Assembly (NCBI GenBank): GCA_020073305.1
Contig: JAIQFK010000007.1
Coordinates: 186,001-250,000 of the forward strand
Length of the DNA: 64,000 nucleotides
DNA from: Terriglobia bacterium
GTDB taxonomy: Bacteria > Acidobacteriota > Terriglobia > Bryobacterales > Bryobacteraceae
Direction: 5' to 3'
Shown here: positions 1 through 64,000 of the stretch, one piece after another
Position numbering within the stretch: the stretch's first letter is position 1
Layout of the letters: every line of letters starts with the position of its first letter
Notes under the pieces: model-generated
Databases searched by the model: none
What the model saw: only the letters and a program-made list of their open reading frames with translations
What the model was told of the DNA's origin: nothing
Position numbers and translations under genes: made by a program

Positions 1-791
1 GCTTGCGCACGCTCACGGGCAATGCTCACCGCGGCCCGCTGGTGCGCGAGATATGCGGTGTCCTTTTCCACCATGGCGGCCAGGTACTTGGAAACGACGC
101 GGTCGGTTTCGCCCAGATCAACCACGCGGCCCTGGTCAAGCCACAGCGCCCGATCCCCCAGGGCCTTCACATCCGCCAGGGCGTGCGAGACGAACAGAAT
201 GGTGATGCCGCGCGCGCGCAGCTCGTGCACCTTGCGCATGCAGCGCTGGCGGAAGTAAATGTCGCCCACCGCGAGCGCTTCGTCGACCAGCAGAATCTCG
301 GGATCGACATTGATGGCGACGGCGAAGGCGAGGCGCACCACCATGCCGCTCGAGTAAGTCTTCACCGGCCGGTTGATGAAGTCGCCGATTTCGGCAAACT
401 CTTCGATGTTCTTGTATCGCGCCGTGATTTCGCGAGTGGAAAGGCCCAGGATCGCGCCGTTCAAATAGACGTTGTCCCGCCCGGTGAACTCCGGATTGAA
501 TCCGGCGCCCAACTCGAGCAGCGCCGAGACGCGCCCGTTCACTTCCATGTTGCCGAAACTGGGCTGCAGAATGCCGGCCACAAGTTGCAGCAGCGTGCTC
601 TTGCCGGACCCGTTCTCGCCGATCACGCAGAACGTTTCGCCACGCCCGATCTCGCAACTGACATCGTGGAGCGCCCAGAAATTCCGGTGAAACTGGAGCC
701 GGTTGAAGGTAACCAGTTCCTTCAGACGGTTGCCGGGCGATTCGTAGATGGGATAACTCTTCGAGACGTTTTCAAACCGGACGGCGGTCAT
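1..791 (-). CDS. Polysaccharide/O-antigen export ABC transporter ATPase (Wzt/TagH-like), 3' end outside window
   Basis: The gene starts at the ATG at 789-791 and reads leftward off the window, leaving 263 codons. It shows a Walker A motif GENGSGKST (about residues 58-66), an ABC signature YSSGM (146-150) and a Walker B ILLVDE followed by ALAVGD (about 166-175), then a switch histidine in FVSHAL. The DEALAVGD form of Walker B and the long conserved stretch ELGAGFNPEFTGRDN are typical of ATPases that energise export of polysaccharide or teichoic acid across the inner membrane. Its permease would be expected beyond the left edge. The C-terminal region is cut off, so it cannot be said whether a substrate-binding (Wzt C) domain is present. 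Confidence 0.88.
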   Translation of the reverse strand, partial: MTAVRFENVSKSYPIYESPGNRLKELVTFNRLQFHRNFWALHDVSCEIGRGETFCVIGENGSGKSTLLQLVAGILQPSFGNMEVNGRVSALLELGAGFNPEFTGRDNVYLNGAILGLSTREITARYKNIEEFAEIGDFINRPVKTYSSGMVVRLAFAVAINVDPEILLVDEALAVGDIYFRQRCMRKVHELRARGITILFVSHALADVKALGDRALWLDQGRVVDLGETDRVVSKYLAAMVEKDTAYLAHQRAAVSIARERAQ

Positions 792-797
792 CGGAGC

Positions 798-1871
798 CTA
801 TTGCGGAAAACCGTTGGCGTTCAGGCCGGGGATAATCCGCAGCGCATTCTTATAGTAAAGCTTCTTGAGCACACCGTCCGGCAGATCGAGACCGTACATC
901 TTCCAGAACGCGTGGCGCTTGCGATAGTAGTCGAAGTACTCGTCGGCCGTTTCCAATACGCGGAAGTAGCAGTGGTATTCCTCCGGCGCCCACACATCTT
1001 TTCCAAATAGGACGCGGTCCTGGTGCTGGATGAACCACTCGCGAGCGAAACGCGGCTGGCGGCCCAGTTCCGCGAGAACGGCGCCGATTTCCGTATACAT
1101 GTTGGGCATCTGGTCCATCAGGCGTCCCAACTCCGCCAGGTTTCCGCCCAGCCATCCGAGGTGCGCGTTGACGAAGATGGTTTTCGGATGCAACGCGAAG
1201 AGGTGGTGCTGTTCCCCCATCAGAGTCTCCCAGCTTGGATAGCGCTCGGGTGGGCGCGCGCGTTGCGGAAATTGTTTCAGCTCCAGCCAGCGCTCGTTGA
1301 AGCGGTCCTGCGGCTGGAAAAAAGACCAGGGCTCGGCGGTATGGATGAGAACCGGGATATGCAGTTTCGCGCACATGTCCCACACCGGATCGAAGCGCGG
1401 ATCATCCACGTGGATGCGCTGGCCCTTGCCGTCCTTCAGGTCCATGCCGAAATTCTTGAAGAATTTGAGGCCCTGCGCGCCGTTGTGCACGTCCTGTTCG
1501 AGCTGGGCCGCCGCGCGCTGGCCATAATCGGGTGCATCGATGTTTGAATAATCCAGATTGGCGAACACTACGAAGCGGTCTTTGTAGCGGTCCTTCAACA
1601 TGTGAACGTTCTGCGCCAGCTTGTCGCCGTAGCCGCCGCTCAGGTTCACCATAATGCGGAGGTTGATGCCATCCATATCCGCGGCCAGCTTGTCGACTTT
1701 CTCCGGCGTGAGTCCGTACTGGTGATTGTGGACGTCGATGAACGGATAGCGGGCACGGGTGACGATGTGCTGCGGGACCACGAGCGTAGACTTCGGCTCG
1801 TACTCCTCGATGGACATGGTCTGGGCGGCGAGCGAAGCCGCAAGGAGAAGGACGGGAAGGATGAGTCTCAT
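798..1871 (-). CDS. Secreted amidohydrolase (amidohydrolase-2-like TIM barrel)
   Basis: This is a 357-residue protein with an N-terminal signal peptide (MRLILPVLLLAASLAAQT), so it is probably periplasmic. A metal-binding HxH-type motif DVHNHQYG lies near residue 47. A second histidine motif NAHLGWLGG sits near 240 and an acidic motif FGKDVWAPE near 295, consistent with the amidohydrolase-2 branch (ACMSD-like decarboxylases and lactonases). It lies 6 bases downstream of the export ATPase and on the same strand. Substrate unknown; the fold call is firm, the reaction is not. Confidence 0.78.
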   Translation of the reverse strand: MRLILPVLLLAASLAAQTMSIEEYEPKSTLVVPQHIVTRARYPFIDVHNHQYGLTPEKVDKLAADMDGINLRIMVNLSGGYGDKLAQNVHMLKDRYKDRFVVFANLDYSNIDAPDYGQRAAAQLEQDVHNGAQGLKFFKNFGMDLKDGKGQRIHVDDPRFDPVWDMCAKLHIPVLIHTAEPWSFFQPQDRFNERWLELKQFPQRARPPERYPSWETLMGEQHHLFALHPKTIFVNAHLGWLGGNLAELGRLMDQMPNMYTEIGAVLAELGRQPRFAREWFIQHQDRVLFGKDVWAPEEYHCYFRVLETADEYFDYYRKRHAFWKMYGLDLPDGVLKKLYYKNALRIIPGLNANGFPQ

Positions 1872-2047
1872 CAGCGTGGACTACCCATTTTAGGGCAAGA
1901 CGGAACGAGCGGCCTGCCACTACGCTTTACCGATGCCGGTGAAAACCAATTTTCAAGCTCTGATGAGAGTGCGCAAGAGATTGGATGCGCCACGTCCGCG
2001 GATAGCGCGTTTTACGTCAAAGTGCAATAACATTCCGGATGCGCCGT

Positions 2048-2064
2048 CACTCGACCATCGAGTG
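2048..2064 (-). terminator. Possible hairpin terminator downstream of the 2070-3542 gene
   Basis: A perfect 7-bp inverted repeat (CACTCGA/TCGAGTG) with a 3-base loop lies 5 bases past the stop of the minus-strand amidohydrolase. No clear T-run follows it, so intrinsic termination is only possible. Confidence 0.3.
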
Positions 2065-2069
2065 CAAGA

Positions 2070-3542
2070 CTATCGCAGGCCCACAAGTCCACGCACGGAA
2101 TCAATCAGCTTTGCCGAATCGTAGCCAACGCCATCCTTGAAGACTACCTCGACGTTTTCGATGTCCGAGATTTTCGATGACGGGTCTCCGCGAACGATCA
2201 CCAGGTCTGCCACCTTGCCCGGAGCCAGCGTGCCGATACGGTCATCCTCGCCCAGAAACCGCGCGCCGTTTTCCGTGGCGATGTGAATGGCCTCGACTGG
2301 CGTAAATCCGGCTTCCACGAGAAGCTCCACTTCACGTTGATCGCCGAATCCTGCCACAACGCCTCCGATACCGGTCGGGTCTGGTCCTGCAAGCAGCGTC
2401 CCGCCAGCTTTGACAAAGGCGTGCTCCAACTCCATCTCTTTAAATAACTGCGCCTGCGGCTGGGACAGTCTCTGCGCCAAGTAACCCGCTTGTGCTTGGG
2501 GTGAAAGGACGTCCAGAACGCGCTGCTGCAGTGGCGGCCGGTCGGAAGAATAGGCCTCCGCATTGGGCAGCGTCGAAGTGATGGCCACATGATGCTGGAT
2601 GAGTACTTGAAAAAGGTCGCGCAACGGCGGGCTCCCGGCAGTGAGACTGTTGAACGCGGCGCGTGACGCGGCATTGGAAACCGGGCAAACATCGGGCTTT
2701 TTTTCCGGGTCGAAGTCCTTGGCGAGACCGAATCCATGCTCAATACTGTCGATCCCCAACTCGGCGGCTTCGCGATAAGTGATGGAGCAGAGGTGGCCCG
2801 TCACTTTGAGGCCCCGCTTGTGCGCAACGTCAATCACTTCCTTAAGTTCTGCCCTGGTGATGTGCATGAAGGCTTTAAACGAGGTCACGCCCTGATCGGC
2901 CCAGAACTCTGCGGTCTTGCGCGCCTCCTCGGGCCCAGTGAGTTCGTGGACGGGCAGGCGAAAATTGCCCTGGCCTTCAAGATAAGGGCCAGTTACATGA
3001 ATCTTGGGCCCGGGAATTCTGCCGCCATCGATCCAGGTCTTTAGATTCAAGTCCGCATAGGGTTCAACACTGGCGGTGGTGCGCAGGCTGGTAACACCGG
3101 CAGCCAGATAGAGCCGCGGAAAAGTGAAACTCGACTGCTGTTCAAACTGAAGCACTCCCCGCACGCGGCGACCCTCCATGTTGACCGGTTGCGGATAAAA
3201 CATGTGATCGTGCATGCCGACAAGACCGGGGAAAACGGTGTGGTCCGCGAGGTCGAGACTTTTCGCGCCGGCGGGTATCGGCGTTGAGGTGCCGTCTCCC
3301 ATGGCTACGATCGTGCCATCACGAAGGATCACCGTCTGATCTGCGCGAGGAGCGTGCCCAGTGCCATCGATCACGCGAACATGGGTTAATGCAATGACGC
3401 GATCATCGAACTTCACGTATTCCTTCACCGCAGGTGATAGCTTCGCGGCAGAAGGCGACTGTGCGCTGGCGGAAGCGACGAGTAGGCACACCGTAGCAAC
3501 AACTCCACAGAGGAGTGATGCTCTCCGGAGTCTGCTCGTCAT
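2070..3542 (-). CDS. Secreted imidazolonepropionase-like amidohydrolase
   Basis: A 490-residue metal-dependent hydrolase with a signal peptide ending near SASAQS. The HxH metal motif is present as MHDHMF (about residues 109-114). A lysine candidate for metal bridging lies in SFKAFMHI, followed by histidine motifs GHLCS and IEHGFG and an aspartate in LAGPDPTG near residue 390. The order matches the prolidase/imidazolonepropionase-like amidohydrolase branch, and the C-terminal strand (GTLAPGKVADLVIVRGDP) is the usual small beta domain. Probably periplasmic; substrate unknown. It is one of several exported hydrolases in the window. Confidence 0.82.
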   Translation of the reverse strand: MTSRLRRASLLCGVVATVCLLVASASAQSPSAAKLSPAVKEYVKFDDRVIALTHVRVIDGTGHAPRADQTVILRDGTIVAMGDGTSTPIPAGAKSLDLADHTVFPGLVGMHDHMFYPQPVNMEGRRVRGVLQFEQQSSFTFPRLYLAAGVTSLRTTASVEPYADLNLKTWIDGGRIPGPKIHVTGPYLEGQGNFRLPVHELTGPEEARKTAEFWADQGVTSFKAFMHITRAELKEVIDVAHKRGLKVTGHLCSITYREAAELGIDSIEHGFGLAKDFDPEKKPDVCPVSNAASRAAFNSLTAGSPPLRDLFQVLIQHHVAITSTLPNAEAYSSDRPPLQQRVLDVLSPQAQAGYLAQRLSQPQAQLFKEMELEHAFVKAGGTLLAGPDPTGIGGVVAGFGDQREVELLVEAGFTPVEAIHIATENGARFLGEDDRIGTLAPGKVADLVIVRGDPSSKISDIENVEVVFKDGVGYDSAKLIDSVRGLVGLR

Positions 3543-3845
3543 GAAGTTCCCCCGCCACAGAATTGTAATTCAAAGGAGAATGTAACGTTGCCATGATTGG
3601 GCAACCCGAATTGGTCGGTAATGAACCGATTGGCAGCCATAGGGAAGCTAATCCACATGGCCATATAGTCGCTGTCTCGTACAGATGCGACCTCGATTCT
3701 CACGGCGTGTCAAGCGCTACTCAGAAGCTGTACCCGGAACAACCCGGCCGGTCTCCGCGATCACACCCTAAGCCCGCTCCAGCCCCTCGTTGCATTCGCG
3801 GTTCTTTCCTCCAGCGAACCCTCTGGGGCCGGGCACGGCCCGTTT
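3543..3845. other. Intergenic stretch without a supported gene
   Basis: These 303 bases separate two minus-strand genes. The reading frames here have no family resemblance, no signal peptide and no convincing start. The right end holds the hairpin described at 3826-3841. The left part presumably carries the promoter of the amidohydrolase that starts at 3542, though no strong promoter boxes were recognised. Confidence 0.5.
3826..3841 (-). terminator. Possible hairpin terminator after the M20 peptidase gene
   Basis: A 6-bp GC stem (GGGCCG/CGGCCC) with a 4-base loop starts 4 bases beyond the stop codon of the M20 peptidase. It is well placed for termination but lacks a T-run on the minus strand. 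Confidence 0.3.
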
Positions 3846-5234
3846 TCATCGCTCCGGAGCCGCAAGTTCTCTTACCAGCCGGTACATGAACTCGCGCGCC
3901 TCGTAGAGTGCCGTGGCCGCGATGCGCTCATCTTTGCCGTGCTCGCGGATGTCGTCAGAGTCGTCGGCGATGCCGGAAATCCCATAAGTGGGGATTCCCG
4001 CGCGGCGCAGATGTGTGCCGTCGGTTCCGCCCTGTGACATGAAGGGCAGGACTGGAACGCCCGGCCACATGGCGGATGTCACGACTTTCGCTGCTGCGAT
4101 CACGTCCGGTGGCAAGGGCGAAGCGGGACTCTGGACCTGGCTGAGGGGTTCGATCGGAGTCATGCTGATCTGGTCATCGTTCAGAACCCGCCGCAGCGTC
4201 TGTTCCACCTCAGCCGGGGACTGCGCCGGCAGGATCCGGCAGTTCACCGTGGCTTTGGCGGATTGCGGCAGCGCATTTTCCGCGTGCCCGCCCTCGAGCA
4301 TAGTAGCGACGCAAGTGGTCCTGAGCGCCGCATTCCAATCGGGTGATTGCGAAATCAGCGCAACAGCCGCGGCATCGGGAGGACTGGTCGAGAGCATCTG
4401 GTTGATCGCCCGCGCTACTTCTGGCTCCTCGCGCACGGCCACGACCTCGAAGAAAGCGCGCGTGCCCGCGTCGAGAATCACGGGGAAATCAAAATCGCTC
4501 AGGCGTACCAGCCCCCTGGACAGCCGGTAGATCGCGTTTTCCTTCTCCGGCACCGAGCTGTGCCCGCCCTTGTTCTTTACTTCCAGGACGAAGCTGAGAA
4601 AGCCCTTCTCGGCATACTGCAGCTCATTCAGCAGCTTCTTTCCTTTCTTGGTTTCGAGGTTGCCGCCGTCCACATTGATCGAGTACTCTGCGTCGATCAA
4701 ATCACGGTGGTTTTTCAAGAGCCAGTAAATCCCGTTCTCCTCAACATCGCCGCCCTCCTCGTTGGCCGTCAGTGCCAGGATCAGGTCGCGATCGGGCCGG
4801 AATCCTTCCCGCTTCCAGCGAATGAACTCGGCCACCAGGATGGCGTCGCCGCTCTTGATGTCCATTGTGCCGCGTCCGTAGAAGTAGCCGTCTTTCTCGA
4901 CGAACTGGAACGGGTCTGTGGTCCAGTCTTCCCTTCGGGCCTCTACCACGTCCAAATGCGCGATGAGCAAGATGGGCTTGCGGACACCGGTGCCGCGCAG
5001 CCGGGCGACGAGGTTCGCGCGCTCAGGCCGCGGACCCACGATCTGAACATCAGAAGGCGCAAACCCGCCAGCGCGTAGATGGGCCGCCATCGCTTGGGCC
5101 GCTTTGCCCGTGCTGCCTACGGAGTGCGTGGTATTGATCTCGATGAGTTCACGCAGCAGATCGCGAACCAGCGGGTTCTCGGGGTCAGACGGGCTCGTTT
5201 GGGCGAGCAGCAGCGCTAGCAGCAGGGTTTTCAT
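3846..5234 (-). CDS. Secreted M20 family metallopeptidase
   Basis: A 462-residue zinc-dependent amino-/carboxypeptidase-like protein beginning with a hydrophobic leader (MKTLLLALLLAQTSPS). The M20 metal and catalytic set is visible in order: the histidine of LLIAHLDVVE, the bridging aspartate of GRGTMDIKSGD, the catalytic/metal pair in TANEEGGD, an aspartate in NVDGGN, and the late histidine in GGTDGTHLRRAG. The central dimerisation insert (KNKGGHSSVPEKENAIYRL) has the usual family wording. It probably cleaves terminal residues from peptides or deacylates small substrates in the periplasm; the exact substrate is not evident. Confidence 0.87.
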   Translation of the reverse strand: MKTLLLALLLAQTSPSDPENPLVRDLLRELIEINTTHSVGSTGKAAQAMAAHLRAGGFAPSDVQIVGPRPERANLVARLRGTGVRKPILLIAHLDVVEARREDWTTDPFQFVEKDGYFYGRGTMDIKSGDAILVAEFIRWKREGFRPDRDLILALTANEEGGDVEENGIYWLLKNHRDLIDAEYSINVDGGNLETKKGKKLLNELQYAEKGFLSFVLEVKNKGGHSSVPEKENAIYRLSRGLVRLSDFDFPVILDAGTRAFFEVVAVREEPEVARAINQMLSTSPPDAAAVALISQSPDWNAALRTTCVATMLEGGHAENALPQSAKATVNCRILPAQSPAEVEQTLRRVLNDDQISMTPIEPLSQVQSPASPLPPDVIAAAKVVTSAMWPGVPVLPFMSQGGTDGTHLRRAGIPTYGISGIADDSDDIREHGKDERIAATALYEAREFMYRLVRELAAPER

Positions 5235-5276
5235 GGAGGGAAGAATTTATAATAGCGCCTCAGCCAGGGACGCTCT

Positions 5277-6521
5277 TCAGGGTTTCTTCCGCTTTGAATG
5301 AGGCTTCGGTGGTTTAGCGCTTAGTCTTCGTGTGAGCCGCTCCTCGCGGCGCTCGAGTTCCGGCGAATCTTCCAGGTTACGCGCGCTGCGGGTCATCTCC
5401 ATCGCCATTGTGTAATTGCGCTCGCGATGCTCGTAATGTTTCGCGAGTTCTTGGAATGCGTGGGCACGGCAAGGATTGGGTGAAGCGGCGAGATCGCTGA
5501 AGACTTCGAGGGCGGCTGCATCGTGCCCCAGACGTTTCTCGATGGCGCCGATCTCAGCCAGCGCGCGGAACAGCAGCGCATCTGGCAAGCCGAGTTCGAC
5601 CGCGCGGCGGTAGAGCCCAAGAGCTTCCTCGTCACGTCCGGCGGCCAGCAGCCAGCGCGCCAAACCGATCAGGTCCGCGCCGTGCCGGAACCACGCGCCG
5701 TCCGGCGATCCGAAGGCCGCGGGAACGATGGCCGTCAGACAGGCGAGCGAGAGGATATCCATCGCGTTGTGGTGAAAAATCGGCACAAGCCGAAACGCCT
5801 GCCGCATCCGCAAGTACTCGAAATAATAGTAGGGAATCATTTCGCCCGGCAGATCGCCCTGCCGCTCGACGCCCAGCACGCGATTCTCGAGATCCACCAG
5901 CCGGCAACTGTCGAGCCGGAGCTTCCATAAGCGCCGGGCGCCGAACAGCAGATCCAGGTGCTCCAAGCGCGTCAGCGGCGACCGCGACCGCACCATGCGG
6001 TAGCGCGTCTCGAGCAGCGGCTCATCGTACGCTTTGCCGTTATACGTCACCAGCACGTCAAACCGCTGGAGATATCCGGCGAGGGACGCGAGCTGGGAGG
6101 CCTCTTCGCCGTAGTCGCGCATGAAAAACTGGCGCACTCGAAAACCTTCTTCATCAATGCTGCCCACTCCGATCAAGAATGCGTAGGTTCCGGTGCCGCC
6201 CGCAAGCCCTGTGGTCTCGGTGTCAAGAAAGGCCCAACGCTTGGGGTGCGATTGCGGGATGGCGCCTTCGGAGAGCGCATCCAGCAGGTTTTCCGGCAGA
6301 TCGATCAGATCCGCGATCCCTACCGACCCGTGGCGCCGGTGGCGCTCGTACAAACGTTCGGTTTCAAAGTGAGCGCCGAAAGTGGTTTCGACCACCTCGC
6401 CCGAGACGATCTCTTCGATGAGGCACGGCGCCACCCTCGGTTTTTCCGCTACCGCGTATTTGCGGTCGATGCGCGCGACCTTCTGGCGCAGCAGCGCGAG
6501 TTGTTGGTGGAAGTTCCCCAC
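5277..6521 (-). CDS. RNase H-fold DEDDh exonuclease-like protein with C-terminal TPR region (YprB-like)
   Basis: A 414-residue cytoplasmic protein. The first acidic motif FLDTETTGLAGG (about 98-109) carries the paired Asp/Glu of DEDD exonucleases. A second motif VTYNGKAYDEPLL (about 158-170) gives the next Asp, and FHHNAMDILSLA near 250 gives the His and final Asp. This is the order seen in the YprB/RNase_H_2 family. From about residue 270 there are helix pairs with TPR spacing (RRAVELGLPDALLFRALAEI and onward), and the tail is lysine/arginine-rich. A role in nucleic-acid processing is inferred from the fold only. Confidence 0.75.
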   Translation of the reverse strand: MGNFHQQLALLRQKVARIDRKYAVAEKPRVAPCLIEEIVSGEVVETTFGAHFETERLYERHRRHGSVGIADLIDLPENLLDALSEGAIPQSHPKRWAFLDTETTGLAGGTGTYAFLIGVGSIDEEGFRVRQFFMRDYGEEASQLASLAGYLQRFDVLVTYNGKAYDEPLLETRYRMVRSRSPLTRLEHLDLLFGARRLWKLRLDSCRLVDLENRVLGVERQGDLPGEMIPYYYFEYLRMRQAFRLVPIFHHNAMDILSLACLTAIVPAAFGSPDGAWFRHGADLIGLARWLLAAGRDEEALGLYRRAVELGLPDALLFRALAEIGAIEKRLGHDAAALEVFSDLAASPNPCRAHAFQELAKHYEHRERNYTMAMEMTRSARNLEDSPELERREERLTRRLSAKPPKPHSKRKKP

Positions 6522-6618
6522 TTCGCTTTCTCTTCGCCTACTATAAAAGGAAATCGGCTGGTTTTCAAGTCAGTTGTAGGATTGACTTCGACGGCAGTTG
6601 CGCTCATGATTCCTTTCA

Positions 6619-8775
6619 ATGCGAACTTTAGTGCTCTGCGCGCTATTCGCTGCTGCAGTGCGGGCGGAAACTGTGGACGTGTGCAGTCCCGCGCCTGCCG
6701 TCAAGGAAAGTCTGGACCGGTTGCCGCGGCAGACACCGGCGGAGACAGGCTGGCAATTTCACGAAAAAAGCGGTGCTGCAATTCGGGCGCTGCTCAACCA
6801 GTATCCCGACGATATATTCGTGCACCGCGCCAACATCCGCTCAACCGACTGGAAGGATAAGGACAAGTTCATCGCTGAATACAAGGCACGCCATGAGCAG
6901 CACCCGGACAGCGCGCCTTGGTCCTATCTCTATGGAATGACTCTCGTGGGCAGGCAATCGAAGGACGCCATCAGGCTGTTCACCGGCGCTCTCGAAAAAG
7001 ATCCGAAGTTTCCCTGGCCCCATCTGCAGCTTGTGGATATCTATAACTCAGAAGTGTTCTCAAACAAGGAGGAGAGTACCAAGCACCTGAAGGCTTTCCT
7101 GGATGCTTGCCCAGCGTCATTTCAGGGATATGAGCCGCTGACGCGCGTTGATGACAAGGACCTTCTTCGAACGTATGACGCGAGGCTGCGCGCTCTGATC
7201 GCGAGCCGCAATGATGCGGACGCTATCGGCGCTTACCGGACACTCTGGTCGCTCGAATTCAAAGCGCATCCGCCATCCGAGTATGAAGGCTTGCGCAAGC
7301 AGGTTAGCCAGGACCTCGAACGTATCCGCGGTCTGAGCCTTCAGGACAAGCGGGAGTGGTACGAGGCACTCGAGAGCGGCTACAAGCTAGTGAACGATCA
7401 GAAGCAGTCGGACTGGGCGCAGGATCAGGCCGAGATCCGCTTTCCTTCGCCCTGGTCTACACCGGCGATGTCGAAATGGCTAAAAGAACACCACTCCCCG
7501 GCTGACGATGCTGCAGTGGACGCGAAGCGAGCCTATTACCGGGATCTGCTCGAGCAAACCACCCAATGGGTCAAGGACTGCCCGCATAACACGGCTATCA
7601 GGAGATTGCGGCTGAGGGCGCTCGAGCATCTTGATGACGCCTCCGCGACGGATGTGCAAGCGGCGGTGGATCAGATGATGAAGGTGGCCACGGACAATGC
7701 TGGGCCCGACGGCCCGGAATCCGCATATTACTTCAACGCCGCCGGGACTCTTTCAAAGAAACATCTTCAGCCGGAGCAGGTTGTCGAGCTTGCCCGGGAG
7801 GGTCTAGCGCAGTGGGAAATAGAATCGAAGGAACCCTTTGATGACCTCTACGCTACGAAGGAAAACGTGGAGGGGTACAAATTCTATATCGGCTACTCGC
7901 GTATTGAAGGAATGCAATCGGAGATCGCCGGCTATCTGCAACTGAAGCAGCCGGAGAAAGCGCAGATCGAGCTGGCGCAAATGGACGAGCGGTTGCAGGA
8001 GCTGAAGTCGCTGGCGGGCGATAAGCAGGATCGTAAGAAGGACTGGTCCGTTCAAGTCGCAGCCTATTGGGGTCTGATGGCGCGCGCGGCAGAACTCCAG
8101 GGGCGCAAGCTGGATGCCATGGCGTTCTACGAAAATGCCTTGCTCACGCGCCTGGACGCCCAGAAGAAGCCCGAAACGGGTGTCAAGGACGACTTGGCGG
8201 ACAACGCGCATCAGCTTTGGGCCAGGCTGGGTGGCACCGACGACGGCTGGAAGATCTGGTATGGGCGGCGCGCTGACGCGCTAGCCAAGCTCGCCACTCT
8301 AACCTGGGAAGACGCAAATCAGCCGCTTCCGCCCTTCGAGATCGCCGACCTTAAAGGCAAAACCTGGGGCCTGGCTTCCCTTCGGGGGAAAGTGACGTTC
8401 CTCAACTTCTGGGCGGAATGGTGAAGCTTTTGCCGCGAGGAGTTGCCTCGCCTGCAGAAGTTGATGGATGAATACAAGAATCGTACCGACGTGCAGTTCA
8501 TTACTTTGAACATGGATGAGAACCCTGGGGTGATCGAGCCCTTCTTCAAGGAGCACCAGTTCTCATTCACGGTGCTCCCGGCGTACACCTACGTGACCGA
8601 GACACTCAAAGTGCAAGGTATCCCGCAGAATTGGATTGTCGACGGGAATGCGGTCGTGCGGCTGAAGGGTATCGGGTACGATTCGACCGAGAAGTGGGAA
8701 ACGGGCATGCGAGACGCCATTGAGAAAGTCAAAACGGCGGAGCCGGCTCCTGCTGCTGGAAGTTCTTCAAGATAA
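6619..8775 (+). CDS. TPR/TlpA-type thioredoxin selenoprotein; TGA at 8422-8424 read as selenocysteine (Sec602)
   Basis: Read through its internal TGA this gene gives 718 residues. It has a signal peptide (MRTLVLCALFAAAVRAE) and about 540 residues of helical, TPR-like sequence. A TlpA/AhpC-TSA thioredoxin domain begins near residue 567 (LPPFEIADLKGKTW). The text before the TGA is TFLNFWAEW and after it SFCREELPRL, so the TGA falls on the first residue of the catalytic motif, giving U602-S-F-C605. The same frame then continues with normal thioredoxin content (VQFITLNMDEN, the cis-proline of QGIPQNWIVD near 669) to a stop at 8773-8775. A hairpin at 8427-8460 fits a bacterial SECIS. A random nonsense mutation would be unlikely to hit this codon and leave the rest intact. 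Expected role: periplasmic thiol/disulfide redox. Which cell process it serves is unknown. Confidence 0.87.
8427..8460 (+). promoter_or_regulatory. Predicted bacterial SECIS hairpin for the thioredoxin selenoprotein
   Basis: The hairpin starts 2 bases after the TGA. The lower stem is CTTTTGC (8427-8433) against GCAGAAG (8454-8460), 7 bp with one G-U pair. A 1x2 internal loop follows, then an upper 6-bp perfect stem GCGAGG (8435-8440) against CCTCGC (8446-8451). The apical loop AGTTG is at 8441-8445. Sixteen bases separate the TGA from the loop and the loop carries G at its second position. As I recall the bacterial SECIS rule, this meets it: a G in the first two loop bases and roughly 16-37 bases of spacing. 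Confidence 0.8.
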
Positions 8776-8849
8776 AGGGCAAAGAGAACAACTCCACCTG
8801 GTTCAGACATTTCTCATTTCGCACTGACAGTTTGGTTATAGTCAATGAA

Positions 8850-9734
8850 GTGATCAAAAGCGCGTTGATTCCTGTGGCGGGCCATGGCACCCGCCTGCTT
8901 CCAGCCACCAAATCACAGCCCAAGGAAATGCTTCCGGTGGCTCGCAAGCCGATTGTTCAGTACGTAGTTGAGGAACTGGTTTCGAACGGCATCCAGCAGT
9001 TGCTGTTCATCACGGGGCGGAACAAGGCGTCTATCGAGAATCATTTCGACGACGATCCGGAGCTCTACCGCATGTTGACGGAAACCAACCGGCAGGAATT
9101 GCTCGAGGAGACAAACTTCAAGGACCTGGCCGTTCACTTTTTTTACACGCGGCAGCGCGTGCAGCGAGGCTTGGGCGATGCCGTGTTGTGCGGCGAGAAC
9201 TTCGCGGGAGAAGAGCCGTTTCTGCTCGCGTTGGGCGATTCGATTCTGGGACTGCACGCGAAATCCAACGTCGTGACACGGCTGGTGGAGGTGTTTGAGT
9301 CCCAGCAGGCGAGTTGCGTGGTCGCGGTGGAAGAGGTGCCGCTACAGGAGACTGCGTTCTACGGCATCGTACAGCCGCAGGATGGGGTGGGGGACCACTT
9401 CCCCATTTCGAACCTGGTTGAAAAACCCAAACCGCAGGACGCGCCCAGCAACCTGGCGATCGCCGGGCGATACATCTTCTCGCCGCTGATCTTCGACATG
9501 ATTCGCCGCGTGAAGCCCGATAAGCGCGGGGAGATCCAACTCACCGACGCTATTCAGCTCCTGTGCGAAGAGGGACAGCGGGTGATGGCGGTGCGGCTGC
9601 AGCCTGGCGAGAAGCGCTACGACATCGGGAACTTTCCGAGTTACTTCGAAAGTTTCGTGGAATTTGCCCTGGCGGATCCCCTGTACGGCGCCGAATTCCG
9701 CAAGATGCTGGATCGCCTGCTCGCCAAGGCGTGA
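8850..9734 (+). CDS. galU: UTP-glucose-1-phosphate uridylyltransferase
   Basis: About 294 residues from the GTG at 8850 (MIKSALIPVAGHGTRLLP); an in-frame TTG at 8832 is the alternative. The nucleotide-binding loop GHGTRLLPATKSQPKEMLP and the motifs KPIVQYVVEEL, LALGDSIL and RYIFSP are those of bacterial GalU. The enzyme makes UDP-glucose from UTP and glucose-1-phosphate in the cytoplasm, feeding glycan and envelope synthesis. Its stop overlaps the start of the next gene (TGATG), implying co-translation with the membrane glycosyltransferase, and galE follows 2.4 kb downstream. Confidence 0.92.
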   Translation: MIKSALIPVAGHGTRLLPATKSQPKEMLPVARKPIVQYVVEELVSNGIQQLLFITGRNKASIENHFDDDPELYRMLTETNRQELLEETNFKDLAVHFFYTRQRVQRGLGDAVLCGENFAGEEPFLLALGDSILGLHAKSNVVTRLVEVFESQQASCVVAVEEVPLQETAFYGIVQPQDGVGDHFPISNLVEKPKPQDAPSNLAIAGRYIFSPLIFDMIRRVKPDKRGEIQLTDAIQLLCEEGQRVMAVRLQPGEKRYDIGNFPSYFESFVEFALADPLYGAEFRKMLDRLLAKA

Positions 9735-11146
9735 TGCGCGCGCGCACTTTTTTCGCCGCGCTGTTCCTCATTCTGCTGGCGGCGCGCCTCTGTCACGTGG
9801 ACATCCTGTGGGCGGAAGAGGATCTGCCCATGGCTGCCGCGGCGCAGATGAAGTTCGGCAAGGCGCTCTACCGCGACGTCTGGTTCGATAAACCTCCGCT
9901 GCTGGCCTCGATCGATCTCGCCTGGGGCGCGCGCCCGGGCTGGCCGCTCCGGCTGGCTGGCGCAATCTACGCACTTGTGGCGTGCGCTCTTGCGTACGCG
10001 TTCGCGCGTGACCTGTGGAGCATGCGGGAGGGCTTCTGGGCCGCCGCCCTCCTGGGATTCTTCCTGATTTTTGATTTTCCCTCCGCGGTGATTCCCCTGG
10101 CCGCTGACCTCTCCATGCTGGCTCCGCATCTGGCCGCAGTGTGGCTGGCCTATCGCGGCCGCGCGTTTTGGAGCGGAGTGCTCGCGGGCGTGGCGTTCCT
10201 GCTCAATACCAAAGCTGTGTTCGTACTGGCGGCGTGTGCGGTTTGGTGTTTGCCCGGGCTTCCACTGATGGTTGCCGGTTTCCTGTTGCCGGCGGCAATT
10301 GCGGCTGCGTGGCTCGCCTCCGCCGGCGCACTGGTTCCCTACATCGACCAGGTGTGGCGCTGGGGATTTCTCTATGCCGGCAGCACGTTTCTCGAACACC
10401 CGGTGCGCGACGGCATCGTCCGCACGGCAGACTGGCTCGGATTCCACGCGGCATTGGTCGCCGGAGTTTTTGGGGCCAGGCAGGGCATGCAGCCCCCGGT
10501 TCAGTGGAAACTCGCCGCCTGGGCCGTGCTCTCGTTCGCTGCCGCCATGGTTGGCTGGCGTTTCTTTCCCCGCTATTACTTTCAGCTATTGCCTGTCATG
10601 GTGATCGTTGCCGCGCGGGGGATGGTCCTGATGAAACGCTGGCGCATAATGGCCCTGGCGCTGCTTCTGATCCCGCTGATCCGCTTTGGTCCACGCTATT
10701 TCTTGCTGGCCAGGGATCTGGCCGCTCATCAGCCGCACCACTGGAGCGACGTAGCCCTGGACCAGGACAGCCGCGACGCCGCCGGGATTGTCGTTAGGCT
10801 GGCGCATCCGGACGATACACTTTTTGTGTGGGGATTCCGGCCCGACCTCTGGGTCTACACCCGGCTGCCCGCGGCCACGCGATTTCTGGATTCGCAGCCA
10901 CTCACAGGGGTCCCGGCCGACCGTCACTTAACGCAATCCGCGGCGGTCGAGGCGGAGTTTACGCGCGCGAATCGGGAAGAACTGGCGCGCTCGCGGCCTA
11001 CGTTTGTGATGGATGGTTTGAGCCGGTATAACCCCGCGCTCGCGATGGACCGTTATCCGGAATTGCGGCCGTGGCTGGCCGAGTATCAGGAAGTGGGGCG
11101 GACGAAGGGCGTCGTGGTGTATCGGATGGCAAGAGCGGCGCCGTAA
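9734..11146 (+). CDS. Polytopic membrane glycosyltransferase, GT39/ArnT-like (GT-C fold)
   Basis: A 470-residue protein with about ten hydrophobic segments. After the first membrane helix comes an extracytoplasmic loop with acidic residues followed by YRDVWFDKPPLLASI, the DKPP pattern seen in GT39-type enzymes that use lipid-linked sugar donors. A soluble region after about residue 345 ends the protein. The ATG at 9734 overlaps the galU stop, so the pair are probably one operon. The longer open frame starting at 9563 runs through galU and is rejected. Donor and acceptor cannot be read from sequence. Confidence 0.75.
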   Translation: MRARTFFAALFLILLAARLCHVDILWAEEDLPMAAAAQMKFGKALYRDVWFDKPPLLASIDLAWGARPGWPLRLAGAIYALVACALAYAFARDLWSMREGFWAAALLGFFLIFDFPSAVIPLAADLSMLAPHLAAVWLAYRGRAFWSGVLAGVAFLLNTKAVFVLAACAVWCLPGLPLMVAGFLLPAAIAAAWLASAGALVPYIDQVWRWGFLYAGSTFLEHPVRDGIVRTADWLGFHAALVAGVFGARQGMQPPVQWKLAAWAVLSFAAAMVGWRFFPRYYFQLLPVMVIVAARGMVLMKRWRIMALALLLIPLIRFGPRYFLLARDLAAHQPHHWSDVALDQDSRDAAGIVVRLAHPDDTLFVWGFRPDLWVYTRLPAATRFLDSQPLTGVPADRHLTQSAAVEAEFTRANREELARSRPTFVMDGLSRYNPALAMDRYPELRPWLAEYQEVGRTKGVVVYRMARAAP

Positions 11147-11151
11147 ACCTG

Positions 11152-11173
11152 GTGGCCGGGCGTGCCCGGCCAC
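11152..11173. terminator. Bidirectional hairpin between convergent genes
   Basis: A perfect 10-bp inverted repeat GTGGCCGGGC/GCCCGGCCAC with a 2-base centre lies between the ends of the convergent glycosyltransferase and enoyl-CoA hydratase genes. It could serve as a transcription stop for both, although no strong T-run is present. Confidence 0.5.
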
Positions 11174-11195
11174 TACGGTCTGGGTCGCGCGGCGT

Positions 11196-11993
11196 TTAGC
11201 GTCCGGTCCAGCAGGGCGGGCGCTTTTCGAGGAATGCGGAGATTCCCTCCTGCGCGTCGGCGGCGAGGGCGTTCAGGCTCATGACCTCTTTGGCATACAA
11301 ATAGGCCTTGGGCTGGTCGAGATCGATCTGGGTGTAGTAGGCCTGCTTGCCGATACCGATAACGAGCGAACTGGCCTCGGCGATGCGCACTGCTAACCTG
11401 CGCGACTCGGCGGCAAGCTCCGAGGGTGGCACGACGCGGTTTACCAAGCCCCACTCGGCTGCGGTCTTCGCGTCTACCATGTCGCCCGTCATGAGCATCT
11501 CGAGCGCGCGTTTTTGGCCGATGGCACGGGACAGGGCCACCATAGGCGTGGTGCAGAACAGGCCGATCTTGACGCCCGGAGTGGCGAAGGCCGCCTGATC
11601 GGACGCCACGACGAGATCGCACGTCGCCACCAACTGGCACCCGGCGGCGGTCGCGATTCCTTGCACCTCTGCGATGACGGGCTGCGGAATAGCTTGTATC
11701 TTTTCCATGAGCTGTGTGCAGACGTCGAAGATGTGGCGGTAGTCGTTGATGGTGCGGCCGGTCATCTCAGAGAGGTCGTGACCGGAGCAGAACACCTTTC
11801 CGGCGGCGGCGAGTATGACGGCGCGGATCTCACGATTGGGGCCAATCTCATCGAGGCAACGGATCAACTCCTGCATCAGCGCGAGCGACAGTGCATTACG
11901 GCGCTCGGGCCGCTTCAGGGTGACGATGGCGACGTGACCTTCGCGGGCCACGGTCAGCGTCTGGTAGATTGCAGCCTCTTGGACAGGGGGCAT
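11196..11993 (-). CDS. Enoyl-CoA hydratase/isomerase family protein
   Basis: A 265-residue crotonase-fold protein. The oxyanion-hole segments are VFCSGHDLSEM (about 67-77) and the helix-start region QGIATAAGCQLVATCDLVVAS (about 110-130). The wording resembles the ECHDC3-like branch rather than the FadB type. The usual catalytic glutamate after GVKIGL is replaced by FCTTPM, so hydratase activity is uncertain and another crotonase reaction is possible. It is transcribed away from galE across a 138-base divergent promoter region and is not obviously linked to the sugar genes. Confidence 0.82.
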   Translation of the reverse strand: MPPVQEAAIYQTLTVAREGHVAIVTLKRPERRNALSLALMQELIRCLDEIGPNREIRAVILAAAGKVFCSGHDLSEMTGRTINDYRHIFDVCTQLMEKIQAIPQPVIAEVQGIATAAGCQLVATCDLVVASDQAAFATPGVKIGLFCTTPMVALSRAIGQKRALEMLMTGDMVDAKTAAEWGLVNRVVPPSELAAESRRLAVRIAEASSLVIGIGKQAYYTQIDLDQPKAYLYAKEVMSLNALAADAQEGISAFLEKRPPCWTGR

Positions 11994-12131
11994 GGTCCAC
12001 CTCCTATCCGCAATCGTACTGCAAACAATGCGCGCAAAGGGTGGGAATAAAACCGCTTGCTGCCGCGCGCGGCTCAGCCACGAGCGGACCGGGACATTTC
12101 TGCAGTGACACTGTAGTTACAATCTTGTGAG

Positions 12132-13124
12132 ATGAAGAGAGGCTCCATTCTGGTGACTGGCGGGGCGGGCTATATCGGCTCGCACACGGCGCATCTTCTC
12201 GGGGAACAGGGCTACGAGGTGACCGTAGTCGACAATCTCTCGCGCGGGCGGCGGCATAATGTCGATCCCCAACGGCTGCGGGTCGTGGACATCGCCGATA
12301 CCGACGGGCTTTGCCGCATCTTTGCCGAGCGTCCGTTTGAGGCGGTGATTCATTTCGCGGCGTATATCTCGGTGGGAGAGTCGATGCACGTGCCGGAGCT
12401 GTATTTCACGAACAACGTGAGTGGATCGCTCTCGCTGCTGACTGCCATGGTCCGTTCCGGTGTACGGCACCTGGTGTTCTCGTCGACGGCGGCGGTCTAT
12501 GGAATGCCGGCGGCCGTTCCGATCAAAGAAGAAGCTCCGTATGCGCCGGTCAACGTGTACGGGGAGTCAAAGGTCATGGTGGAGAAGCTGCTGCACTGGT
12601 TCGACCTGGTTCACGGGCTCCGCAGTATCTGCCTGCGCTATTTCAATGCCTCGGGCGCCGATCCGGAAGGGAAACTGGGCGAGGAGCATGAGCCGGAAAC
12701 GCATTTGATCCCGCTGCTGTTCCAGGCGATTCTCACCGGCCAGCCGGTCACCATCTTCGGCGAAGATTATGCGACGCCTGACGGCACTTGCATACGCGAC
12801 TATGTTCACGTCAACGATCTGGCAGAGGCGCACATTCTGGCCCTCGAGTGGCTGATGGGCGGAGGCGCGTCGGACGCTTTCAACGTGGGAAACGGCTCCG
12901 GTTATTCGGTGCGCGAGGTGGTGCGTGCGGTGGAGGAAGTGACCGGGAAGAAAGTGCCGTACGTTGTAGGGCCGCGGCGCGAAGGAGATCCGCCGAAGCT
13001 GGTGGCCGATTCCACCAAGCTCCGGCGCGCGCTGCAGTGGACGCCGCGACACTCAGACCTGCGCGATATCGTCTCCAGCGCCTGGAACTTCGAGAAGAAG
13101 CGCAGCGTGCAGCAGGCGAGCTGA
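12132..13124 (+). CDS. galE: UDP-glucose 4-epimerase
   Basis: A 330-residue extended SDR enzyme. The NAD-binding loop GGAGYIGSH is at about residues 9-17. The catalytic serine/threonine region FSSTAAVYG comes next, and the Tyr-Lys pair is in NVYGESKVMVEKLL near residue 145. The substrate region TCIRDYVHVNDLAEAH and the C-terminal RREGDPPKLVAD are characteristic of GalE. It interconverts UDP-glucose and UDP-galactose and therefore works directly after GalU, encoded just upstream. Confidence 0.92.
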   Translation: MKRGSILVTGGAGYIGSHTAHLLGEQGYEVTVVDNLSRGRRHNVDPQRLRVVDIADTDGLCRIFAERPFEAVIHFAAYISVGESMHVPELYFTNNVSGSLSLLTAMVRSGVRHLVFSSTAAVYGMPAAVPIKEEAPYAPVNVYGESKVMVEKLLHWFDLVHGLRSICLRYFNASGADPEGKLGEEHEPETHLIPLLFQAILTGQPVTIFGEDYATPDGTCIRDYVHVNDLAEAHILALEWLMGGGASDAFNVGNGSGYSVREVVRAVEEVTGKKVPYVVGPRREGDPPKLVADSTKLRRALQWTPRHSDLRDIVSSAWNFEKKRSVQQAS

Positions 13125-13127
13125 GCG

Positions 13128-14741
13128 TTATGCTCCTGCTCCGGTTTCCGCGCGCAAAGCCGTGCGTACGCGAATGCGGGTAGCTTGTGCCTGCAGTTTT
13201 TCAGCTTCCGCGAACTCCTCCAATTTGCGCAGGACCATGGCGTAGCTCTCGATGGCGTCGGCGAGTTTCGGGTGGTAAGCGCCGAGCGCCACTTCACGCA
13301 GCGGAAGCGCGCGCTTGAAGAGCGGAGCGGCCTCCGCAAAACGATGCTCGGCTATATACAACGCCGCGAGATTCAGGAGCGGGTCTGCGAGGGCAGGCGT
13401 TTCAGGACCCAGTGTCTGCTCGAACATGGCAATCGACTTGCGATAAAGTTCCTCAGCCTCACCATGCAGGCGGCGGTGGTAGGCCACCGTAGCCAGATTG
13501 TTCAAATTCGTGGCGATCGCGGCGTGTACGGGCCCCAGGTGCGATTGCTCAATCCGCATGGCCCTCTGATACAGCGCCTCGGCTTCCGCGTACTTGTGGT
13601 GTGACTGGTACAGGGTGGCCAGATTGATGAGGCCGGACGCGAGATCGGGATGGTCCGGTCCCAGCGCTTTCTCCCAGATCGAAATCGCCCGCTCGTACAG
13701 CCGTTTCGCGTCCGCGTATTTCCCTTGCACCCCAGCGAGCTGCCCGAGGTTGTTGAGCGCGGCGGCAACGCGTGGGTGCCCAGGCCCCAGCGCTTTTTCG
13801 TCAATTCGCAGGGCGCGTAGCAGGAGCTGTTCGGCTCTGCTATAGCGCCCCTGACTCCTATAAAGCACTGCGAGGCTGTTCAAGGTTTCCGCAAGCAGCG
13901 GGTGATTCGGACCCAAGGCCTTCTCTCGAATGGCGATGGCGCGTTCATACAGGGGCTGAGCGTCGGCCAGCCGCCACTGGCTCCGATAAACGTCGCCGAG
14001 ATTCGAAAGCGCCGCCGCTACATCCGGGTGATCCGGTCCGAGCGCGCGTTCCCGGATGGCCAGCGCACGTGTAAGGAGTTGACCAGCGACGTCATATTTT
14101 CCTTCGTTTTGGTAGAGCACGCCGAGATTGGAGAGAACCAATGCAACGCTGACGTCCTCCGGGCCAAGGGACTTCTCGAAAATCGTGAGAGCCCGACGGT
14201 AGAGCGGTTCCGCCTCCGCAAAGCGGCTGGTGGTCCTGTAGATACCGGCGAGATTATTGAGAGCCGTGGCGACGTGCTGGGCTTCCTGGACGGGAGATTT
14301 TTCCCAAATCGCCAGGGCGCGGCGGAATAGTGGTTCGGCGTCGGCCCACCTGCCCTCCGCGTGATAGAGCGTGGCGAGGTTGTTGACCACAACGGCCACC
14401 TGAGCATGATCGAGGCCGAAACTGCGCTCGCGCAACTCGAGCGCACGGCGGTAGAGCTTGTCTGCTTCCGCGTAGCGACCTTGCGCCCGGTAAGTGGTCC
14501 CCAAGTTACTCAAGCTTGTGGCAAGACGGTCGTCAGACGGGGCGAGTTGTTCCGCAATCGCCAGTGCGGAAAGCTGCAGTCGTTCGGATGCAGCGTACGC
14601 TCCGCGGTTGAAGGCTTCCGTACCTTGCTCCGACAGCGTCCCCCAGTCGTTCGCCTGAGGCGTTTGCGCCAGCGCCGAAGCCAGCGCGAGACACAGGGCG
14701 GACACGAATTTATATTTGTGAGTGTGAACCATCTCGCTCAT
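13128..14741 (-). CDS. Secreted tetratricopeptide repeat protein (kinesin-light-chain-type repeats)
   Basis: A 537-residue protein with an N-terminal leader (about residues 10-25, ending ALAQTP). It then carries around ten tandem 42-residue repeats of the form ALGPDHPDVAAALSNLGDVY, the long TPR_10/TPR_12 type found in kinesin light chains. The repeats are close to identical in length and spacing, which suggests expansion by duplication. It has no catalytic domain and is probably a protein-interaction scaffold in the periplasm. It is divergent from the TolB-like/TPR gene at 14898, with a shared 156-base promoter region. An internal ATG at 14732 is an alternative start. Confidence 0.82.
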   Translation of the reverse strand: MSEMVHTHKYKFVSALCLALASALAQTPQANDWGTLSEQGTEAFNRGAYAASERLQLSALAIAEQLAPSDDRLATSLSNLGTTYRAQGRYAEADKLYRRALELRERSFGLDHAQVAVVVNNLATLYHAEGRWADAEPLFRRALAIWEKSPVQEAQHVATALNNLAGIYRTTSRFAEAEPLYRRALTIFEKSLGPEDVSVALVLSNLGVLYQNEGKYDVAGQLLTRALAIRERALGPDHPDVAAALSNLGDVYRSQWRLADAQPLYERAIAIREKALGPNHPLLAETLNSLAVLYRSQGRYSRAEQLLLRALRIDEKALGPGHPRVAAALNNLGQLAGVQGKYADAKRLYERAISIWEKALGPDHPDLASGLINLATLYQSHHKYAEAEALYQRAMRIEQSHLGPVHAAIATNLNNLATVAYHRRLHGEAEELYRKSIAMFEQTLGPETPALADPLLNLAALYIAEHRFAEAAPLFKRALPLREVALGAYHPKLADAIESYAMVLRKLEEFAEAEKLQAQATRIRVRTALRAETGAGA

Positions 14742-14806
14742 TAGCTATGTTTGACTCGTAGGAACGAATTTCGTCAGGTAGCTGCAGGTAAGTTTACGGT
14801 GTGTTA

Positions 14807-14823
14807 CTTACGGTAACGGTAAG
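14807..14823. promoter_or_regulatory. 17-bp near-perfect palindrome in a divergent promoter region
   Basis: CTTACGGTAACGGTAAG is a palindrome around a central A with one mismatched pair. It sits between two divergent TPR genes. Related TTACGGT and GTGTTAC words occur several times within about 50 bases around it (14793-14832), as expected for a regulator binding cooperatively. Confidence 0.45.
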
Positions 14824-14897
14824 GCGTGTTACAAGTTCGAGACGTTTTCAAGGAGTGTTAATCTAAGGACTAAATACAGCCTGGAGTTCAATTCAAA

Positions 14898-16667
14898 GTG
14901 CAGCCCAATCCGCTTTCGGCTGAGTCCGTTCGGACGCAGCTCAGGAAAATTCTATCCAGCAGCACTTTCGCGCGTTCCGAGCGCCTGGCGCGTTTCCTCA
15001 CTTTTACCGTTGAGCAGACGCTGGGCGGCCGCGGAGAGAATCTGAAGGAGTTCGTGATCGGGGTAGAGGTCTTCGACAAGAACGAGAAATACGATCCGCG
15101 CATGGATCCCATCGTGCGCGTGGAGGCGCGGCGGCTGCGCGAGAAACTGCGCAAATATTACGAGACCGAGGGACATGATGATGCTCTGTACATCGACTTC
15201 CCGACGGGAGCCTATGTGCCGCTGGTCAAGACGCGGGAGGCGGCTGGGGTTTCAAAGCCCGCGGCTACCAGGGCCGAAAACGCGATTGCCGTGCTGCCGT
15301 TCGTGAACCTGAGCTCCGAGCAGGAAAACGAGTATTTCAGCGATGGTTTGACGGAAGAGTTGATCAACGCGCTAACAAAAGTGGAAGGTCTGCGCGTGGT
15401 GGCATGGAGCTCGGCGTTCCAGCTCAAAGGCAAGGCGCGCGATATCCGCCGCATTGCGGAGCAGCTTCGCGTTCGTGCGGTGCTGGAGGGCAGCGTCAGG
15501 CGCACGGCTGACCGCCTGCGCATTACCGCCCAGCTTGTGGACACCACGGATGGGCATTACCTCTGGTCGGAAACGTACGAACGCGCGATCAAGGACGTGT
15601 TCTCTATTCAAGATGAGATTTCGTCCGCCATTGTCGGGGCGTTGCGCATCAAGCTCACGGGGTCTGCGGGCCGGTCACTCATCACGCGCTACACCGAGAA
15701 TCTCCAGGCCTATCACCTGTACCTGAAGGGCCGCTTTTACTGGAATAAACGTACGGAAGAGGATTTCTACAAAGCCCTGGGCTTTTTCGAGCAGGCTATT
15801 CAGATCGATCCCAACTACGCGCCGGCCTACGCGGGGATGGCGGATTCGTATATCATGCTGGGCGAACACGGCTCGGTTCCGGCGCTCAGCATCATGCGCA
15901 AGGCCAGGGCCACGGCCAGCCGCGCACTGGAGATCGATCCCTCGCTGGCTGAGGCGCACGTGTCGCTCGGTTCGGTAGCGGGCCTCTACGAGTGGAACTG
16001 GCGAGAGTCGGAACAACATTTCCGGCGGGCGCTCGAGCTGAATCCGAGCTACCCCACCGCGCACCACTGGTATGGCTACGACTATCTGGCGCCGCAAGGC
16101 CGGCTGGATGAAGCGATAGCGGAACTCGAGCGTGCGCATCATCTGGACCCGCTCTCGCTCATCATCACGACCTGCCTTGGCACTACGTATGACATTGCCC
16201 GGCAGCACGAGCGCGCGCGCGAGTACTACCAGAAAGTCTTTGAGCTGGAGCCCGGATTCGTGCGGGCTTACCTGAGTGCGGGACGGTCGTATCTGCACCA
16301 GAACATGTGCCGTGAAGCCATCGCCACCTTCGAGAAGGCACGGGAGCTGCTGCCAAATTCGCCGGTGCCGCTGGCGCTGCTGGCGCACGCCTACAATGTT
16401 TCAGGCGCCAGAGCCGAAGGGGATCGCCTGAGGGAAGCTCTCGACCGCTGTTGCCGTACTTGCTGTGTTTCATCGTACCTGCTGGCGCGCGCGCATCTGA
16501 GTTTCGATGACGATCGCGCCTTCGAACTGCTGGAGAAAGCCTGCGAAGAGCACGACCCGCGCCTGGCTCACGCCAACGTTTCCCCGATCTTCGATTGCCT
16601 GCGGCCCGATCCCCGTTTCGCGGCGCTGGTGAAGCGAATGGGGCTCGAGCCATCGAGCCGCCAGTAA
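14898..16667 (+). CDS. TolB-like/FlgO-like and TPR protein
   Basis: A 589-residue protein in three parts. Residues 1 to about 110 form an N-terminal helical domain (RTQLRKILSS to IDFPTGAYVP) that precedes similar proteins in acidobacteria. About 128-250 is a TolB-N/FlgO-like domain (IAVLPFVNLSSEQENEYFSDG, then AVLEGSVRRTADRLRITAQL). From about 265 to the end run TPR units (YLKGRFYWNKRTEEDFYKAL, AYAGMADSYIMLGEHG). There is no signal peptide or clear membrane helix. The architecture is often annotated as adenylate-cyclase-associated or TolB-like, but no cyclase domain is present. Function unknown; divergent to the TPR gene at 13128. Confidence 0.72.
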   Translation: MQPNPLSAESVRTQLRKILSSSTFARSERLARFLTFTVEQTLGGRGENLKEFVIGVEVFDKNEKYDPRMDPIVRVEARRLREKLRKYYETEGHDDALYIDFPTGAYVPLVKTREAAGVSKPAATRAENAIAVLPFVNLSSEQENEYFSDGLTEELINALTKVEGLRVVAWSSAFQLKGKARDIRRIAEQLRVRAVLEGSVRRTADRLRITAQLVDTTDGHYLWSETYERAIKDVFSIQDEISSAIVGALRIKLTGSAGRSLITRYTENLQAYHLYLKGRFYWNKRTEEDFYKALGFFEQAIQIDPNYAPAYAGMADSYIMLGEHGSVPALSIMRKARATASRALEIDPSLAEAHVSLGSVAGLYEWNWRESEQHFRRALELNPSYPTAHHWYGYDYLAPQGRLDEAIAELERAHHLDPLSLIITTCLGTTYDIARQHERAREYYQKVFELEPGFVRAYLSAGRSYLHQNMCREAIATFEKARELLPNSPVPLALLAHAYNVSGARAEGDRLREALDRCCRTCCVSSYLLARAHLSFDDDRAFELLEKACEEHDPRLAHANVSPIFDCLRPDPRFAALVKRMGLEPSSRQ

Positions 16668-16732
16668 GCGCGGTTCAGGCGAATCATCCGAGCGGGCACT
16701 CCGCTGGGCCCCTACCTCGATAGAATGTGTTC

Positions 16733-18022
16733 ATGAAATTCCTGGTTTGCATAATGCTGGCGTCTGCCGCACTGGCCCAGACACCGTACGACCTGCTGCT
16801 CCAAGGCGGCCGCGTCATCGATGCGAAGAATCAACTCAGCGCGGTCCGTGACGTCGCCATTCAAAATGGCCGGATCGCCGAGGTGGCGAGCCATATCGAT
16901 CCCGCCAAGGCGGCCAAGGTGGTGGATGTCTCCGGGCTGCTGGTGACGCCGGGCTTAGTCGACATTCACGCCCACGTCTATGCCAGCACCGGTGTTCAGG
17001 GCGCGTACTCGGGCGACAACAGCGTGTATCCCGACGGCTTCACCTTCCGCGTGGGCGTCACGACCGTTGCGGATGCTGGCGGTTCCGGATGGCGTAACTT
17101 TCCCGATTTCAAAGAGCATGTCATCGACCGGTCGCACACCCGCGTCTTTGCCTTTTTGAACATAGTGGGGCACGGCATGGGAGGCGGCAAAATTGAGCAG
17201 GACGTGCAAGACATGGAGCCCAAGGCGACGGCCGAACAAGCCGAGCGGTACAAAGCCATCGTGGTCGGTGTGAAGACGGCTCATTACGCCGCTCCGGACT
17301 GGACGGCCGTGGAGCGCGCTGTCGAAGCGGGAACCATCGCCAACATTCCGGTCATGGTGGATTTCGGCGAGTTCCGCCCGGAGCGGCCGTACCAAGAGCT
17401 GGTCACGAAGAAACTTCGCCCCGGCGATATTTCCACGCACATGTACCTGGGCGCCGTCTCCATGCTGGACGACAACGGCAAGGTGCTGCCCTATTTGTTC
17501 GAGGCACGGAAGCGCGGAGTGATTTTTGATGTAGGGCATGGTGCAGGTAGTTTCCTGTTTCGCCAGGCTGTTCCGGCGGTGCGTCAGGGATTCGTGCCGG
17601 ATTCGATTTCGACCGATCTGCACATTACCAGCATGAATGCCGGGATGAAGGACATGCTGAACGTCATGTCCAAGTTTCTGAATATCGGGATGCCGCTCGA
17701 CGATGTGATTGCACGCTCCACCTGGAATCCGGCGCGCGAAATCAAGCACGAAGAAGTCGGTAATCTCTCGGTGGGGGCTCCGGCGGATGTCGCCGTACTG
17801 CGCCTGGAGCACGGCAACTTTGGTTTTGTCGATGTCAACGGCGCGAGAATGCGGGGCGATCAAAAACTCGTTTGCGAGCTAACGATTCGTGACGGCAAGG
17901 TTGTCTACGATTTCAACGGCATCACGCGCGAGGATTGGGATAAGCTGGGGACGCATTACAATGCGCAGGGTGACGCCCGGTGGGATGGGACCATCGGGCA
18001 TACGGTACGGGCGCGGAAGTGA
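16733..18022 (+). CDS. Secreted amidohydrolase/deacetylase-family metallohydrolase
   Basis: Starts at ATG 16733 (MKFLVCIMLASAALAQ), six bases after an in-frame GTG, giving 429 residues with a clear signal peptide. The dihydroorotase-like metal motif VDIHAHVY lies near residue 80. Further metal ligands are plausible in FLNIVGHGMG, GVKTAHYAAP, the histidines of STHMYLG and GHGAGSF, and the aspartate of STDLHIT near residue 287. The C-terminal beta domain (GNLSVGAPADVAVLRLEHG) completes the amidohydrolase fold. Substrate unknown; D-aminoacylase or dihydroorotase-like activity is possible. Confidence 0.8.
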   Translation: MKFLVCIMLASAALAQTPYDLLLQGGRVIDAKNQLSAVRDVAIQNGRIAEVASHIDPAKAAKVVDVSGLLVTPGLVDIHAHVYASTGVQGAYSGDNSVYPDGFTFRVGVTTVADAGGSGWRNFPDFKEHVIDRSHTRVFAFLNIVGHGMGGGKIEQDVQDMEPKATAEQAERYKAIVVGVKTAHYAAPDWTAVERAVEAGTIANIPVMVDFGEFRPERPYQELVTKKLRPGDISTHMYLGAVSMLDDNGKVLPYLFEARKRGVIFDVGHGAGSFLFRQAVPAVRQGFVPDSISTDLHITSMNAGMKDMLNVMSKFLNIGMPLDDVIARSTWNPAREIKHEEVGNLSVGAPADVAVLRLEHGNFGFVDVNGARMRGDQKLVCELTIRDGKVVYDFNGITREDWDKLGTHYNAQGDARWDGTIGHTVRARK

Positions 18023-18111
18023 AGCGGAAGCTTACGGTTACTTCCTGGGCGCGCGGCACACCTTGTAGTAAACTCTCGCCACTGACGAGATGGCCGGAAC
18101 AGTCCACTAAT

Positions 18112-18843
18112 ATGCCAGCGCGCACCATCCGCATCGGAATCCTCGGTGACTTCGACCCCGACTATCACTCGCACTGCGCCACGAATGCTTCCCTTCAGCA
18201 CGCGGCCAAGGCTCTGGGGCGCGAAGTCGAATCCGCCTGGGTGCCCACGCCATCGCTCGAGCGCCCGCAGGTTGGGGAGGTGCTTTCAGGCTATGACGGC
18301 CTGTGGGCCTCACCGGGCAGCCCCTACCGCAGTATGCGCGGCATGCTGGCCGGTATTGTGTTCGCGCGCGCGAGCGGCCGGCCGTTTGTCGCGACTTGAG
18401 GCGGATTTCAACATACTCTGTTAGAGTATGCCCGCAACGTGATGGGGATCGCTGACGCCGATTCGGCTGAGCATGATACGGTTTCGCAGAACCTCATCAT
18501 TGCGCCTGTGGCGTGTCCGGTTCCGAGCCGCCGGGAGGGTGCCCCGAAGCTTTCCGGCGCCTGCAAACTACGGATCAAACCTCATTGCCGCCTGGCGGAA
18601 ATCTACGGGGCCACGGAAATCGAAGAAGAGTACTTCTGCAACTTCGAGATGAATCCCGAATACTACCAGCGTTTCGAGGATGCCGGGCTGCTTCCGGTGG
18701 CATTTGGTCAAAACGGCGAACTGAGGGCGGTCGAGCTGCCGGACCGCTTTTTCGTTGCGACGTTATATCAGCCGCAACTGTCGTCGAACGAACAGAGGCC
18801 ACACCCGGTGATCGTGGCGTTCCTCGTGGCGGCCGGCCGTTGA
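18112..18843 (+). CDS. CTP synthase C-terminal-region-related selenoprotein (GATase-1 fold); TGA at 18397-18399 read as Sec96
   Basis: Read through the TGA this gives 243 residues (MPARTIRIGILGDFDPDY onward). The N-terminal half lacks the synthase domain of CTP synthase and goes straight into a class I glutamine-amidotransferase fold (LSGYDGLWASPGSPYRS). At the nucleophile elbow the sequence is PFVAT-TGA-GGFQHTLLEYARNV, where related proteins have TCGGFQH. The TGA therefore sits on the nucleophile cysteine, and the frame continues with conserved content (ADSAEHDTVS, FFVATLYQPQL, PHPVIVAFL). A SECIS-like hairpin follows at 18412-18430. The positions matching the catalytic His and Glu of CTP synthase (F-H-P-E-F) appear as Y-Q-P-Q-L, so glutaminase chemistry is doubtful. 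The SDR gene begins 21 bases after the stop. Confidence 0.87.
18412..18430 (+). promoter_or_regulatory. Predicted bacterial SECIS hairpin for the GATase-like selenoprotein
   Basis: A perfect 7-bp stem CATACTC (18412-18418) with GAGTATG (18424-18430) closes a 5-base loop TGTTA (18419-18423). A lower stem GCGG (18401-18404) with CCGC (18432-18435) can extend it across an internal loop. The TGA-to-loop distance is 19 bases and G is the second loop base, as required for SelB-type recognition. The loop core GTT matches that of the hairpin at 8427-8460. Confidence 0.8.
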
Positions 18844-18864
18844 ACGCTTGATACAATCTGGTCC

Positions 18865-19635
18865 GTGGACCATCCGCTGGAATCGAAAGTCGCGCTGGTC
18901 ACGGGTGCGAGCAAGGGTGTGGGCAAGGGAATTGCCGTGGAACTGGCGCGCCGGGGGGCGAACGTCGCGGTCAACTATAACACGGACCGCGCGGGGGCCG
19001 AGACGACGGTGGCGGAGATACACCGCATAGGCCGGGAGGCAATGGCGATCCAGGCGAACGTCGCGGTGGCGGCGGACGTGGACCGCATGTTCGCGCACTT
19101 CCTCGAGAAATTCCCGCGGCTCGACATTCTGGTAAACAACGCCGGCGTGCAAACCTGGAAGCCGCTGCTGGATTTAACCGAACCGGAATGGGACCGCACC
19201 ATCGACACCAACCTGAAAGGCTGCTTCCTGTGCACCCAGCGCGGCGCGCGCCACATGTGCGAGCGCGGCGGCGGACGCATCATCAACATCGGGTCGGGCT
19301 GCAATAAAGTGGCGTTTCCGAACCTGGCGGATTACACCGCGAGCAAGGGGGGCGTCGAAATGTTTACGAAGTGTGCGGCCGTGGAGCTGGGGAAATACCG
19401 GATCACAGTGAACTGCGTGGCGCCAGGGGCGATCGAGATCGAGCGGACGAAATTGGAAGCGGGCGATTACGCCGCCACTTGGGCGAAGCTGACACCGCTT
19501 GGCCGCGTGGGTGAGCCGTTGGATGTAGGGCGAGCGGTAGTGTTTCTGGCGAGCGAGGCAGCGGAATTCATCACGGGACAAACCATCTGGGTGGATGGCG
19601 GGCTGTTTAGCAAGCCAGCATGGCCGTATTCGTAG
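18865..19635 (+). CDS. SDR family NAD(P)-dependent oxidoreductase (FabG/glucose dehydrogenase-like)
   Basis: A 256-residue classical short-chain dehydrogenase starting with GTG at 18865. The cofactor loop [10 protein letters not shown] is at about residues 13-22, NNAGVQ near 90, the catalytic serine in NIGSGCNK near 144, and the Tyr-Lys pair in YTASKGG near 157. The C-terminal GQTIWVDGG is the usual end motif. The gene is 21 bases downstream of the selenoprotein and probably in the same transcript. The substrate cannot be assigned; 3-oxoacyl reductase or sugar dehydrogenase are the common options. Confidence 0.87.
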
Positions 19636-19720
19636 CAAACGGTGCCAGTTAGTGTGTATTGCGCGGCTTGTGTTAATCGGGTGACAATAAGAATCTGTCC
19701 TCTCCTGTTTGGGCTTCCCT

Positions 19721-22504
19721 ATGCTGAACCAGATCACCGTCCACGGCGCGCGCCAGCATAATCTCAAAAACATCGACGTCGAGATTCCACGCAACCGGCT
19801 GACTGTAATCACGGGTCTAAGCGGCTCCGGCAAGTCCTCTCTGGCCTTTGACACCATCTATGCGGAGGGCCAGCGCCGGTACGTGGAGACGCTCTCGACC
19901 TATGCGCGGCAGTTTCTCGACCAGATGGAACGGCCCGAGGTGGACTCAATCGAGGGTCTCAGTCCCGCCATCTCGATCGAACAGAAAACCACCAGCCGCA
20001 GCCCGCGCTCGACGGTGGGCACCATCACCGAGATTTACGATTACCTGCGCGTGCTCTATTCCTCCATCGGGATTCCGCACTGCCCGGTGTGCGGCAACCC
20101 GATCTCGCGGCAGACCACCGAACAGATCCTGCATCATGTGCTTGCGCTGAAGCCGGAGGACCGCATCATGGTGATGGCGCCCATCGTGCGCGGGCGAAAA
20201 GGCGAGTACAAGAAGGATCTGGAAAAGCTCGCGCGCCAGGGGTTTGTTCGCGCGCGCATCGACGGCGTCCTGCGCTCGCTCGATGAAGATATTCCCCCGC
20301 TGGACAAACGCCGCAATCACACCATTGAAGTTGTTGTAGACCGGCTGCTGGTGAAGCGTGGAATCGAGAAGCGCCTGGAAGCATCGATTGAAACCGCGAC
20401 CAAGCTGGCCAACGGGTTGGTGATCATTGCGGTAGTGAATGGCGAGGAGCGGCTGTACTCCCAGAAGCTGGCCTGCACGGAGTGCGGCACCAGTGTTCCG
20501 CAGCTCGAGCCGCGCTCGTTTTCCTTCAACAGCCCATATGGCGCCTGCGAGACCTGCTCGGGCCTCGGCAGCCGCTGGACGTTCGATCCCGGCAAGGTGA
20601 TCGTGGATTTCTCGAAACCTCTGCTCGAAGGCGGGCTGGGTCCCGGGGCGAGTTCGGCGTACATGACGCACTGGATCAATGAGGCGGCGCGAGTGCTGCG
20701 CATCAAGCTTGCGACGCCCTTCGAGCAGTTCCCGAAGAAAACCCAGAAACTGCTGCTCGAGGGGACCGCCGGTTTCCCGGGCATCCTGAAAATTCTGGAT
20801 CAGGCTTTCCAGGAGTCTTCGGAAGGTTACCGCGAGTGGTTGACTGACTACATGTCGCCGGTTGAGTGCGGGGACTGCCACGGTAAGCGGCTGCGGCCGT
20901 CCAGCCTGGCCGTGCGCGTAAAGGAACTCTCCATTTCCGGTTTCACGGAGATGCCGGTCTTGCGCGCGCTGCTGACCGCCAAGAGCTGGACGTTCGGCGA
21001 ACGCGAGACGCAGATTGCGGGACGAGTGCTGGACGAGATCCGGCGCCGGTTGGAATTCCTTTCGGCGGTGGGGCTCGACTATTTGAGCCTGGACCGTTCC
21101 GCCACCACGCTTTCGGGCGGTGAAGCGCAGCGGATTCGCCTGGCCACGCAGATCGGGTCGAAGCTGCGCGGAGTGCTCTATGTGCTGGATGAGCCGTCCA
21201 TCGGCCTGCACCCGCGCGACAACGGCAAGCTGCTGGAAACGCTGGCGCACTTGCGCGACATGGGCAACACCGTGATCGTGGTGGAACACGATGCGGAGAC
21301 GATTGAGCGCGCGGATTACGTGGTCGATCTGGGTCCCGGCGCGGGACGGCTCGGCGGGGCGCTCGTGGCGACGGGCACCCCGGCAAGGATTACGAAAAAT
21401 CCTAACTCGCTCACCGGCCGTTATCTCGCAGGCGAAATGGAAATCCCGGTACCGCCGCAGCGCCGCCCGTCGAACGGCAAGAAGCTGATGGTTCTGGGGG
21501 CGCGCGAACACAACCTGAAGAACATCGATGTCGAAATTCCGTTGGGCGTGCTTACGGTAGTGACGGGCGTTTCCGGCAGCGGCAAATCGACCCTGATTAA
21601 CGAGATTGTGTATCGTGCGCTGGCCGGCCAGCTTTACGGTTCGCGCGAGAAAGCGGGCGCGCACGACAGGATCACGGGCCTGGAGAACCTCGACAAAGTC
21701 ATTCGCATCGATCAATCACCCATTGGCCGCACGCCGCGCTCGAACCCCGCTACTTATACCGGCCTGTTTGCGCCGATTCGCGACCTGTATTCGCGGCTTC
21801 CGGAATCGCGTGAGCGAGGCTACAAACCGGGGCGGTTCAGCTTCAACGTCAAAGGCGGGCGTTGTGAAGCGTGCCAGGGCGACGGCCTCAGGCGCATCGA
21901 GATGAATTTTCTGCCCGATGTGTACGTGACCTGCGACGTCTGCCATGGCCGCCGGTACAATCACGAGACGCTCGAGGTGAAATATAAGGGCCTCTCGATT
22001 GCGGACCTGCTGGATACGACGGTGGAGGATGCGCTGCCCGTGCTCGAGAATATTCCGCAGATTCGGGCCAAGCTCGAAACGCTGCACGACGTCGGGCTGG
22101 GATACGTTCATCTGGGCCAGTCCTCCACGACGCTGTCAGGCGGCGAGGCGCAACGCATTAAACTGGCGCGGGAGTTGAGCAAGCGCCAAACGGGTCGCAC
22201 CTTCTACCTGTTGGACGAGCCGACGACGGGACTGCATTTCGACGATGTGCGCAAACTGCTCGACGTGCTGCAGCGGCTGGTCGGTCTGGGCAACAGCGTG
22301 GTGGTGATCGAGCATAATCTGGATGTGGTGAAGACGGCGGACTGGGTGATCGACCTGGGTCCCGACGGCGGCGAAGACGGAGGGCGAGTGGTGGCGGCGG
22401 GGACTCCGGAGCAGGTGATGCGGTCGAAGAAGAGCTACACGGCTGAAGCGCTCCGCAAGGTGTTGAGGGGTACGAGCCTGCGTGCGAGCGCCGCGCAGAA
22501 CTAG
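19721..22504 (+). CDS. uvrA: UvrABC excision nuclease subunit A
   Basis: 927 residues from the ATG at 19721 ([15 protein letters not shown]); an in-frame TTG at 19709 is less likely. Two ABC-type ATPase modules carry Walker A loops GLSGSGKSS (near 32) and GVSGSGKST (near 616). The signatures are [12 protein letters not shown] and [12 protein letters not shown], and the Walker B segments [11 protein letters not shown] and [11 protein letters not shown]. Zinc-binding CxxC pairs are visible (CPVCG, CTECG, CETC, CEAC, CDVC). UvrA dimers recognise bulky DNA lesions and load UvrB in nucleotide-excision repair. Length is normal for the family. Confidence 0.97.
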
Positions 22505-22511
22505 TTACGCG

Positions 22512-23471
22512 ATGAGCAAGTACGACATCCGGCCCATTGATTTCACGCCGCTCAAGACGGTTCCTCTTGCCGGGCGCGGGGGCAAAGTGCGCGTGGAAGA
22601 CTTCGCCGCACCTTACACCAAAGGAGATGGCGTGCGCGGGTGGCTGGGTTCGCTTCCCAAAATTCTGGCGGCGGATGCATTTCGGTCGGTGCTGGAAGCT
22701 CTTCAGAAAGCGCGCGCCAGCCGCAAGCCCATCTTGTGGGGACTGGGCGGCCATGTCATCAAGTGCGGGCTCGCGCCGGTGCTCACGGATCTGATGGAGC
22801 GCGGATATGCGACGGCATTTTCGATGAACGGTTCAGCCGCCATTCACGACTTCGAAATCGCGATCGCGGGACACACCAGCGAGGATGTCGAGTCGGTCCT
22901 GCCGGATGGCACCTTTGGCACCGCGGAAGAGACCGGCCGCGAGATGAACCAGGCTATCGAATGCGGCGACCGGGATGCGATCGGCGCGGGCGAGGCGCTG
23001 GGACGCGCTCTCTCGGCAAATGGCCGCGCGATGTACGGGAGCCACAGCCTGCTGGTGGCCGCTTACCACGGCGCCGTTCCGGTTACGGTGCATGTCGCGG
23101 TGGGGACGGACACGCCGCACACGCACCCAGCCGCCAATCCGGGCGCCATCGGGCGTACCACGCACCACGATTTCCGCCTGTTCTGCACGTTAGCTGCCGG
23201 ATTGAATGACGGGGGCGTGTACCTCAATGTGGGCTCAGCTGTGGTGATGCCTGAAGTTTTTCTCAAAGCCGTGTCGGCCGTGCGCAACCTGGGGAATCCA
23301 CTGGCCAACTTCACGACCGTGAATTTCGATTTTCTCCAGCACTACCGTCCCCGCGTCAACGTGGTAGAGCGGCCCCATACAAAATCCGGCGGCCGGGGTT
23401 ATGCGATTACCGGACACCACGAGCTGATGCTGCCGCTGCTGGCCGCGGCGTTGATCGAAAGCGAGGGCTGA
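22512..23471 (+). CDS. Conserved protein of unknown function, faintly deoxyhypusine synthase-like
   Basis: 319 residues from the ATG at 22512, 7 bases after the uvrA stop, so likely co-transcribed. It has no signal peptide and no membrane helix. Conserved-looking segments are KPILWGLGGHVIKCGLAPVL (about 74-93), FSMNGSAAIHDFEIAIAGHT (about 104-123), DGTFGTAEETG, and a histidine-rich loop GTDTPHTHPAANPGAIGRT. The Gly/Ala/His pattern SAAIHDFE with the following ETG helix recalls the NAD-binding region of deoxyhypusine/homospermidine synthase-type proteins, but I cannot confirm this by eye. No function is assigned. Confidence 0.6.
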   Translation: MSKYDIRPIDFTPLKTVPLAGRGGKVRVEDFAAPYTKGDGVRGWLGSLPKILAADAFRSVLEALQKARASRKPILWGLGGHVIKCGLAPVLTDLMERGYATAFSMNGSAAIHDFEIAIAGHTSEDVESVLPDGTFGTAEETGREMNQAIECGDRDAIGAGEALGRALSANGRAMYGSHSLLVAAYHGAVPVTVHVAVGTDTPHTHPAANPGAIGRTTHHDFRLFCTLAAGLNDGGVYLNVGSAVVMPEVFLKAVSAVRNLGNPLANFTTVNFDFLQHYRPRVNVVERPHTKSGGRGYAITGHHELMLPLLAAALIESEG

Positions 23472-23473
23472 TG

Positions 23474-23504
23474 CAGGTGCCAGGTGTTAGGTGCCAGGTG
23501 TCAG
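23474..23504. repeat. Short tandem repeat, 7-bp unit
   Basis: The unit (C/T)AGGTG(C/T) repeats four times and is followed by a partial fifth copy. It can also be read as 2.2 copies of a 14-mer. It fills the gap before the CPBP protease gene and ends just upstream of that gene's ribosome-binding region. Confidence 0.65.
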
Positions 23505-23517
23505 GGAAAACCAAGTG

Positions 23518-24318
23518 ATGGAGAACGAGCCGGGCTTTTCGTCCTTGGATCCGCCGCCGGTTGACAGGCCCCCAGAACCCGCGTCCGCGGAAGCGGCTCA
23601 ACAGCAGCCTGAAACGTATCCGTTCTGGAGTTACGCCGATCTGGTGGTTTTCTTCGGCCTTGCTTTTCCCTGTCTCCTGCTGGGCGCGGCCTTAGTGAAA
23701 GCCTTTCTCTGGATATTCCATCTCCGCGTGCACAGCATCGCGCTCGAATTGGTGCCGGCTCAGTTCGTGGGATATGGGCTTCTGTTTTCCGCCTTGTATC
23801 TCCTGCTGAACCTGCATTACAGGCGTCCGTTCTGGCCGTCACTGAAATGGGTGCCCGCACGGCCCGGTGTCTCGCGGACGATTCTCTACGGCTTCGTATT
23901 GGCGTTCGCAGTGGCGCTTTTGGGCTCCGCGTTGCGCACCCCCGATGTCCAGACGCCCATGAAGCAACTGCTCTCTGACCGCAGTTCGGTCGTCCTGATC
24001 GCCATATTCGCCGTGACCCTGGGGCCGATTTGTGAAGAACTCGCGTTTCGCGGATTCCTGCAGCCGGTGCTGGTGCGCTCTTTCGGAGCCGCGGCGGGAA
24101 TCGTGCTGGCGGCCATTCCCTTCGGCCTGCTCCACCTGTCGCAATACGGTGGCTCGTGGCGCCATGGGTTGCTCATCACGGTCGCGGGCATCGCGTTTGG
24201 CTGCATGCGCCAGGTTTCGGGATCCACGCGCGCGGCGGCCATCATGCACGCAGCTTACAACTTCATTTTCTTCGCCACGCTCTTTAGTCAAAGAGGCAAC
24301 CTGCCCACCTCATGGTAG
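23518..24318 (+). CDS. CPBP family intramembrane metalloprotease
   Basis: 266 residues from the ATG at 23518. A proline-rich cytosolic N-terminus of about 35 residues is followed by six to eight membrane segments. The protease motifs are [12 protein letters not shown] (glutamates 173-174, arginine 178), FGLLHLS and the late histidine/asparagine HAAYNF. This is the Abi/CPBP (type II CAAX prenyl endopeptidase-like) family, whose bacterial members cleave or bind membrane proteins. The stop codon overlaps the mtnA start, so translation is coupled, although no functional link is obvious. Confidence 0.87.
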
Positions 24319-25352
24319 AGACGATTGAATGGACGGATGCGGGTGTGGTCATGATCGACCAGACCCGGCTTCCGCGCGAGGAGCGATATGTCACCTGCCG
24401 CACCTATGAGGAGGTGGCGGAGGCCATTCGCTCGATGATAATTCGCGGCGCTCCGGCGATTGGGGTAGCCGCGGCCATGGGAATCGCGCTGGGCGTCGCG
24501 CAGGCGGATGCGAACAATCTGGAGGCGCAGTTCGAAAAGATCTGCGCGACTCTTGCGCGCACGCGGCCCACGGCCGTCAACCTCTTCTGGGCGATTGAGC
24601 GCATGAAGCGCACTTTCGCGGAATCGGCCGGCCTTTCTCTGCCGCGGCTGCGGAATCGGCTGATTGCGGAAGCGCAGCAGATCAGGCTGGAGGACATCGC
24701 CATTAACGAAACGATCGGCCGGAACGGCGCGGCACTCGTGCCGGACGGAAAGACGGTGCTCACCCACTGCAATGCGGGTGCGCTGGCCACGGCAGGTTAT
24801 GGCACGGCGCTGGGGGTGATCCGAGCCGCTATCTCGTCCGGGAAAAAGATCGATGTGTTTGCCGATGAGACGCGGCCCTTTCTGCAAGGCTCGCGCCTCA
24901 CAGTTTGGGAGTTGCAGCAGGACGGGATCCCAGCGACGCTCATTACCGACAACATGGCCGGTCACTTCCTGAAGAGCGGGCGCATCGGCTGCGTCGTAGT
25001 GGGCGCTGACCGCATCGCCGCGAACGGCGACGTCGCCAACAAGATCGGCACTTACTCCCTGGCCGTGCTGGCGAAAGAGAACGGCGTTCCCTTTTATGTA
25101 GCGGCGCCCATCTCGACGCTCGATCTGGAGCTGGCCTCGGGAGATCAAATTCCCATTGAGCAGCGGGCCGCATCGGAGGTGACGCACGTGTTCGGGGTGC
25201 CGGTGGCGCCGGAGGGAACGGCAGTCGAGAATCCGGCGTTCGATGTCACTCCCAACCGCTATGTGACCGCCATCATCACCGAGCGCGGAGTGGCCAGGGC
25301 GCCGTACGGGGAGTCGCTGCGGGGGTTGACCGCGGAACGCGCGGTGCGCTAG
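24312..25352 (+). CDS. mtnA: S-methyl-5-thioribose-1-phosphate isomerase
   Basis: A 346-residue enzyme of the methionine-salvage pathway, isomerising methylthioribose-1-phosphate to methylthioribulose-1-phosphate. Family marks include [15 protein letters not shown] (about 44-58), the catalytic cysteine in [18 protein letters not shown] (near 154), and the catalytic aspartate with [18 protein letters not shown] (near 236-253). The C-terminal [14 protein letters not shown]-like segment is present. The ATG overlaps the end of the CPBP gene. Its stop lies within a CTAG that also supplies the stop of the convergent ABC ATPase gene. Confidence 0.94.
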
Positions 25353-26050
25353 CCGGCCGCCACCTGCACCTGCTCCTCCACCACACGGCCGTCGAAAATC
25401 CGCACCGTGCGGTCTGCATAGCACGCATAGCGGGGATCATGTGTCACCATGCAGATGGTCGCGCCGGCGCGATGCAGGCTGCGCAGAATCTCGATCACTG
25501 CTTCGCCGTTTGCCGAATCCAGATTGCCGGTTGGCTCGTCCGCCAGCAGAATCGATGGCTCGCCGGCGAGAGCGCGCGCCACCGCTACGCGCTGCTGCTG
25601 GCCGCCGGATAGTTGTGAGGGATAGTGCTTCTGGCGGTGCGCCATGCCGACTCTCTCCAGAGCATCCCGCACCATTTTGCGGCGTTCCACGGCCGGGACG
25701 TGCCGGTAGATGAGAGGCAGTTCCACATTCTCGAACACCGTGAGATCGCCAATCAGGTTGAAGGCCTGGAAAATAAAACCGATCTCCCGATTGCGGATGC
25801 GGGCGCGCTCCGACCGGTTGAGGTTCTCGACCGGCCGTCCATTCAGCTCGTACCGTCCATCCGATGGGGAATCGAGCAAACCGAGGATCGCAAGCAGCGT
25901 CGATTTTCCGCAGCCGGAAGGCCCGGCGATGGAGACGAATTCGCCGCGCTCGATATCCAGATGAATGCCCGCCAGGGCGTGGGTTTCCACTTCCTCGGTG
26001 TTGAAAACTTTGCTGAGGTTTTGGAGATGGATGAGCGCCGGCATGTTCAC
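25349..26050 (-). CDS. ABC transporter ATP-binding protein (LolD/MacB type)
   Basis: 233 residues with Walker [10 protein letters not shown] (about 39-47), signature [15 protein letters not shown] (near 143), Walker [14 protein letters not shown] (near 163-175) and the switch histidine in MVTHDPRYA. The wording is that of ATPases paired with FtsX/MacB-like permeases for lipoprotein or peptide export. No permease is adjacent, so the partner must be elsewhere. Its ATG overlaps the stop of the DUF4097-like gene. It is the last gene of the sigma-factor operon starting at 29110. Confidence 0.9.
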
Positions 26051-26865
26051 TTCGCTTTCCGGATGAAAATGTTTCCGTTGAAAGTCTGGAACTGAAATTC
26101 CGGCCCACCGCCATTGATGGTGCCGTACATCGCATGGTCCACGCGGACGCGATACTTGCCGCGATTGGCCCGGCCATCCTCAATGATGGGCTTCTGGGCG
26201 GATGCGTCCAGACGGATGTCGAAGTCGCTGAAAATCTCGCCGTTGTCCGTCTTGAACTTCACGCGCGCTTTGGCGTCCGCGGGCAGCGTCACATCCACGT
26301 CGCCGTTGAGCGAGCTGAACGACATGGATTTGTCCGGTGTGATCTTGTTCAGGGTGACCACCACGTTCTTGTTCAGCGCATGGGCGATCACGGAGCCCGA
26401 TACGTTGGTCAGCTTGACGCCTCCGTTGGTGTTGTTGACTTCGATCTCGCCGGAGATGCGGTCGACCACGATGTCGCCGCCATTGATGCAGCTCAGCTTC
26501 AATGAGGTGTTGACCGGGACCTGAATCGTCAGATCCGCTTCCCGGCCCGGATGAGCGCCGATGGTGAGAACGTTGTCTTCTTCCTCCGCGGTCAGACCCA
26601 TGGCGGTGTTATCGATGCGCTTCATGCCTTCGGCGCCTCGCGGCGTGTGCCGCCGCTCATGCTCCGAGCTGTCGCCGCCGCGGCTTTCAATGATGGCATC
26701 CTTGCCGTCATAGCCTTTGACCGTGATTCCGCCGTTGATGAGACTTACTTTGAGAGTGTGAGGGCGCGAAGGGTCGCTGAACGGCACGGTGATGCGGCCG
26801 CCCGAATCCTGCGGCCACGCGAGGCCGCACGCCAGCAGCGGTAAAATTCCAATTAGTGTTTTCAC
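26047..26865 (-). CDS. Secreted DUF4097-like beta-repeat protein (copy 1)
   Basis: 272 residues with a signal peptide (MKTLIGILPLLACGLAWPQ). The rest is a chain of short beta-strand repeats with NGG/NGD turns: LINGGITVKGYDG, CINGGDIVVDRISG, NTNGGVKLTNVSG, SLNGDVDVTLPA. This gives the right-handed beta-solenoid look of DUF4097 proteins. It is paralogous to the neighbouring gene at 26884 (shared SLNGDVD and FSDFDI/YTDFDV segments). Role unknown; such proteins often accompany sigma/anti-sigma pairs in envelope operons. Confidence 0.75.
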   Translation of the reverse strand: MKTLIGILPLLACGLAWPQDSGGRITVPFSDPSRPHTLKVSLINGGITVKGYDGKDAIIESRGGDSSEHERRHTPRGAEGMKRIDNTAMGLTAEEEDNVLTIGAHPGREADLTIQVPVNTSLKLSCINGGDIVVDRISGEIEVNNTNGGVKLTNVSGSVIAHALNKNVVVTLNKITPDKSMSFSSLNGDVDVTLPADAKARVKFKTDNGEIFSDFDIRLDASAQKPIIEDGRANRGKYRVRVDHAMYGTINGGGPEFQFQTFNGNIFIRKAK

Positions 26866-26883
26866 TGCATTTCTCCTGACAGA

Positions 26884-27738
26884 CTATTTCTCCCGATTAC
26901 GAATCCGAATGTCGCCATTGAAGGCGTCAAATTTAAGCTCCGGCCCGCCTTGGCCCACGCGCACGCCGAAAAACTCGTTGCTCTTGTAAACGAACTTGCC
27001 TTCGCGTTGCTCGCGCACTGCGGCACGGGTGGGGAGCGCGCTGACGTCGAAATCGGTGTAAGCGTGGCCGTTGAAAGTCTTCATCCACAGGTCGGCGGAA
27101 AGGCCGGGCCGGAACGTGATGTCCACATCGCCGTTGAGTGAACCGAAATCGCTCGCGGCTGCCGGATTCCGGCTGAACAGCACCTTAACCGGACGGTTGA
27201 GCGCGTACGCATGCCCGGAACCGGAAACCTCCACGAGCTCCAGGCCGCCGTTAATGTTTTCGAGGTCGAACGTTCCCGCGGTATTTTCCACGCGGATGTT
27301 TCCACGATTGACGGTGCGCAGCCGCAGGTTCGTGTCGCGCGGGACCTGCAGCGTGAAATCGAAGCTGACCTCGTAGCCGTAGAAGCGCGAGCCGCGGTTA
27401 TTGATGGATCCGTCTCCGCATTTGCAACGGAACGGCCCATCCACATAAACCCGCAACCCGTCATCATGCTGCGCCATGTCGAGCTGCACTTCGCGTTTGG
27501 CTTCTTGTACCTTTTCCGGCGAGCACGCGCGAATGGTTTTGTGAATCTCGACCTTAATCTCCCGGGCATCCGATCCTGTAACAGTGACCGAGCCGTCGAA
27601 ATTGTCCACGTCGACCGCCCTGGTTACGGGAAACGTGCGCTGGATGCTTTCGCTTTCCACGACACTGAGGTCATCTGCGACCGCCACCGCGGCGAGCGAA
27701 ACACAGAGCACCAGCCATATTGCGATGCGTGGCCTCAT
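26884..27738 (-). CDS. Secreted DUF4097-like beta-repeat protein (copy 2)
   Basis: 284 residues from the ATG at 27738, chosen because its ATGA overlaps the stop of the anti-sigma gene and the signal peptide (MRPRIAIWLVLCVSLAAVAVA) starts there. The mature part has repeated strand/turn units (VDNFDGSVTVTGSDA, TVNRGNIRVENTAG, NINGGLELVEVSG, SLNGDVDITFRPG), as in copy 1. An additional cysteine-containing loop (FRCKCGDGS) is unique to this copy. The two copies look like a tandem duplication that has diverged. Confidence 0.75.
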   Translation of the reverse strand: MRPRIAIWLVLCVSLAAVAVADDLSVVESESIQRTFPVTRAVDVDNFDGSVTVTGSDAREIKVEIHKTIRACSPEKVQEAKREVQLDMAQHDDGLRVYVDGPFRCKCGDGSINNRGSRFYGYEVSFDFTLQVPRDTNLRLRTVNRGNIRVENTAGTFDLENINGGLELVEVSGSGHAYALNRPVKVLFSRNPAAASDFGSLNGDVDITFRPGLSADLWMKTFNGHAYTDFDVSALPTRAAVREQREGKFVYKSNEFFGVRVGQGGPELKFDAFNGDIRIRNREK

Positions 27739-28550
27739 TTCAAATGCTCCAGCGCCCATTGAGCGCGCTCACGAACTTCCGGATTCAATCCGGCCTCCTG
27801 TGTCAGGTCCTTCAACGCGGTCGCCGCCTGCTGATCGCGGATATCCACCAGCACATCGATCAGGGCAATCTGCAACATCGGCGAAGTCTGCCGGTCCAGC
27901 GACTCCACCAGCCCGCGCCGCACGGTGTCGTTCGAGGCGGATTGACGCAGGGCGTCGAGCGCGGCCAAGCGCACGTTGATGTTCTGGTCGTAATTCACGG
28001 TGTGCATCAGCGCCGAGAGCACTTGCGGATCGGGCTGCGCGATGCGATTACTCCAGTCCACGCCCTTCAACCGCTCGCTGGCCGACTGCTGCTGCAAGAG
28101 CGACAGCGCAACGAGTTGTCGCGTGTGAGTGACCTCTTCGCGCAACCGGGCCACCTCGCCATCGCCGCGCGAATTCTGCGTTAGCGAATAGCCCACCAGG
28201 AGCCCGATCGCCAGAAACGCCATGGCAAAACCAAACTGAAACGCGGGCTGGCGCGGCCACCATCCCTCCAGCCAGTGGTCCAGTTTTTCGCGCTTCGAGG
28301 GGCCGCGTTCCGCCTGGCGAAGACCTTGCATGTACGCCTCGAGCGTGGCTTCGAACCGTGCACGCAAAGCCCGGCCCGGCCGCTCTTCAGGAATCGCTCC
28401 CAGCTTCTTCCAGATCGCGCCCAGCGTCTCCGCTTCGGTGCGGCACAGAGAGCACGCAGCCAGATGCGCCTGCATCTGGGACTTGGCGCCTTCATCCAGC
28501 GCGCCCGTCCAAAAGTCTGGCAATTGGTCTCTTACTTCATCGCAGTTCAT
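27735..28550 (-). CDS. Membrane anti-sigma factor with zinc-binding ZAS domain and C-terminal HEAT-like repeats
   Basis: 271 residues. The N-terminal domain has Cys3 and HLAACSLC (about 29-36), the HxxxCxxC zinc motif of anti-sigma factors that hold ECF sigma factors. A single membrane helix (FGFAMAFLAIGLLVGYSL, about 105-122) follows, then a coiled segment. From about 175 to the end run helix pairs with HEAT spacing (NINVRLAALDALRQSAS, PMLQIALIDVLVDIRDQQA), placing a repeat sensor in the periplasm. It overlaps the sigma-factor gene by ATGA, so the two are surely co-regulated. Confidence 0.85.
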   Translation of the reverse strand: MNCDEVRDQLPDFWTGALDEGAKSQMQAHLAACSLCRTEAETLGAIWKKLGAIPEERPGRALRARFEATLEAYMQGLRQAERGPSKREKLDHWLEGWWPRQPAFQFGFAMAFLAIGLLVGYSLTQNSRGDGEVARLREEVTHTRQLVALSLLQQQSASERLKGVDWSNRIAQPDPQVLSALMHTVNYDQNINVRLAALDALRQSASNDTVRRGLVESLDRQTSPMLQIALIDVLVDIRDQQAATALKDLTQEAGLNPEVRERAQWALEHLK

Positions 28551-29110
28551 GATGCCTTCTCACCTGAGAGTTCATAAAAAATCTGGCTCAACTCACGGAT
28601 CGCCCGATAGACCCGCACCTTCACGGCGCCGATCTCGCAATTGAGAATCTCGGCGATCTCACCGTATTTGAGGTTCTGAAAACGGCTGAGCACCAGCACC
28701 TCGCGCTTTTCAAGAGGTAACTTTGCTAGCGCGCGCCGCAGCAACCCGATGTCCTGCGTCTGTTCCAGTTGTTCGAGCGGATCGAGATCGGCGCTGGCCG
28801 CATCCCTCCAGGCGGCGTCGTCATCCGGGACGATTTCGAGGCGGTGCTTGCGCGTTTGGTCCAGATGGGCGTTGCGCGCGACCTGGTACATCCACGCCGT
28901 ATAATTTGTAGCCGGCTGAAACGTTTGACGGTATTTCAACATGCGAAAAAACACTTCCTGCACCAGATCCTCACTGAGCGCGCGATTGGCAGTGAGCCGC
29001 AGGAAGAAGTTGAAGAGCATGCGGTGATGGCGGTCGAACAGAACGCCGATGCGCTCCACGTCGCCATCGCGCACCGCGAGCATCACCAGGTGATCTGCCT
29101 GGGCCTCCAC
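28547..29110 (-). CDS. ECF RNA polymerase sigma factor
   Basis: 187 residues with region 2 (FDRHHRMLFNFFLRLTANRA, then SEDLVQEVFFRMLKY) that binds core polymerase and the -10 element. Region 4 (LPLEKREVLVLSRFQNLKYG, then EIAEILNCEIGAVKVRVYRA) carries the -35-binding helix-turn-helix. It is the first gene of the five-gene minus-strand operon and is coupled to its anti-sigma factor. The target regulon probably includes this operon, as is common for ECF factors, but no matching promoter pair could be confirmed by eye. Confidence 0.92.
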   Translation of the reverse strand: MEAQADHLVMLAVRDGDVERIGVLFDRHHRMLFNFFLRLTANRALSEDLVQEVFFRMLKYRQTFQPATNYTAWMYQVARNAHLDQTRKHRLEIVPDDDAAWRDAASADLDPLEQLEQTQDIGLLRRALAKLPLEKREVLVLSRFQNLKYGEIAEILNCEIGAVKVRVYRAIRELSQIFYELSGEKAS

Positions 29111-29187
29111 TTAAATCCTCTGCCTCATCTCGCTCTCAATCCTGAAAACCGGCCTTCCCGGAAAAGGTTACAGGAAAGTCAGGCACA

Positions 29188-30123
29188 ATGTGGAGAGCGG
29201 GAGGCGAGGATTCGCTGAAACTCAAGCTGAGTCAGCAAGATGCGGGCAAACGGCTGGACCACGTGCTGCACCATCGGTTTCCGCAGTTCAGCCGGGCGCG
29301 TTTACAGGGCTGGATCAAGAGCGGCCTGGTGTTGGTCAATGGCGCGGTCTGCCGGGCGTCCCAACTGGTTCGACCCGGCGATGTGGCGGACGTTCATCCG
29401 GCTGAGCCTGCGCCGCTGCGCGCCACCGCCGAAGAAATCCCGCTCACGGTCCTCTACGAAGACGACGACCTCGTCGCCATCGATAAACCCGCCGGTATGG
29501 TGGTTCATTCGGGCGCGGGCGTTCATTCCGGAACGCTGGTGAACGCGCTACTGCATCGCTTCGCCTCCCTCTCGCGATCAGGGGGCGAACTGAGGCCCGG
29601 TATCGTGCACCGGCTGGATCGTTACACCAGCGGCGTGCTGCTGGTGGCGAAGACGGATGCCGCACACCAGTGTCTGGCCGAGCAGTTCGCCTCCCGCCGC
29701 GTGGAAAAGACCTACCTGGCGCTGGTGCACGGCAAGGTCAAGCTGGATCGTGGCCGCATCGAAAAACCAATTACGCGCGATCCGCGGCAGCGCACTCGCA
29801 TGACGGCCCGGCTCGCCCGGGGCCGCTCCGCCTGGAGCGAGTACCGTATCCTCCGGCGCTTCGCGGATTTCACCTTTCTCGAAGTGCGCATCGGCACGGG
29901 CCGCACCCACCAGATCCGGGTCCATCTGGCCAGCATCGGCCACCCCGTGGTGGGCGACCGCCTCTATGGCGCTCCCGCCAGGATCGCCGGCCAGCCGACG
30001 CTCACGCGCTACTTTCTGCACGCACACCGCATCCGCTTCGAGCAGCCTACGACGGGCGAGCCGGTGACGGTGGAATCGCCGCTGCCGCCGGACCTGGCAG
30101 ACTGGTTGAAGAGTATCTTGTAG
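29188..30123 (+). CDS. RluA/RluD-family 23S rRNA pseudouridine synthase
   Basis: 311 residues. The N-terminal S4 RNA-binding domain (QQDAGKRLDHVLHHRFPQFS to GDVADVHPA) is followed by the synthase domain. Its catalytic aspartate is in GIVHRLDRYTSGVLLVAKT (about 136-154), with the supporting motifs KTYLALVHG and GRTHQIRVHLASIGHPVVGD. The combination is that of RluD-type enzymes that isomerise uridines in 23S rRNA helix 69, though other RluA-family targets are possible. The stop codon lies inside the left arm of the palindromic element at 30118. Confidence 0.9.
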   Translation: MWRAGGEDSLKLKLSQQDAGKRLDHVLHHRFPQFSRARLQGWIKSGLVLVNGAVCRASQLVRPGDVADVHPAEPAPLRATAEEIPLTVLYEDDDLVAIDKPAGMVVHSGAGVHSGTLVNALLHRFASLSRSGGELRPGIVHRLDRYTSGVLLVAKTDAAHQCLAEQFASRRVEKTYLALVHGKVKLDRGRIEKPITRDPRQRTRMTARLARGRSAWSEYRILRRFADFTFLEVRIGTGRTHQIRVHLASIGHPVVGDRLYGAPARIAGQPTLTRYFLHAHRIRFEQPTTGEPVTVESPLPPDLADWLKSIL

Positions 30124-30224
30124 CGCAGGCCTACGGCGGGGTGTGCCGGAGACCTGCGGCTTTTTCCGATCGCGGCAAAGAGCCGCAGGTCCCCGCCAAA
30201 ATCAGGCGTGGGCCTGCGCTACAA
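30118..30224. repeat. Nested palindromic element (REP/MITE-like)
   Basis: Three nested inverted repeats make one long foldback. The outer 14-bp arms TTGTAGCGCAGGCC (30118-30131) and GGCCTGCGCTACAA (30211-30224) are perfect. A middle 7-bp pair joins 30135-30141 to 30191-30197. An inner 11-bp pair GACCTGCGGCT (30151-30161) joins 30181-30191. It lies between convergent genes and overlaps the stop codon of the pseudouridine synthase. It could act as a terminator for both genes or be a small mobile/REP sequence. Confidence 0.65.
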
Positions 30225-30236
30225 GGAACCGATTTT

Positions 30237-32492
30237 CTACGGCCGTCGCAGGTGCACGACCCAAACATCGCCCGGCGCAAGGGAGCGCTGAAGGGTGTTA
30301 CCCGCCGCAATCTTTTCACCACTGACCAGATCTACACCCGTATACGACGCGTCAAACGTGACCGTCGGCTCTACCGCTTTCTCCTGATGATTGAACGCAA
30401 ACAGAATGAGTCCGTCGGCGGTCTCCAGGAGGCGGACCTCAGCTTCGCCACCAGCGATGCGGAACGGCCTCGCTACGCCGGCCCAATCCAGCAGGCCGCT
30501 GAAGAATTTTTGTCCGGTTGCATCATGCCGATGTTCGTACGCCACGCCGATATAAGAGCCCAGCGTCAGTGTCTTGCCTCGCCCGAAACTCGAGACAACC
30601 GCTGCGGGGTCACCACTGGCAAAGCGCGCTACTACGCGCGCATTCGGCCCGACCGGTTCCAGGGTTTCTTCATAGAGAGTTCCAGGCAGGCGGTCGCCTT
30701 CGTGAAGGCTCGCGACATCGTTTGCGACCCACTGCAATTCCGTGCGGCCGCTCGAAGTCATCTGGACAGCGCGTTCCCGGCATCCGGTGACTTCATGCAA
30801 TCCAAGGCCGGGGATGATCTCGGACGCCCGTCCACGCTCGTTGTTCCAGGCGAGGCGCGCCTCGGAAACGAGGGCGCCGCCATGGCGAACGTAGTCCGCA
30901 AGTTCTCCTGCGGCCTCGCGCGGAATCATCAGTGGATACGGCAGCAGCACGAGCTTGTACTGGTTGATGGCGCCGTGCAGCCGGCCGATGTGAATGAAAT
31001 CCACCGGAACGTTGGCGGGAAACAGCGCGCGGTACATGCCCAGCATGGAATCCCGTTCGATGCTCGCCACTTCACCCTGCGCCAGAACCGGCGACGACGC
31101 CTGTTGCCGCCCACCGACCATGTGCGACAGCGGATTGTAGACGATGGCGACTTCCGCGCGCGGCGGGCGCGCCTTCAGGAACAGCTCCTGATTGCGATCC
31201 ACCACGCGCGCGATCTCACCCGCCACGCGTGCACGCTCGGTGATCGTGCCATCCAACTGTATTAGCCCGTACCCGCCCGATTCGTACCCTGAGCTCATCG
31301 GGTACCACGCGTAGAAGTTGATCCCCTTGGCTCCGCGCGCCAGCGCGCTCCAAGTCCAGACGCGGAGATCTTCCGGCATCACGGTAGCGCTGACGTTCAA
31401 CGCCACGGTGCCGAATCCGCCCTGCAATTCGCCGATCCACCAGCCGCGCCCATTCTCCGAATATCCGGCTGAGCGCGTGAAATCGAGCAGCGCGCCGCGC
31501 CACGCCGGGTCGCGTCCGACGGCGCTCGAGTGCTTGGGATAGAATGACGTGCCCCAGTAATCCACTTGGCGTGACATCAGCCAGTCATCGGGCGTGCCAT
31601 CGCCGCTGCGAGGCGAAGTGAACAGGTTGGGCGCGTCGGCGTGGCTGGTGGCGACGCGATCGGGTGCCACGCGCTTTACTGCGTCAAACTTCATCCGCAG
31701 GTCTTCGGCCAGCTTCTCTGTGATGAAGTTGCGCCAGTCGATGTAGTCCGTATACGAGAGAATAGTGCTCAACCGGTTGGGCTGCACTTCGTCCCAGGAG
31801 GCAAATCGCCGGTACCAGGCCTGGTTCAGCTCATCCAACGCGCCGTATTTCTTCTCCAGCCACTTGCGAAAACGCGCCACGGAGTGGGGACAGTAACAGA
31901 ATTCCGCGTTGGGCAGATACGTGGCCTCCGCCCAGTTGATGACATGTGGCTCGCTCCACAGGTCCCAGCCGAGAAACGCGGGGCTCTTCCGCGCGCGCTC
32001 GGCCAGCGCTGTGAAAAACGCGAGTTCGGCCTGCCGCACTCCAGGGTGATCGAAGCAATAGCCTGGCGCTGATTCGGGGCGCATGACGTGGCCGCTGATA
32101 TCCACGAACTGCGCGTCCGGATACTTGCGCCCCACCCAGTCCGGCGCCGCGTCCATGTACGTCTGGATGAGCAGCTTCAGCCCCTCCTGATGCGCCAAGT
32201 CGAGCAGCACGTCGATGGTGTCGAACTGGTAGACTCCCTCCCGCGGCTCGCCTGACGCCCAATCCATCCAGCAGCGAACGGTGTTAAAGCCGAGGCTCTT
32301 GATAGCGCGCAAATCGCGCCGCCAGATTTCCTTTTTTGCCTGCGGACCCGGTTCGAGCATCGGCGCGCGCGCCTTGCCCCCTCCGTACCAGACGGCCATG
32401 GGGAAGAAATCGGATTGAGCGAGGAGCAGTGGGGCTGCCAGAAAGACCGACGCGGCGACATGGAGACGCGGGGACACGGCGAATTTGAACAT
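30237..32492 (-). CDS. Secreted beta-galactosidase-like glycoside hydrolase (GH42-like)
   Basis: 751 residues with a leader peptide ending near LLLAQS. The TIM-barrel core contains FLGWDLWSEPHV with the acid/base glutamate at about 181. The nucleophile candidate is E355 in WWIGELQGG, preceded by DYWGTSFYPK. A trimerisation-like domain follows (LPYPLMIPREAAGELADYV, GGALVSEARLAW), and a small C-terminal beta domain (ADGLILFAFNHQE) ends the protein. The two glutamates and the domain order match GH42. It likely acts in the periplasm or outside the cell on plant or microbial galactosides; specificity is unproven. Confidence 0.83.
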   Translation of the reverse strand: MFKFAVSPRLHVAASVFLAAPLLLAQSDFFPMAVWYGGGKARAPMLEPGPQAKKEIWRRDLRAIKSLGFNTVRCWMDWASGEPREGVYQFDTIDVLLDLAHQEGLKLLIQTYMDAAPDWVGRKYPDAQFVDISGHVMRPESAPGYCFDHPGVRQAELAFFTALAERARKSPAFLGWDLWSEPHVINWAEATYLPNAEFCYCPHSVARFRKWLEKKYGALDELNQAWYRRFASWDEVQPNRLSTILSYTDYIDWRNFITEKLAEDLRMKFDAVKRVAPDRVATSHADAPNLFTSPRSGDGTPDDWLMSRQVDYWGTSFYPKHSSAVGRDPAWRGALLDFTRSAGYSENGRGWWIGELQGGFGTVALNVSATVMPEDLRVWTWSALARGAKGINFYAWYPMSSGYESGGYGLIQLDGTITERARVAGEIARVVDRNQELFLKARPPRAEVAIVYNPLSHMVGGRQQASSPVLAQGEVASIERDSMLGMYRALFPANVPVDFIHIGRLHGAINQYKLVLLPYPLMIPREAAGELADYVRHGGALVSEARLAWNNERGRASEIIPGLGLHEVTGCRERAVQMTSSGRTELQWVANDVASLHEGDRLPGTLYEETLEPVGPNARVVARFASGDPAAVVSSFGRGKTLTLGSYIGVAYEHRHDATGQKFFSGLLDWAGVARPFRIAGGEAEVRLLETADGLILFAFNHQEKAVEPTVTFDASYTGVDLVSGEKIAAGNTLQRSLAPGDVWVVHLRRP

Positions 32493-32549
32493 TGGACATA
32501 TCCTAGACCGGTTTGGCTTCCGTCGGTAATCCGTCGTACGTTGAGAGGC

Positions 32550-33329
32550 ATGCGCGGACGTGAGTTTCTGGCAACCCCTGTGGCGCTGGCCGCCGGTTCA
32601 AATACCTTGGGCGTGAAGGCTCTGACCTTCGATGTCTTTGGCACGGTTGTCGACTGGCGCGGCTCGATTATTCGTGAAGGCGCGGAATGGGTGCAAAAGA
32701 AGGGTCTGCAAGTCGATTGGGCGAAGTTCGCCGATCGCTGGCGCGCTGGCTACGGGCCTGCGATGGACAAAGTGCGCCAGGGAACGCTGCCGTGGATGAA
32801 ACTCGATGCGCTCCACCGGATGATTCTGGATGACGTTCTCGGCGAATTCCAAATCGCTGGATTGAGTGGAGACGAGAAGGAGTCCTGGAATCAGGTATGG
32901 CATCGCCTGACGCCCTGGCCGGATTCCGTACCTGGTCTAGCCCGGCTGAAGGAAAAGTACGTCCTCGCTACGCTCTCGAATGGGAACGTTTCGCTATTGG
33001 TTGAGATGGCGAAACACGCGGGCTTGCCGTGGGATGCCGTCTTATCGGCAGAGTTGTTCCACCATTACAAACCGGATCGGGAGATCTATCTCGGCGCCGC
33101 CGATCTGCTCAGTTGCAATCCCGGCGAAGTGATGATGGTTGCGGCCCACGCCGGAGACTTGAAGGCCGCGCGAGCCTGTGGCCTTCGCACCGGCTTCGTC
33201 CCTCGTCCCAACGAGTATGGGCCGTCAGGCAAGGCGGATACCGCTGGCAATGAACCCTTTGATGTGACAGCCCTTGACCTGCTGGATCTTGCCCAAAAGT
33301 TGCAGCCGCTTGCACCTGGACGGGGTTAG
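32550..33329 (+). CDS. HAD-superfamily hydrolase, haloacid dehalogenase type II-like
   Basis: 259 residues from the ATG at 32550; an upstream in-frame extension to 32415 overlaps the divergent GH42 start and is rejected. The nucleophile aspartate is D28 in ALTFDVFGTVVDWRG, motif II is ATLSNGN, the lysine is in FHHYKPDREIY and the late acidic motif is AAHAGDLKAARACG. The DVFGT and AAHxxDL wording is that of (S)-2-haloacid dehalogenases. The first 17 residues (MRGREFLATPVALAAGS) look like a weakened Tat-type leader, unusual for this family. The stop overlaps the convergent vapC-like gene by 4 bases. Confidence 0.82.
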   Translation: MRGREFLATPVALAAGSNTLGVKALTFDVFGTVVDWRGSIIREGAEWVQKKGLQVDWAKFADRWRAGYGPAMDKVRQGTLPWMKLDALHRMILDDVLGEFQIAGLSGDEKESWNQVWHRLTPWPDSVPGLARLKEKYVLATLSNGNVSLLVEMAKHAGLPWDAVLSAELFHHYKPDREIYLGAADLLSCNPGEVMMVAAHAGDLKAARACGLRTGFVPRPNEYGPSGKADTAGNEPFDVTALDLLDLAQKLQPLAPGRG

Positions 33330-33751
33330 CCTTCCCACGGATTGAAAACCAGCACGCCGGTTTCGGCGACATCGCCGGTGTTTCTCGTCACAAGCGTAAG
33401 GTTATTGTGAATTGCCGTCGCCGCAAGCAATCCGTCGATTACCGGCATCACCGCCCCGCGCATCGCCGCGTTGCCCGCGATTATGCCCCAACGCTCCGCC
33501 ACAGCCTCGTCCACCGTTAGAATTCGTCCCGCGAATCGCAGACGCAAGTCTGATTCCAGCCAGGCTTCCAGTTCCGCCTGGCGTGCCGCGTGTGGCAGTC
33601 CGACGATGCCCTTCCGGATCTCGCCCAGAGTGAGAACGCTTAAGTACAGCAGATTCTCGTCGGTCGCATCCACCCACGCAACCACCCGCGGTTCCGGCCG
33701 CGGCTTAATCAGTTCCGCGATGATGTTGGTGTCGAGGAGAAAGCCGCTCAC
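33326..33751 (-). CDS. vapC: VapC-type PIN-domain toxin
   Basis: 141 residues with the acidic residues of PIN ribonucleases: D7 in LLDTNII, E44 in TLGEIRKG, D106 in PVIDGLLAA and D127 in VTRNTGDV. These bind magnesium and cut RNA, in known cases tRNA or rRNA. The ATG overlaps the stop of the upstream antitoxin gene (ATGA), giving the usual antitoxin-first order. Length is normal for a chromosomal VapC. Confidence 0.92.
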   Translation of the reverse strand: MSGFLLDTNIIAELIKPRPEPRVVAWVDATDENLLYLSVLTLGEIRKGIVGLPHAARQAELEAWLESDLRLRFAGRILTVDEAVAERWGIIAGNAAMRGAVMPVIDGLLAATAIHNNLTLVTRNTGDVAETGVLVFNPWEG

Positions 33752-34032
33752 AGATCAACAGGACGGCCGTAATCCGGTTCGCGTTCGAGGTGCAAATCCG
33801 CGCTGGCCAGCGGTGATTTCGCGAAGAACTCCACCAAATTTCCGGATTGCTTCTTCCGCCTGGTCAGCCGTTCGAATTCTTCCGCGGGCAACACCACCAC
33901 CGCCTCTTTGCCGCCACGGGTAATCCACTGTGGACCCTGTGAACGCGCCAACCGGAAGACCTCACTAAACCGGGCCTTGGCGGTCTGGAGTTGCCAGTGT
34001 TCAGTTGACCCTCGTGTCTTTTTCGCGGTCAT
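33748..34032 (-). CDS. Phd/YefM-type antitoxin
   Basis: 94 residues. The N-terminal half (WQLQTAKARFSEVFRLARSQ, then GPQWITRGGKEAVVVLPAEEF) is the Phd/YefM DNA-binding fold. The remainder (KKQSGNLVEFFAKSPLASAD) is the toxin-neutralising tail. It precedes and overlaps the vapC-like gene. Overlapping palindromes at 34035-34053, immediately before its start, are the likely autoregulatory operator. Confidence 0.9.
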   Translation of the reverse strand: MTAKKTRGSTEHWQLQTAKARFSEVFRLARSQGPQWITRGGKEAVVVLPAEEFERLTRRKKQSGNLVEFFAKSPLASADLHLEREPDYGRPVDL

Positions 34033-34034
34033 AA

Positions 34035-34053
34035 ACTAGTCAGACTAGTCTGA
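34035..34053. promoter_or_regulatory. Overlapping palindromic operator of the toxin-antitoxin operon
   Basis: Two palindromes overlap: a 15-mer ACTAGTCAGACTAGT (34035-34049) and a perfect 14-mer TCAGACTAGTCTGA (34040-34053). They begin 3 bases upstream of the antitoxin ATG, the right place for repression by a Phd/VapC complex. Confidence 0.7.
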
Positions 34054-34078
34054 TCGTACGGAATTACGGGCCCTTTTG

Positions 34079-35464
34079 TCAAGCGCCCTCAGTGGATTCC
34101 CCCTTCTTCACCGCCTGCAAATCGATGCCCAGCGCCTGACATTTTTTGTATAAGTGGCTCCGCTCGAGCCCCAGGGCTTTGGCCGTCTCCGTCATGCGGT
34201 AGCTGTGGCGTTTGAGCTCGGCCAGTAACACTTCGCGCTCGAAACCATCGACGCGCTCCGACAAGGAGCCGGTGGCGGGCACGCTTTGGGACGCGCCGGC
34301 GGCCGAGGGCTGTTTCGGCAGTGTGGCTTCCACGGTCGCGGCGTCCACCTGATCGCCTGAAAGGAGCAGCAATCGCTCCACGATGTTCCGTAATTCCCGG
34401 ACGTTGCCCGGCCAGGAATAGCGCTTTAGCGCTGCCAGGGCTTCCGGCATGAAGCTCTGCGTCTTCCAGCCGTTCTGGTCCGCGATCTGGCGCGCGAAGT
34501 GTTCCACCAGCACGGGAATATCTTCCAGCCGCTCGCGCAGCGGAGGCAAAGCGATCGGAAAGACGAAGATCCGGTGATAGAGATCCTGGCGAAAGACCCC
34601 GCGCTTGACTAGGTCCTCCAGGTTGCGGTGCGTCGCCACTACCACGCGTACATTTACCGTCACTGGCCGGTCGCCGCCCACACGTTCGATCTCGCTCTCT
34701 TCCAGCACGCGGAGCAACTTCGTCTGCATCACCGGCGGCATGTCGCCGATCTCGTCCAAAAACAGCGTGCCGTGCTGCGCCTGCTCGAACTTGCCCACGT
34801 GACGGGAGGCCGCGCCGGTGAATGCGCCCTTCTCGTGGCCAAATAGCTCGGATTCGATCAGCTCCGCCGGAACCGCCGCGCAATTGAGAGTGACAAACGA
34901 CCCGGCCGCGCGCGGGCTGCGCGCGTGTACCGTGCGTGCGATCAGCTCCTTTCCCGTGCCGGTCTCGCCCAGGATGCAGACTCGCGTCTCGCTCGCCGCC
35001 ACACGCTCCACCTGCGCCATCACGCGCTGCATGGCTTCGCTCTTCCAGATGATCTCGTGCTTGCCCACGCGCTGGCGGAGCTGCCGGTTCTCTTCTTCCA
35101 GGCGCCGGAGCTTGAGGACATTGTCTACGGTCAGCAGCAGTTTCTCGGTGGAAAGCGGTTTCTCCAAAAAATCCACGGCGCCCAGCCGCGTGGCGCGCAC
35201 CGCCATTTCGATGCTGGCTTGTCCCGAGATCATCACCACCGGCGCCGAGACGCCCAGCGTCTTGAAATCCTCGAGCAAGGCCAGCCCGTCTTTTCCCGGC
35301 ATCACGACGTCGGAGAAGATCAGATCGAAATGCTGCGACTTCACCAGCTCCAGAGCCCGGCCGGCATTGTCGCAGACCGTGGCGTCGTGGCCCGCCAGGC
35401 GGAAGGCACGCGCCAGGGAAGCCAGCGTGTTGGCGTCGTCATCGACAATCAGCAGGTGTGCCAT
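34079..35464 (-). CDS. NtrC-family sigma-54-dependent response regulator
   Basis: 461 residues. The receiver domain has the acidic pocket (IVDDD, 6-10) and phospho-acceptor D52 in LIFSDVVMPGKDG. The AAA+ domain has Walker A GETGTGKE (about 166-173), the sigma-54-contacting loop GAFTGA (near 216) and Walker B LFLDEIGDMP. A C-terminal Fis-type helix-turn-helix (MTETAKALGLERSHLYKKCQ) completes the NtrC plan. It activates sigma-54 promoters when phosphorylated, almost certainly by the histidine kinase encoded just upstream. Confidence 0.93.
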   Translation of the reverse strand: MAHLLIVDDDANTLASLARAFRLAGHDATVCDNAGRALELVKSQHFDLIFSDVVMPGKDGLALLEDFKTLGVSAPVVMISGQASIEMAVRATRLGAVDFLEKPLSTEKLLLTVDNVLKLRRLEEENRQLRQRVGKHEIIWKSEAMQRVMAQVERVAASETRVCILGETGTGKELIARTVHARSPRAAGSFVTLNCAAVPAELIESELFGHEKGAFTGAASRHVGKFEQAQHGTLFLDEIGDMPPVMQTKLLRVLEESEIERVGGDRPVTVNVRVVVATHRNLEDLVKRGVFRQDLYHRIFVFPIALPPLRERLEDIPVLVEHFARQIADQNGWKTQSFMPEALAALKRYSWPGNVRELRNIVERLLLLSGDQVDAATVEATLPKQPSAAGASQSVPATGSLSERVDGFEREVLLAELKRHSYRMTETAKALGLERSHLYKKCQALGIDLQAVKKGESTEGA

Positions 35465-35465
35465 A

Positions 35466-37256
35466 TCAGGCGCCGGCGGCGCTCGCCGGGCGCGTTACTG
35501 GCAGCTCGATGCGGAAGGTGGCGCCGCGGCCTGGAACGCTCTCGACCGAAATGGTGCCGCCGTGATCGCTCACCACCGACTGCACGATGGCCAGCCCCAA
35601 TCCGGTGCCGTGTTGCTTGGTGGTGTAGTAGGGAGTAAACAGCCGATCGCATTCTTCTTTCGTCAGGCCCTGGCCGGTATCGGAAACTTCGAGAATCACC
35701 GTGCTATTGTACTGCCGCGTCTGCATGCGCAACGTGCCGCCGCCGGGCATCGCGTCCATGGCGTTCAGCGCCAGATTTTGCAGCGCGCGCTTGATCTGCT
35801 CGGGATCGGCCTGAATGGACGGCAGGCGCGGATCCAGATGGATTTCCGGATGAATGGCGGCGCTCGTGGCGAGCTGCGCCTCTAACAGCCGCAATACGGC
35901 GCGCACTAGCGCATTCAAGTCCACGGCCTCGAACTGTGGCGCGGGCATCTTCGCGAAATCGCTGAACCGGCCGATGATGGTCTTCAGATTCGCCAGTTCG
36001 GCCAGTAGGGTTTGCGTGCTCTCGCGAAACACCTCTTCGAACTGCTCCGGATGCTCGCGTTTGGCCCGCTCCAGGTTTTCCACGGTGATCTGCAGCGGGA
36101 AGAGCGGATTTTTGAGTTCGTGGGCCAGCCTGCGGGCCAGTTCGCGCCACGCTGCCACACGTTCGGCTTGCACCAGCCGGTCGCGCTGCTCGGTGAGTTC
36201 TCGCGTCATCTGGTTGAAGGCCCGGGCCAGATCGCCGATTTCATCATGCGAATCGATTTCGACGTGAGCCTCCCAGTTGCCGCGTGCTACCTCGCCCGCT
36301 CCCGCGGCAAGCTGCTTTACCGGCCATGTCACCCGCGCCGTGGCCCATCCGGCGAGCAGAAGCGCCAGCAGAGTCCCCGTGCCGCCGACCACCAGCCCTA
36401 CGTTGCGAATGAACCGGACGAGCGCCACTACCGGCGCGCGTGAGCTGCCAATCAGCAGCACTCCCAGCGGGCGCTTGTCGCGCCCATCCAGGGGGAGTGC
36501 ATGAAACGTTTCTTCACTCGCCGCATCGGAAGTCCATGGGATCACGCTGGTGGCTTCACGGTTCTCGTGCTGGACCTGCTCGATGAGAGACTTGAGTCTC
36601 GGGGCATCGCCGGGTGCGGCGCCGGAAAGCGCCTGAGGGGAAAAACCCGGTTCCAGATTGCGATAGAGCAGCGCCCGCATGCCGGAGGGAAGCACGAGGG
36701 ACGCGAGAAAGCTGTCGCCCAGCCGCCGGCCCGCAACCACGTAGAGCCGGCTATCCCCGCGCGCGGCTACGCGCACCGCTTCGAGCGCCAGCACGGATTC
36801 CTCGGCGAGATCTTCGCGCTTGAGAAACGCGGTCTGGCTCTTCCAGTCCACCGGCTCGAGGAGCCAGGCTTCCTTATAGCCAAACCGCGCCGGCCACTGG
36901 GCCGAGGAAACGATGGTGCCGTCTCCCGCAACCAGTTCCAGAAAATCCAGACCATGTGACCGGGACAGCGCCGAGGCGTCACCGACGTGCAACGAGTAAT
37001 CGCGCTCCGCACCGTTCACGTCGATGAGGATGCGTTCCGTCGCGTCCGCTTCGGCGATCCGCTCCGCGGCGCGTGCCACCTCCTCGCCGCGCAGATCGAA
37101 TTCCTTGCTGAACTGCTGCACCAGCGCCGCCGTACGCTCCGCATTCGAGCGCTCGAATTCGCGGCGTGTGGAGGAGGAGACAATTCCCACCACCATGGCT
37201 ACCGCGGCGACGATGGTCGTGGCGAAGATGACGAGGATCCTGGTACGGAAGGTCAC
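35466..37256 (-). CDS. Membrane sensor histidine kinase (NtrY/PilS-like)
   Basis: 596 residues from a GTG at 37256 whose GTGA overlaps the stop of the solute-binding protein gene. A first membrane helix (about 7-27), an extracytoplasmic region of about 240 residues and a second helix (about 285-310) precede a HAMP domain (ATARVTWPVKQLAAGAGEVA). The phospho-acceptor is H379 in ARRLAHELKNPLFPLQI, followed by the N, G1 and G2 boxes (LQNLALNAMDAM, VSDTGQGL, GTGLGLAIVQSVVSDHGG). It should sense an extracytoplasmic cue and phosphorylate the adjacent NtrC-like regulator. Confidence 0.92.
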   Translation of the reverse strand: MTFRTRILVIFATTIVAAVAMVVGIVSSSTRREFERSNAERTAALVQQFSKEFDLRGEEVARAAERIAEADATERILIDVNGAERDYSLHVGDASALSRSHGLDFLELVAGDGTIVSSAQWPARFGYKEAWLLEPVDWKSQTAFLKREDLAEESVLALEAVRVAARGDSRLYVVAGRRLGDSFLASLVLPSGMRALLYRNLEPGFSPQALSGAAPGDAPRLKSLIEQVQHENREATSVIPWTSDAASEETFHALPLDGRDKRPLGVLLIGSSRAPVVALVRFIRNVGLVVGGTGTLLALLLAGWATARVTWPVKQLAAGAGEVARGNWEAHVEIDSHDEIGDLARAFNQMTRELTEQRDRLVQAERVAAWRELARRLAHELKNPLFPLQITVENLERAKREHPEQFEEVFRESTQTLLAELANLKTIIGRFSDFAKMPAPQFEAVDLNALVRAVLRLLEAQLATSAAIHPEIHLDPRLPSIQADPEQIKRALQNLALNAMDAMPGGGTLRMQTRQYNSTVILEVSDTGQGLTKEECDRLFTPYYTTKQHGTGLGLAIVQSVVSDHGGTISVESVPGRGATFRIELPVTRPASAAGA

Positions 37257-38608
37257 GGAGTCCTCGGTTCCAGCCAGACGTCGTCCAGACGCCAATCGCC
37301 CCAGCGATGCGGCTGCCAGTTTCTCACTCGCGACGCGATGCCAAGGATTTCGGGTAGATGACCAAGCGGGATCACACGGAAATCGTTGATGACCTTCTTT
37401 TCGACCTGATATCTGACTTCATCCGTGGCAGCCGATGGTTCCATCAGCTCGCCGATATGGAACGCGGACGCCAGATCGGATAGCGCCTGCGCGGGATCCG
37501 ATGAGCGCAGCGGGACTCGCGCGATCCGCATGTCAGCCTGACCGCCAGGCGCAACCTGGATGAGAACGCCGGCTTCGCGCGCATCCACCGCGATACGTTC
37601 CGCAATGGAACGCGCGAGCGCGTCGGCCGGATCATAGGAGAGCGTGGCCCGCAGCCCGGACTTGGGGACGGCCGCGGCCGTCCGTTGAGCTCCCTCGAGA
37701 TCCCGCGCCGCGGGAAATAGGAACGCATGGCCGGTGACCCACTGGGGCAGCAACGCGCCACTGGCTTCTCCCTGCTTCTGCAACAGGACGTCGTGAATGG
37801 CGGCGCGATCGACGGAGAGCGCTACGGACTGACGGAAGGAAATGTTTTCGGCGGGCGCGCGCCCGCGCTCGAAGACCAACGCGATGAGCTCGAAGGGTGC
37901 GGAGGTCCACGTCCGCAAGCCTCGTTGCGCGGCTCGGCGCGCATCTTCGATACTCAGCTCGACCACGTCCGCTTTCCCGAGTTCCAGGTCGACGGCTTGA
38001 TCCCGGTAGGCGCGGAACATACGCAGCTCGATCCCATCCAGAAATGGCCGGCCTTCCCAATAATCTTCGTTCGCGGCGAGCACCGCACGGCGTCCAGCCT
38101 GCCATTCGGCAATGCGGTAGGGGCCGGTGCCGCTGGTCACGCCGTCGGCGCCGCGCCGCAGGATGGCATAACGAGAATCCGCCAGGGTGCCGGGCAGATC
38201 GGGAGCGGGCGTCTCATCCTGGATGACGACGCTGGCTCCCTCGCTGGAGATCGCGACTTTGGGGCCCATTTTGAGGCTGGCCGCCACGGCTGCGGCGGTG
38301 ACCGGCGATCCGTCATGAAATTTCACGCCGGGACGCAACTGGAATTCCCAGCGCCTGTTTTCCGCGTCGTGTTGCCAGGAAATGGCAAGGGCCGGCCGGG
38401 GTTGGCCATGGTCGTCCAGCCGGACCAGCCGGTCGTACACCCATGGAACCAGCGCCGGCGGCCATTCGCCGGGATCGGTGAGGGTGATGGCCTCGTGAAT
38501 CTCCACCGTCGCCGTACCCCCGTAGCGCGGGCGAGTTTCGGCAGGCGCGCTCGTGCGAAGGCCGGTCAGGCTAATGAGCGCAAGTAATTGCCAGGCGAAA
38601 CGCCGCAT
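37253..38608 (-). CDS. Extracytoplasmic solute-binding protein family 5 (peptide/nickel-type)
   Basis: 451 residues with a signal peptide (MRRFAWQLLALISLTGLRTS). The family 5 features are the mature start (RPRYGGTATVEIHEA), the segment LAISWQHDAENRRWEFQLRP followed by GVKFHDGSPVTAAAV, and GTGPYRIAEWQAGRRAVLAA. No permease or ATPase gene accompanies it. Instead its stop overlaps the start of the histidine kinase and its own start lies inside the upstream gene's end, so it may be a ligand-binding partner for the kinase rather than a transporter part. Confidence 0.87.
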   Translation of the reverse strand: MRRFAWQLLALISLTGLRTSAPAETRPRYGGTATVEIHEAITLTDPGEWPPALVPWVYDRLVRLDDHGQPRPALAISWQHDAENRRWEFQLRPGVKFHDGSPVTAAAVAASLKMGPKVAISSEGASVVIQDETPAPDLPGTLADSRYAILRRGADGVTSGTGPYRIAEWQAGRRAVLAANEDYWEGRPFLDGIELRMFRAYRDQAVDLELGKADVVELSIEDARRAAQRGLRTWTSAPFELIALVFERGRAPAENISFRQSVALSVDRAAIHDVLLQKQGEASGALLPQWVTGHAFLFPAARDLEGAQRTAAAVPKSGLRATLSYDPADALARSIAERIAVDAREAGVLIQVAPGGQADMRIARVPLRSSDPAQALSDLASAFHIGELMEPSAATDEVRYQVEKKVINDFRVIPLGHLPEILGIASRVRNWQPHRWGDWRLDDVWLEPRTP

Positions 38609-39761
38609 ATCGGCCGCTGTTCAAATCACGGGAAACCGCGAAGGCCACTCCGCGCTCAGCCGCCGGCCAAAGCGCCGTTACCGGCCCGGGGAACGGCAGC
38701 GCGTCGCCAACCGGGTGCGGAGAGCCGCCTGCGATCTCGTAGGCGGTCACGGAATCTGCGGCCGCCGCGTCACCGGAGGCTGTGGCGAGCATCTGCGACC
38801 GGGCGCCGCACTCGCTCTCGATCCCGGCGATGTCGCTTCCCCAACCGGTCCACCCGCCGGCATTCTCCAGAGCGGCGTTATACAAATGAATGCGCGCGTC
38901 GGTCCCGGCAAACGCCCACACTCCGTCGCTGCGGGTTTGGAGCGCGGCGGCCGAGAAAAAAGCGGGAAAGGTCTTTGACGATCCGTTGGGGGTGACGACC
39001 CGCCCCTCGAAGAAGTTGCGCGCCTGCGCGAACTGCGCGAAGCCCAGCATACCCGGTCCAGCGCCGACGGGCCATAGCCATTCCTCACGGCAACTGATGC
39101 TCAGGCCGCCGGACGCGTTTCCGATGCAAGTTAGCCCTGGCAAATAGGCCTGGTAAGCTTGCCCTTGGACCATGAGGCGGCCCCGGAGATCGCGGGGCAG
39201 CGGCCGCGCCGCCGGAATGCGCACACTCAGCTTGCGCTGCCAGCCGCTCGCTGCATCTTCGTAGACCGACACGCTTTCGGAATCCAGAACCAGCCACTCC
39301 CGCGCCATGGGAGCGAGATCCAAAATCCGCTGGTCCTGTTCCAGGAGGAGCTTTTTCTCGATGGTCATCGGCGGCACGGGGGTCCTAGTGGGCGGCTGGG
39401 GTCTCGTCTCCATGGCCGTATCTGTTCTGTCGGGATGGCGAATCTCGGCCACCCAAACGAAGTCGCGCAGACTCTGCGAAAACGTAATGGCCACATCCAC
39501 CGCGCCCGGAGATTGCCCAGCCAAAGTCACACCTAGCGCGCGCAATTCGCGCTCGATCGCAGCCTGTGCGCCATGGACATCGGAAGAGCTCATGGTGGAG
39601 AGGTTCCGAAACGAAACGACCGCGGCTTCGCGGGGTTTCAGGCTGGCGGCAATCTTCTGCGCCAGTCCGTGGGCCAACTCGTCGTAAGTCTCGGCCCAGA
39701 TTGTTGCCGAGGCTAAAGCAAGAATGGCCGGAAGGAGAATCCTGAGGCGGGGGCCCACCAT
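38571..39761 (-). CDS. Secreted protein of unknown function, first gene of the SBP/two-component operon
   Basis: 396 residues with a signal peptide (LLPAILALASATIWAETYD). The N-terminal 100 residues (GLAQKIAASLKPREAAVVSF, then ERELRALGVTLAG and VDVAITFSQSLRDFVWVAEI) resemble a small alpha/beta domain like those in FlgO/LpoB-type proteins, but this is only a visual likeness. The C-terminal 200 residues carry beta-strand motifs resembling a short propeller (SDGVWAFAGTDARIHLYNAA). The last 38 bases overlap the solute-binding protein gene. Function unknown. Confidence 0.6.
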   Translation of the reverse strand: MVGPRLRILLPAILALASATIWAETYDELAHGLAQKIAASLKPREAAVVSFRNLSTMSSSDVHGAQAAIERELRALGVTLAGQSPGAVDVAITFSQSLRDFVWVAEIRHPDRTDTAMETRPQPPTRTPVPPMTIEKKLLLEQDQRILDLAPMAREWLVLDSESVSVYEDAASGWQRKLSVRIPAARPLPRDLRGRLMVQGQAYQAYLPGLTCIGNASGGLSISCREEWLWPVGAGPGMLGFAQFAQARNFFEGRVVTPNGSSKTFPAFFSAAALQTRSDGVWAFAGTDARIHLYNAALENAGGWTGWGSDIAGIESECGARSQMLATASGDAAAADSVTAYEIAGGSPHPVGDALPFPGPVTALWPAAERGVAFAVSRDLNSGRYAAFRLAITCAH

Positions 39762-39807
39762 CGGGTACGTGCGTCATAATAGCACACGATGCTTCCCTGT
39801 CCGCTGC

Positions 39808-39942
39808 TCACTTGCGGGAGGCCGCTCTGGCCGGCAAGGCGCGGACCAGGCCCACCAGGCACAACCGCGCCATCAGAAACGCGATGGGAAATACCGCCGC
39901 AACCACCGCACCAAGCAGAAGTGTGTTCATCAGGTCTTCCAT
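39808..39942 (-). CDS. Small single-span membrane protein
   Basis: A 44-residue open frame (MEDLMNTLLLGAVVAAVFPI onward, ending RALPARAASRK) with one hydrophobic stretch of about 25 residues and a basic tail, placing the C-terminus in the cytosol by the positive-inside rule. It starts 12 bases after the L,D-transpeptidase stop, with a purine-rich GGGGGTGA just ahead of the ATG, which favours a real coupled gene. No family recognised. Confidence 0.55.
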   Translation of the reverse strand: MEDLMNTLLLGAVVAAVFPIAFLMARLCLVGLVRALPARAASRK

Positions 39943-39954
39943 AGGTCACCCCCG

Positions 39955-40530
39955 TTACTGGCCGCCCCCACCCGCTATCCCCGAACCGGAGTCCGTGGTT
40001 CCGAATATTTGCGCGAGTTCTGAATCACGCTCGCCGCGCAACTCCACCACATCGCCCACCGAGACCCGGGCGAACAGATCTTCGACGTCGCGGTTGCGCA
40101 TACGCACACAACCGTGAGACGCGCGCTTTCCGATGCTGCGCGGGTTGTTCGTGCCGTGAATCCCGTAGCCCTTCCGGCTCAGCCCCAGCCACCGCGTGCC
40201 CACCGGGTTGTCCTTCCCCGGCCCGACCACGGTGTCGGGACCGTACCAGGTGGGGTTGGCTACGCGCTGCGCAATCTGAAAAGTGCCGCTCGGCGTCGGG
40301 CTCGCCGCGGCGCCTACTGCCGTCGGGTAAATTTTCACCACGCGTCCGTTTTCGATGAGGGCGAGTTTGCGGTCAGGAATGCTCACCACGATGCGGCGTT
40401 GCAGCTGGCCGTCTTCCACGCTGGGCCGTGTGTCCGCCTGCTTCTCCTGGCAAAGCGCCTCCGCCGTCGCGACCAGCGCCACAGCCATTAGTGACCTGAG
40501 ATTTCGGATCGTCTCTCGGTTGGGTCTCAT
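39955..40530 (-). CDS. L,D-transpeptidase (YkuD domain)
   Basis: 191 residues from the ATG at 40530, which has a GGAGG-type ribosome-binding site 7 bases upstream; a longer frame to 40659 lacks this. A hydrophobic leader (about 11-26) suggests export. The YkuD catalytic set is H125 in GIHGTNNPRSIG and S138-H139-G140-C141-V-R in ASHGCVRM. The enzyme forms 3-3 peptidoglycan cross-links or anchors proteins to the wall in the periplasm. The C-terminus is a short glycine-rich tail. Confidence 0.9.
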   Translation of the reverse strand: MRPNRETIRNLRSLMAVALVATAEALCQEKQADTRPSVEDGQLQRRIVVSIPDRKLALIENGRVVKIYPTAVGAAASPTPSGTFQIAQRVANPTWYGPDTVVGPGKDNPVGTRWLGLSRKGYGIHGTNNPRSIGKRASHGCVRMRNRDVEDLFARVSVGDVVELRGERDSELAQIFGTTDSGSGIAGGGGQ

Positions 40531-40741
40531 TTTCTGGCTTCCTCCGTGTCTCACGCCGGTGAGAAATGCAGGCTGGTCGCCAGGCTCTAAATAGCTGATT
40601 TGATTGCTTATAGCGCCCTGGCTGCGTGTTCGACCAGACACGGATGTGGAAAGCGGCACCCAGATTCATTTAGTCAGGACTAAGGGTTTCGTCCAATTGT
40701 CCGACCGGGCCCGGCCCTCTAGGCTGATATGGGGAGTCGTA

Positions 40742-41944
40742 ATGTTACGAGGCGCCATCATCTGTCCGGATACACAACTGCGTGCTGAACTGCAAGACGC
40801 GCTGGCGGAAACGCACCACGTGGCGATCGTGAGGGTCGTCGACCATTACCTCGAAGGAGTCGAGCTGGTCCGGTTCTTACGCGCGACCGCTCCGGAAATC
40901 GTGTTCCTGAGTGTGGCCTCAAGCCGCAGGGCGCTGGAATTGGCGGCGCGCATTGAGGCCCAGACACCGGGCGTGCAGATTGTCGCTGTGGATCGCGAAG
41001 TCAATTCGGCCGCGCTGGTCGAGACGATGCGTACGGGCATCCGCGAGTTTCTGGCACCGCCCTTCGAAATCGACGTCGTCCAGCAGGCGCTCCAACGGCT
41101 GGAGGGGATCCTCGAACGCAGACCACCGAGTATCGAGTCCACGGATTTGTTGCTCGCCTTCATCCCTGCCAAGGCCGGCGTCGGCTGTTCGACTATCGCT
41201 CTGAATACCAGCATTGCGCTGTCCCGTCTTCCAAAAACCAAAGCGCTGCTGGCAGATTTTGATCTGAACTGCGGCATGATCGACTTCATGCTGCAGACGG
41301 AATCAAAGTACTCGATTGCGGCCGCGGTGGAAAATGCGCACCAAATGGACGAAATCCTGTGGGAGAAGCTGATCACCAGTCGTGGCGATCTGGATGTCAT
41401 ACCCGCGGGCAGGACCGCGCCCGGATTTCGCATCGATGCACTGCAGATTCGTTACCTGCTGGAGTTTGCGCGCCGCAACTACCAGGTGATTTGCACGGAT
41501 CTTTCCGGCATCCTGGAGAAGTTTTCCGTCGAGATCCTTCACGAGGCTCGACAGATCTTTCTGGTGTGCACGCCCGAAGTGCCGAGTCTCCACCTGGCGC
41601 GCGAAAAGCTGCGCTTTTTCCGAACCATGGATCTGGACGGCCGCGTGAAGATCCTCCTCAACCGGGCGCAGAAGCGCAGTTTCATCCCCGTCTCCGAAAT
41701 TGAGAAGGTCCTGGGTATGCCGGTTTTTATGAGCTTTCCCAACGATTACGTCGGCGTCCACAAGGCGCTGACGGCAGGAAAGCAGGTAAGCCCGGCTTCG
41801 GAACTAGGAAAGGGTTTTCAGGCTTTGGCCGAAGCCATTTGCCGCCCGGAAAAACCGCTCGCAGAGGCCGGATTCTTTGAGTCGCTGCGCGCGCGCAAGA
41901 GGCCGGTGTCCGATTCGCGGGTGCCGGGTCTGCTCGCGTCGTAA
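40742..41944 (+). CDS. CpaE/TadZ-like pilus-assembly ATPase homologue, orphan
   Basis: 400 residues from the ATG at 40742. The N-terminal 120 residues form a receiver-like domain (GAIICPDTQLRAELQDALAE, then APEIVFLSVASSRRALELA) without a convincing phospho-aspartate pocket. From about 137 there is a MinD/ParA-type ATPase with a deviant Walker A (PAKAGVGCSTIALN). In it the signature lysine is kept, but the second lysine is replaced by cysteine, as in many CpaE/TadZ proteins. Walker A' is LLADFDLNCGMIDFML. No tad/cpa pilus genes surround it, so its partner is not evident. Confidence 0.78.
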   Translation: MLRGAIICPDTQLRAELQDALAETHHVAIVRVVDHYLEGVELVRFLRATAPEIVFLSVASSRRALELAARIEAQTPGVQIVAVDREVNSAALVETMRTGIREFLAPPFEIDVVQQALQRLEGILERRPPSIESTDLLLAFIPAKAGVGCSTIALNTSIALSRLPKTKALLADFDLNCGMIDFMLQTESKYSIAAAVENAHQMDEILWEKLITSRGDLDVIPAGRTAPGFRIDALQIRYLLEFARRNYQVICTDLSGILEKFSVEILHEARQIFLVCTPEVPSLHLAREKLRFFRTMDLDGRVKILLNRAQKRSFIPVSEIEKVLGMPVFMSFPNDYVGVHKALTAGKQVSPASELGKGFQALAEAICRPEKPLAEAGFFESLRARKRPVSDSRVPGLLAS

Positions 41945-41974
41945 TCACCGGCGCAGACCTTCACGCCATAGCAC

Positions 41975-44551
41975 TCAAGCGCGGACGCCGGCCGGAACCA
42001 ACTCGCTACTTCCCCATTTCAAAAGACTGGTGCATGGGCGCGTGAGCGGGTCGTCGTAGTGGTTCGGGCTGATGCGTAGCGCGTACCCCAGCCGGCCGGT
42101 CTGTTGTGGCACGATGTCCTTCGCAAAAACAGCGACGGAGCCGTTCTTCTCCACCGCCGGCAACACCATCACTTCGGTGTCCTCCAAACCGCCGCTGGCA
42201 GCCACGCGTCCCATCACCAACTCGACACGCACATCGTCCGGATCGAGCCCGCCCAGATCCACGACGGCACGCACAGGCACGGTCACGCCGCTGATCACCG
42301 GGCCCGAGGGAGCCGGCCCCGTTTCGACAAAACGCACACGGTCCCAGGCGCTGCGCACCTTGGAATGCCACCGCACCCGTTCGCGGGCGTTTTCAAATCG
42401 GCTGGTCAACTGCGTGGTGAAGGCCAAATGCGCCGGATGGTACAGTTCCCGGTCGTACTCATGCAACATTCTCCGGCAGTCGAATCTCGGGCTCAGGTAC
42501 TTGATGGACTGCTTCACGCGCCGCATCCACTCCGAGGCGCCGTGATCACGGCGCTCGTAGAACATCGGTACAATTTCGTTCTCGAGCAGGTAGTAGATCG
42601 CGCTGGCGTGCATGCCGTCCTGCTCTTCGGAATACGGCTCGCGGTCTCCGATCGCCCAGCCGCCGGATTCTTCGTAGGCTTCATCAAACCAGCCGTCAAG
42701 AATGCTGAGATTCAATACGCCGTTCAAAGCGGCCTTCATGCCGCTGGTGCCACACGCTTCCTCGCCGCGCCGCGGGTTGTTGAGCCAGAGGTCGACCCCT
42801 TGCACCAGTTCGCGGGCCACCTTCATGTCATAGTCCTCGATGAACACGATGTACTTCCACAACTCGGGATCTCGTGAATACTGCACGACATCGCGGATCT
42901 GCGATTTCCCGGGATGGTCCTTGGGGTGCGCCTTCCCTGCAATGACGATCTGCACCGGCCGGTCCTTGTCGCACAAGATGCGCTTGAGCCGCTCGGGGTC
43001 GCGGAAGATCAGATTGGCGCGCTTATAGGTGGCGAAACGCCGCGCGAATCCAATGGTAAACACGCTCGGATCGAGCACCTCGGAGGAATGACGCAGCTCG
43101 CTTGAGGCCGCTTTGCGGCGGAATGCGGAGGCGGTCTGCCGCTCGCGGATAAAATTGATCAGCCGCCGCTTGCGCCGCCGGTGCACTTCCAGCAGTTCCT
43201 CATCCGGTATTTCGTTCACCAACTCCCAGGTTTTCGGATTATCGGTGTGCTCGCGCCAGTCCGGTTCGAGGTATTGGTCGTAAAGATCGGCCAAGTCGCG
43301 GTTCAACCAGCTCGGCAAGTGAACGCCGTTGGTAATCGACGTAAGCGGGACCTCCCACACCGGAAGGTCGGGCCACGACTCGTGCCACATCTCCTGAGCT
43401 ACGCGGCGGTGCAGGCGGCTGACCGCGTTGCGGTAACTGGAAGTATTGAGCGCCAGCACTGCCATCGAGAAGCGCTCGCCCAGATCCAGTGGATTGCGCC
43501 GCCCCAGCGACATGAGCTGGTTGAACTCGATTCCCGCATCGGTGCAGTACCCGCCGAAATAATAATGCATCATGCCGGTGTCGAACAGATCGATCCCCGC
43601 GGGCACGGGCGTGTGCGTCGTGAACACGTTATTGACACGTGACGCTTCCAGTGCTTCATCAAACGCGAGCTTCTGCTCGTCCATCAGGCAGCGGATGCGC
43701 TCGACAGCCAGAAAGGCCGAGTGCCCCTCGTTCATGTGGTAGACCGTCGGCTCGAGGTGCATGGCGCGCAGAGCCCGCAGGCCGCCGATTCCCAGCACGA
43801 TCTCCTGGCGAATCCGGGTATCCATATCGCCGCCGTACAGCTGATCGGTGATGTCACGGTCCTGCGGTAGCCGGTTCTCCGGAATGTTCGTGTCGAGCAG
43901 GAGCAGTTGCGTGCGACCCACGTTCATCCGCCAGACCTGAATCGCGACAGGACCGGTCGGCAGTTTCACAATGACCTTCAGCTCTTGGCCCGACGAGTCA
44001 CGCACCGGCTGAGTCGGCAACGTGTAGAAGTCGTTATCGCTATAACGTTCCTGCTGCCAGCCGTCGGCATTCAGGAACTGGCGGAAGTAGCCCTTTTGGT
44101 AGAGCAGTCCGACGCCGACCAGAGGCAGGTCAACATCGCTGGCGGATTTGAGATGATCGCCCGACAAAATACCGAGGCCACCCGAATAGATGGGGAGGCA
44201 TTCGGTCAATCCATATTCGGCCGAAAAGTACGCGATGACCTTGCCTTCGGTGTAATCCCGGCCATCCTGCATGTGGGCGTCGTAACGCTGGCACGCCTGC
44301 GCATAATGCGCCAGGTAACGCGGGTCCGCGGCCGCGCGTTCCAGAGATTCCTGCGACACCCGGCCCAGCATCACTACCGGGTTGTAGCCGGACTCCTTCC
44401 ACAAGGCGGGATCCAGGCGGCGGAATAGCGCGCGAATGGAGGGTTCCCAACTCCAGATGATGTTATAGGCCAGCTCGGTCATTCGCGAAAGAGCCGTCGG
44501 AATAGCCGGCCGGACCAGAAATTCGCGAACGGGCTGAATTTGAAAAGGCAT
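41975..44551 (-). CDS. glgP: Alpha-glucan (glycogen/maltodextrin) phosphorylase
   Basis: 858 residues of the alpha-glucan phosphorylase family that carries an N-terminal DUF3417-type domain (TELAYNIIWSWEPSIRALFR). Active-site sequences include YFSAEYGLTECLPIYSGGLG (about 109-128), the HMNEGHSAF motif, and the pyridoxal-phosphate lysine in EEACGTSGMKAALNGVLNLS near residue 610. It releases glucose-1-phosphate from storage glucan, which GalU in this window could use. The start is separated from the upstream cytochrome/PQQ-like gene by 98 bases that include a hairpin. Confidence 0.93.
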   Translation of the reverse strand: MPFQIQPVREFLVRPAIPTALSRMTELAYNIIWSWEPSIRALFRRLDPALWKESGYNPVVMLGRVSQESLERAAADPRYLAHYAQACQRYDAHMQDGRDYTEGKVIAYFSAEYGLTECLPIYSGGLGILSGDHLKSASDVDLPLVGVGLLYQKGYFRQFLNADGWQQERYSDNDFYTLPTQPVRDSSGQELKVIVKLPTGPVAIQVWRMNVGRTQLLLLDTNIPENRLPQDRDITDQLYGGDMDTRIRQEIVLGIGGLRALRAMHLEPTVYHMNEGHSAFLAVERIRCLMDEQKLAFDEALEASRVNNVFTTHTPVPAGIDLFDTGMMHYYFGGYCTDAGIEFNQLMSLGRRNPLDLGERFSMAVLALNTSSYRNAVSRLHRRVAQEMWHESWPDLPVWEVPLTSITNGVHLPSWLNRDLADLYDQYLEPDWREHTDNPKTWELVNEIPDEELLEVHRRRKRRLINFIRERQTASAFRRKAASSELRHSSEVLDPSVFTIGFARRFATYKRANLIFRDPERLKRILCDKDRPVQIVIAGKAHPKDHPGKSQIRDVVQYSRDPELWKYIVFIEDYDMKVARELVQGVDLWLNNPRRGEEACGTSGMKAALNGVLNLSILDGWFDEAYEESGGWAIGDREPYSEEQDGMHASAIYYLLENEIVPMFYERRDHGASEWMRRVKQSIKYLSPRFDCRRMLHEYDRELYHPAHLAFTTQLTSRFENARERVRWHSKVRSAWDRVRFVETGPAPSGPVISGVTVPVRAVVDLGGLDPDDVRVELVMGRVAASGGLEDTEVMVLPAVEKNGSVAVFAKDIVPQQTGRLGYALRISPNHYDDPLTRPCTSLLKWGSSELVPAGVRA

Positions 44552-44613
44552 CGTTTCTTATGATCTTTCATGATAAGGCAAACGCGAAGCTGAGGGGCCG
44601 ACGCGGCCGGGAA

Positions 44614-44633
44614 CCCGTAAATCGAGTTACGGG
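44614..44633. terminator. Hairpin between the PQQ-type gene and glgP
   Basis: A perfect 7-bp stem CCCGTAA/TTACGGG with a 6-base loop. It lies 16 bases past the stop of the minus-strand PQQ-type gene and upstream of glgP. A T6 run occurs on the plus-strand side (44643-44650 area), so orientation is unclear. Confidence 0.35.
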
Positions 44634-44649
44634 GCTTTGTGGGTTTTTT

Positions 44650-46416
44650 CTACGGCTCGTCTGGTGCAAAGGCCAGCAGAACGTTGCCCGGCATTCCGGT
44701 GAGCTGACTGTACCCGGAATTCACGTAAAGCATGCCCTCGCCGACGGTGGGGCCAGTGGCATTGAGCGAGCCGCCGTTGCCCTTTACGCCGTTGCGAGTT
44801 TGGTATTCACGCACTGTATCAAAGTCCCAAACCAGCCTCCCGTCCGACGTGTTGAAAGCGCGCAAATGGCCGTCGAGTGAACCCGAAAAAACGACGTCTG
44901 GAATCACGGTCACGGGAGCCATTTGAGCCGCGCTGCAACCGGATTTTCCGAGGCAGCCCGGCTTGGGCGGCGCGGCGTACCAAATTTTTTCGCCATTTGG
45001 AATACGAAGTGCGAAAAGGCCGCCGCCGCTCTCCGGTTGCCCTCCTTCAAAATCCGAAAGCGCCACATAGATGGCTTGATCGTCCGCCGCCGGCCCCCAC
45101 TCGATGCCCCCGAGCGGACCGCCCTTTCCCAGCCGGACCTGCCATACGATCTTCCCCTCCGCATCCGGATCGATGGCGTGCAGCACACCGGACTTCTGCC
45201 CGGCGAGCAGCAGTCGCCGGCCGGGCGCGATGGTGCGCAGGATCGGGGATGAGCCGAAGTCGACATCCGGGCCGCTGTGCTCGGGACAATTGGAGCGTTT
45301 GGGGCTGAGGCAATTGAAGTTCCAGCCGTCGGCTTCAGTCATTTGGCGCACCCATTGCATGGTGCCGGTTTCCAGGTCCAAGGACAAGATGGCATCGCTC
45401 GAATGAACAGGCGGATCGGAGTAGGCATTGCCGGTTGCTACGTACAAGGCCTTCCGGTCTACGTCGATAGTTGGTGAAGACCAGATGGCCGCGCCGGCTG
45501 GTCCCATCATTTGCACGCCAGCGCTATTTAAGCGAGTGGCTTTCGGAGGGTCGGGAATCGCGTACGTTTTCCAGATCGGTCTGCCGGTTTCCGCGTCGAG
45601 GGCTGCAACGCTACCGCGAAACGTGCAACAGGGATACTTCGGAGATCCCCCGCTGACTTCTTCGGTGGAGGACACTGGAACATAGAGGCGGCTACCGTAC
45701 AGCTTGGGCGCCCCTGTTATACGCGCGTGAGGATGCTCCTCCACCCGGACTTTCCACACGAGCGCACCCGTCATGGCATCCAGCCGGTAGGCGTTGGCCT
45801 GGACATCGCCGAAATAAATACCTCGCAGGGATGAGTCCACCGAGATGGCCGTCCGCACCTGTGAGGAAGCCTTGTATGTCCAGATGATGCAGCCCGTGCG
45901 TGCGTCGAGGGAGTAAACCGTGCCATCCTCGCTCCCAAGAAACAGATGTCCGCCGGCAATCGCTGGCTGGCCGAAAACGGATTTGCTGTTGGGAAATCCG
46001 AACGCCCACTTTAGCTTCAGGCTGGGCGCCTGCTGCGCGGTCAAACCGGGTGAGGGTTGAAAACGCGTGTTGGAAAGATCCACACCCCAGCCACTCCAGA
46101 CGATCGCGCCGCTGAGGTTGGCCGAAGCAGCCGCGCAGAAGCCCGTGCGCGGCTCGGTGGTGGCGACTACCGACGAAAGCAACTCCGTTACGGCTCGTCG
46201 CTCGGCGGGCGTGAGCGCGGCCCCTTGCGTTTTCATGCTGCCGGTCTGGAGAGCTGCCAGGATTGCCGGCCGCGACATGCGGGCGAGCGCGTCGCGCAAC
46301 GGCGCCCGCGTGCTGCTATCGGGGCGGTGACAGGACGCACAGTGTTTTTCAAACAAGGCGGCGCCATCTTGGGCCCATGCGCCGCAGGCAATCAGGAACA
46401 GGGGGATGGCCCGCAT
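44650..46416 (-). CDS. Cytochrome c/PQQ-dehydrogenase-type beta-propeller fusion protein
   Basis: 588 residues from the ATG at 46416, which begins a signal peptide (MRAIPLFLIACGAWAQD). A heme c motif HCASCHRPD (about 26-34) opens a small cytochrome domain of about 85 residues. The rest is a beta-propeller of the PQQ-binding type, with blades marked by repeated GxVYSLDARTGCIIWTYKA and MTGALVWKVRVEEHP patterns. The arrangement matches quinoprotein alcohol-dehydrogenase-like proteins, though the calcium/PQQ residues cannot be verified by eye. Some such proteins bind polymers rather than oxidise alcohols. Probably periplasmic. Confidence 0.8.
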   Translation of the reverse strand: MRAIPLFLIACGAWAQDGAALFEKHCASCHRPDSSTRAPLRDALARMSRPAILAALQTGSMKTQGAALTPAERRAVTELLSSVVATTEPRTGFCAAASANLSGAIVWSGWGVDLSNTRFQPSPGLTAQQAPSLKLKWAFGFPNSKSVFGQPAIAGGHLFLGSEDGTVYSLDARTGCIIWTYKASSQVRTAISVDSSLRGIYFGDVQANAYRLDAMTGALVWKVRVEEHPHARITGAPKLYGSRLYVPVSSTEEVSGGSPKYPCCTFRGSVAALDAETGRPIWKTYAIPDPPKATRLNSAGVQMMGPAGAAIWSSPTIDVDRKALYVATGNAYSDPPVHSSDAILSLDLETGTMQWVRQMTEADGWNFNCLSPKRSNCPEHSGPDVDFGSSPILRTIAPGRRLLLAGQKSGVLHAIDPDAEGKIVWQVRLGKGGPLGGIEWGPAADDQAIYVALSDFEGGQPESGGGLFALRIPNGEKIWYAAPPKPGCLGKSGCSAAQMAPVTVIPDVVFSGSLDGHLRAFNTSDGRLVWDFDTVREYQTRNGVKGNGGSLNATGPTVGEGMLYVNSGYSQLTGMPGNVLLAFAPDEP

Positions 46417-46462
46417 CAGAGGGAGGATAACACGGCGACGCCGGACGGCCCGAAGTTGTATA

Positions 46463-47758
46463 GTGAGGTTAGCATTGCGTTTCTTAATCCTGCTCGCATG
46501 CACCTTCTCCGCGGCTCTCGCGGAAGCCGCTCCGCGAGTGCTCGCCGTTGATATTGATTCCGTCGTTCACCCCGTGACGGTAGAGATCGTTTCGCGGGCG
46601 CTCGATCAGGCTCAACAAGAACACTGCGAACTGGTGCTGATCCGGCTGAATACGCCGGGCGGCCTCATGGAAGCGATGCGGGAGACTATTCAGAAGATCG
46701 TCGCATCGCCCGTGCCGGTAGTGACGTATGTGACTCCGAGCGGCGGCCGTGCGGCATCGGCCGGTTTTTTTCTGCTCGAAGCGGGCGATATGGCGGCCAT
46801 GGCGCCTGGCACCAACACCGGCGCCGCGCACCCTGTCCTGTTCGGGTCTGAGATGGATCCGATCATGAAACAGAAGGTCGAGAACGATGCTGCTGCCTCG
46901 CTCCGCAGCCTGGTGGGCAAGCGCGGACGCAACAGCGATCTCGCCCAGAAAGCCGTCCTCGAAAGTAAATCGTTTACGGAGAAGGAAGCGCTGGATAATC
47001 ATCTGATCGAGCTGATTGCCATCAGCGAGCCCGATCTCATGCGTCAGCTCGATGGGCGCGAGATCACGCGCTTCGACGGGCACAAGCAAGTCCTGCATCT
47101 CGGCGGTTTCGAGATGGTCCAGTACGAGAAAAATCTGCGTCAGCGCGTGCTCTCGGCAATCAGCGATCCGAATATCGCGCTCATCTTGTTGGTGCTCGGC
47201 GCGCTGGGCATCTATGCGGAGTTCTCCAGCCCCGGCTTAATTTTTCCCGGTGTTGCGGGCGCCATCCTGGTGCTGTTGGGCCTTTCCGCCCTCTCCATGC
47301 TTCCCATCAACTGGCTGGGCGCCACACTGCTGTTCCTGGCGTTCACCTTTTTCGTTCTCGAAGCTAAATTTGCCTCCCACGGCGTCCTGGCCCTGGGAGG
47401 CACCGTAGCCATGATCCTGGGGGCGGTGATCCTGATTAACAGTCCGCTCCCCGAGATGCGCATCCGCCTTTCCACCGCCATCGCCGTGACCTTGCCCTTC
47501 GCCCTTATTACGGTGTTTCTGGTTTCGCTGGTAGTGCGTGCCCGGACGTCGAAAGTAGTTACGGGCAGTGAGGGAATGATTGGTCAGATTGGCGTGGCGA
47601 TCGGCGACCTGACGCCAGGTGGCCGTGTCTTCGTTCGGGGAGAATATTGGAATGCAGTCGCAACGTCGCCGCTCAAAGCCGGCGAGCGGGCGCGGGTTAC
47701 GGCCGTCGACCACCTGAATCTGACTGTGGAGCCTTTCGAAAATCAAGCGGGAGCCTGA
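46463..47758 (+). CDS. NfeD-family membrane serine protease (ClpP-class protease plus NfeD)
   Basis: 431 residues from a GTG at 46463 (MRLALRFLILLACTFSAALA), chosen because a signal peptide begins there; an upstream ATG at 46406 overlaps the divergent gene. The ClpP-like protease domain has RLNTPGGLMEAM and the catalytic serine S99 in GGRAASAGFF, with a lysine candidate in QKAVLESKSFTEKEAL. Four membrane segments follow (about 230-350). The C-terminal OB-fold NfeD domain (MIGQIGVAIGDLTPGGRVFV) is cytosolic. The slipin gene begins 4 bases downstream, the classic NfeD-stomatin pair. Confidence 0.92.
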   Translation: MRLALRFLILLACTFSAALAEAAPRVLAVDIDSVVHPVTVEIVSRALDQAQQEHCELVLIRLNTPGGLMEAMRETIQKIVASPVPVVTYVTPSGGRAASAGFFLLEAGDMAAMAPGTNTGAAHPVLFGSEMDPIMKQKVENDAAASLRSLVGKRGRNSDLAQKAVLESKSFTEKEALDNHLIELIAISEPDLMRQLDGREITRFDGHKQVLHLGGFEMVQYEKNLRQRVLSAISDPNIALILLVLGALGIYAEFSSPGLIFPGVAGAILVLLGLSALSMLPINWLGATLLFLAFTFFVLEAKFASHGVLALGGTVAMILGAVILINSPLPEMRIRLSTAIAVTLPFALITVFLVSLVVRARTSKVVTGSEGMIGQIGVAIGDLTPGGRVFVRGEYWNAVATSPLKAGERARVTAVDHLNLTVEPFENQAGA

Positions 47759-47761
47759 CTT

Positions 47762-48550
47762 ATGCCATTCGATGTTTCGACTTTGCTGATCACGCTGATC
47801 ATCGTCATTTACTTGCTGTCCTCCATCAAGATCCTGGCCGAGTACGAACGCGGCATTATCTTCCGGCTCGGCCGCGTCCTGCCCAAGCCCAAAGGTCCCG
47901 GCATCATCCTGGTCTTCGCGCCCATCGACCGCATCGTGCGCGTGTCCCTGCGGATCGATACCCTGGAAGTTCCGCCGCAGGACGTAGTTACACGCGACAA
48001 CGTCACGGTAAAAGTGAACGCCGTGATCTTTTTCCGGGTGATTGACCCGTCGCTGGCCGTCATCGAGGTTGCGAATTTTCTGTATGCCACGTCGCAGCTC
48101 GCGCAGACCACACTGCGAAGCGTGTTAGGCGAAGTGGAGCTCGACGAATTACTGAGCCAGCGCGAGAAACTAAACGTACGGCTGCAGTCCATTCTCGACC
48201 AGCACACATCGCCTTGGGGTGTGAAGGTGACGATGGTGGAGGTCAAGCAGGTGGATCTGGCCGAGCAGATGATTCGCGCGATCGCTCGCCAGGCCGAGGC
48301 CGAGCGCGAACGTCGTGCCAAGATCATCAATGCGGAGGGCGAATATAGTGCGGCGAACAAGCTCGCTATGGCCGCGGAAGTCATCCAGAAGCAACCCGCG
48401 GCGCTCCAGTTGCGCTACCTGCAGACGTTGATCGATATCGGCGCGGAAAAAAATACGACTATTGTGTTCCCCCTTCCACTCGATATACTTTCTTCTTTAG
48501 GGCGCGCTCTGGACCGGGTAGCCGGTGGAGAGCCTCCGGTCAAAACGTAA
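47762..48550 (+). CDS. Slipin (SPFH/band 7, stomatin-like) membrane protein
   Basis: 262 residues. One N-terminal membrane hairpin ([20 protein letters not shown]) is followed by the SPFH domain ([38 protein letters not shown]) and a coiled-coil ([20 protein letters not shown]). It is the standard partner of the NfeD protease encoded just upstream. Such pairs organise membrane microdomains and quality control; in archaeal homologues the protease cleaves the stomatin C-terminus. Confidence 0.95.
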
Positions 48551-48580
48551 CTTAGGTCGAAACTCGTGCCTGAAACTGCT

Positions 48581-49243
48581 ATGAGCAAAACCGAGGGCGA
48601 ATACGAACTGGTGCTGGGCAACCGGCAGCTGTTGAGCGCCTTTTTCATCATCGTCATTCTGTTCGGCGTGTTCTTTACCATGGGCTACGTCGTGGGCCGT
48701 AACTCAGCGCCCGCGACTGCGGCCTCGCCCATGCCGGTGCCAGTCGCGACGAGTCAGCGGCCCGAAGCTGCGTCGCCTCCGCCTGTGCAATCGCCCGCGT
48801 CACCATCGCAAACGGCCGCTCCCGCTGAGACGCCCGCGCCTTCACCGGTACAGGAGACGAAAGAGTCCAAGCCACCGGCAGCGGTGGAAACAAAGCCCGT
48901 GACTCCAGCCAAGCGGGAAGTGCCTCCGCCGAAGAGCGAGGCTCGGGTTGAGCCGGCGCCTCCGGCTCGCACCAGCGCTCGGCCCGCGAGTGCCTCGGGC
49001 GCGGCGGTGGCGTTAACTCCTGGCCCCGGGAAGATGTATCTGCAGGTGGCGGCGGCCGCCCAGCCACAAGCTGGCGTGGTGGTCGATACGCTCAAGGGGA
49101 AGGGTTTCCCGGCGCTGCTGGCGCAAGGGCCTAACGCCACTCTCTTCCGGGTCATGGTGGGGCCATTCTCCGACGCGGCCTCGCTGGGCAAAGCCAAGGC
49201 TGAACTCGAGAACGCGGGCTTCCGTCCGCTGGTGCGAAAATAG
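48581..49243 (+). CDS. SPOR-domain membrane protein
   Basis: 220 residues from the ATG at 48581 (an in-frame GTG at 48566 is possible). A single membrane helix (LLSAFFIIVILFGVFFTMGY, about 17-36) is followed by a proline/alanine-rich linker (about 45-145). The C-terminal SPOR domain is recognisable (KMYLQVAAAAQPQAGVVVDT, TLFRVMVGPFSDAASLGKAK). SPOR domains bind denuded septal peptidoglycan, so a role at the division site or envelope is likely. It sits between the slipin and lipA genes. Confidence 0.88.
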   Translation: MSKTEGEYELVLGNRQLLSAFFIIVILFGVFFTMGYVVGRNSAPATAASPMPVPVATSQRPEAASPPPVQSPASPSQTAAPAETPAPSPVQETKESKPPAAVETKPVTPAKREVPPPKSEARVEPAPPARTSARPASASGAAVALTPGPGKMYLQVAAAAQPQAGVVVDTLKGKGFPALLAQGPNATLFRVMVGPFSDAASLGKAKAELENAGFRPLVRK

Positions 49244-49280
49244 ACGGGGAACAGGCACTCCTGCCTGCGCACAGTCTCTA

Positions 49281-50183
49281 GTGCTCGATGCCCTCGTTCA
49301 AATCGGTTCTCACGGTCCGCGCTTGCCGGCATGGGCGCGCAAGAGCCGGACGCATTTCGAATCCCTGCACGCGATCAAGACCGATCTTCGCCGGCTTAAC
49401 CTGCACACCGTCTGTGAATCCGCGCGCTGCCCCAACATCCACGATTGCTTTCAGCGCGGCGCCGCGACCTTCATGATTCTCGGCAACCTCTGCACGCGAG
49501 GATGCGGGTTCTGCTCCGTGCCGAAGGGTTCACCCTCCAGGCAAGACATGCGGCTCGATCCGGAGGAGCCGGCCAACGTCGCGCGCATGGCCGCGCGCAT
49601 GAATTTGCGTTACGTAGTGATCACCAGCGTGAACCGGGACGATTTGGCCGATGGCGGCTCGCGGCATTTTGCCCAGACCGTTCGCGAGGTCCGGCGCGCG
49701 CTGCCTGACGCGCGCGTCGAAGTCCTCACGCCGGATTTCTGCGGCAACCTCGAGGCCGTAGCGCGGGTGCTCGACGCCGGCCCGCACGTGTTCAATCACA
49801 ACATGGAGACGGTCGAGCGTCTCTATCGCCGCGTCCGCCCGCAGGCGGATTACCATCAATCCCTGCGCGTGCTGGAATTCGCGCGAAACCATCGGCCCAG
49901 CGCGCTCACCAAATCCGGATTCATGGTCGGGCTGGGTGAGTTCGGCGACGAAGTGTGCGGATTGCTGCGCGATCTTCGCGCCGCAGGCACGGATGTGGCC
50001 ACCATAGGGCAATACCTCCAGCCCACGCGCCGCAACTTGCCGGTTGCGGAATACGTCGAGCCCCGGCAATTCGACGACTACCGCGACTTCGGTCTTTCCA
50101 TCGGATTCAAAATGGTGTTCAGCGGTCCGCTGGTGCGCAGTTCCTACATGGCCGATCACGTCAGCGAACAGGCGCACCGTTGA
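49281..50183 (+). CDS. lipA: Lipoyl synthase
   Basis: 300 residues from GTG 49281. Both iron-sulfur sites are intact: the auxiliary cluster C45, C50, C56 (CESARCPNIHDC) and the radical-SAM cluster C71, C75, C78 (CTRGCGFCSV). The C-terminal serine ligand region RSSYMAD is present. It inserts two sulfurs into octanoyl chains on lipoate-dependent enzymes. No lipB lies beside it. Its stop overlaps the TTG start of lnt. Confidence 0.96.
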   Translation: MLDALVQIGSHGPRLPAWARKSRTHFESLHAIKTDLRRLNLHTVCESARCPNIHDCFQRGAATFMILGNLCTRGCGFCSVPKGSPSRQDMRLDPEEPANVARMAARMNLRYVVITSVNRDDLADGGSRHFAQTVREVRRALPDARVEVLTPDFCGNLEAVARVLDAGPHVFNHNMETVERLYRRVRPQADYHQSLRVLEFARNHRPSALTKSGFMVGLGEFGDEVCGLLRDLRAAGTDVATIGQYLQPTRRNLPVAEYVEPRQFDDYRDFGLSIGFKMVFSGPLVRSSYMADHVSEQAHR

Positions 50184-51640
50184 ATTATCTGCTTGCCGCG
50201 CTCAGTGCGCTCCTGCTCGTTCTTGCTTTTCCTCGCTTCGATTTCGTTTGGCTGGCGCCGGTAGCGCTGGCTCCGATGCTCCTGGCTGCCGCCCGCGAGC
50301 CGCGACCCCTCCGGCGTTTCGCGGTGGGATACCTTTGCGGCGTCATTTACTGGTTCGGCGTTTGCTACTGGATTCAGTTCACACTCGCGGTTTATGGCGG
50401 CATCGGCGCGGCAGTCGGATGGGCCGCATTTCTATTGTTCTGCCTGTTGAAGGCGCTGCACATGGGCGTGTTTGCGTTCGCCGCCGGCATCCTCATGCGG
50501 TCCTCCTGGGCCATTCCCGGTGTGTCTGCGCTTTGGGTGGCGATTGAAGTCACGCACGGCTCCCTGGGATTCGCGTGGCTGGCGCTGGGCAATGCGGGCA
50601 TCGACATGGGCATCCCCATGCGCCTCGCCCCTTTCACCAGTGTTTACGGCCTCTCGTTCGTGTTCGCGATGATGTCGGCCGCTCTCGCCCTGGCAGTGTT
50701 GCGCCGGCCGCGATGGCAGCTCGCCTGGCTCCTGCCGCTTCCTTTACTGATCCTGCTGCCGCGGCTCCCCGATTTTCAGCCGGGCAAGCAGACCGCGGTG
50801 CTGGCGCAGCCAAACATCTCCGACACCGTGGAGTGGACGCCGCAGTCTCTCGAAAAGATGGAGCGCCGGCTGCTATACCTGTCGATGACCGCGGTGTTTC
50901 AAGACCAGAACCAGGCTCCGCAATTGCTGGTGTGGCCGGAAGTGCCGGCGCCGCTCTACGCCGATGATCCCGGATTTCTGCAAGTGGCCGGTGACCTCGC
51001 GCACACCACACGCGCCTATTTCCTGGGAGGCGTGGTCGCACACCGGTCCGACGGGACGCCGCTCAATTCCGCCCTCCTGGTGGCGCCCTCGGGAAAAGTG
51101 GCGGGCAGATATGACAAAGTGCATCTGGTCCCCTTCGGAGAATTCGTGCCTTGGCCTTTTGGCTTCGTCAACAAAATCTCGACCGAAATTGGGGACTACA
51201 AACCTGGAGATAAGGTTGTGGTGCTTGCCGTCGCCGAGCACCACATCGGCGCCTTCATCTGCTATGAGTCCGTCTTCCCGAACTTCGTGCGGCAATTCGC
51301 GGCCAACGGAGCGGAACTGCTCGTGAATATCTCGAACGACAGCTGGTTCGGCAAAAGCGCCGCCCGATTGCAGCACCTCAAGATCGTGCGTATGCGCGCC
51401 GCCGAGAACCGCCGGTGGATTCTGCGTTCAACGAATGACGGCATTACCGGAACCATCGATCCCGCTGGCCGCCTGCTCGGCACGCTGCCGAACTATGTAG
51501 AGTCGGCTTCGCAAACGGGATACTCGTACGTGAAGGAAACCACCTTCTACACGCGGCATGGAGACTGGTTCCCCCTCGCCTGTGCTGCAATCAGCATTAG
51601 TCTTCTGGCCTGGATGCTTTGGAAAACAAAGCAGGCGTGA
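50180..51640 (+). CDS. lnt: Apolipoprotein N-acyltransferase
   Basis: 486 residues from a TTG at 50180 that overlaps the lipA stop (TTGA). Longer open frames run through lipA and are rejected. About six membrane segments occupy residues 1-200, followed by the periplasmic nitrilase-like domain. Its catalytic triad is E254 (LVWPEVPAP), K313 (GRYDKVHLVPFGEF) and C361 (GAFICYESVFP). Lnt adds the third acyl chain to outer-membrane lipoproteins, indicating a diderm envelope. A last membrane helix (ACAAISISLLAWMLW) ends the protein. Confidence 0.94.
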   Translation: MNYLLAALSALLLVLAFPRFDFVWLAPVALAPMLLAAAREPRPLRRFAVGYLCGVIYWFGVCYWIQFTLAVYGGIGAAVGWAAFLLFCLLKALHMGVFAFAAGILMRSSWAIPGVSALWVAIEVTHGSLGFAWLALGNAGIDMGIPMRLAPFTSVYGLSFVFAMMSAALALAVLRRPRWQLAWLLPLPLLILLPRLPDFQPGKQTAVLAQPNISDTVEWTPQSLEKMERRLLYLSMTAVFQDQNQAPQLLVWPEVPAPLYADDPGFLQVAGDLAHTTRAYFLGGVVAHRSDGTPLNSALLVAPSGKVAGRYDKVHLVPFGEFVPWPFGFVNKISTEIGDYKPGDKVVVLAVAEHHIGAFICYESVFPNFVRQFAANGAELLVNISNDSWFGKSAARLQHLKIVRMRAAENRRWILRSTNDGITGTIDPAGRLLGTLPNYVESASQTGYSYVKETTFYTRHGDWFPLACAAISISLLAWMLWKTKQA

Positions 51641-51660
51641 CCCTGCCGCCGACCCCGCAG

Positions 51661-53449
<1,789 letters not shown>

Positions 53450-53460
<11 letters not shown>

Positions 53461-55960
53461 GAATCACTTCGATGGGATTGAGCCGCGCCGCCGCGCGCGC
53501 GGGGTAGATGCCGGCCAGAACCGTGGTCAGCCACACGAGAGTTGACGCTCCGGCGAGCAACAAGAACGGTGGATGAAATTGAATGGTCCAGCCGAAACTT
53601 TGCTTGTTGATGACATAAATCAGCACGAGCGATAGGACAAACCCAAGCGCCAGGCCGAGCAGGTTCGCCGCGATGCCGAGAAACCCGGCTTCGAGTAGGA
53701 TCATGCGCCGCAGCTGGGCCGGAGCCGCGCCCAGGTATCGCAGCAGGCCGAATTCGCGGCGCCGATCGAGCACCATCGCGAGCAGGGAGTTCGCAGCGCC
53801 CAGCATGGCCACTGCAATGGCTACCCCTTCGAGCGCGTACGTGATGGCGAACGTGCGGTCAAAGATCGTAACTGCATTTTGGCGTAGCGCGCGATTCGGA
53901 GCTACGGTGACACGGTAATTCGCCAGGCGCGCTTCCACAGCGTGCCGCACGCTGGCGGGATCGGCGCCCGGCCGTACGTAAACAGCCAGATTGGTAGCGG
54001 GGAGATGCGGGAGATATTTCAGTAGAGTGGACCGGTCGAAGATGACAAACCCGCGCTCGCTCGAATAATCGAAGTAGATGCCGGCTACCGTGACTTTCAC
54101 GAGACGATCGCCCAGCGGCAGGTTCAGGACGTCGTTGACGCGCACGCTGTGCTTGTTGGCGAAGGGCTCGCTCACAATCACGCGATTGCGTCCGGCGAGC
54201 GACCGTAGAATGGCGTCCCGGTCCTCCCCCGGCAAGAATCGCAGCCTCCCGTAGCGGCGGACAATATCCGCGTTCCCCGCGCCCAGAGTGGCGCGCCGGC
54301 CTTCGTATTCGAACTCGAGCGCATGAAAAATGTCGACTGACTCGACGCCGGGAATCGCGGACACAAGCCCCGGCACCTCTGCGGAAAGCGCGGGATGCTC
54401 GCCCGCGCCAGCATGGGCCGCCGGACGAACGTACAGATCAGCGCGCAACTGGGTGTCGAGCCACACGATCACGGTTTCGCGGAAGCTCCCTACCATAATG
54501 CCCACGCTGGCCATCATCGCAATGGCGGTGGCCAGCGCGCCGACGACCACGGAGGTGCGGGCCAGTGACGCCGCCAGACCCCGCACGGCCAGCAATCCTT
54601 CCGGCCCGAACAACGCGCGTGATGCACCTCGTGTGCCCGCTGCCAACCCCGTGACCACTGCCGGCGCTGCCAGTGCCATGGCCACCACCGCCAGCAGAGT
54701 GGCAGCATAGCCCGCAATGGGCTTGTCATCGATCGGCCGCGCCTGTGAAAGTGCCACTGCAATGATGGCGGCAAGTGCAGCCCAAAACAGATTCCGCCGC
54801 GCGTGCGTTCTTGAATGGTGCTCGTGCGCGCCGCGCCCCATGGCCTCCACGGGCGCAACGTGCATGGCCTCGCGCGCCGGGGCCAGCGCCGAGAACAGTG
54901 CGACCGCGACCCCGGCAGCAATGGCCGCCGCCACAGCAGAAGGATCCAGCGCCACCGCCGCCGGCCGGCTGCTCACGTAGAGTGAATTCACCGTCTCCGC
55001 GACCAAACCGACCGCACCCTCGGCCATGACTCTTCCAAACGCGATGCCGGCCAGCGAACCCGCCAGCCCGAACAGCAGCGCTTCGCCGAGAAACAACCGG
55101 AGTACCCAGCGCCGGCTGGCGCCCACCGCACGGAGCACGCCGATTTCGGCCCGCCGCCGTACCACGCTTACGGAAATCGTGTTGTAGATGAGGAAGGCGC
55201 CCACTACCAAGGAAATGTAGCTGAGAACTCGCAAATTCCAGCGAAAGGCGCGCAACATGCGTTGGTTCTCTTCGCCACGAGTGCCTGGTTTTTCGAGGCG
55301 ATAACTGGCCGGCAGCGTCACGCGAACCTCGCGCTCCACGCGCGAAAAATCTTCATGCGGCGAAACGAAAACATCGATGCGGTCCAGCCTGCCATATTGG
55401 TTGAGCGCACGCTGCGCTTCGGCGATATCGAGCAAGATGAATTCGGCGTCTTTGGCGTCGGCAATACCCGCCACCTCAAAATTTTGTGTCCTGTCGCTCA
55501 ACGTGAGCGGAAGATGATCGCCCTCCTTGAGCCCCAGCCGTTGCGCCAACCCGCTTGAAACCACTATCGCGGAATTCGGATCGCGCGCAAGAGGCGTTGC
55601 GGCCCTTGCTTCTGGCCCTTGGGAAACAAAATCTACGCCATACACCGTCACAGATCCCGCCGGTTTCAGCACGCCTTGCATCTCGATTACCGGAGCGAAG
55701 CGCGCGTTCACGGGCAGCGCTGTCAAGGCGGCCATCCACCGCTCGTCCACTCCGCCGTTGGCCACGATTTCCAGATCCGTCTTGCCCACCAGCGTTTCGA
55801 GCGAAGACCGGAACGACCCCGTGGCCGCGTCTCCCGCAAGATCGATCGCGATCACCACACCCACGCCCAGCGCCACCGAGATAATCGTGAGCGCGGTGCG
55901 CAGCAGGTCGCGCCGCAGCGGGCGGAGAATGAGCGTTCGAAATAGCTGAAGTTGCCGCAT
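53450..55960 (-). CDS. FtsX/MacB-type ABC transporter permease
   Basis: 836 residues in the double-FtsX layout. An N-terminal membrane helix ([20 protein letters not shown]) and a periplasmic MacB-like domain (about 45-235) come first, then three helices (about 250-370). A central linker with two more helices, a second periplasmic domain (about 520-690) and three C-terminal helices (about 705-830) follow. Such permeases export or extract lipids, lipoproteins or peptides, using a MacB-type ATPase. The cognate ATPase gene lies 6 bases upstream on the same strand. Confidence 0.9.
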
Positions 55961-55966
55961 AGAATT

Positions 55967-56650
55967 CTACGCCCGCTCGAATGCCGCGATTCGCCCGTCG
56001 CGCAATTGGACTCGCGTGTGGGCGATGGCCGCCGCTTCCGCGCTGTGAGTGGCTACCAGCACCGTCGCGCCAAAGCGCCCGGCCGCGTCACTGAGCAGCG
56101 CGAGTACCTGCTCGCCGCTCGCATTATCGAGATTGCCCGTGGGCTCATCGGCGATGAGGATTTCCGGTGAGTGCGCCAGAGCCCGCGCAATGGCCACTCG
56201 CTGCATCTGGCCGCCCGAAAGCTGGTAGGGAAAGGAATTCACCTTATCCACAAGACCCACCCACTCCAGGCGGTTACGCGCAGCCTCGCGCGCTTTTTGC
56301 GATCCTGCCAGCAGCAGTGGCAGTTCGACATTTTCCAGCACGCTCAGTGCCGGCAGCAATTGAAAAAACTGAAACACAAATCCAATTCGTGTACGCCGCA
56401 GCGCCGTCAGCTCATCTTCGCGGAGTGAACTGGTGTCGCGGCCATCAATCAAGACTTCGCCCGATGTCGGAAAATCCATGGCGCCCGCGAGATTCAACAG
56501 CGTCGTCTTCCCGCAGCCGCTGCGGCCCACCAGCGCGGTAATGGTGCCGGGTTCGAGCACAAGCGAAACATCCCGGAGAGCCTCCAGCTTCTGTCCATTG
56601 GTTTGATATGTTTTCGAAGCCCGGCGCAATTCCAGGCGGGGCGGGTTCAT
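55967..56650 (-). CDS. ABC transporter ATP-binding protein, partner of the FtsX-type permease
   Basis: 227 residues with Walker [10 protein letters not shown] (about 42-50), signature [16 protein letters not shown] (near 143) and Walker [15 protein letters not shown] (near 164). The switch histidine is in [10 protein letters not shown]. It belongs to the LolD/MacB group and is adjacent to and co-directional with the permease, forming a two-gene export unit. It is a different gene from the lone LolD-type ATPase at 25349. Confidence 0.93.
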
Positions 56651-56680
56651 CGATACCGACCATTATAGCGGTGGCCGGAT

Positions 56681-59617
56681 CTACGACAGCGTCTGCCCCG
56701 GCGCGCGGCGTCCCTTTTCCCGGCCGCCCGCACGTCCGCCGCGAAGGACCTTGTAGAAGAAAAGCCCCACCGGCCCCAACAGCCCTGACGGAAAAGGGTC
56801 ACGCACTTTCTGCCATTCCTCACCGGGCGGAAAGCGCTGGCCATAACGCTCGTACACCGCCGAATAATCGATCGGCCCGTTGCCGAGCACACGGTTGATC
56901 AACAGATTGGTGATGTCAATGCGCAGACGATTCGCTCCCGCCTGTATCTGGTGGGTCACATCGAAGCGATAAGGCCGCATCCACGCGACTCCCGCCTTCC
57001 GGCCATTCAGCCACAGCTCGGCCGTCTCGCGAACTTCGCCTAGATCGAGCACTACTCCTACATCCGGCCCAAGCTTCATGCCGAAAGAGAAATCTGCTTC
57101 GTAAATGCCACGACCCGAAAAAAACCGCGCGTTCGAAAGTTCCGTCCACGATTTGAGTTCATCCAGACCGATCTCGGGCACGCTCGAATCGTCGAATCGC
57201 AGCCGCCAACGCGCCGTCACGGGGATCGGCGAGGGAATGCCGCTCACCGTGATTTCTTCACGCCCGCGCGGACGCTGGATGTAATAGTCGCGGTTCTCGA
57301 AGACGCGCGTCGTCCAGCCCTCGCGCGTGGCTTCCAGGTCGAGGTTCGTATCGACCGCCACCGGGCTCCTGCCATTTTCGGCGAACGCAATGACGCGTGA
57401 TTCAAAGGGCCCCAGTGTCACGGCAACGCGGGTGCCGGCTTTGGTGTGCTCGAACGCGATCATGGGCTCGACTGTGCCGGTCTTGAGATCCCAGAGTTCC
57501 GGCTGTTTCGCTTCGACCCGGAAAGTGGCATCCAGGTGCTGCGGGTTTTCGCTCGTGTTTGCGAGGAAGTAATAGTCCCGGTCCGCAGTGCGGCGATGCA
57601 CGAATCCCACCTGTGGGCTGGCCTCGCGAAATGCGATGTCGGGCAAGTGCCAGCGCAGTGCGTTAAGGAATGACGTCTGCTCGTCACGCGAGAAAATCGC
57701 CACGCCGTTGCCGCATCGATGCGAGTGGAGGGCGGGAGCCTCGGGCACCACGCCGAATAGTTCGCGCACCAGTCGCACCACTTCGCCGCGATTTTTCTCC
57801 CGGTCCCGCATGCCATAGGCGGTCTGGGGCAGCCGCTCGGTGGCGATGACGATCCCGCCTTGGTCGACAAATGCCTTGATTTTCAAAAGCGAATCCACAT
57901 CAATACCGGTGAGATGGGGCAGCACCAGAACCGAGTACTCGCCGTCACCCGATCGCAGCCGGCCGTTCTCCACCTGCATCCCGGCAAATGCAAAGGTGTC
58001 GACGCCGTCGAACGAATATCCGTTGGTAATGATGGTCTTCACCACGTTGGATTCATAATGCAGCGCGTTCGCCAAGCCGAATTCGGGCGGTGTGCCGTTC
58101 GAACTCAGCCGGTCGCGGACCGCCCAGTTGAATAGCAACTCCCTGACCTGGGCTTCCGCCATCACATCTTCGGCAGCGAGATACACCGCGATGTCTGCAA
58201 CCGGTTTGCCCTGCTGGAGAATGTAGCTCGCGCGATTTACGTAATCCGCAAAAAGCGGAGCATACGGCCAGAAGGGGGAACAATGGTTCATCTGCGGACC
58301 GAAGTAAGTCACCCATCCGGGCGAACCGGCCGCAGCCGGCGAATACGGGTACACGACTCCGTATAGCGCATTGATGCCGCTTAAGAAGTGCAGGTCCGAG
58401 CAAAGCTTGAGCTGCTCGAGCGTGTCGCCGAAGCGGTTCGGGTTGCCAAGCCAGGTCCACGCTTCGGCGAGGACCGTGCGTTTTCCCGCGAGGTGCGCGC
58501 CGGAGCTTGCCCAGCGCGAGGTGTTGAACTCCTTCCATTCGTAATGCTCGCCCGTGGGAACGTCCACGGCGCGGTAACTGGCGAGCGAAACTGGGGGCAC
58601 ACCGTAGGATTCCACCTGCGCGGTCACGCCCTTGCGATGTGCCCAATCGGCCAGCGGCTGGACGAAGGCTTCGGATGCCTGCTCGGAGAGCGTCCTCCAG
58701 TAATCGCAGCGCAAATCGCGCGAATCCGCATGCTTGTGGTCGAACAGCGCGGGCAGGTGCGCGACCATGTCGTATCCGCGTTTGCGCTCAAAAATGCGAG
58801 GAAATTCGGCTGTCCAGTTCGCGCTGTACACCTCGAGCGAATCGCAGAAGATGGATCGAATACCGTGTCCGGGACCTGCGTCCAGCAGCTTGTCACCCAC
58901 CGCGGCCAGGAATCGCTCGAGCGCGCCCGCGTTGTAGTGATCGAGCACCAGGCCTTCGGCGCCCAGCGACGCGCGTTTGACCTGCATGCGCGTGGGACAC
59001 GAATAATAAAAGTGAACGTCGCCCCCGCCAGGCGGTGTTAACGAGGCGCCGCCGGCCTCTAACGTCAGTCTCGAATAGCCGTGCTCATCCACGTGGAACA
59101 CCGCGAGGATCTTGCCGTCTTTGTCGATCTCCGGCAGAGCGACCGGTGAGGCGGAAGTTACCGGCGCCGTCTTGCGCCGCAGCGTTTGAGCGCTGTCCGC
59201 TACGCTCACACTGGGGCCGCCATACGGCCACCCGGTTCCCAGGACCATGTCCACGGTCAGCCCGAGTTTCTTTGCGATGGCCAGAACGGAATGCAGAACG
59301 TCCAAAAACTCAGCCGAAAGGTAACGCTGATTGTGAATGCCATGCGCCGGATCGTCTAGCGCGATCGGATAGGTGGGGCAGATAAGGACTCCGCCAATAT
59401 GGGCAGCCGCCATCAGCTTCAACTCGCGTTCGCACTCCTCCACCGTCCACGCCGGTCCGAAGATGCTCCATTGCATGCGCATGCGGCTTTCATTTGGCAT
59501 TTCCAGGAACTCGCGTGCGTCGGGCTCGTTTGTGGACGCTGCCCCCAGGGGCTTCGACCCGGCTGCAACACTGAGTGCCAGAAATGTTCGCCGAGTTAGC
59601 TCGCTGCTACACCGCAT
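56681..59617 (-). CDS. Secreted alpha-L-rhamnosidase-like glycoside hydrolase (GH106-like)
   Basis: 978 residues from the ATG at 59617, where a Tat-type leader begins (SSELTRRTFLALSVAAGSKP). The TIM-barrel core includes AAHIGGVLICPTYPIALDD, DMVLGTGWPYGG, SIFCDSLEVYSANWT, QVESYGVPPVSLAS and TVLAEAWTWLG, which is GH106 rhamnosidase-like wording. A C-terminal beta-sandwich (VVLDLGEVRETAELWLNGRK, GVAWMRPYRFDV) is typical of these large enzymes. An upstream start at 59686 would overlap the divergent AlaX-like gene. It likely removes rhamnose from plant or bacterial polysaccharides outside the cytoplasm. Confidence 0.85.
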   Translation of the reverse strand: MRCSSELTRRTFLALSVAAGSKPLGAASTNEPDAREFLEMPNESRMRMQWSIFGPAWTVEECERELKLMAAAHIGGVLICPTYPIALDDPAHGIHNQRYLSAEFLDVLHSVLAIAKKLGLTVDMVLGTGWPYGGPSVSVADSAQTLRRKTAPVTSASPVALPEIDKDGKILAVFHVDEHGYSRLTLEAGGASLTPPGGGDVHFYYSCPTRMQVKRASLGAEGLVLDHYNAGALERFLAAVGDKLLDAGPGHGIRSIFCDSLEVYSANWTAEFPRIFERKRGYDMVAHLPALFDHKHADSRDLRCDYWRTLSEQASEAFVQPLADWAHRKGVTAQVESYGVPPVSLASYRAVDVPTGEHYEWKEFNTSRWASSGAHLAGKRTVLAEAWTWLGNPNRFGDTLEQLKLCSDLHFLSGINALYGVVYPYSPAAAGSPGWVTYFGPQMNHCSPFWPYAPLFADYVNRASYILQQGKPVADIAVYLAAEDVMAEAQVRELLFNWAVRDRLSSNGTPPEFGLANALHYESNVVKTIITNGYSFDGVDTFAFAGMQVENGRLRSGDGEYSVLVLPHLTGIDVDSLLKIKAFVDQGGIVIATERLPQTAYGMRDREKNRGEVVRLVRELFGVVPEAPALHSHRCGNGVAIFSRDEQTSFLNALRWHLPDIAFREASPQVGFVHRRTADRDYYFLANTSENPQHLDATFRVEAKQPELWDLKTGTVEPMIAFEHTKAGTRVAVTLGPFESRVIAFAENGRSPVAVDTNLDLEATREGWTTRVFENRDYYIQRPRGREEITVSGIPSPIPVTARWRLRFDDSSVPEIGLDELKSWTELSNARFFSGRGIYEADFSFGMKLGPDVGVVLDLGEVRETAELWLNGRKAGVAWMRPYRFDVTHQIQAGANRLRIDITNLLINRVLGNGPIDYSAVYERYGQRFPPGEEWQKVRDPFPSGLLGPVGLFFYKVLRGGRAGGREKGRRAPGQTLS

Positions 59618-59684
59618 GCAGTCGATTCTATCGGATTGAAATCGCTCAAACACGGTCCAGTATGATATTGGAACTGGCGCTTTC

Positions 59685-60848
59685 ATGACCGAGCGGCTTT
59701 ACTACGACGATTCTTACCTGCGCGAATTTCGCGCGCTTGTACTCGACCGCTCGGATGACGGCCACCTTCTGTATCTGGATCGCACGGCCTTCTATCCGAC
59801 CTCGGGCGGCCAGCCAAACGACCTCGGTTCGATCGGGGGCGTCGCGGTTGTCGATGTCGTCGATGAAGACGAACGTATTGCGCACCGCACGGCGTCTCCG
59901 GTTGATGCCGCCGAAGTCGAGTGCTCAGTCGATTGGGCTCGTCGTTACGATCACATGCAGCAGCACAGCGGCCAGCACCTCCTCTCTGCCGTCTTCATCG
60001 AACAGTTCGGCATTGAAACTTGCAGTTTTCACCTGGGCGAGGAGATTTCCACTCTCGATCTCGAGGTCATGGCGATCGACATGGAAAAGGTGATTGCCGC
60101 GGAGCGAAGAGCAAACCAAGCGGTTTGGGAGAACCGTCCGATCGTCGTTACATATGAAGAGTCCCACGCCGCCGGAGATCTGCGGAAGCCGGCTGGCCGC
60201 GCTGGAACGCTGCGCATCGTGTCGATCGATGGGCTGGACCGCATTGCCTGCGGGGGGACGCATGTCCGCTTGACGGGCGAAATTGGGCCGGTTCTGATTC
60301 GCCGCCTGGAGAAAATCCGGAACACCATACGCGTGGAATTTTTGTGCGGCAGCCGCGCCCTGCGGCGGGCACGTGCCGATTACGATCTGCTCACGCGCAC
60401 CGCGCAGGCATTTACTACCTCCGTGGACGAGGTGCCCGACGTAGCCGGCGCGCAGCTTGCGGCAGTTCGCGAAACCGAAAGGCTACGCCGCAAGCTGGAA
60501 TCGGAACTGGCGCGGTATCAGGGCCGCGAATTGTACGAGGCGACCGCGCAGGATCCCAACGGTGTGCGCCGCGTCGTGCGGCGGCTGGCCAAAGGGTCCA
60601 TGGAAGAACTGCGAGCACTGGCGCAAAGCTTCACCGCCCAGCCGAAGGCGATGTTCATTGGAGTGGTCGAGCAGCCGGCCTCCGTGCTGTTTGCGGTCTC
60701 CGCGGATGCGGGGCTGGAGGCGGGAAGGGTGCTGCAGCCGCTTCTGGTGCAAGGCGGCGGGCGTGGTGGGGGAAACGCGCGCATGGCGCAGGGCAGCGTG
60801 CCCACGGTCGAAGCCCTGGACGCCGTCGTGCGGTCACTGAGCCGGTAG
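59685..60848 (+). CDS. AlaX-type trans-editing protein (alanyl-tRNA editing domain plus DHHA1)
   Basis: 387 residues. The N-terminal region (RTAFYPTSGGQPNDLG) and the zinc site H94/H98 (QQHSGQHLL) with C189/H193 (IACGGTHV) form the AlaRS-type editing domain that hydrolyses mischarged Ser- or Gly-tRNA(Ala). A coiled segment (ETERLRRKLESELARYQGRE) leads to a C-terminal DHHA1-like domain ending in LVQGGGRGGGNARMAQGS. No synthetase catalytic domain is present, so it acts in trans (AlaX-L type). It is 18 bases upstream of queA. Confidence 0.9.
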   Translation: MTERLYYDDSYLREFRALVLDRSDDGHLLYLDRTAFYPTSGGQPNDLGSIGGVAVVDVVDEDERIAHRTASPVDAAEVECSVDWARRYDHMQQHSGQHLLSAVFIEQFGIETCSFHLGEEISTLDLEVMAIDMEKVIAAERRANQAVWENRPIVVTYEESHAAGDLRKPAGRAGTLRIVSIDGLDRIACGGTHVRLTGEIGPVLIRRLEKIRNTIRVEFLCGSRALRRARADYDLLTRTAQAFTTSVDEVPDVAGAQLAAVRETERLRRKLESELARYQGRELYEATAQDPNGVRRVVRRLAKGSMEELRALAQSFTAQPKAMFIGVVEQPASVLFAVSADAGLEAGRVLQPLLVQGGGRGGGNARMAQGSVPTVEALDAVVRSLSR

Positions 60849-60866
60849 CGCTACAGTAATCGACGG

Positions 60867-61925
60867 GTGCAGCTTTCCGATTTCGACTACCATCTCCCGC
60901 AGGATCTGATCGCGCAGGAGCCGCTGCCGGATCGCGCCGCCTCGCGCATGCTGGTCCTTCGCCGCGGTGAGCAGCGCTGGGAAGACCGCTTGTTTCGCGA
61001 GCTGCCCGAGTTTCTCCAATCCGGCGACTGCCTGGTATTGAACGATTCGAAAGTGTTCCCTTGCCGCCTCTTCGGCCATCGCGCCGGTGTCCATTCGCTT
61101 CCCGTAGGCAAGCGGAATCCGAAGCGCCACGAGAATCTGAGCGGCGCCGTTGAGGTCTTTCTGTTGCGGTCCGTTTCTCCGGACGGCAAGGAATGGCAGG
61201 CGCTGGTCCGGCCCGGACGCAAAATGCGCACCGGAGAGCGCGTTACGTTCGACGGCGCGCTCGAAGCCGAGATTACCTCGCGCGGCGAATTCGGCGAGCG
61301 CACGCTGCGCTTCCTGACAGAAGCGGATGTCTACGAGAGCCTCGAGCGCGTCGGGCACGTGCCTTTGCCCCCCTACATCAAGCGGCCGGATTCGCCCGCC
61401 GACCGCGAGCGCTACCAGACTGTGTTTGCGCGCGAGAAGGGCTCGGTTGCGGCTCCCACGGCCGGCCTGCACTTCACGCCGGAAATGCTGGAACGTTGCC
61501 GCGCCTTGGGAGCCGACATTGCTTACGTCACTTTGCACGTTGGCCTCGGAACTTTTCAGCCCATCCATAGCGAACAAGTGGAGCAAGCTCGCCTGCATGC
61601 CGAATCCTACAGCATTACCCCGGAGAACGCCGCCAGGATGGACGCCGCGCGCCGGATCGTGGCCGTCGGAACCACCAGCGTGCGCACCATCGAGAGTGCG
61701 CACAGTTCAGGAACCCTGCGCGGCCAAACTGAGTTGTTCGTCTATCCCGGCTTCCGCTTCGCACGCACGGGAGCGCTGCTCACCAACTTCCATTTGCCCC
61801 GTACGAGCCTCCTTTTGCTGGTCTGCGCGTTTGCCGGTACGGAATTCGTGCTGGCCGCCTACCGTCACGCGGTCGAGAAGCAATATCGCTTTTATTCGTA
61901 CGGCGATTGTATGCTGATCCTTTAA
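60867..61925 (+). CDS. queA: S-adenosylmethionine:tRNA ribosyltransferase-isomerase
   Basis: 352 residues from GTG 60867 ([19 protein letters not shown]). Conserved segments are [71 protein letters not shown] and the C-terminal [20 protein letters not shown]. It builds epoxyqueuosine on tRNA from S-adenosylmethionine, a step of queuosine synthesis. It lies in a plus-strand run with the tRNA-editing gene and a CorA-type transporter. Confidence 0.96.
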
Positions 61926-61927
61926 TC

Positions 61928-62794
61928 ATGGACTGGCACCAGGTTCGCGACCCGCAGGACCCAGAGCTCGACCGTCTCGCCGGACTTTACCGCCTTCATC
62001 CCCTGCACATCGAAGACTGCCGGCACCGCAATCAGAGCGCCAAGGTGGAGGAGAGCCGCGGATACGTGTTCGCGGTCTTCAAGACGGTGGAAATCGCGAG
62101 TGATGGCTCGCTGGCGCTGGCCGATCTCGACGTGTTTCTGGGCCGGGATTTCATCATCACCATTGAAGATCCCAAGCTTCATTCCGCCCGCGGGCTGCTC
62201 GATACCGTGCGGCAGGCGGCCAGCGGGATGCGCGCCGATCAGGTGTTTTATCGCATCACTGACGGCGTCGTCGATTCCTACTTGCCGGTTCTGGATCGTT
62301 TCAGCGAGATCATCGATGAACTGGAAGACCAGGTGCTGGACCGGCCTGCGCCGCAAACCCTGTCGCGCGTCTTCGAAACCAAACGCAGCCTGATTCTGTT
62401 GCGCCGCGTCCTGGTCAATACTCGGGACGTTGCGGGGCACTTGCAGCGGAGCGAGAGCGACCTGATCCATCGCGACATGTGGCCGTTCCTGCGCGACGTC
62501 TACGATCACGTTGCGCGCAACCTCGATCTGGTCGAAATGCAGCGCGACCTGCTGACCGGGGCGCTCGACATTTACCTTTCGAGCGTCGCCAACCGCACCA
62601 ACCAGGTCATGAAGGTGCTAACCGTGCTGGGCACCATCGCGCTGCCGGCACTGGTGATTTCGGGGATCTACGGGATGAATCTGAAAGGGCTGCCCTTCGC
62701 GGACTCTCCCTACGGAACCGTGATGGTGAGCGGGGTCATGCTAGCTACCACGGTGGTGCTGCTAGCTGTTTTGCGCCTGCTCCGCTGGTTCTGA
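61928..62794 (+). CDS. CorA-family divalent metal transporter
   Basis: 288 residues from the ATG at 61928. The cytosolic domain (LHPLHIEDCRHRNQSAKVEE) and a long helix (LDRFSEIIDELEDQVLDRPA) lead to two C-terminal membrane helices. The selectivity motif YGMNLKGLPF (about 255-264) sits between them, as in CorA magnesium/cobalt channels. It starts 2 bases after the queA stop, so it is co-transcribed. The ion cannot be stated from sequence alone; magnesium is the family norm. Confidence 0.92.
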   Translation: MDWHQVRDPQDPELDRLAGLYRLHPLHIEDCRHRNQSAKVEESRGYVFAVFKTVEIASDGSLALADLDVFLGRDFIITIEDPKLHSARGLLDTVRQAASGMRADQVFYRITDGVVDSYLPVLDRFSEIIDELEDQVLDRPAPQTLSRVFETKRSLILLRRVLVNTRDVAGHLQRSESDLIHRDMWPFLRDVYDHVARNLDLVEMQRDLLTGALDIYLSSVANRTNQVMKVLTVLGTIALPALVISGIYGMNLKGLPFADSPYGTVMVSGVMLATTVVLLAVLRLLRWF

Positions 62795-62799
62795 TCGCC

Positions 62800-63729
62800 C
62801 TACATTTTGGGCGCGTAGTATCCCTTGCGGGCGCGCACGATCAGGTCCTTGCGCCCCTTCACCCTCAGATCGACCGAGTGGTACAACCCGTCGGTCTTCA
62901 GCGGCTCCGGCCGGTAGAAGATGTTGTACTGGTGCCGCAACTCGTTCGCGATATTCTCAAACGATTGCGCCAGGTCCTCGGCTTTGAACGGGAAGAACGC
63001 TTGGCCGCCCGTTTCCGCGGCCAGGTATTTCAGCACCTTGTCGCCGTCCGCCTCGATGCGCGAGATATTGGTCGAGATGCAATAGATCACCGCGTCGGCC
63101 TTTTGCGCCATCTCGAGCGCCTGGTCGCGCGATTCACGGCTCTGGTTGTCATCGCCGTCGCTCACGATGATCACCGCGCGGCGGAACTTGTGCCGTGGCT
63201 GATCCTGCTGCAGCTTGTCGCGGCAGGCGAAAAAGAGCGCATCGTAGAGCGCCGTGCCGCCTCCTGGGCGCAGGCTGCGCACGGCCGTGGCGAGCTTTTC
63301 GGGATCATCGATCAGGTCGGCCACCAGCTCGACGGAGGAATCGAAGCTCACGATCATGCACTTGTCCTGCCGCGGGCGGATGACGCTGTTGATAAAGTCC
63401 ACCGCGGCTTGCTGCTCGAAGCGGAAGCGTTCCCGGATGCTGTTGCTGGTGTCGACCAGGATGGCGATGCGTAGCGGCAGGTCGCTCTCCGCCGTGAACT
63501 CCTGGATCTTCTGCGACCGCTTGCTCTCGATCACCTGAAAATCTTCTTTGCCGAGATCCGTGATGAACTTGCCCTTCTTGTCCGTCACGGTGAAGAGCAT
63601 GTTCACGCGAGTCACGTCGAGGATGATGCGCGTGTCCGACGGCTCGACGCGGTCCGGCTTCTGCTCCGGTTGCTGTCCCGCCAGGCACAATCCGGCGGCG
63701 CCAACCACAAAAGGCAACAACCATTTCAT
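62800..63729 (-). CDS. Secreted VWA-domain protein (acidobacterial VWFA-related type)
   Basis: 309 residues with a signal peptide (MKWLLPFVVGAAGLCLAGQQ). A small beta domain (NMLFTVTDKKGKFITDLGKE) comes first. A von Willebrand A domain then carries the metal-ion site DTSNS (about 93-97), the threonine region GGTALYDALFFA and the aspartate of VSDGDDNQSRES near 192. This matches the VWFA-related family described from acidobacteria, which supports the taxonomic reading. It is probably a periplasmic adhesion or interaction protein. Confidence 0.9.
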   Translation of the reverse strand: MKWLLPFVVGAAGLCLAGQQPEQKPDRVEPSDTRIILDVTRVNMLFTVTDKKGKFITDLGKEDFQVIESKRSQKIQEFTAESDLPLRIAILVDTSNSIRERFRFEQQAAVDFINSVIRPRQDKCMIVSFDSSVELVADLIDDPEKLATAVRSLRPGGGTALYDALFFACRDKLQQDQPRHKFRRAVIIVSDGDDNQSRESRDQALEMAQKADAVIYCISTNISRIEADGDKVLKYLAAETGGQAFFPFKAEDLAQSFENIANELRHQYNIFYRPEPLKTDGLYHSVDLRVKGRKDLIVRARKGYYAPKM

Positions 63730-63782
63730 ATACGTCGATTATAGAACGGGTGCCTTAGCGGTCCCTCGCCCTCGGGCAGCGG

Positions 63783-64000
63783 TCAGGCCAAAGCCAGAAT
63801 CTTGTCGAACGCGTCTGAGACCTTCCGCAGCTTCTCCGGATCGTTGGGCTCGTAACCGATCTCGGGTGAGAGGAACCCGCGATACCCGACCTTCACCAGC
63901 GCCGCCATCACTGCCTTCCAGTCCACGTCGCCTTCGAGCAGCTCGGCGAAGTGGCCTTGCTCGTAGCGGTTCGAGAGCTTGTAGTCTTTCAAGTGAACTC
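63783..64000 (-). CDS. Sugar-phosphate isomerase/epimerase-like TIM barrel, N-terminal part outside window
   Basis: Only the last about 72 residues are present, and the frame stays open to the right edge. The visible start VHLKDYK and the end FLSPEIGYEPNDPEKLRKVS are typical of the xylose-isomerase-like TIM-barrel (AP endonuclease 2) family, where HxKD and the late glutamate help bind metal. Substrate unknown. Confidence 0.75.
   Translation of the reverse strand, partial: VHLKDYKLSNRYEQGHFAELLEGDVDWKAVMAALVKVGYRGFLSPEIGYEPNDPEKLRKVSDAFDKILALA

Follow-up and report, generated by a model that had tools for sequence, protein, structure and literature searches.

A CTP synthase C-terminal region-related gene of a Terriglobia bacterium very probably encodes a selenoprotein and lacks the triad histidine of class I glutaminases

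The window analysed here, a stretch of 64,000 nucleotides from a Terriglobia bacterium, contains a gene in which an internal TGA, codon 96, is almost certainly read as selenocysteine, as judged by comparison with its relatives. The encoded stand-alone protein of 243 amino acids is predicted to fold like the glutaminase (GATase) domain of CTP synthase. We consider it rather likely that it is a histidine-less GATase-fold selenoprotein with a selenol/thiol centre (Sec96, Cys135 and Cys176) and not a class I glutaminase.

The family is already published as a selenoprotein, and our gene adds no new kind. The deep-Sep paper reports the Sec form in Desulfosediminicola ganghwensis, and TGA homologues in further organisms that use Sec, under the name 'glutamine amidotransferase (COG0504, PyrG)' (PMC12013277), and a 2026 review has the selenoprotein family entered in a table (PMC13188914). 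Together with the family model NF004836, these two reports bear out the statement of an earlier sequence-only reading of this DNA that proteins related to the C-terminal region of CTP synthase have been annotated as possible selenoproteins. The words 'triad' and 'histidine' are absent from the main text of both, and in the open-licence literature searched we did not find the loss of the triad histidine and the two extra cysteines of NF004836 in print; the same literature yielded nothing on a novel selenoprotein in Acidobacteria, on PRK06186, on selenocysteine at a nucleophile elbow, or on amidotransferase pseudoenzymes with catalytic histidine, and nothing relevant, as judged by title and abstract, on CTP synthase paralogues. 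The present analysis adds members from Acidobacteriota, the conservation of a SECIS-like hairpin and switching between Sec and Cys to a family for which the literature names the Sec form in a single species.

The gene and its family

The features of the locus are the following:

18112..18843, plus strand: coding sequence of a CTP synthase C-terminal region-related protein, very probably a selenoprotein (243 aa with Sec96; NF004836 257.2 bits, E 9e-77; AlphaFold pLDDT 91.4)
18397..18399, plus strand: UGA codon, very probably Sec96, equivalent of Cys379 of E. coli CTP synthase (88 Cys and 10 TGA in 98 relatives)
18412..18430, plus strand: bacterial SECIS-like hairpin, starting 12 nt after the TGA (8/8 pairs in 10/10 TGA genes and 0/88 Cys genes; synonymous constraint)
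18514..18516, plus strand: Cys135 codon, no Cys in CTP synthase (Cys in 98/98)
18637..18639, plus strand: Cys176 codon, corresponding to His469 in E. coli CTP synthase (Cys in 98/98)
18769..18777, plus strand: Gln-Pro-Gln, codons 220-222, in place of the CTP synthase triad His-Pro-Glu (His in 0/98)
18865..19635, plus strand: short-chain dehydrogenase (SDR), 21 nt downstream of the selenoprotein coding sequence

The earlier description of a single continuous frame from 18112 to 18843 with an internal TGA at 18397-18399 proved correct when the sequence was read again. The frame starts with the ATG at 18112, codon 96 is TGA in the context PFVAT-TGA-GGFQHTLLEYARNV, and the next in-frame stop is the TGA at 18841-18843, which is taken as the stop of the coding sequence.

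For the profile comparison, C was written in place of U96, and the final TGA was entered as an additional C. This query matched NF004836 (CTP synthase C-terminal region-related (seleno)protein) over positions 1-227 of the 228 in the profile, with a score 2.8 bits under the NCBI naming cut-off of 260 bits; the search of the genome gave 249.2 bits, and one of the TGA relatives (L031) reached 303.3 bits. The Pfam GATase match was just at the cut-off (22.8 bits). The protein aligns with positions 288-525 of the PyrG model only and has no N-terminal synthase domain in its 243 amino acids; a separate PyrG match is found elsewhere in the genome (C38:203543, a 554-aa open frame). The AlphaFold model was built with 21 sequences. 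Among solved structures it comes nearest to 3nva, the CTP synthase glutaminase domain (Z 32.3, rmsd 2.0, 233 aligned); CTP synthase heads the rankings of both Foldseek and VIA-align. DJ-1 is not among the 50 fold matches listed, from which no exclusion of a likeness to DJ-1 follows.

Cysteine and TGA at codon 96

The 98 relatives come from three sources: 13 loci from a profile search, 80 from a scan of a genome collection and five further loci with the TGA motif. The profile search covered 396 genomes of the phylum and gave 13 matches of at least 249 bits, clear of PyrG at 175 bits or less, and three of these (our own gene counted) carry TGA. In the collection scan, which used peptide patterns including the stretches around Cys176 and the lost histidine, TGA was present in two of the best 80 of 218 loci. 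Among 399 genomes of the class, the TGA-motif pattern matched 7; five of these were new and entered the set through the TGA motif itself. The 80 scan loci include many close Enterobacterales, and mutual identity is below 70% for only 32 of 93 loci. Among the best 80 of the 218 loci, the named relatives closest to our gene come from Acidobacteria gp3 and Bryobacterales MAGs, and Cys forms are present in Pseudomonas and Enterobacterales.

A scoring of Cys/TGA pairs against these relatives had been proposed with the original reading, and it gave cysteine in 88 and TGA in 10 at codon 96, with no other residue (n=98). None of the homologues stops at this codon; the match continues to query residue 234 at least in 98/98 relatives. 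Within the taxonomic family of our bacterium, the scan of the class found the exact TGA motif only in the own genome, with a pattern that would miss variants. The Sec form looks patchy within this family.

One genome of the collection (G051) has a Cys homologue within a longer frame of about 435 codons (L153, 4511-5818), which is perhaps an extended open frame only, or perhaps a fusion.

The tree of the relatives contains 41 rows (32 representatives below 70% identity, five further TGA rows and four PyrG), and at least three changes are needed to place Sec on it. A Cys form, L033, is the sister of the Sec form L143 and is nested in a Sec clade with support 100/97, a placement which reads as a Sec/Cys switch. 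The NF004836 clade is split from the four PyrG rows with support 100/100, and our gene lies within the family clade.

The coding sequence is under constraint before and after the TGA. In 5/5 pairs compared, pN was smaller than pS upstream as well as downstream; for our gene and L054 the values were pS 0.66 and pN 0.32 upstream and pS 0.76 and pN 0.28 downstream. In addition, codons 101-107 are nearly frozen at synonymous level in the 10 TGA genes, where 203 of 242 comparisons (84%) show the identical synonymous codon vs 42% elsewhere, and no other window is as high (0/202). For 10 hand-picked Acidobacteriota Cys genes, the same codons gave 78/178 (44%), and 38 of 192 windows were as high.

These observations bear on the reading that the gene is a pseudogene with a nonsense mutation, or two short genes split at the TGA. 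Such a reading would agree with TGA being a stop in translation table 11 and with the frame of 134 aa that starts at the GTG at 18439. Against it stand the recurrence of TGA at this codon in 10 genes, the constraint on both sides, the confinement of hairpin and codon freezing to the TGA genes and the fact that both halves form one domain. We regard the pseudogene and split-gene readings as very improbable and have rejected them on the grounds of recurrent TGA, two-sided constraint, hairpin and single domain.

The hairpin downstream of the TGA

A perfect 7-bp hairpin with the loop TGTTA had been noticed 3' of the TGA, and we find it at 18412-18430, with the arms CATACTC (18412-18418) and GAGTATG (18424-18430). 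It can be described as 7 bp with the loop TGTTA, or as 8 bp with the loop GTT when the T-A pair is counted. Bacterial SECIS elements are characterised by a G early in the loop and a short distance from the TGA. Across all 10 TGA genes, an 8-bp stem with a loop GTT or GGT lies 12 nt from the TGA.

Judged singly, our hairpin is mildly surprising and not convincing, and its weight comes from the conservation across relatives. When the codons of the gene were reshuffled synonymously (n=20000, with an assumed third-base G+C weight of 0.62), all eight pairs in the hairpin register appeared in 232 cases and any stem of at least 8 in 3049. An automatic search through the entire window returned 8 read-through frames that combine a stem of at least 7 with an early loop G, our frame included. 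In the hairpin register of the 88 Cys genes, the commonest count was four of eight pairs (30 genes); three genes get to seven and none to eight, and 9/88 have some stem of at least 8 elsewhere in the zone. One pair shows a compensatory change, which was equalled by 44 of 500 shuffles, and the pure covariation support for the hairpin is weak. Rfam gave no match for the window at the gathering threshold, nor for 18390-18460 at E up to 5, and thus the hairpin call rests on the comparison among relatives.

Selenocysteine machinery

The genome has the components for decoding UGA as selenocysteine, the absence of which had been named as a reason to give up the Sec reading. SelB (359 bits), SelA (508 bits) and SelD (368 bits) are all above cut-off, and a tRNA-Sec with anticodon TCA was found at 76.5 bits by a model that is poorly selective (5/14 control genomes were above cut-off, and a second match in the own genome has 48 bits). 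SelA was above cut-off in 10/10 TGA genomes vs 4/10 of the Cys genomes tested from the phylum. The SelD match itself (L134, C36:17276-18199, 368 bits) has one in-frame TGA. Sec-containing SelD is known.

A genome-wide change of the code, with TGA standing for another residue, would be a further way to read through codon 96. We found no support for it; the same gene ends in TGA, and tRNA-Sec, SelA, SelB and SelD are present. This terminal TGA and the Sec machinery led us to reject a code change, which we think next to impossible. The Sec96 reading is supported by the Cys/TGA pairs, the common SECIS-like hairpin, the frozen synonymous codons, the Sec machinery and the tree.

Active-site residues and proposed function

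Sec96 maps to Cys379 of E. coli CTP synthase, as expected from the earlier placement of the TGA at the GATase elbow, so that selenocysteine would stand in place of the nucleophile cysteine; His515 corresponds to Gln220 and Glu517 to Gln222. The triad histidine is present in 0/98 relatives vs 17/17 PyrG. This count includes the 80 scan loci, for which the lost histidine and Cys176 were part of the search patterns; the 13 profile-search matches, which were not chosen by those patterns, have His in 0/13, Cys135 in 13/13 and Cys176 in 13/13. The equivalent of Glu517 is Glu in 81/98; all 10 Sec forms and six Cys forms have Gln there instead. In addition, Gly351-Gly352-Phe353-Gly354 of the E. coli enzyme are replaced by Pro (92/98), Gly or Ala (95), Ser (98) and Pro (98).

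Other positions of the family are invariant. Cys135, Cys176 and Arg205 are found in 98/98 each and differ from PyrG, and His21 is found in 96/98; the residues common to the family are C135, C176, R205 and SPY70-72. At Cys135 the alignment to PyrG is unsure, with Glu or Asp (Glu in E. coli) or a gap in the 17 PyrG sequences. Two residues of the glutamine pocket are kept in 98/98 each, namely the equivalents of Glu403 (Glu120) and of Gln383, and the Arg470 equivalent is Arg in 12/98. We take Glu403 and Arg470 of CTP synthase to contact the alpha groups of glutamine. In published work, Arg470 is placed near GTP. The kept Glu403 and Gln383 equivalents suggest that the pocket may still accept an amino-acid-like ligand.

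Since no relative compared has kept the general-base histidine and the Sec members carry Gln in place of the Glu, the protein is very likely no working class I glutaminase, and its chemistry is probably different, perhaps redox. A chemistry other than glutamine hydrolysis had earlier been concluded from the selenocysteine at the elbow; this does not follow from Sec alone, and what backs the conclusion is the histidine count of 0/98 and the Gln in the 10 Sec members.

In the mechanism that we propose, UGA 96 would be decoded as selenocysteine, directed by the downstream hairpin and SelA, SelB, SelC and SelD, in a 243-aa stand-alone protein with the predicted CTP synthase glutaminase fold. The elbow Cys or Sec would then act as a selenol/thiol centre with the family-specific Cys135 and Cys176. 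In a redox version, Sec would attack an oxidised or electrophilic small molecule and one of the cysteines would resolve the selenenylsulfide; in an alternative version, Sec96, Cys135 and Cys176 would form a metal-binding trio. We tentatively favour thiol/selenol redox for the Sec96 centre, a step that we infer, at somewhat less than even confidence. With similar reserve, all NF004836 proteins might be histidine-less GATase-fold enzymes with a three-chalcogen centre (Cys/Sec96, Cys135 and Cys176) and act on an amino-acid-like ligand by a non-hydrolytic redox or metal chemistry. The shared centre of residues 96, 135 and 176 is putative, and the weakest step of the reading is that Cys/Sec96 would cooperate with at least one of the two extra cysteines in such a chemistry.

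Glu517 in 81/98 together with the Glu403 and Gln383 equivalents in 98/98 might be left over from glutamine binding. The same residues, the elbow Cys/Sec and a fold like that of the GATase domain in CTP synthase speak for a glutamine amidotransferase after all, in which Sec would be a better nucleophile and another residue would replace the histidine, and which would serve some partner; this is also the name used in both publications (PMC12013277, PMC13188914). The missing triad histidine (0/98), the absence of the Glu from all 10 Sec members, the replaced Gly351-Gly354 segment and an Arg at the Arg470 position in only 12/98 argue against it, and we consider an amidotransferase improbable. The name is hard to reconcile with the lost catalytic histidine; thiol/selenol chemistry is indicated.

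It might also be that the Cys or Sec binds a ligand covalently, either a gamma-glutamyl-like or an electrophilic one, and that the resulting acyl- or alkyl-enzyme is not hydrolysed fast; the protein would then be a sensor, carrier or transferase and not a redox enzyme. Pocket residues that are kept while the general base is lost would agree with this, and the fold match to a SpuA H221N mutant with glutamyl-thioester, so described in its entry title (7d50, Z 21.2), suggests that a histidine-less enzyme of this fold can hold a thioester. An adduct leaves the two extra cysteines unexplained, and Sec is usually retained for redox or metal roles; we think this reading unlikely, though less so than an amidotransferase. 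For the selenol/thiol centre, a test of function is possible without selenium because Cys forms occur in Pseudomonas and Enterobacterales.

Gene neighbourhood

The SDR gene downstream is possibly co-transcribed with the selenoprotein gene. Among 16 loci compared, an SDR also lies 3' of the gene in L054 (82% identical), and otherwise a 33% relative is present in L058 on the opposite strand; a strong neighbour shared with our neighbourhood was found in L054 only. The neighbours give no functional hint beyond this one SDR common to one relative. In 9/32 loci, all from Enterobacterales and our window not included, there are two recurrent neighbours (for example in L060, L062 and L065, which are Cys forms), and a reading of their sequences, not a family search, suggests an MFS transporter and an AraC-type regulator.

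Elsewhere in the window, a long frame on the plus strand (6610-8772) with TGA at 8422-8424 ends in an AhpC-TSA/Redoxin domain, has WUSFC in place of the thioredoxin WCxxC and is followed by a 6-bp stem with a loop starting 16 nt downstream. It is a probable further selenoprotein and is probably the one that the sequence-only reading had counted as the first.

Comparison with known systems

The closest known system is NF004836/PRK06186, with which the protein shares the near-full profile match, the position in the family clade and the Sec form in print. It differs in scoring 2.8 bits below the naming cut-off and in being found in Acidobacteriota; Gln at the position of the triad Glu is present in our gene and the other nine TGA genes.

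In DJ-1/PfpI and other proteins of GATase-like fold, the elbow cysteine serves other chemistry. The likeness to DJ-1/PfpI comes from this general description, whereas the sequence of our protein is close to CTP synthase. PuuD and SpuA, gamma-glutamyl hydrolases, have the GATase-like fold in stand-alone chains of 237-252 residues (Z 21.7 each), but they are only 14-18% identical, and according to the title of 7d50, His221 of SpuA had been mutated to trap the glutamyl-thioester, whereas the histidine is naturally absent here.

With the glutaminase domain of PyrG, the protein shares the fold, the elbow position and the equivalents of Gln383 and Glu403. Unlike PyrG, it has no synthase domain, no triad His and no triad Glu, its oxyanion segment is altered, and it carries two extra cysteines and very probably a selenocysteine as the nucleophile.
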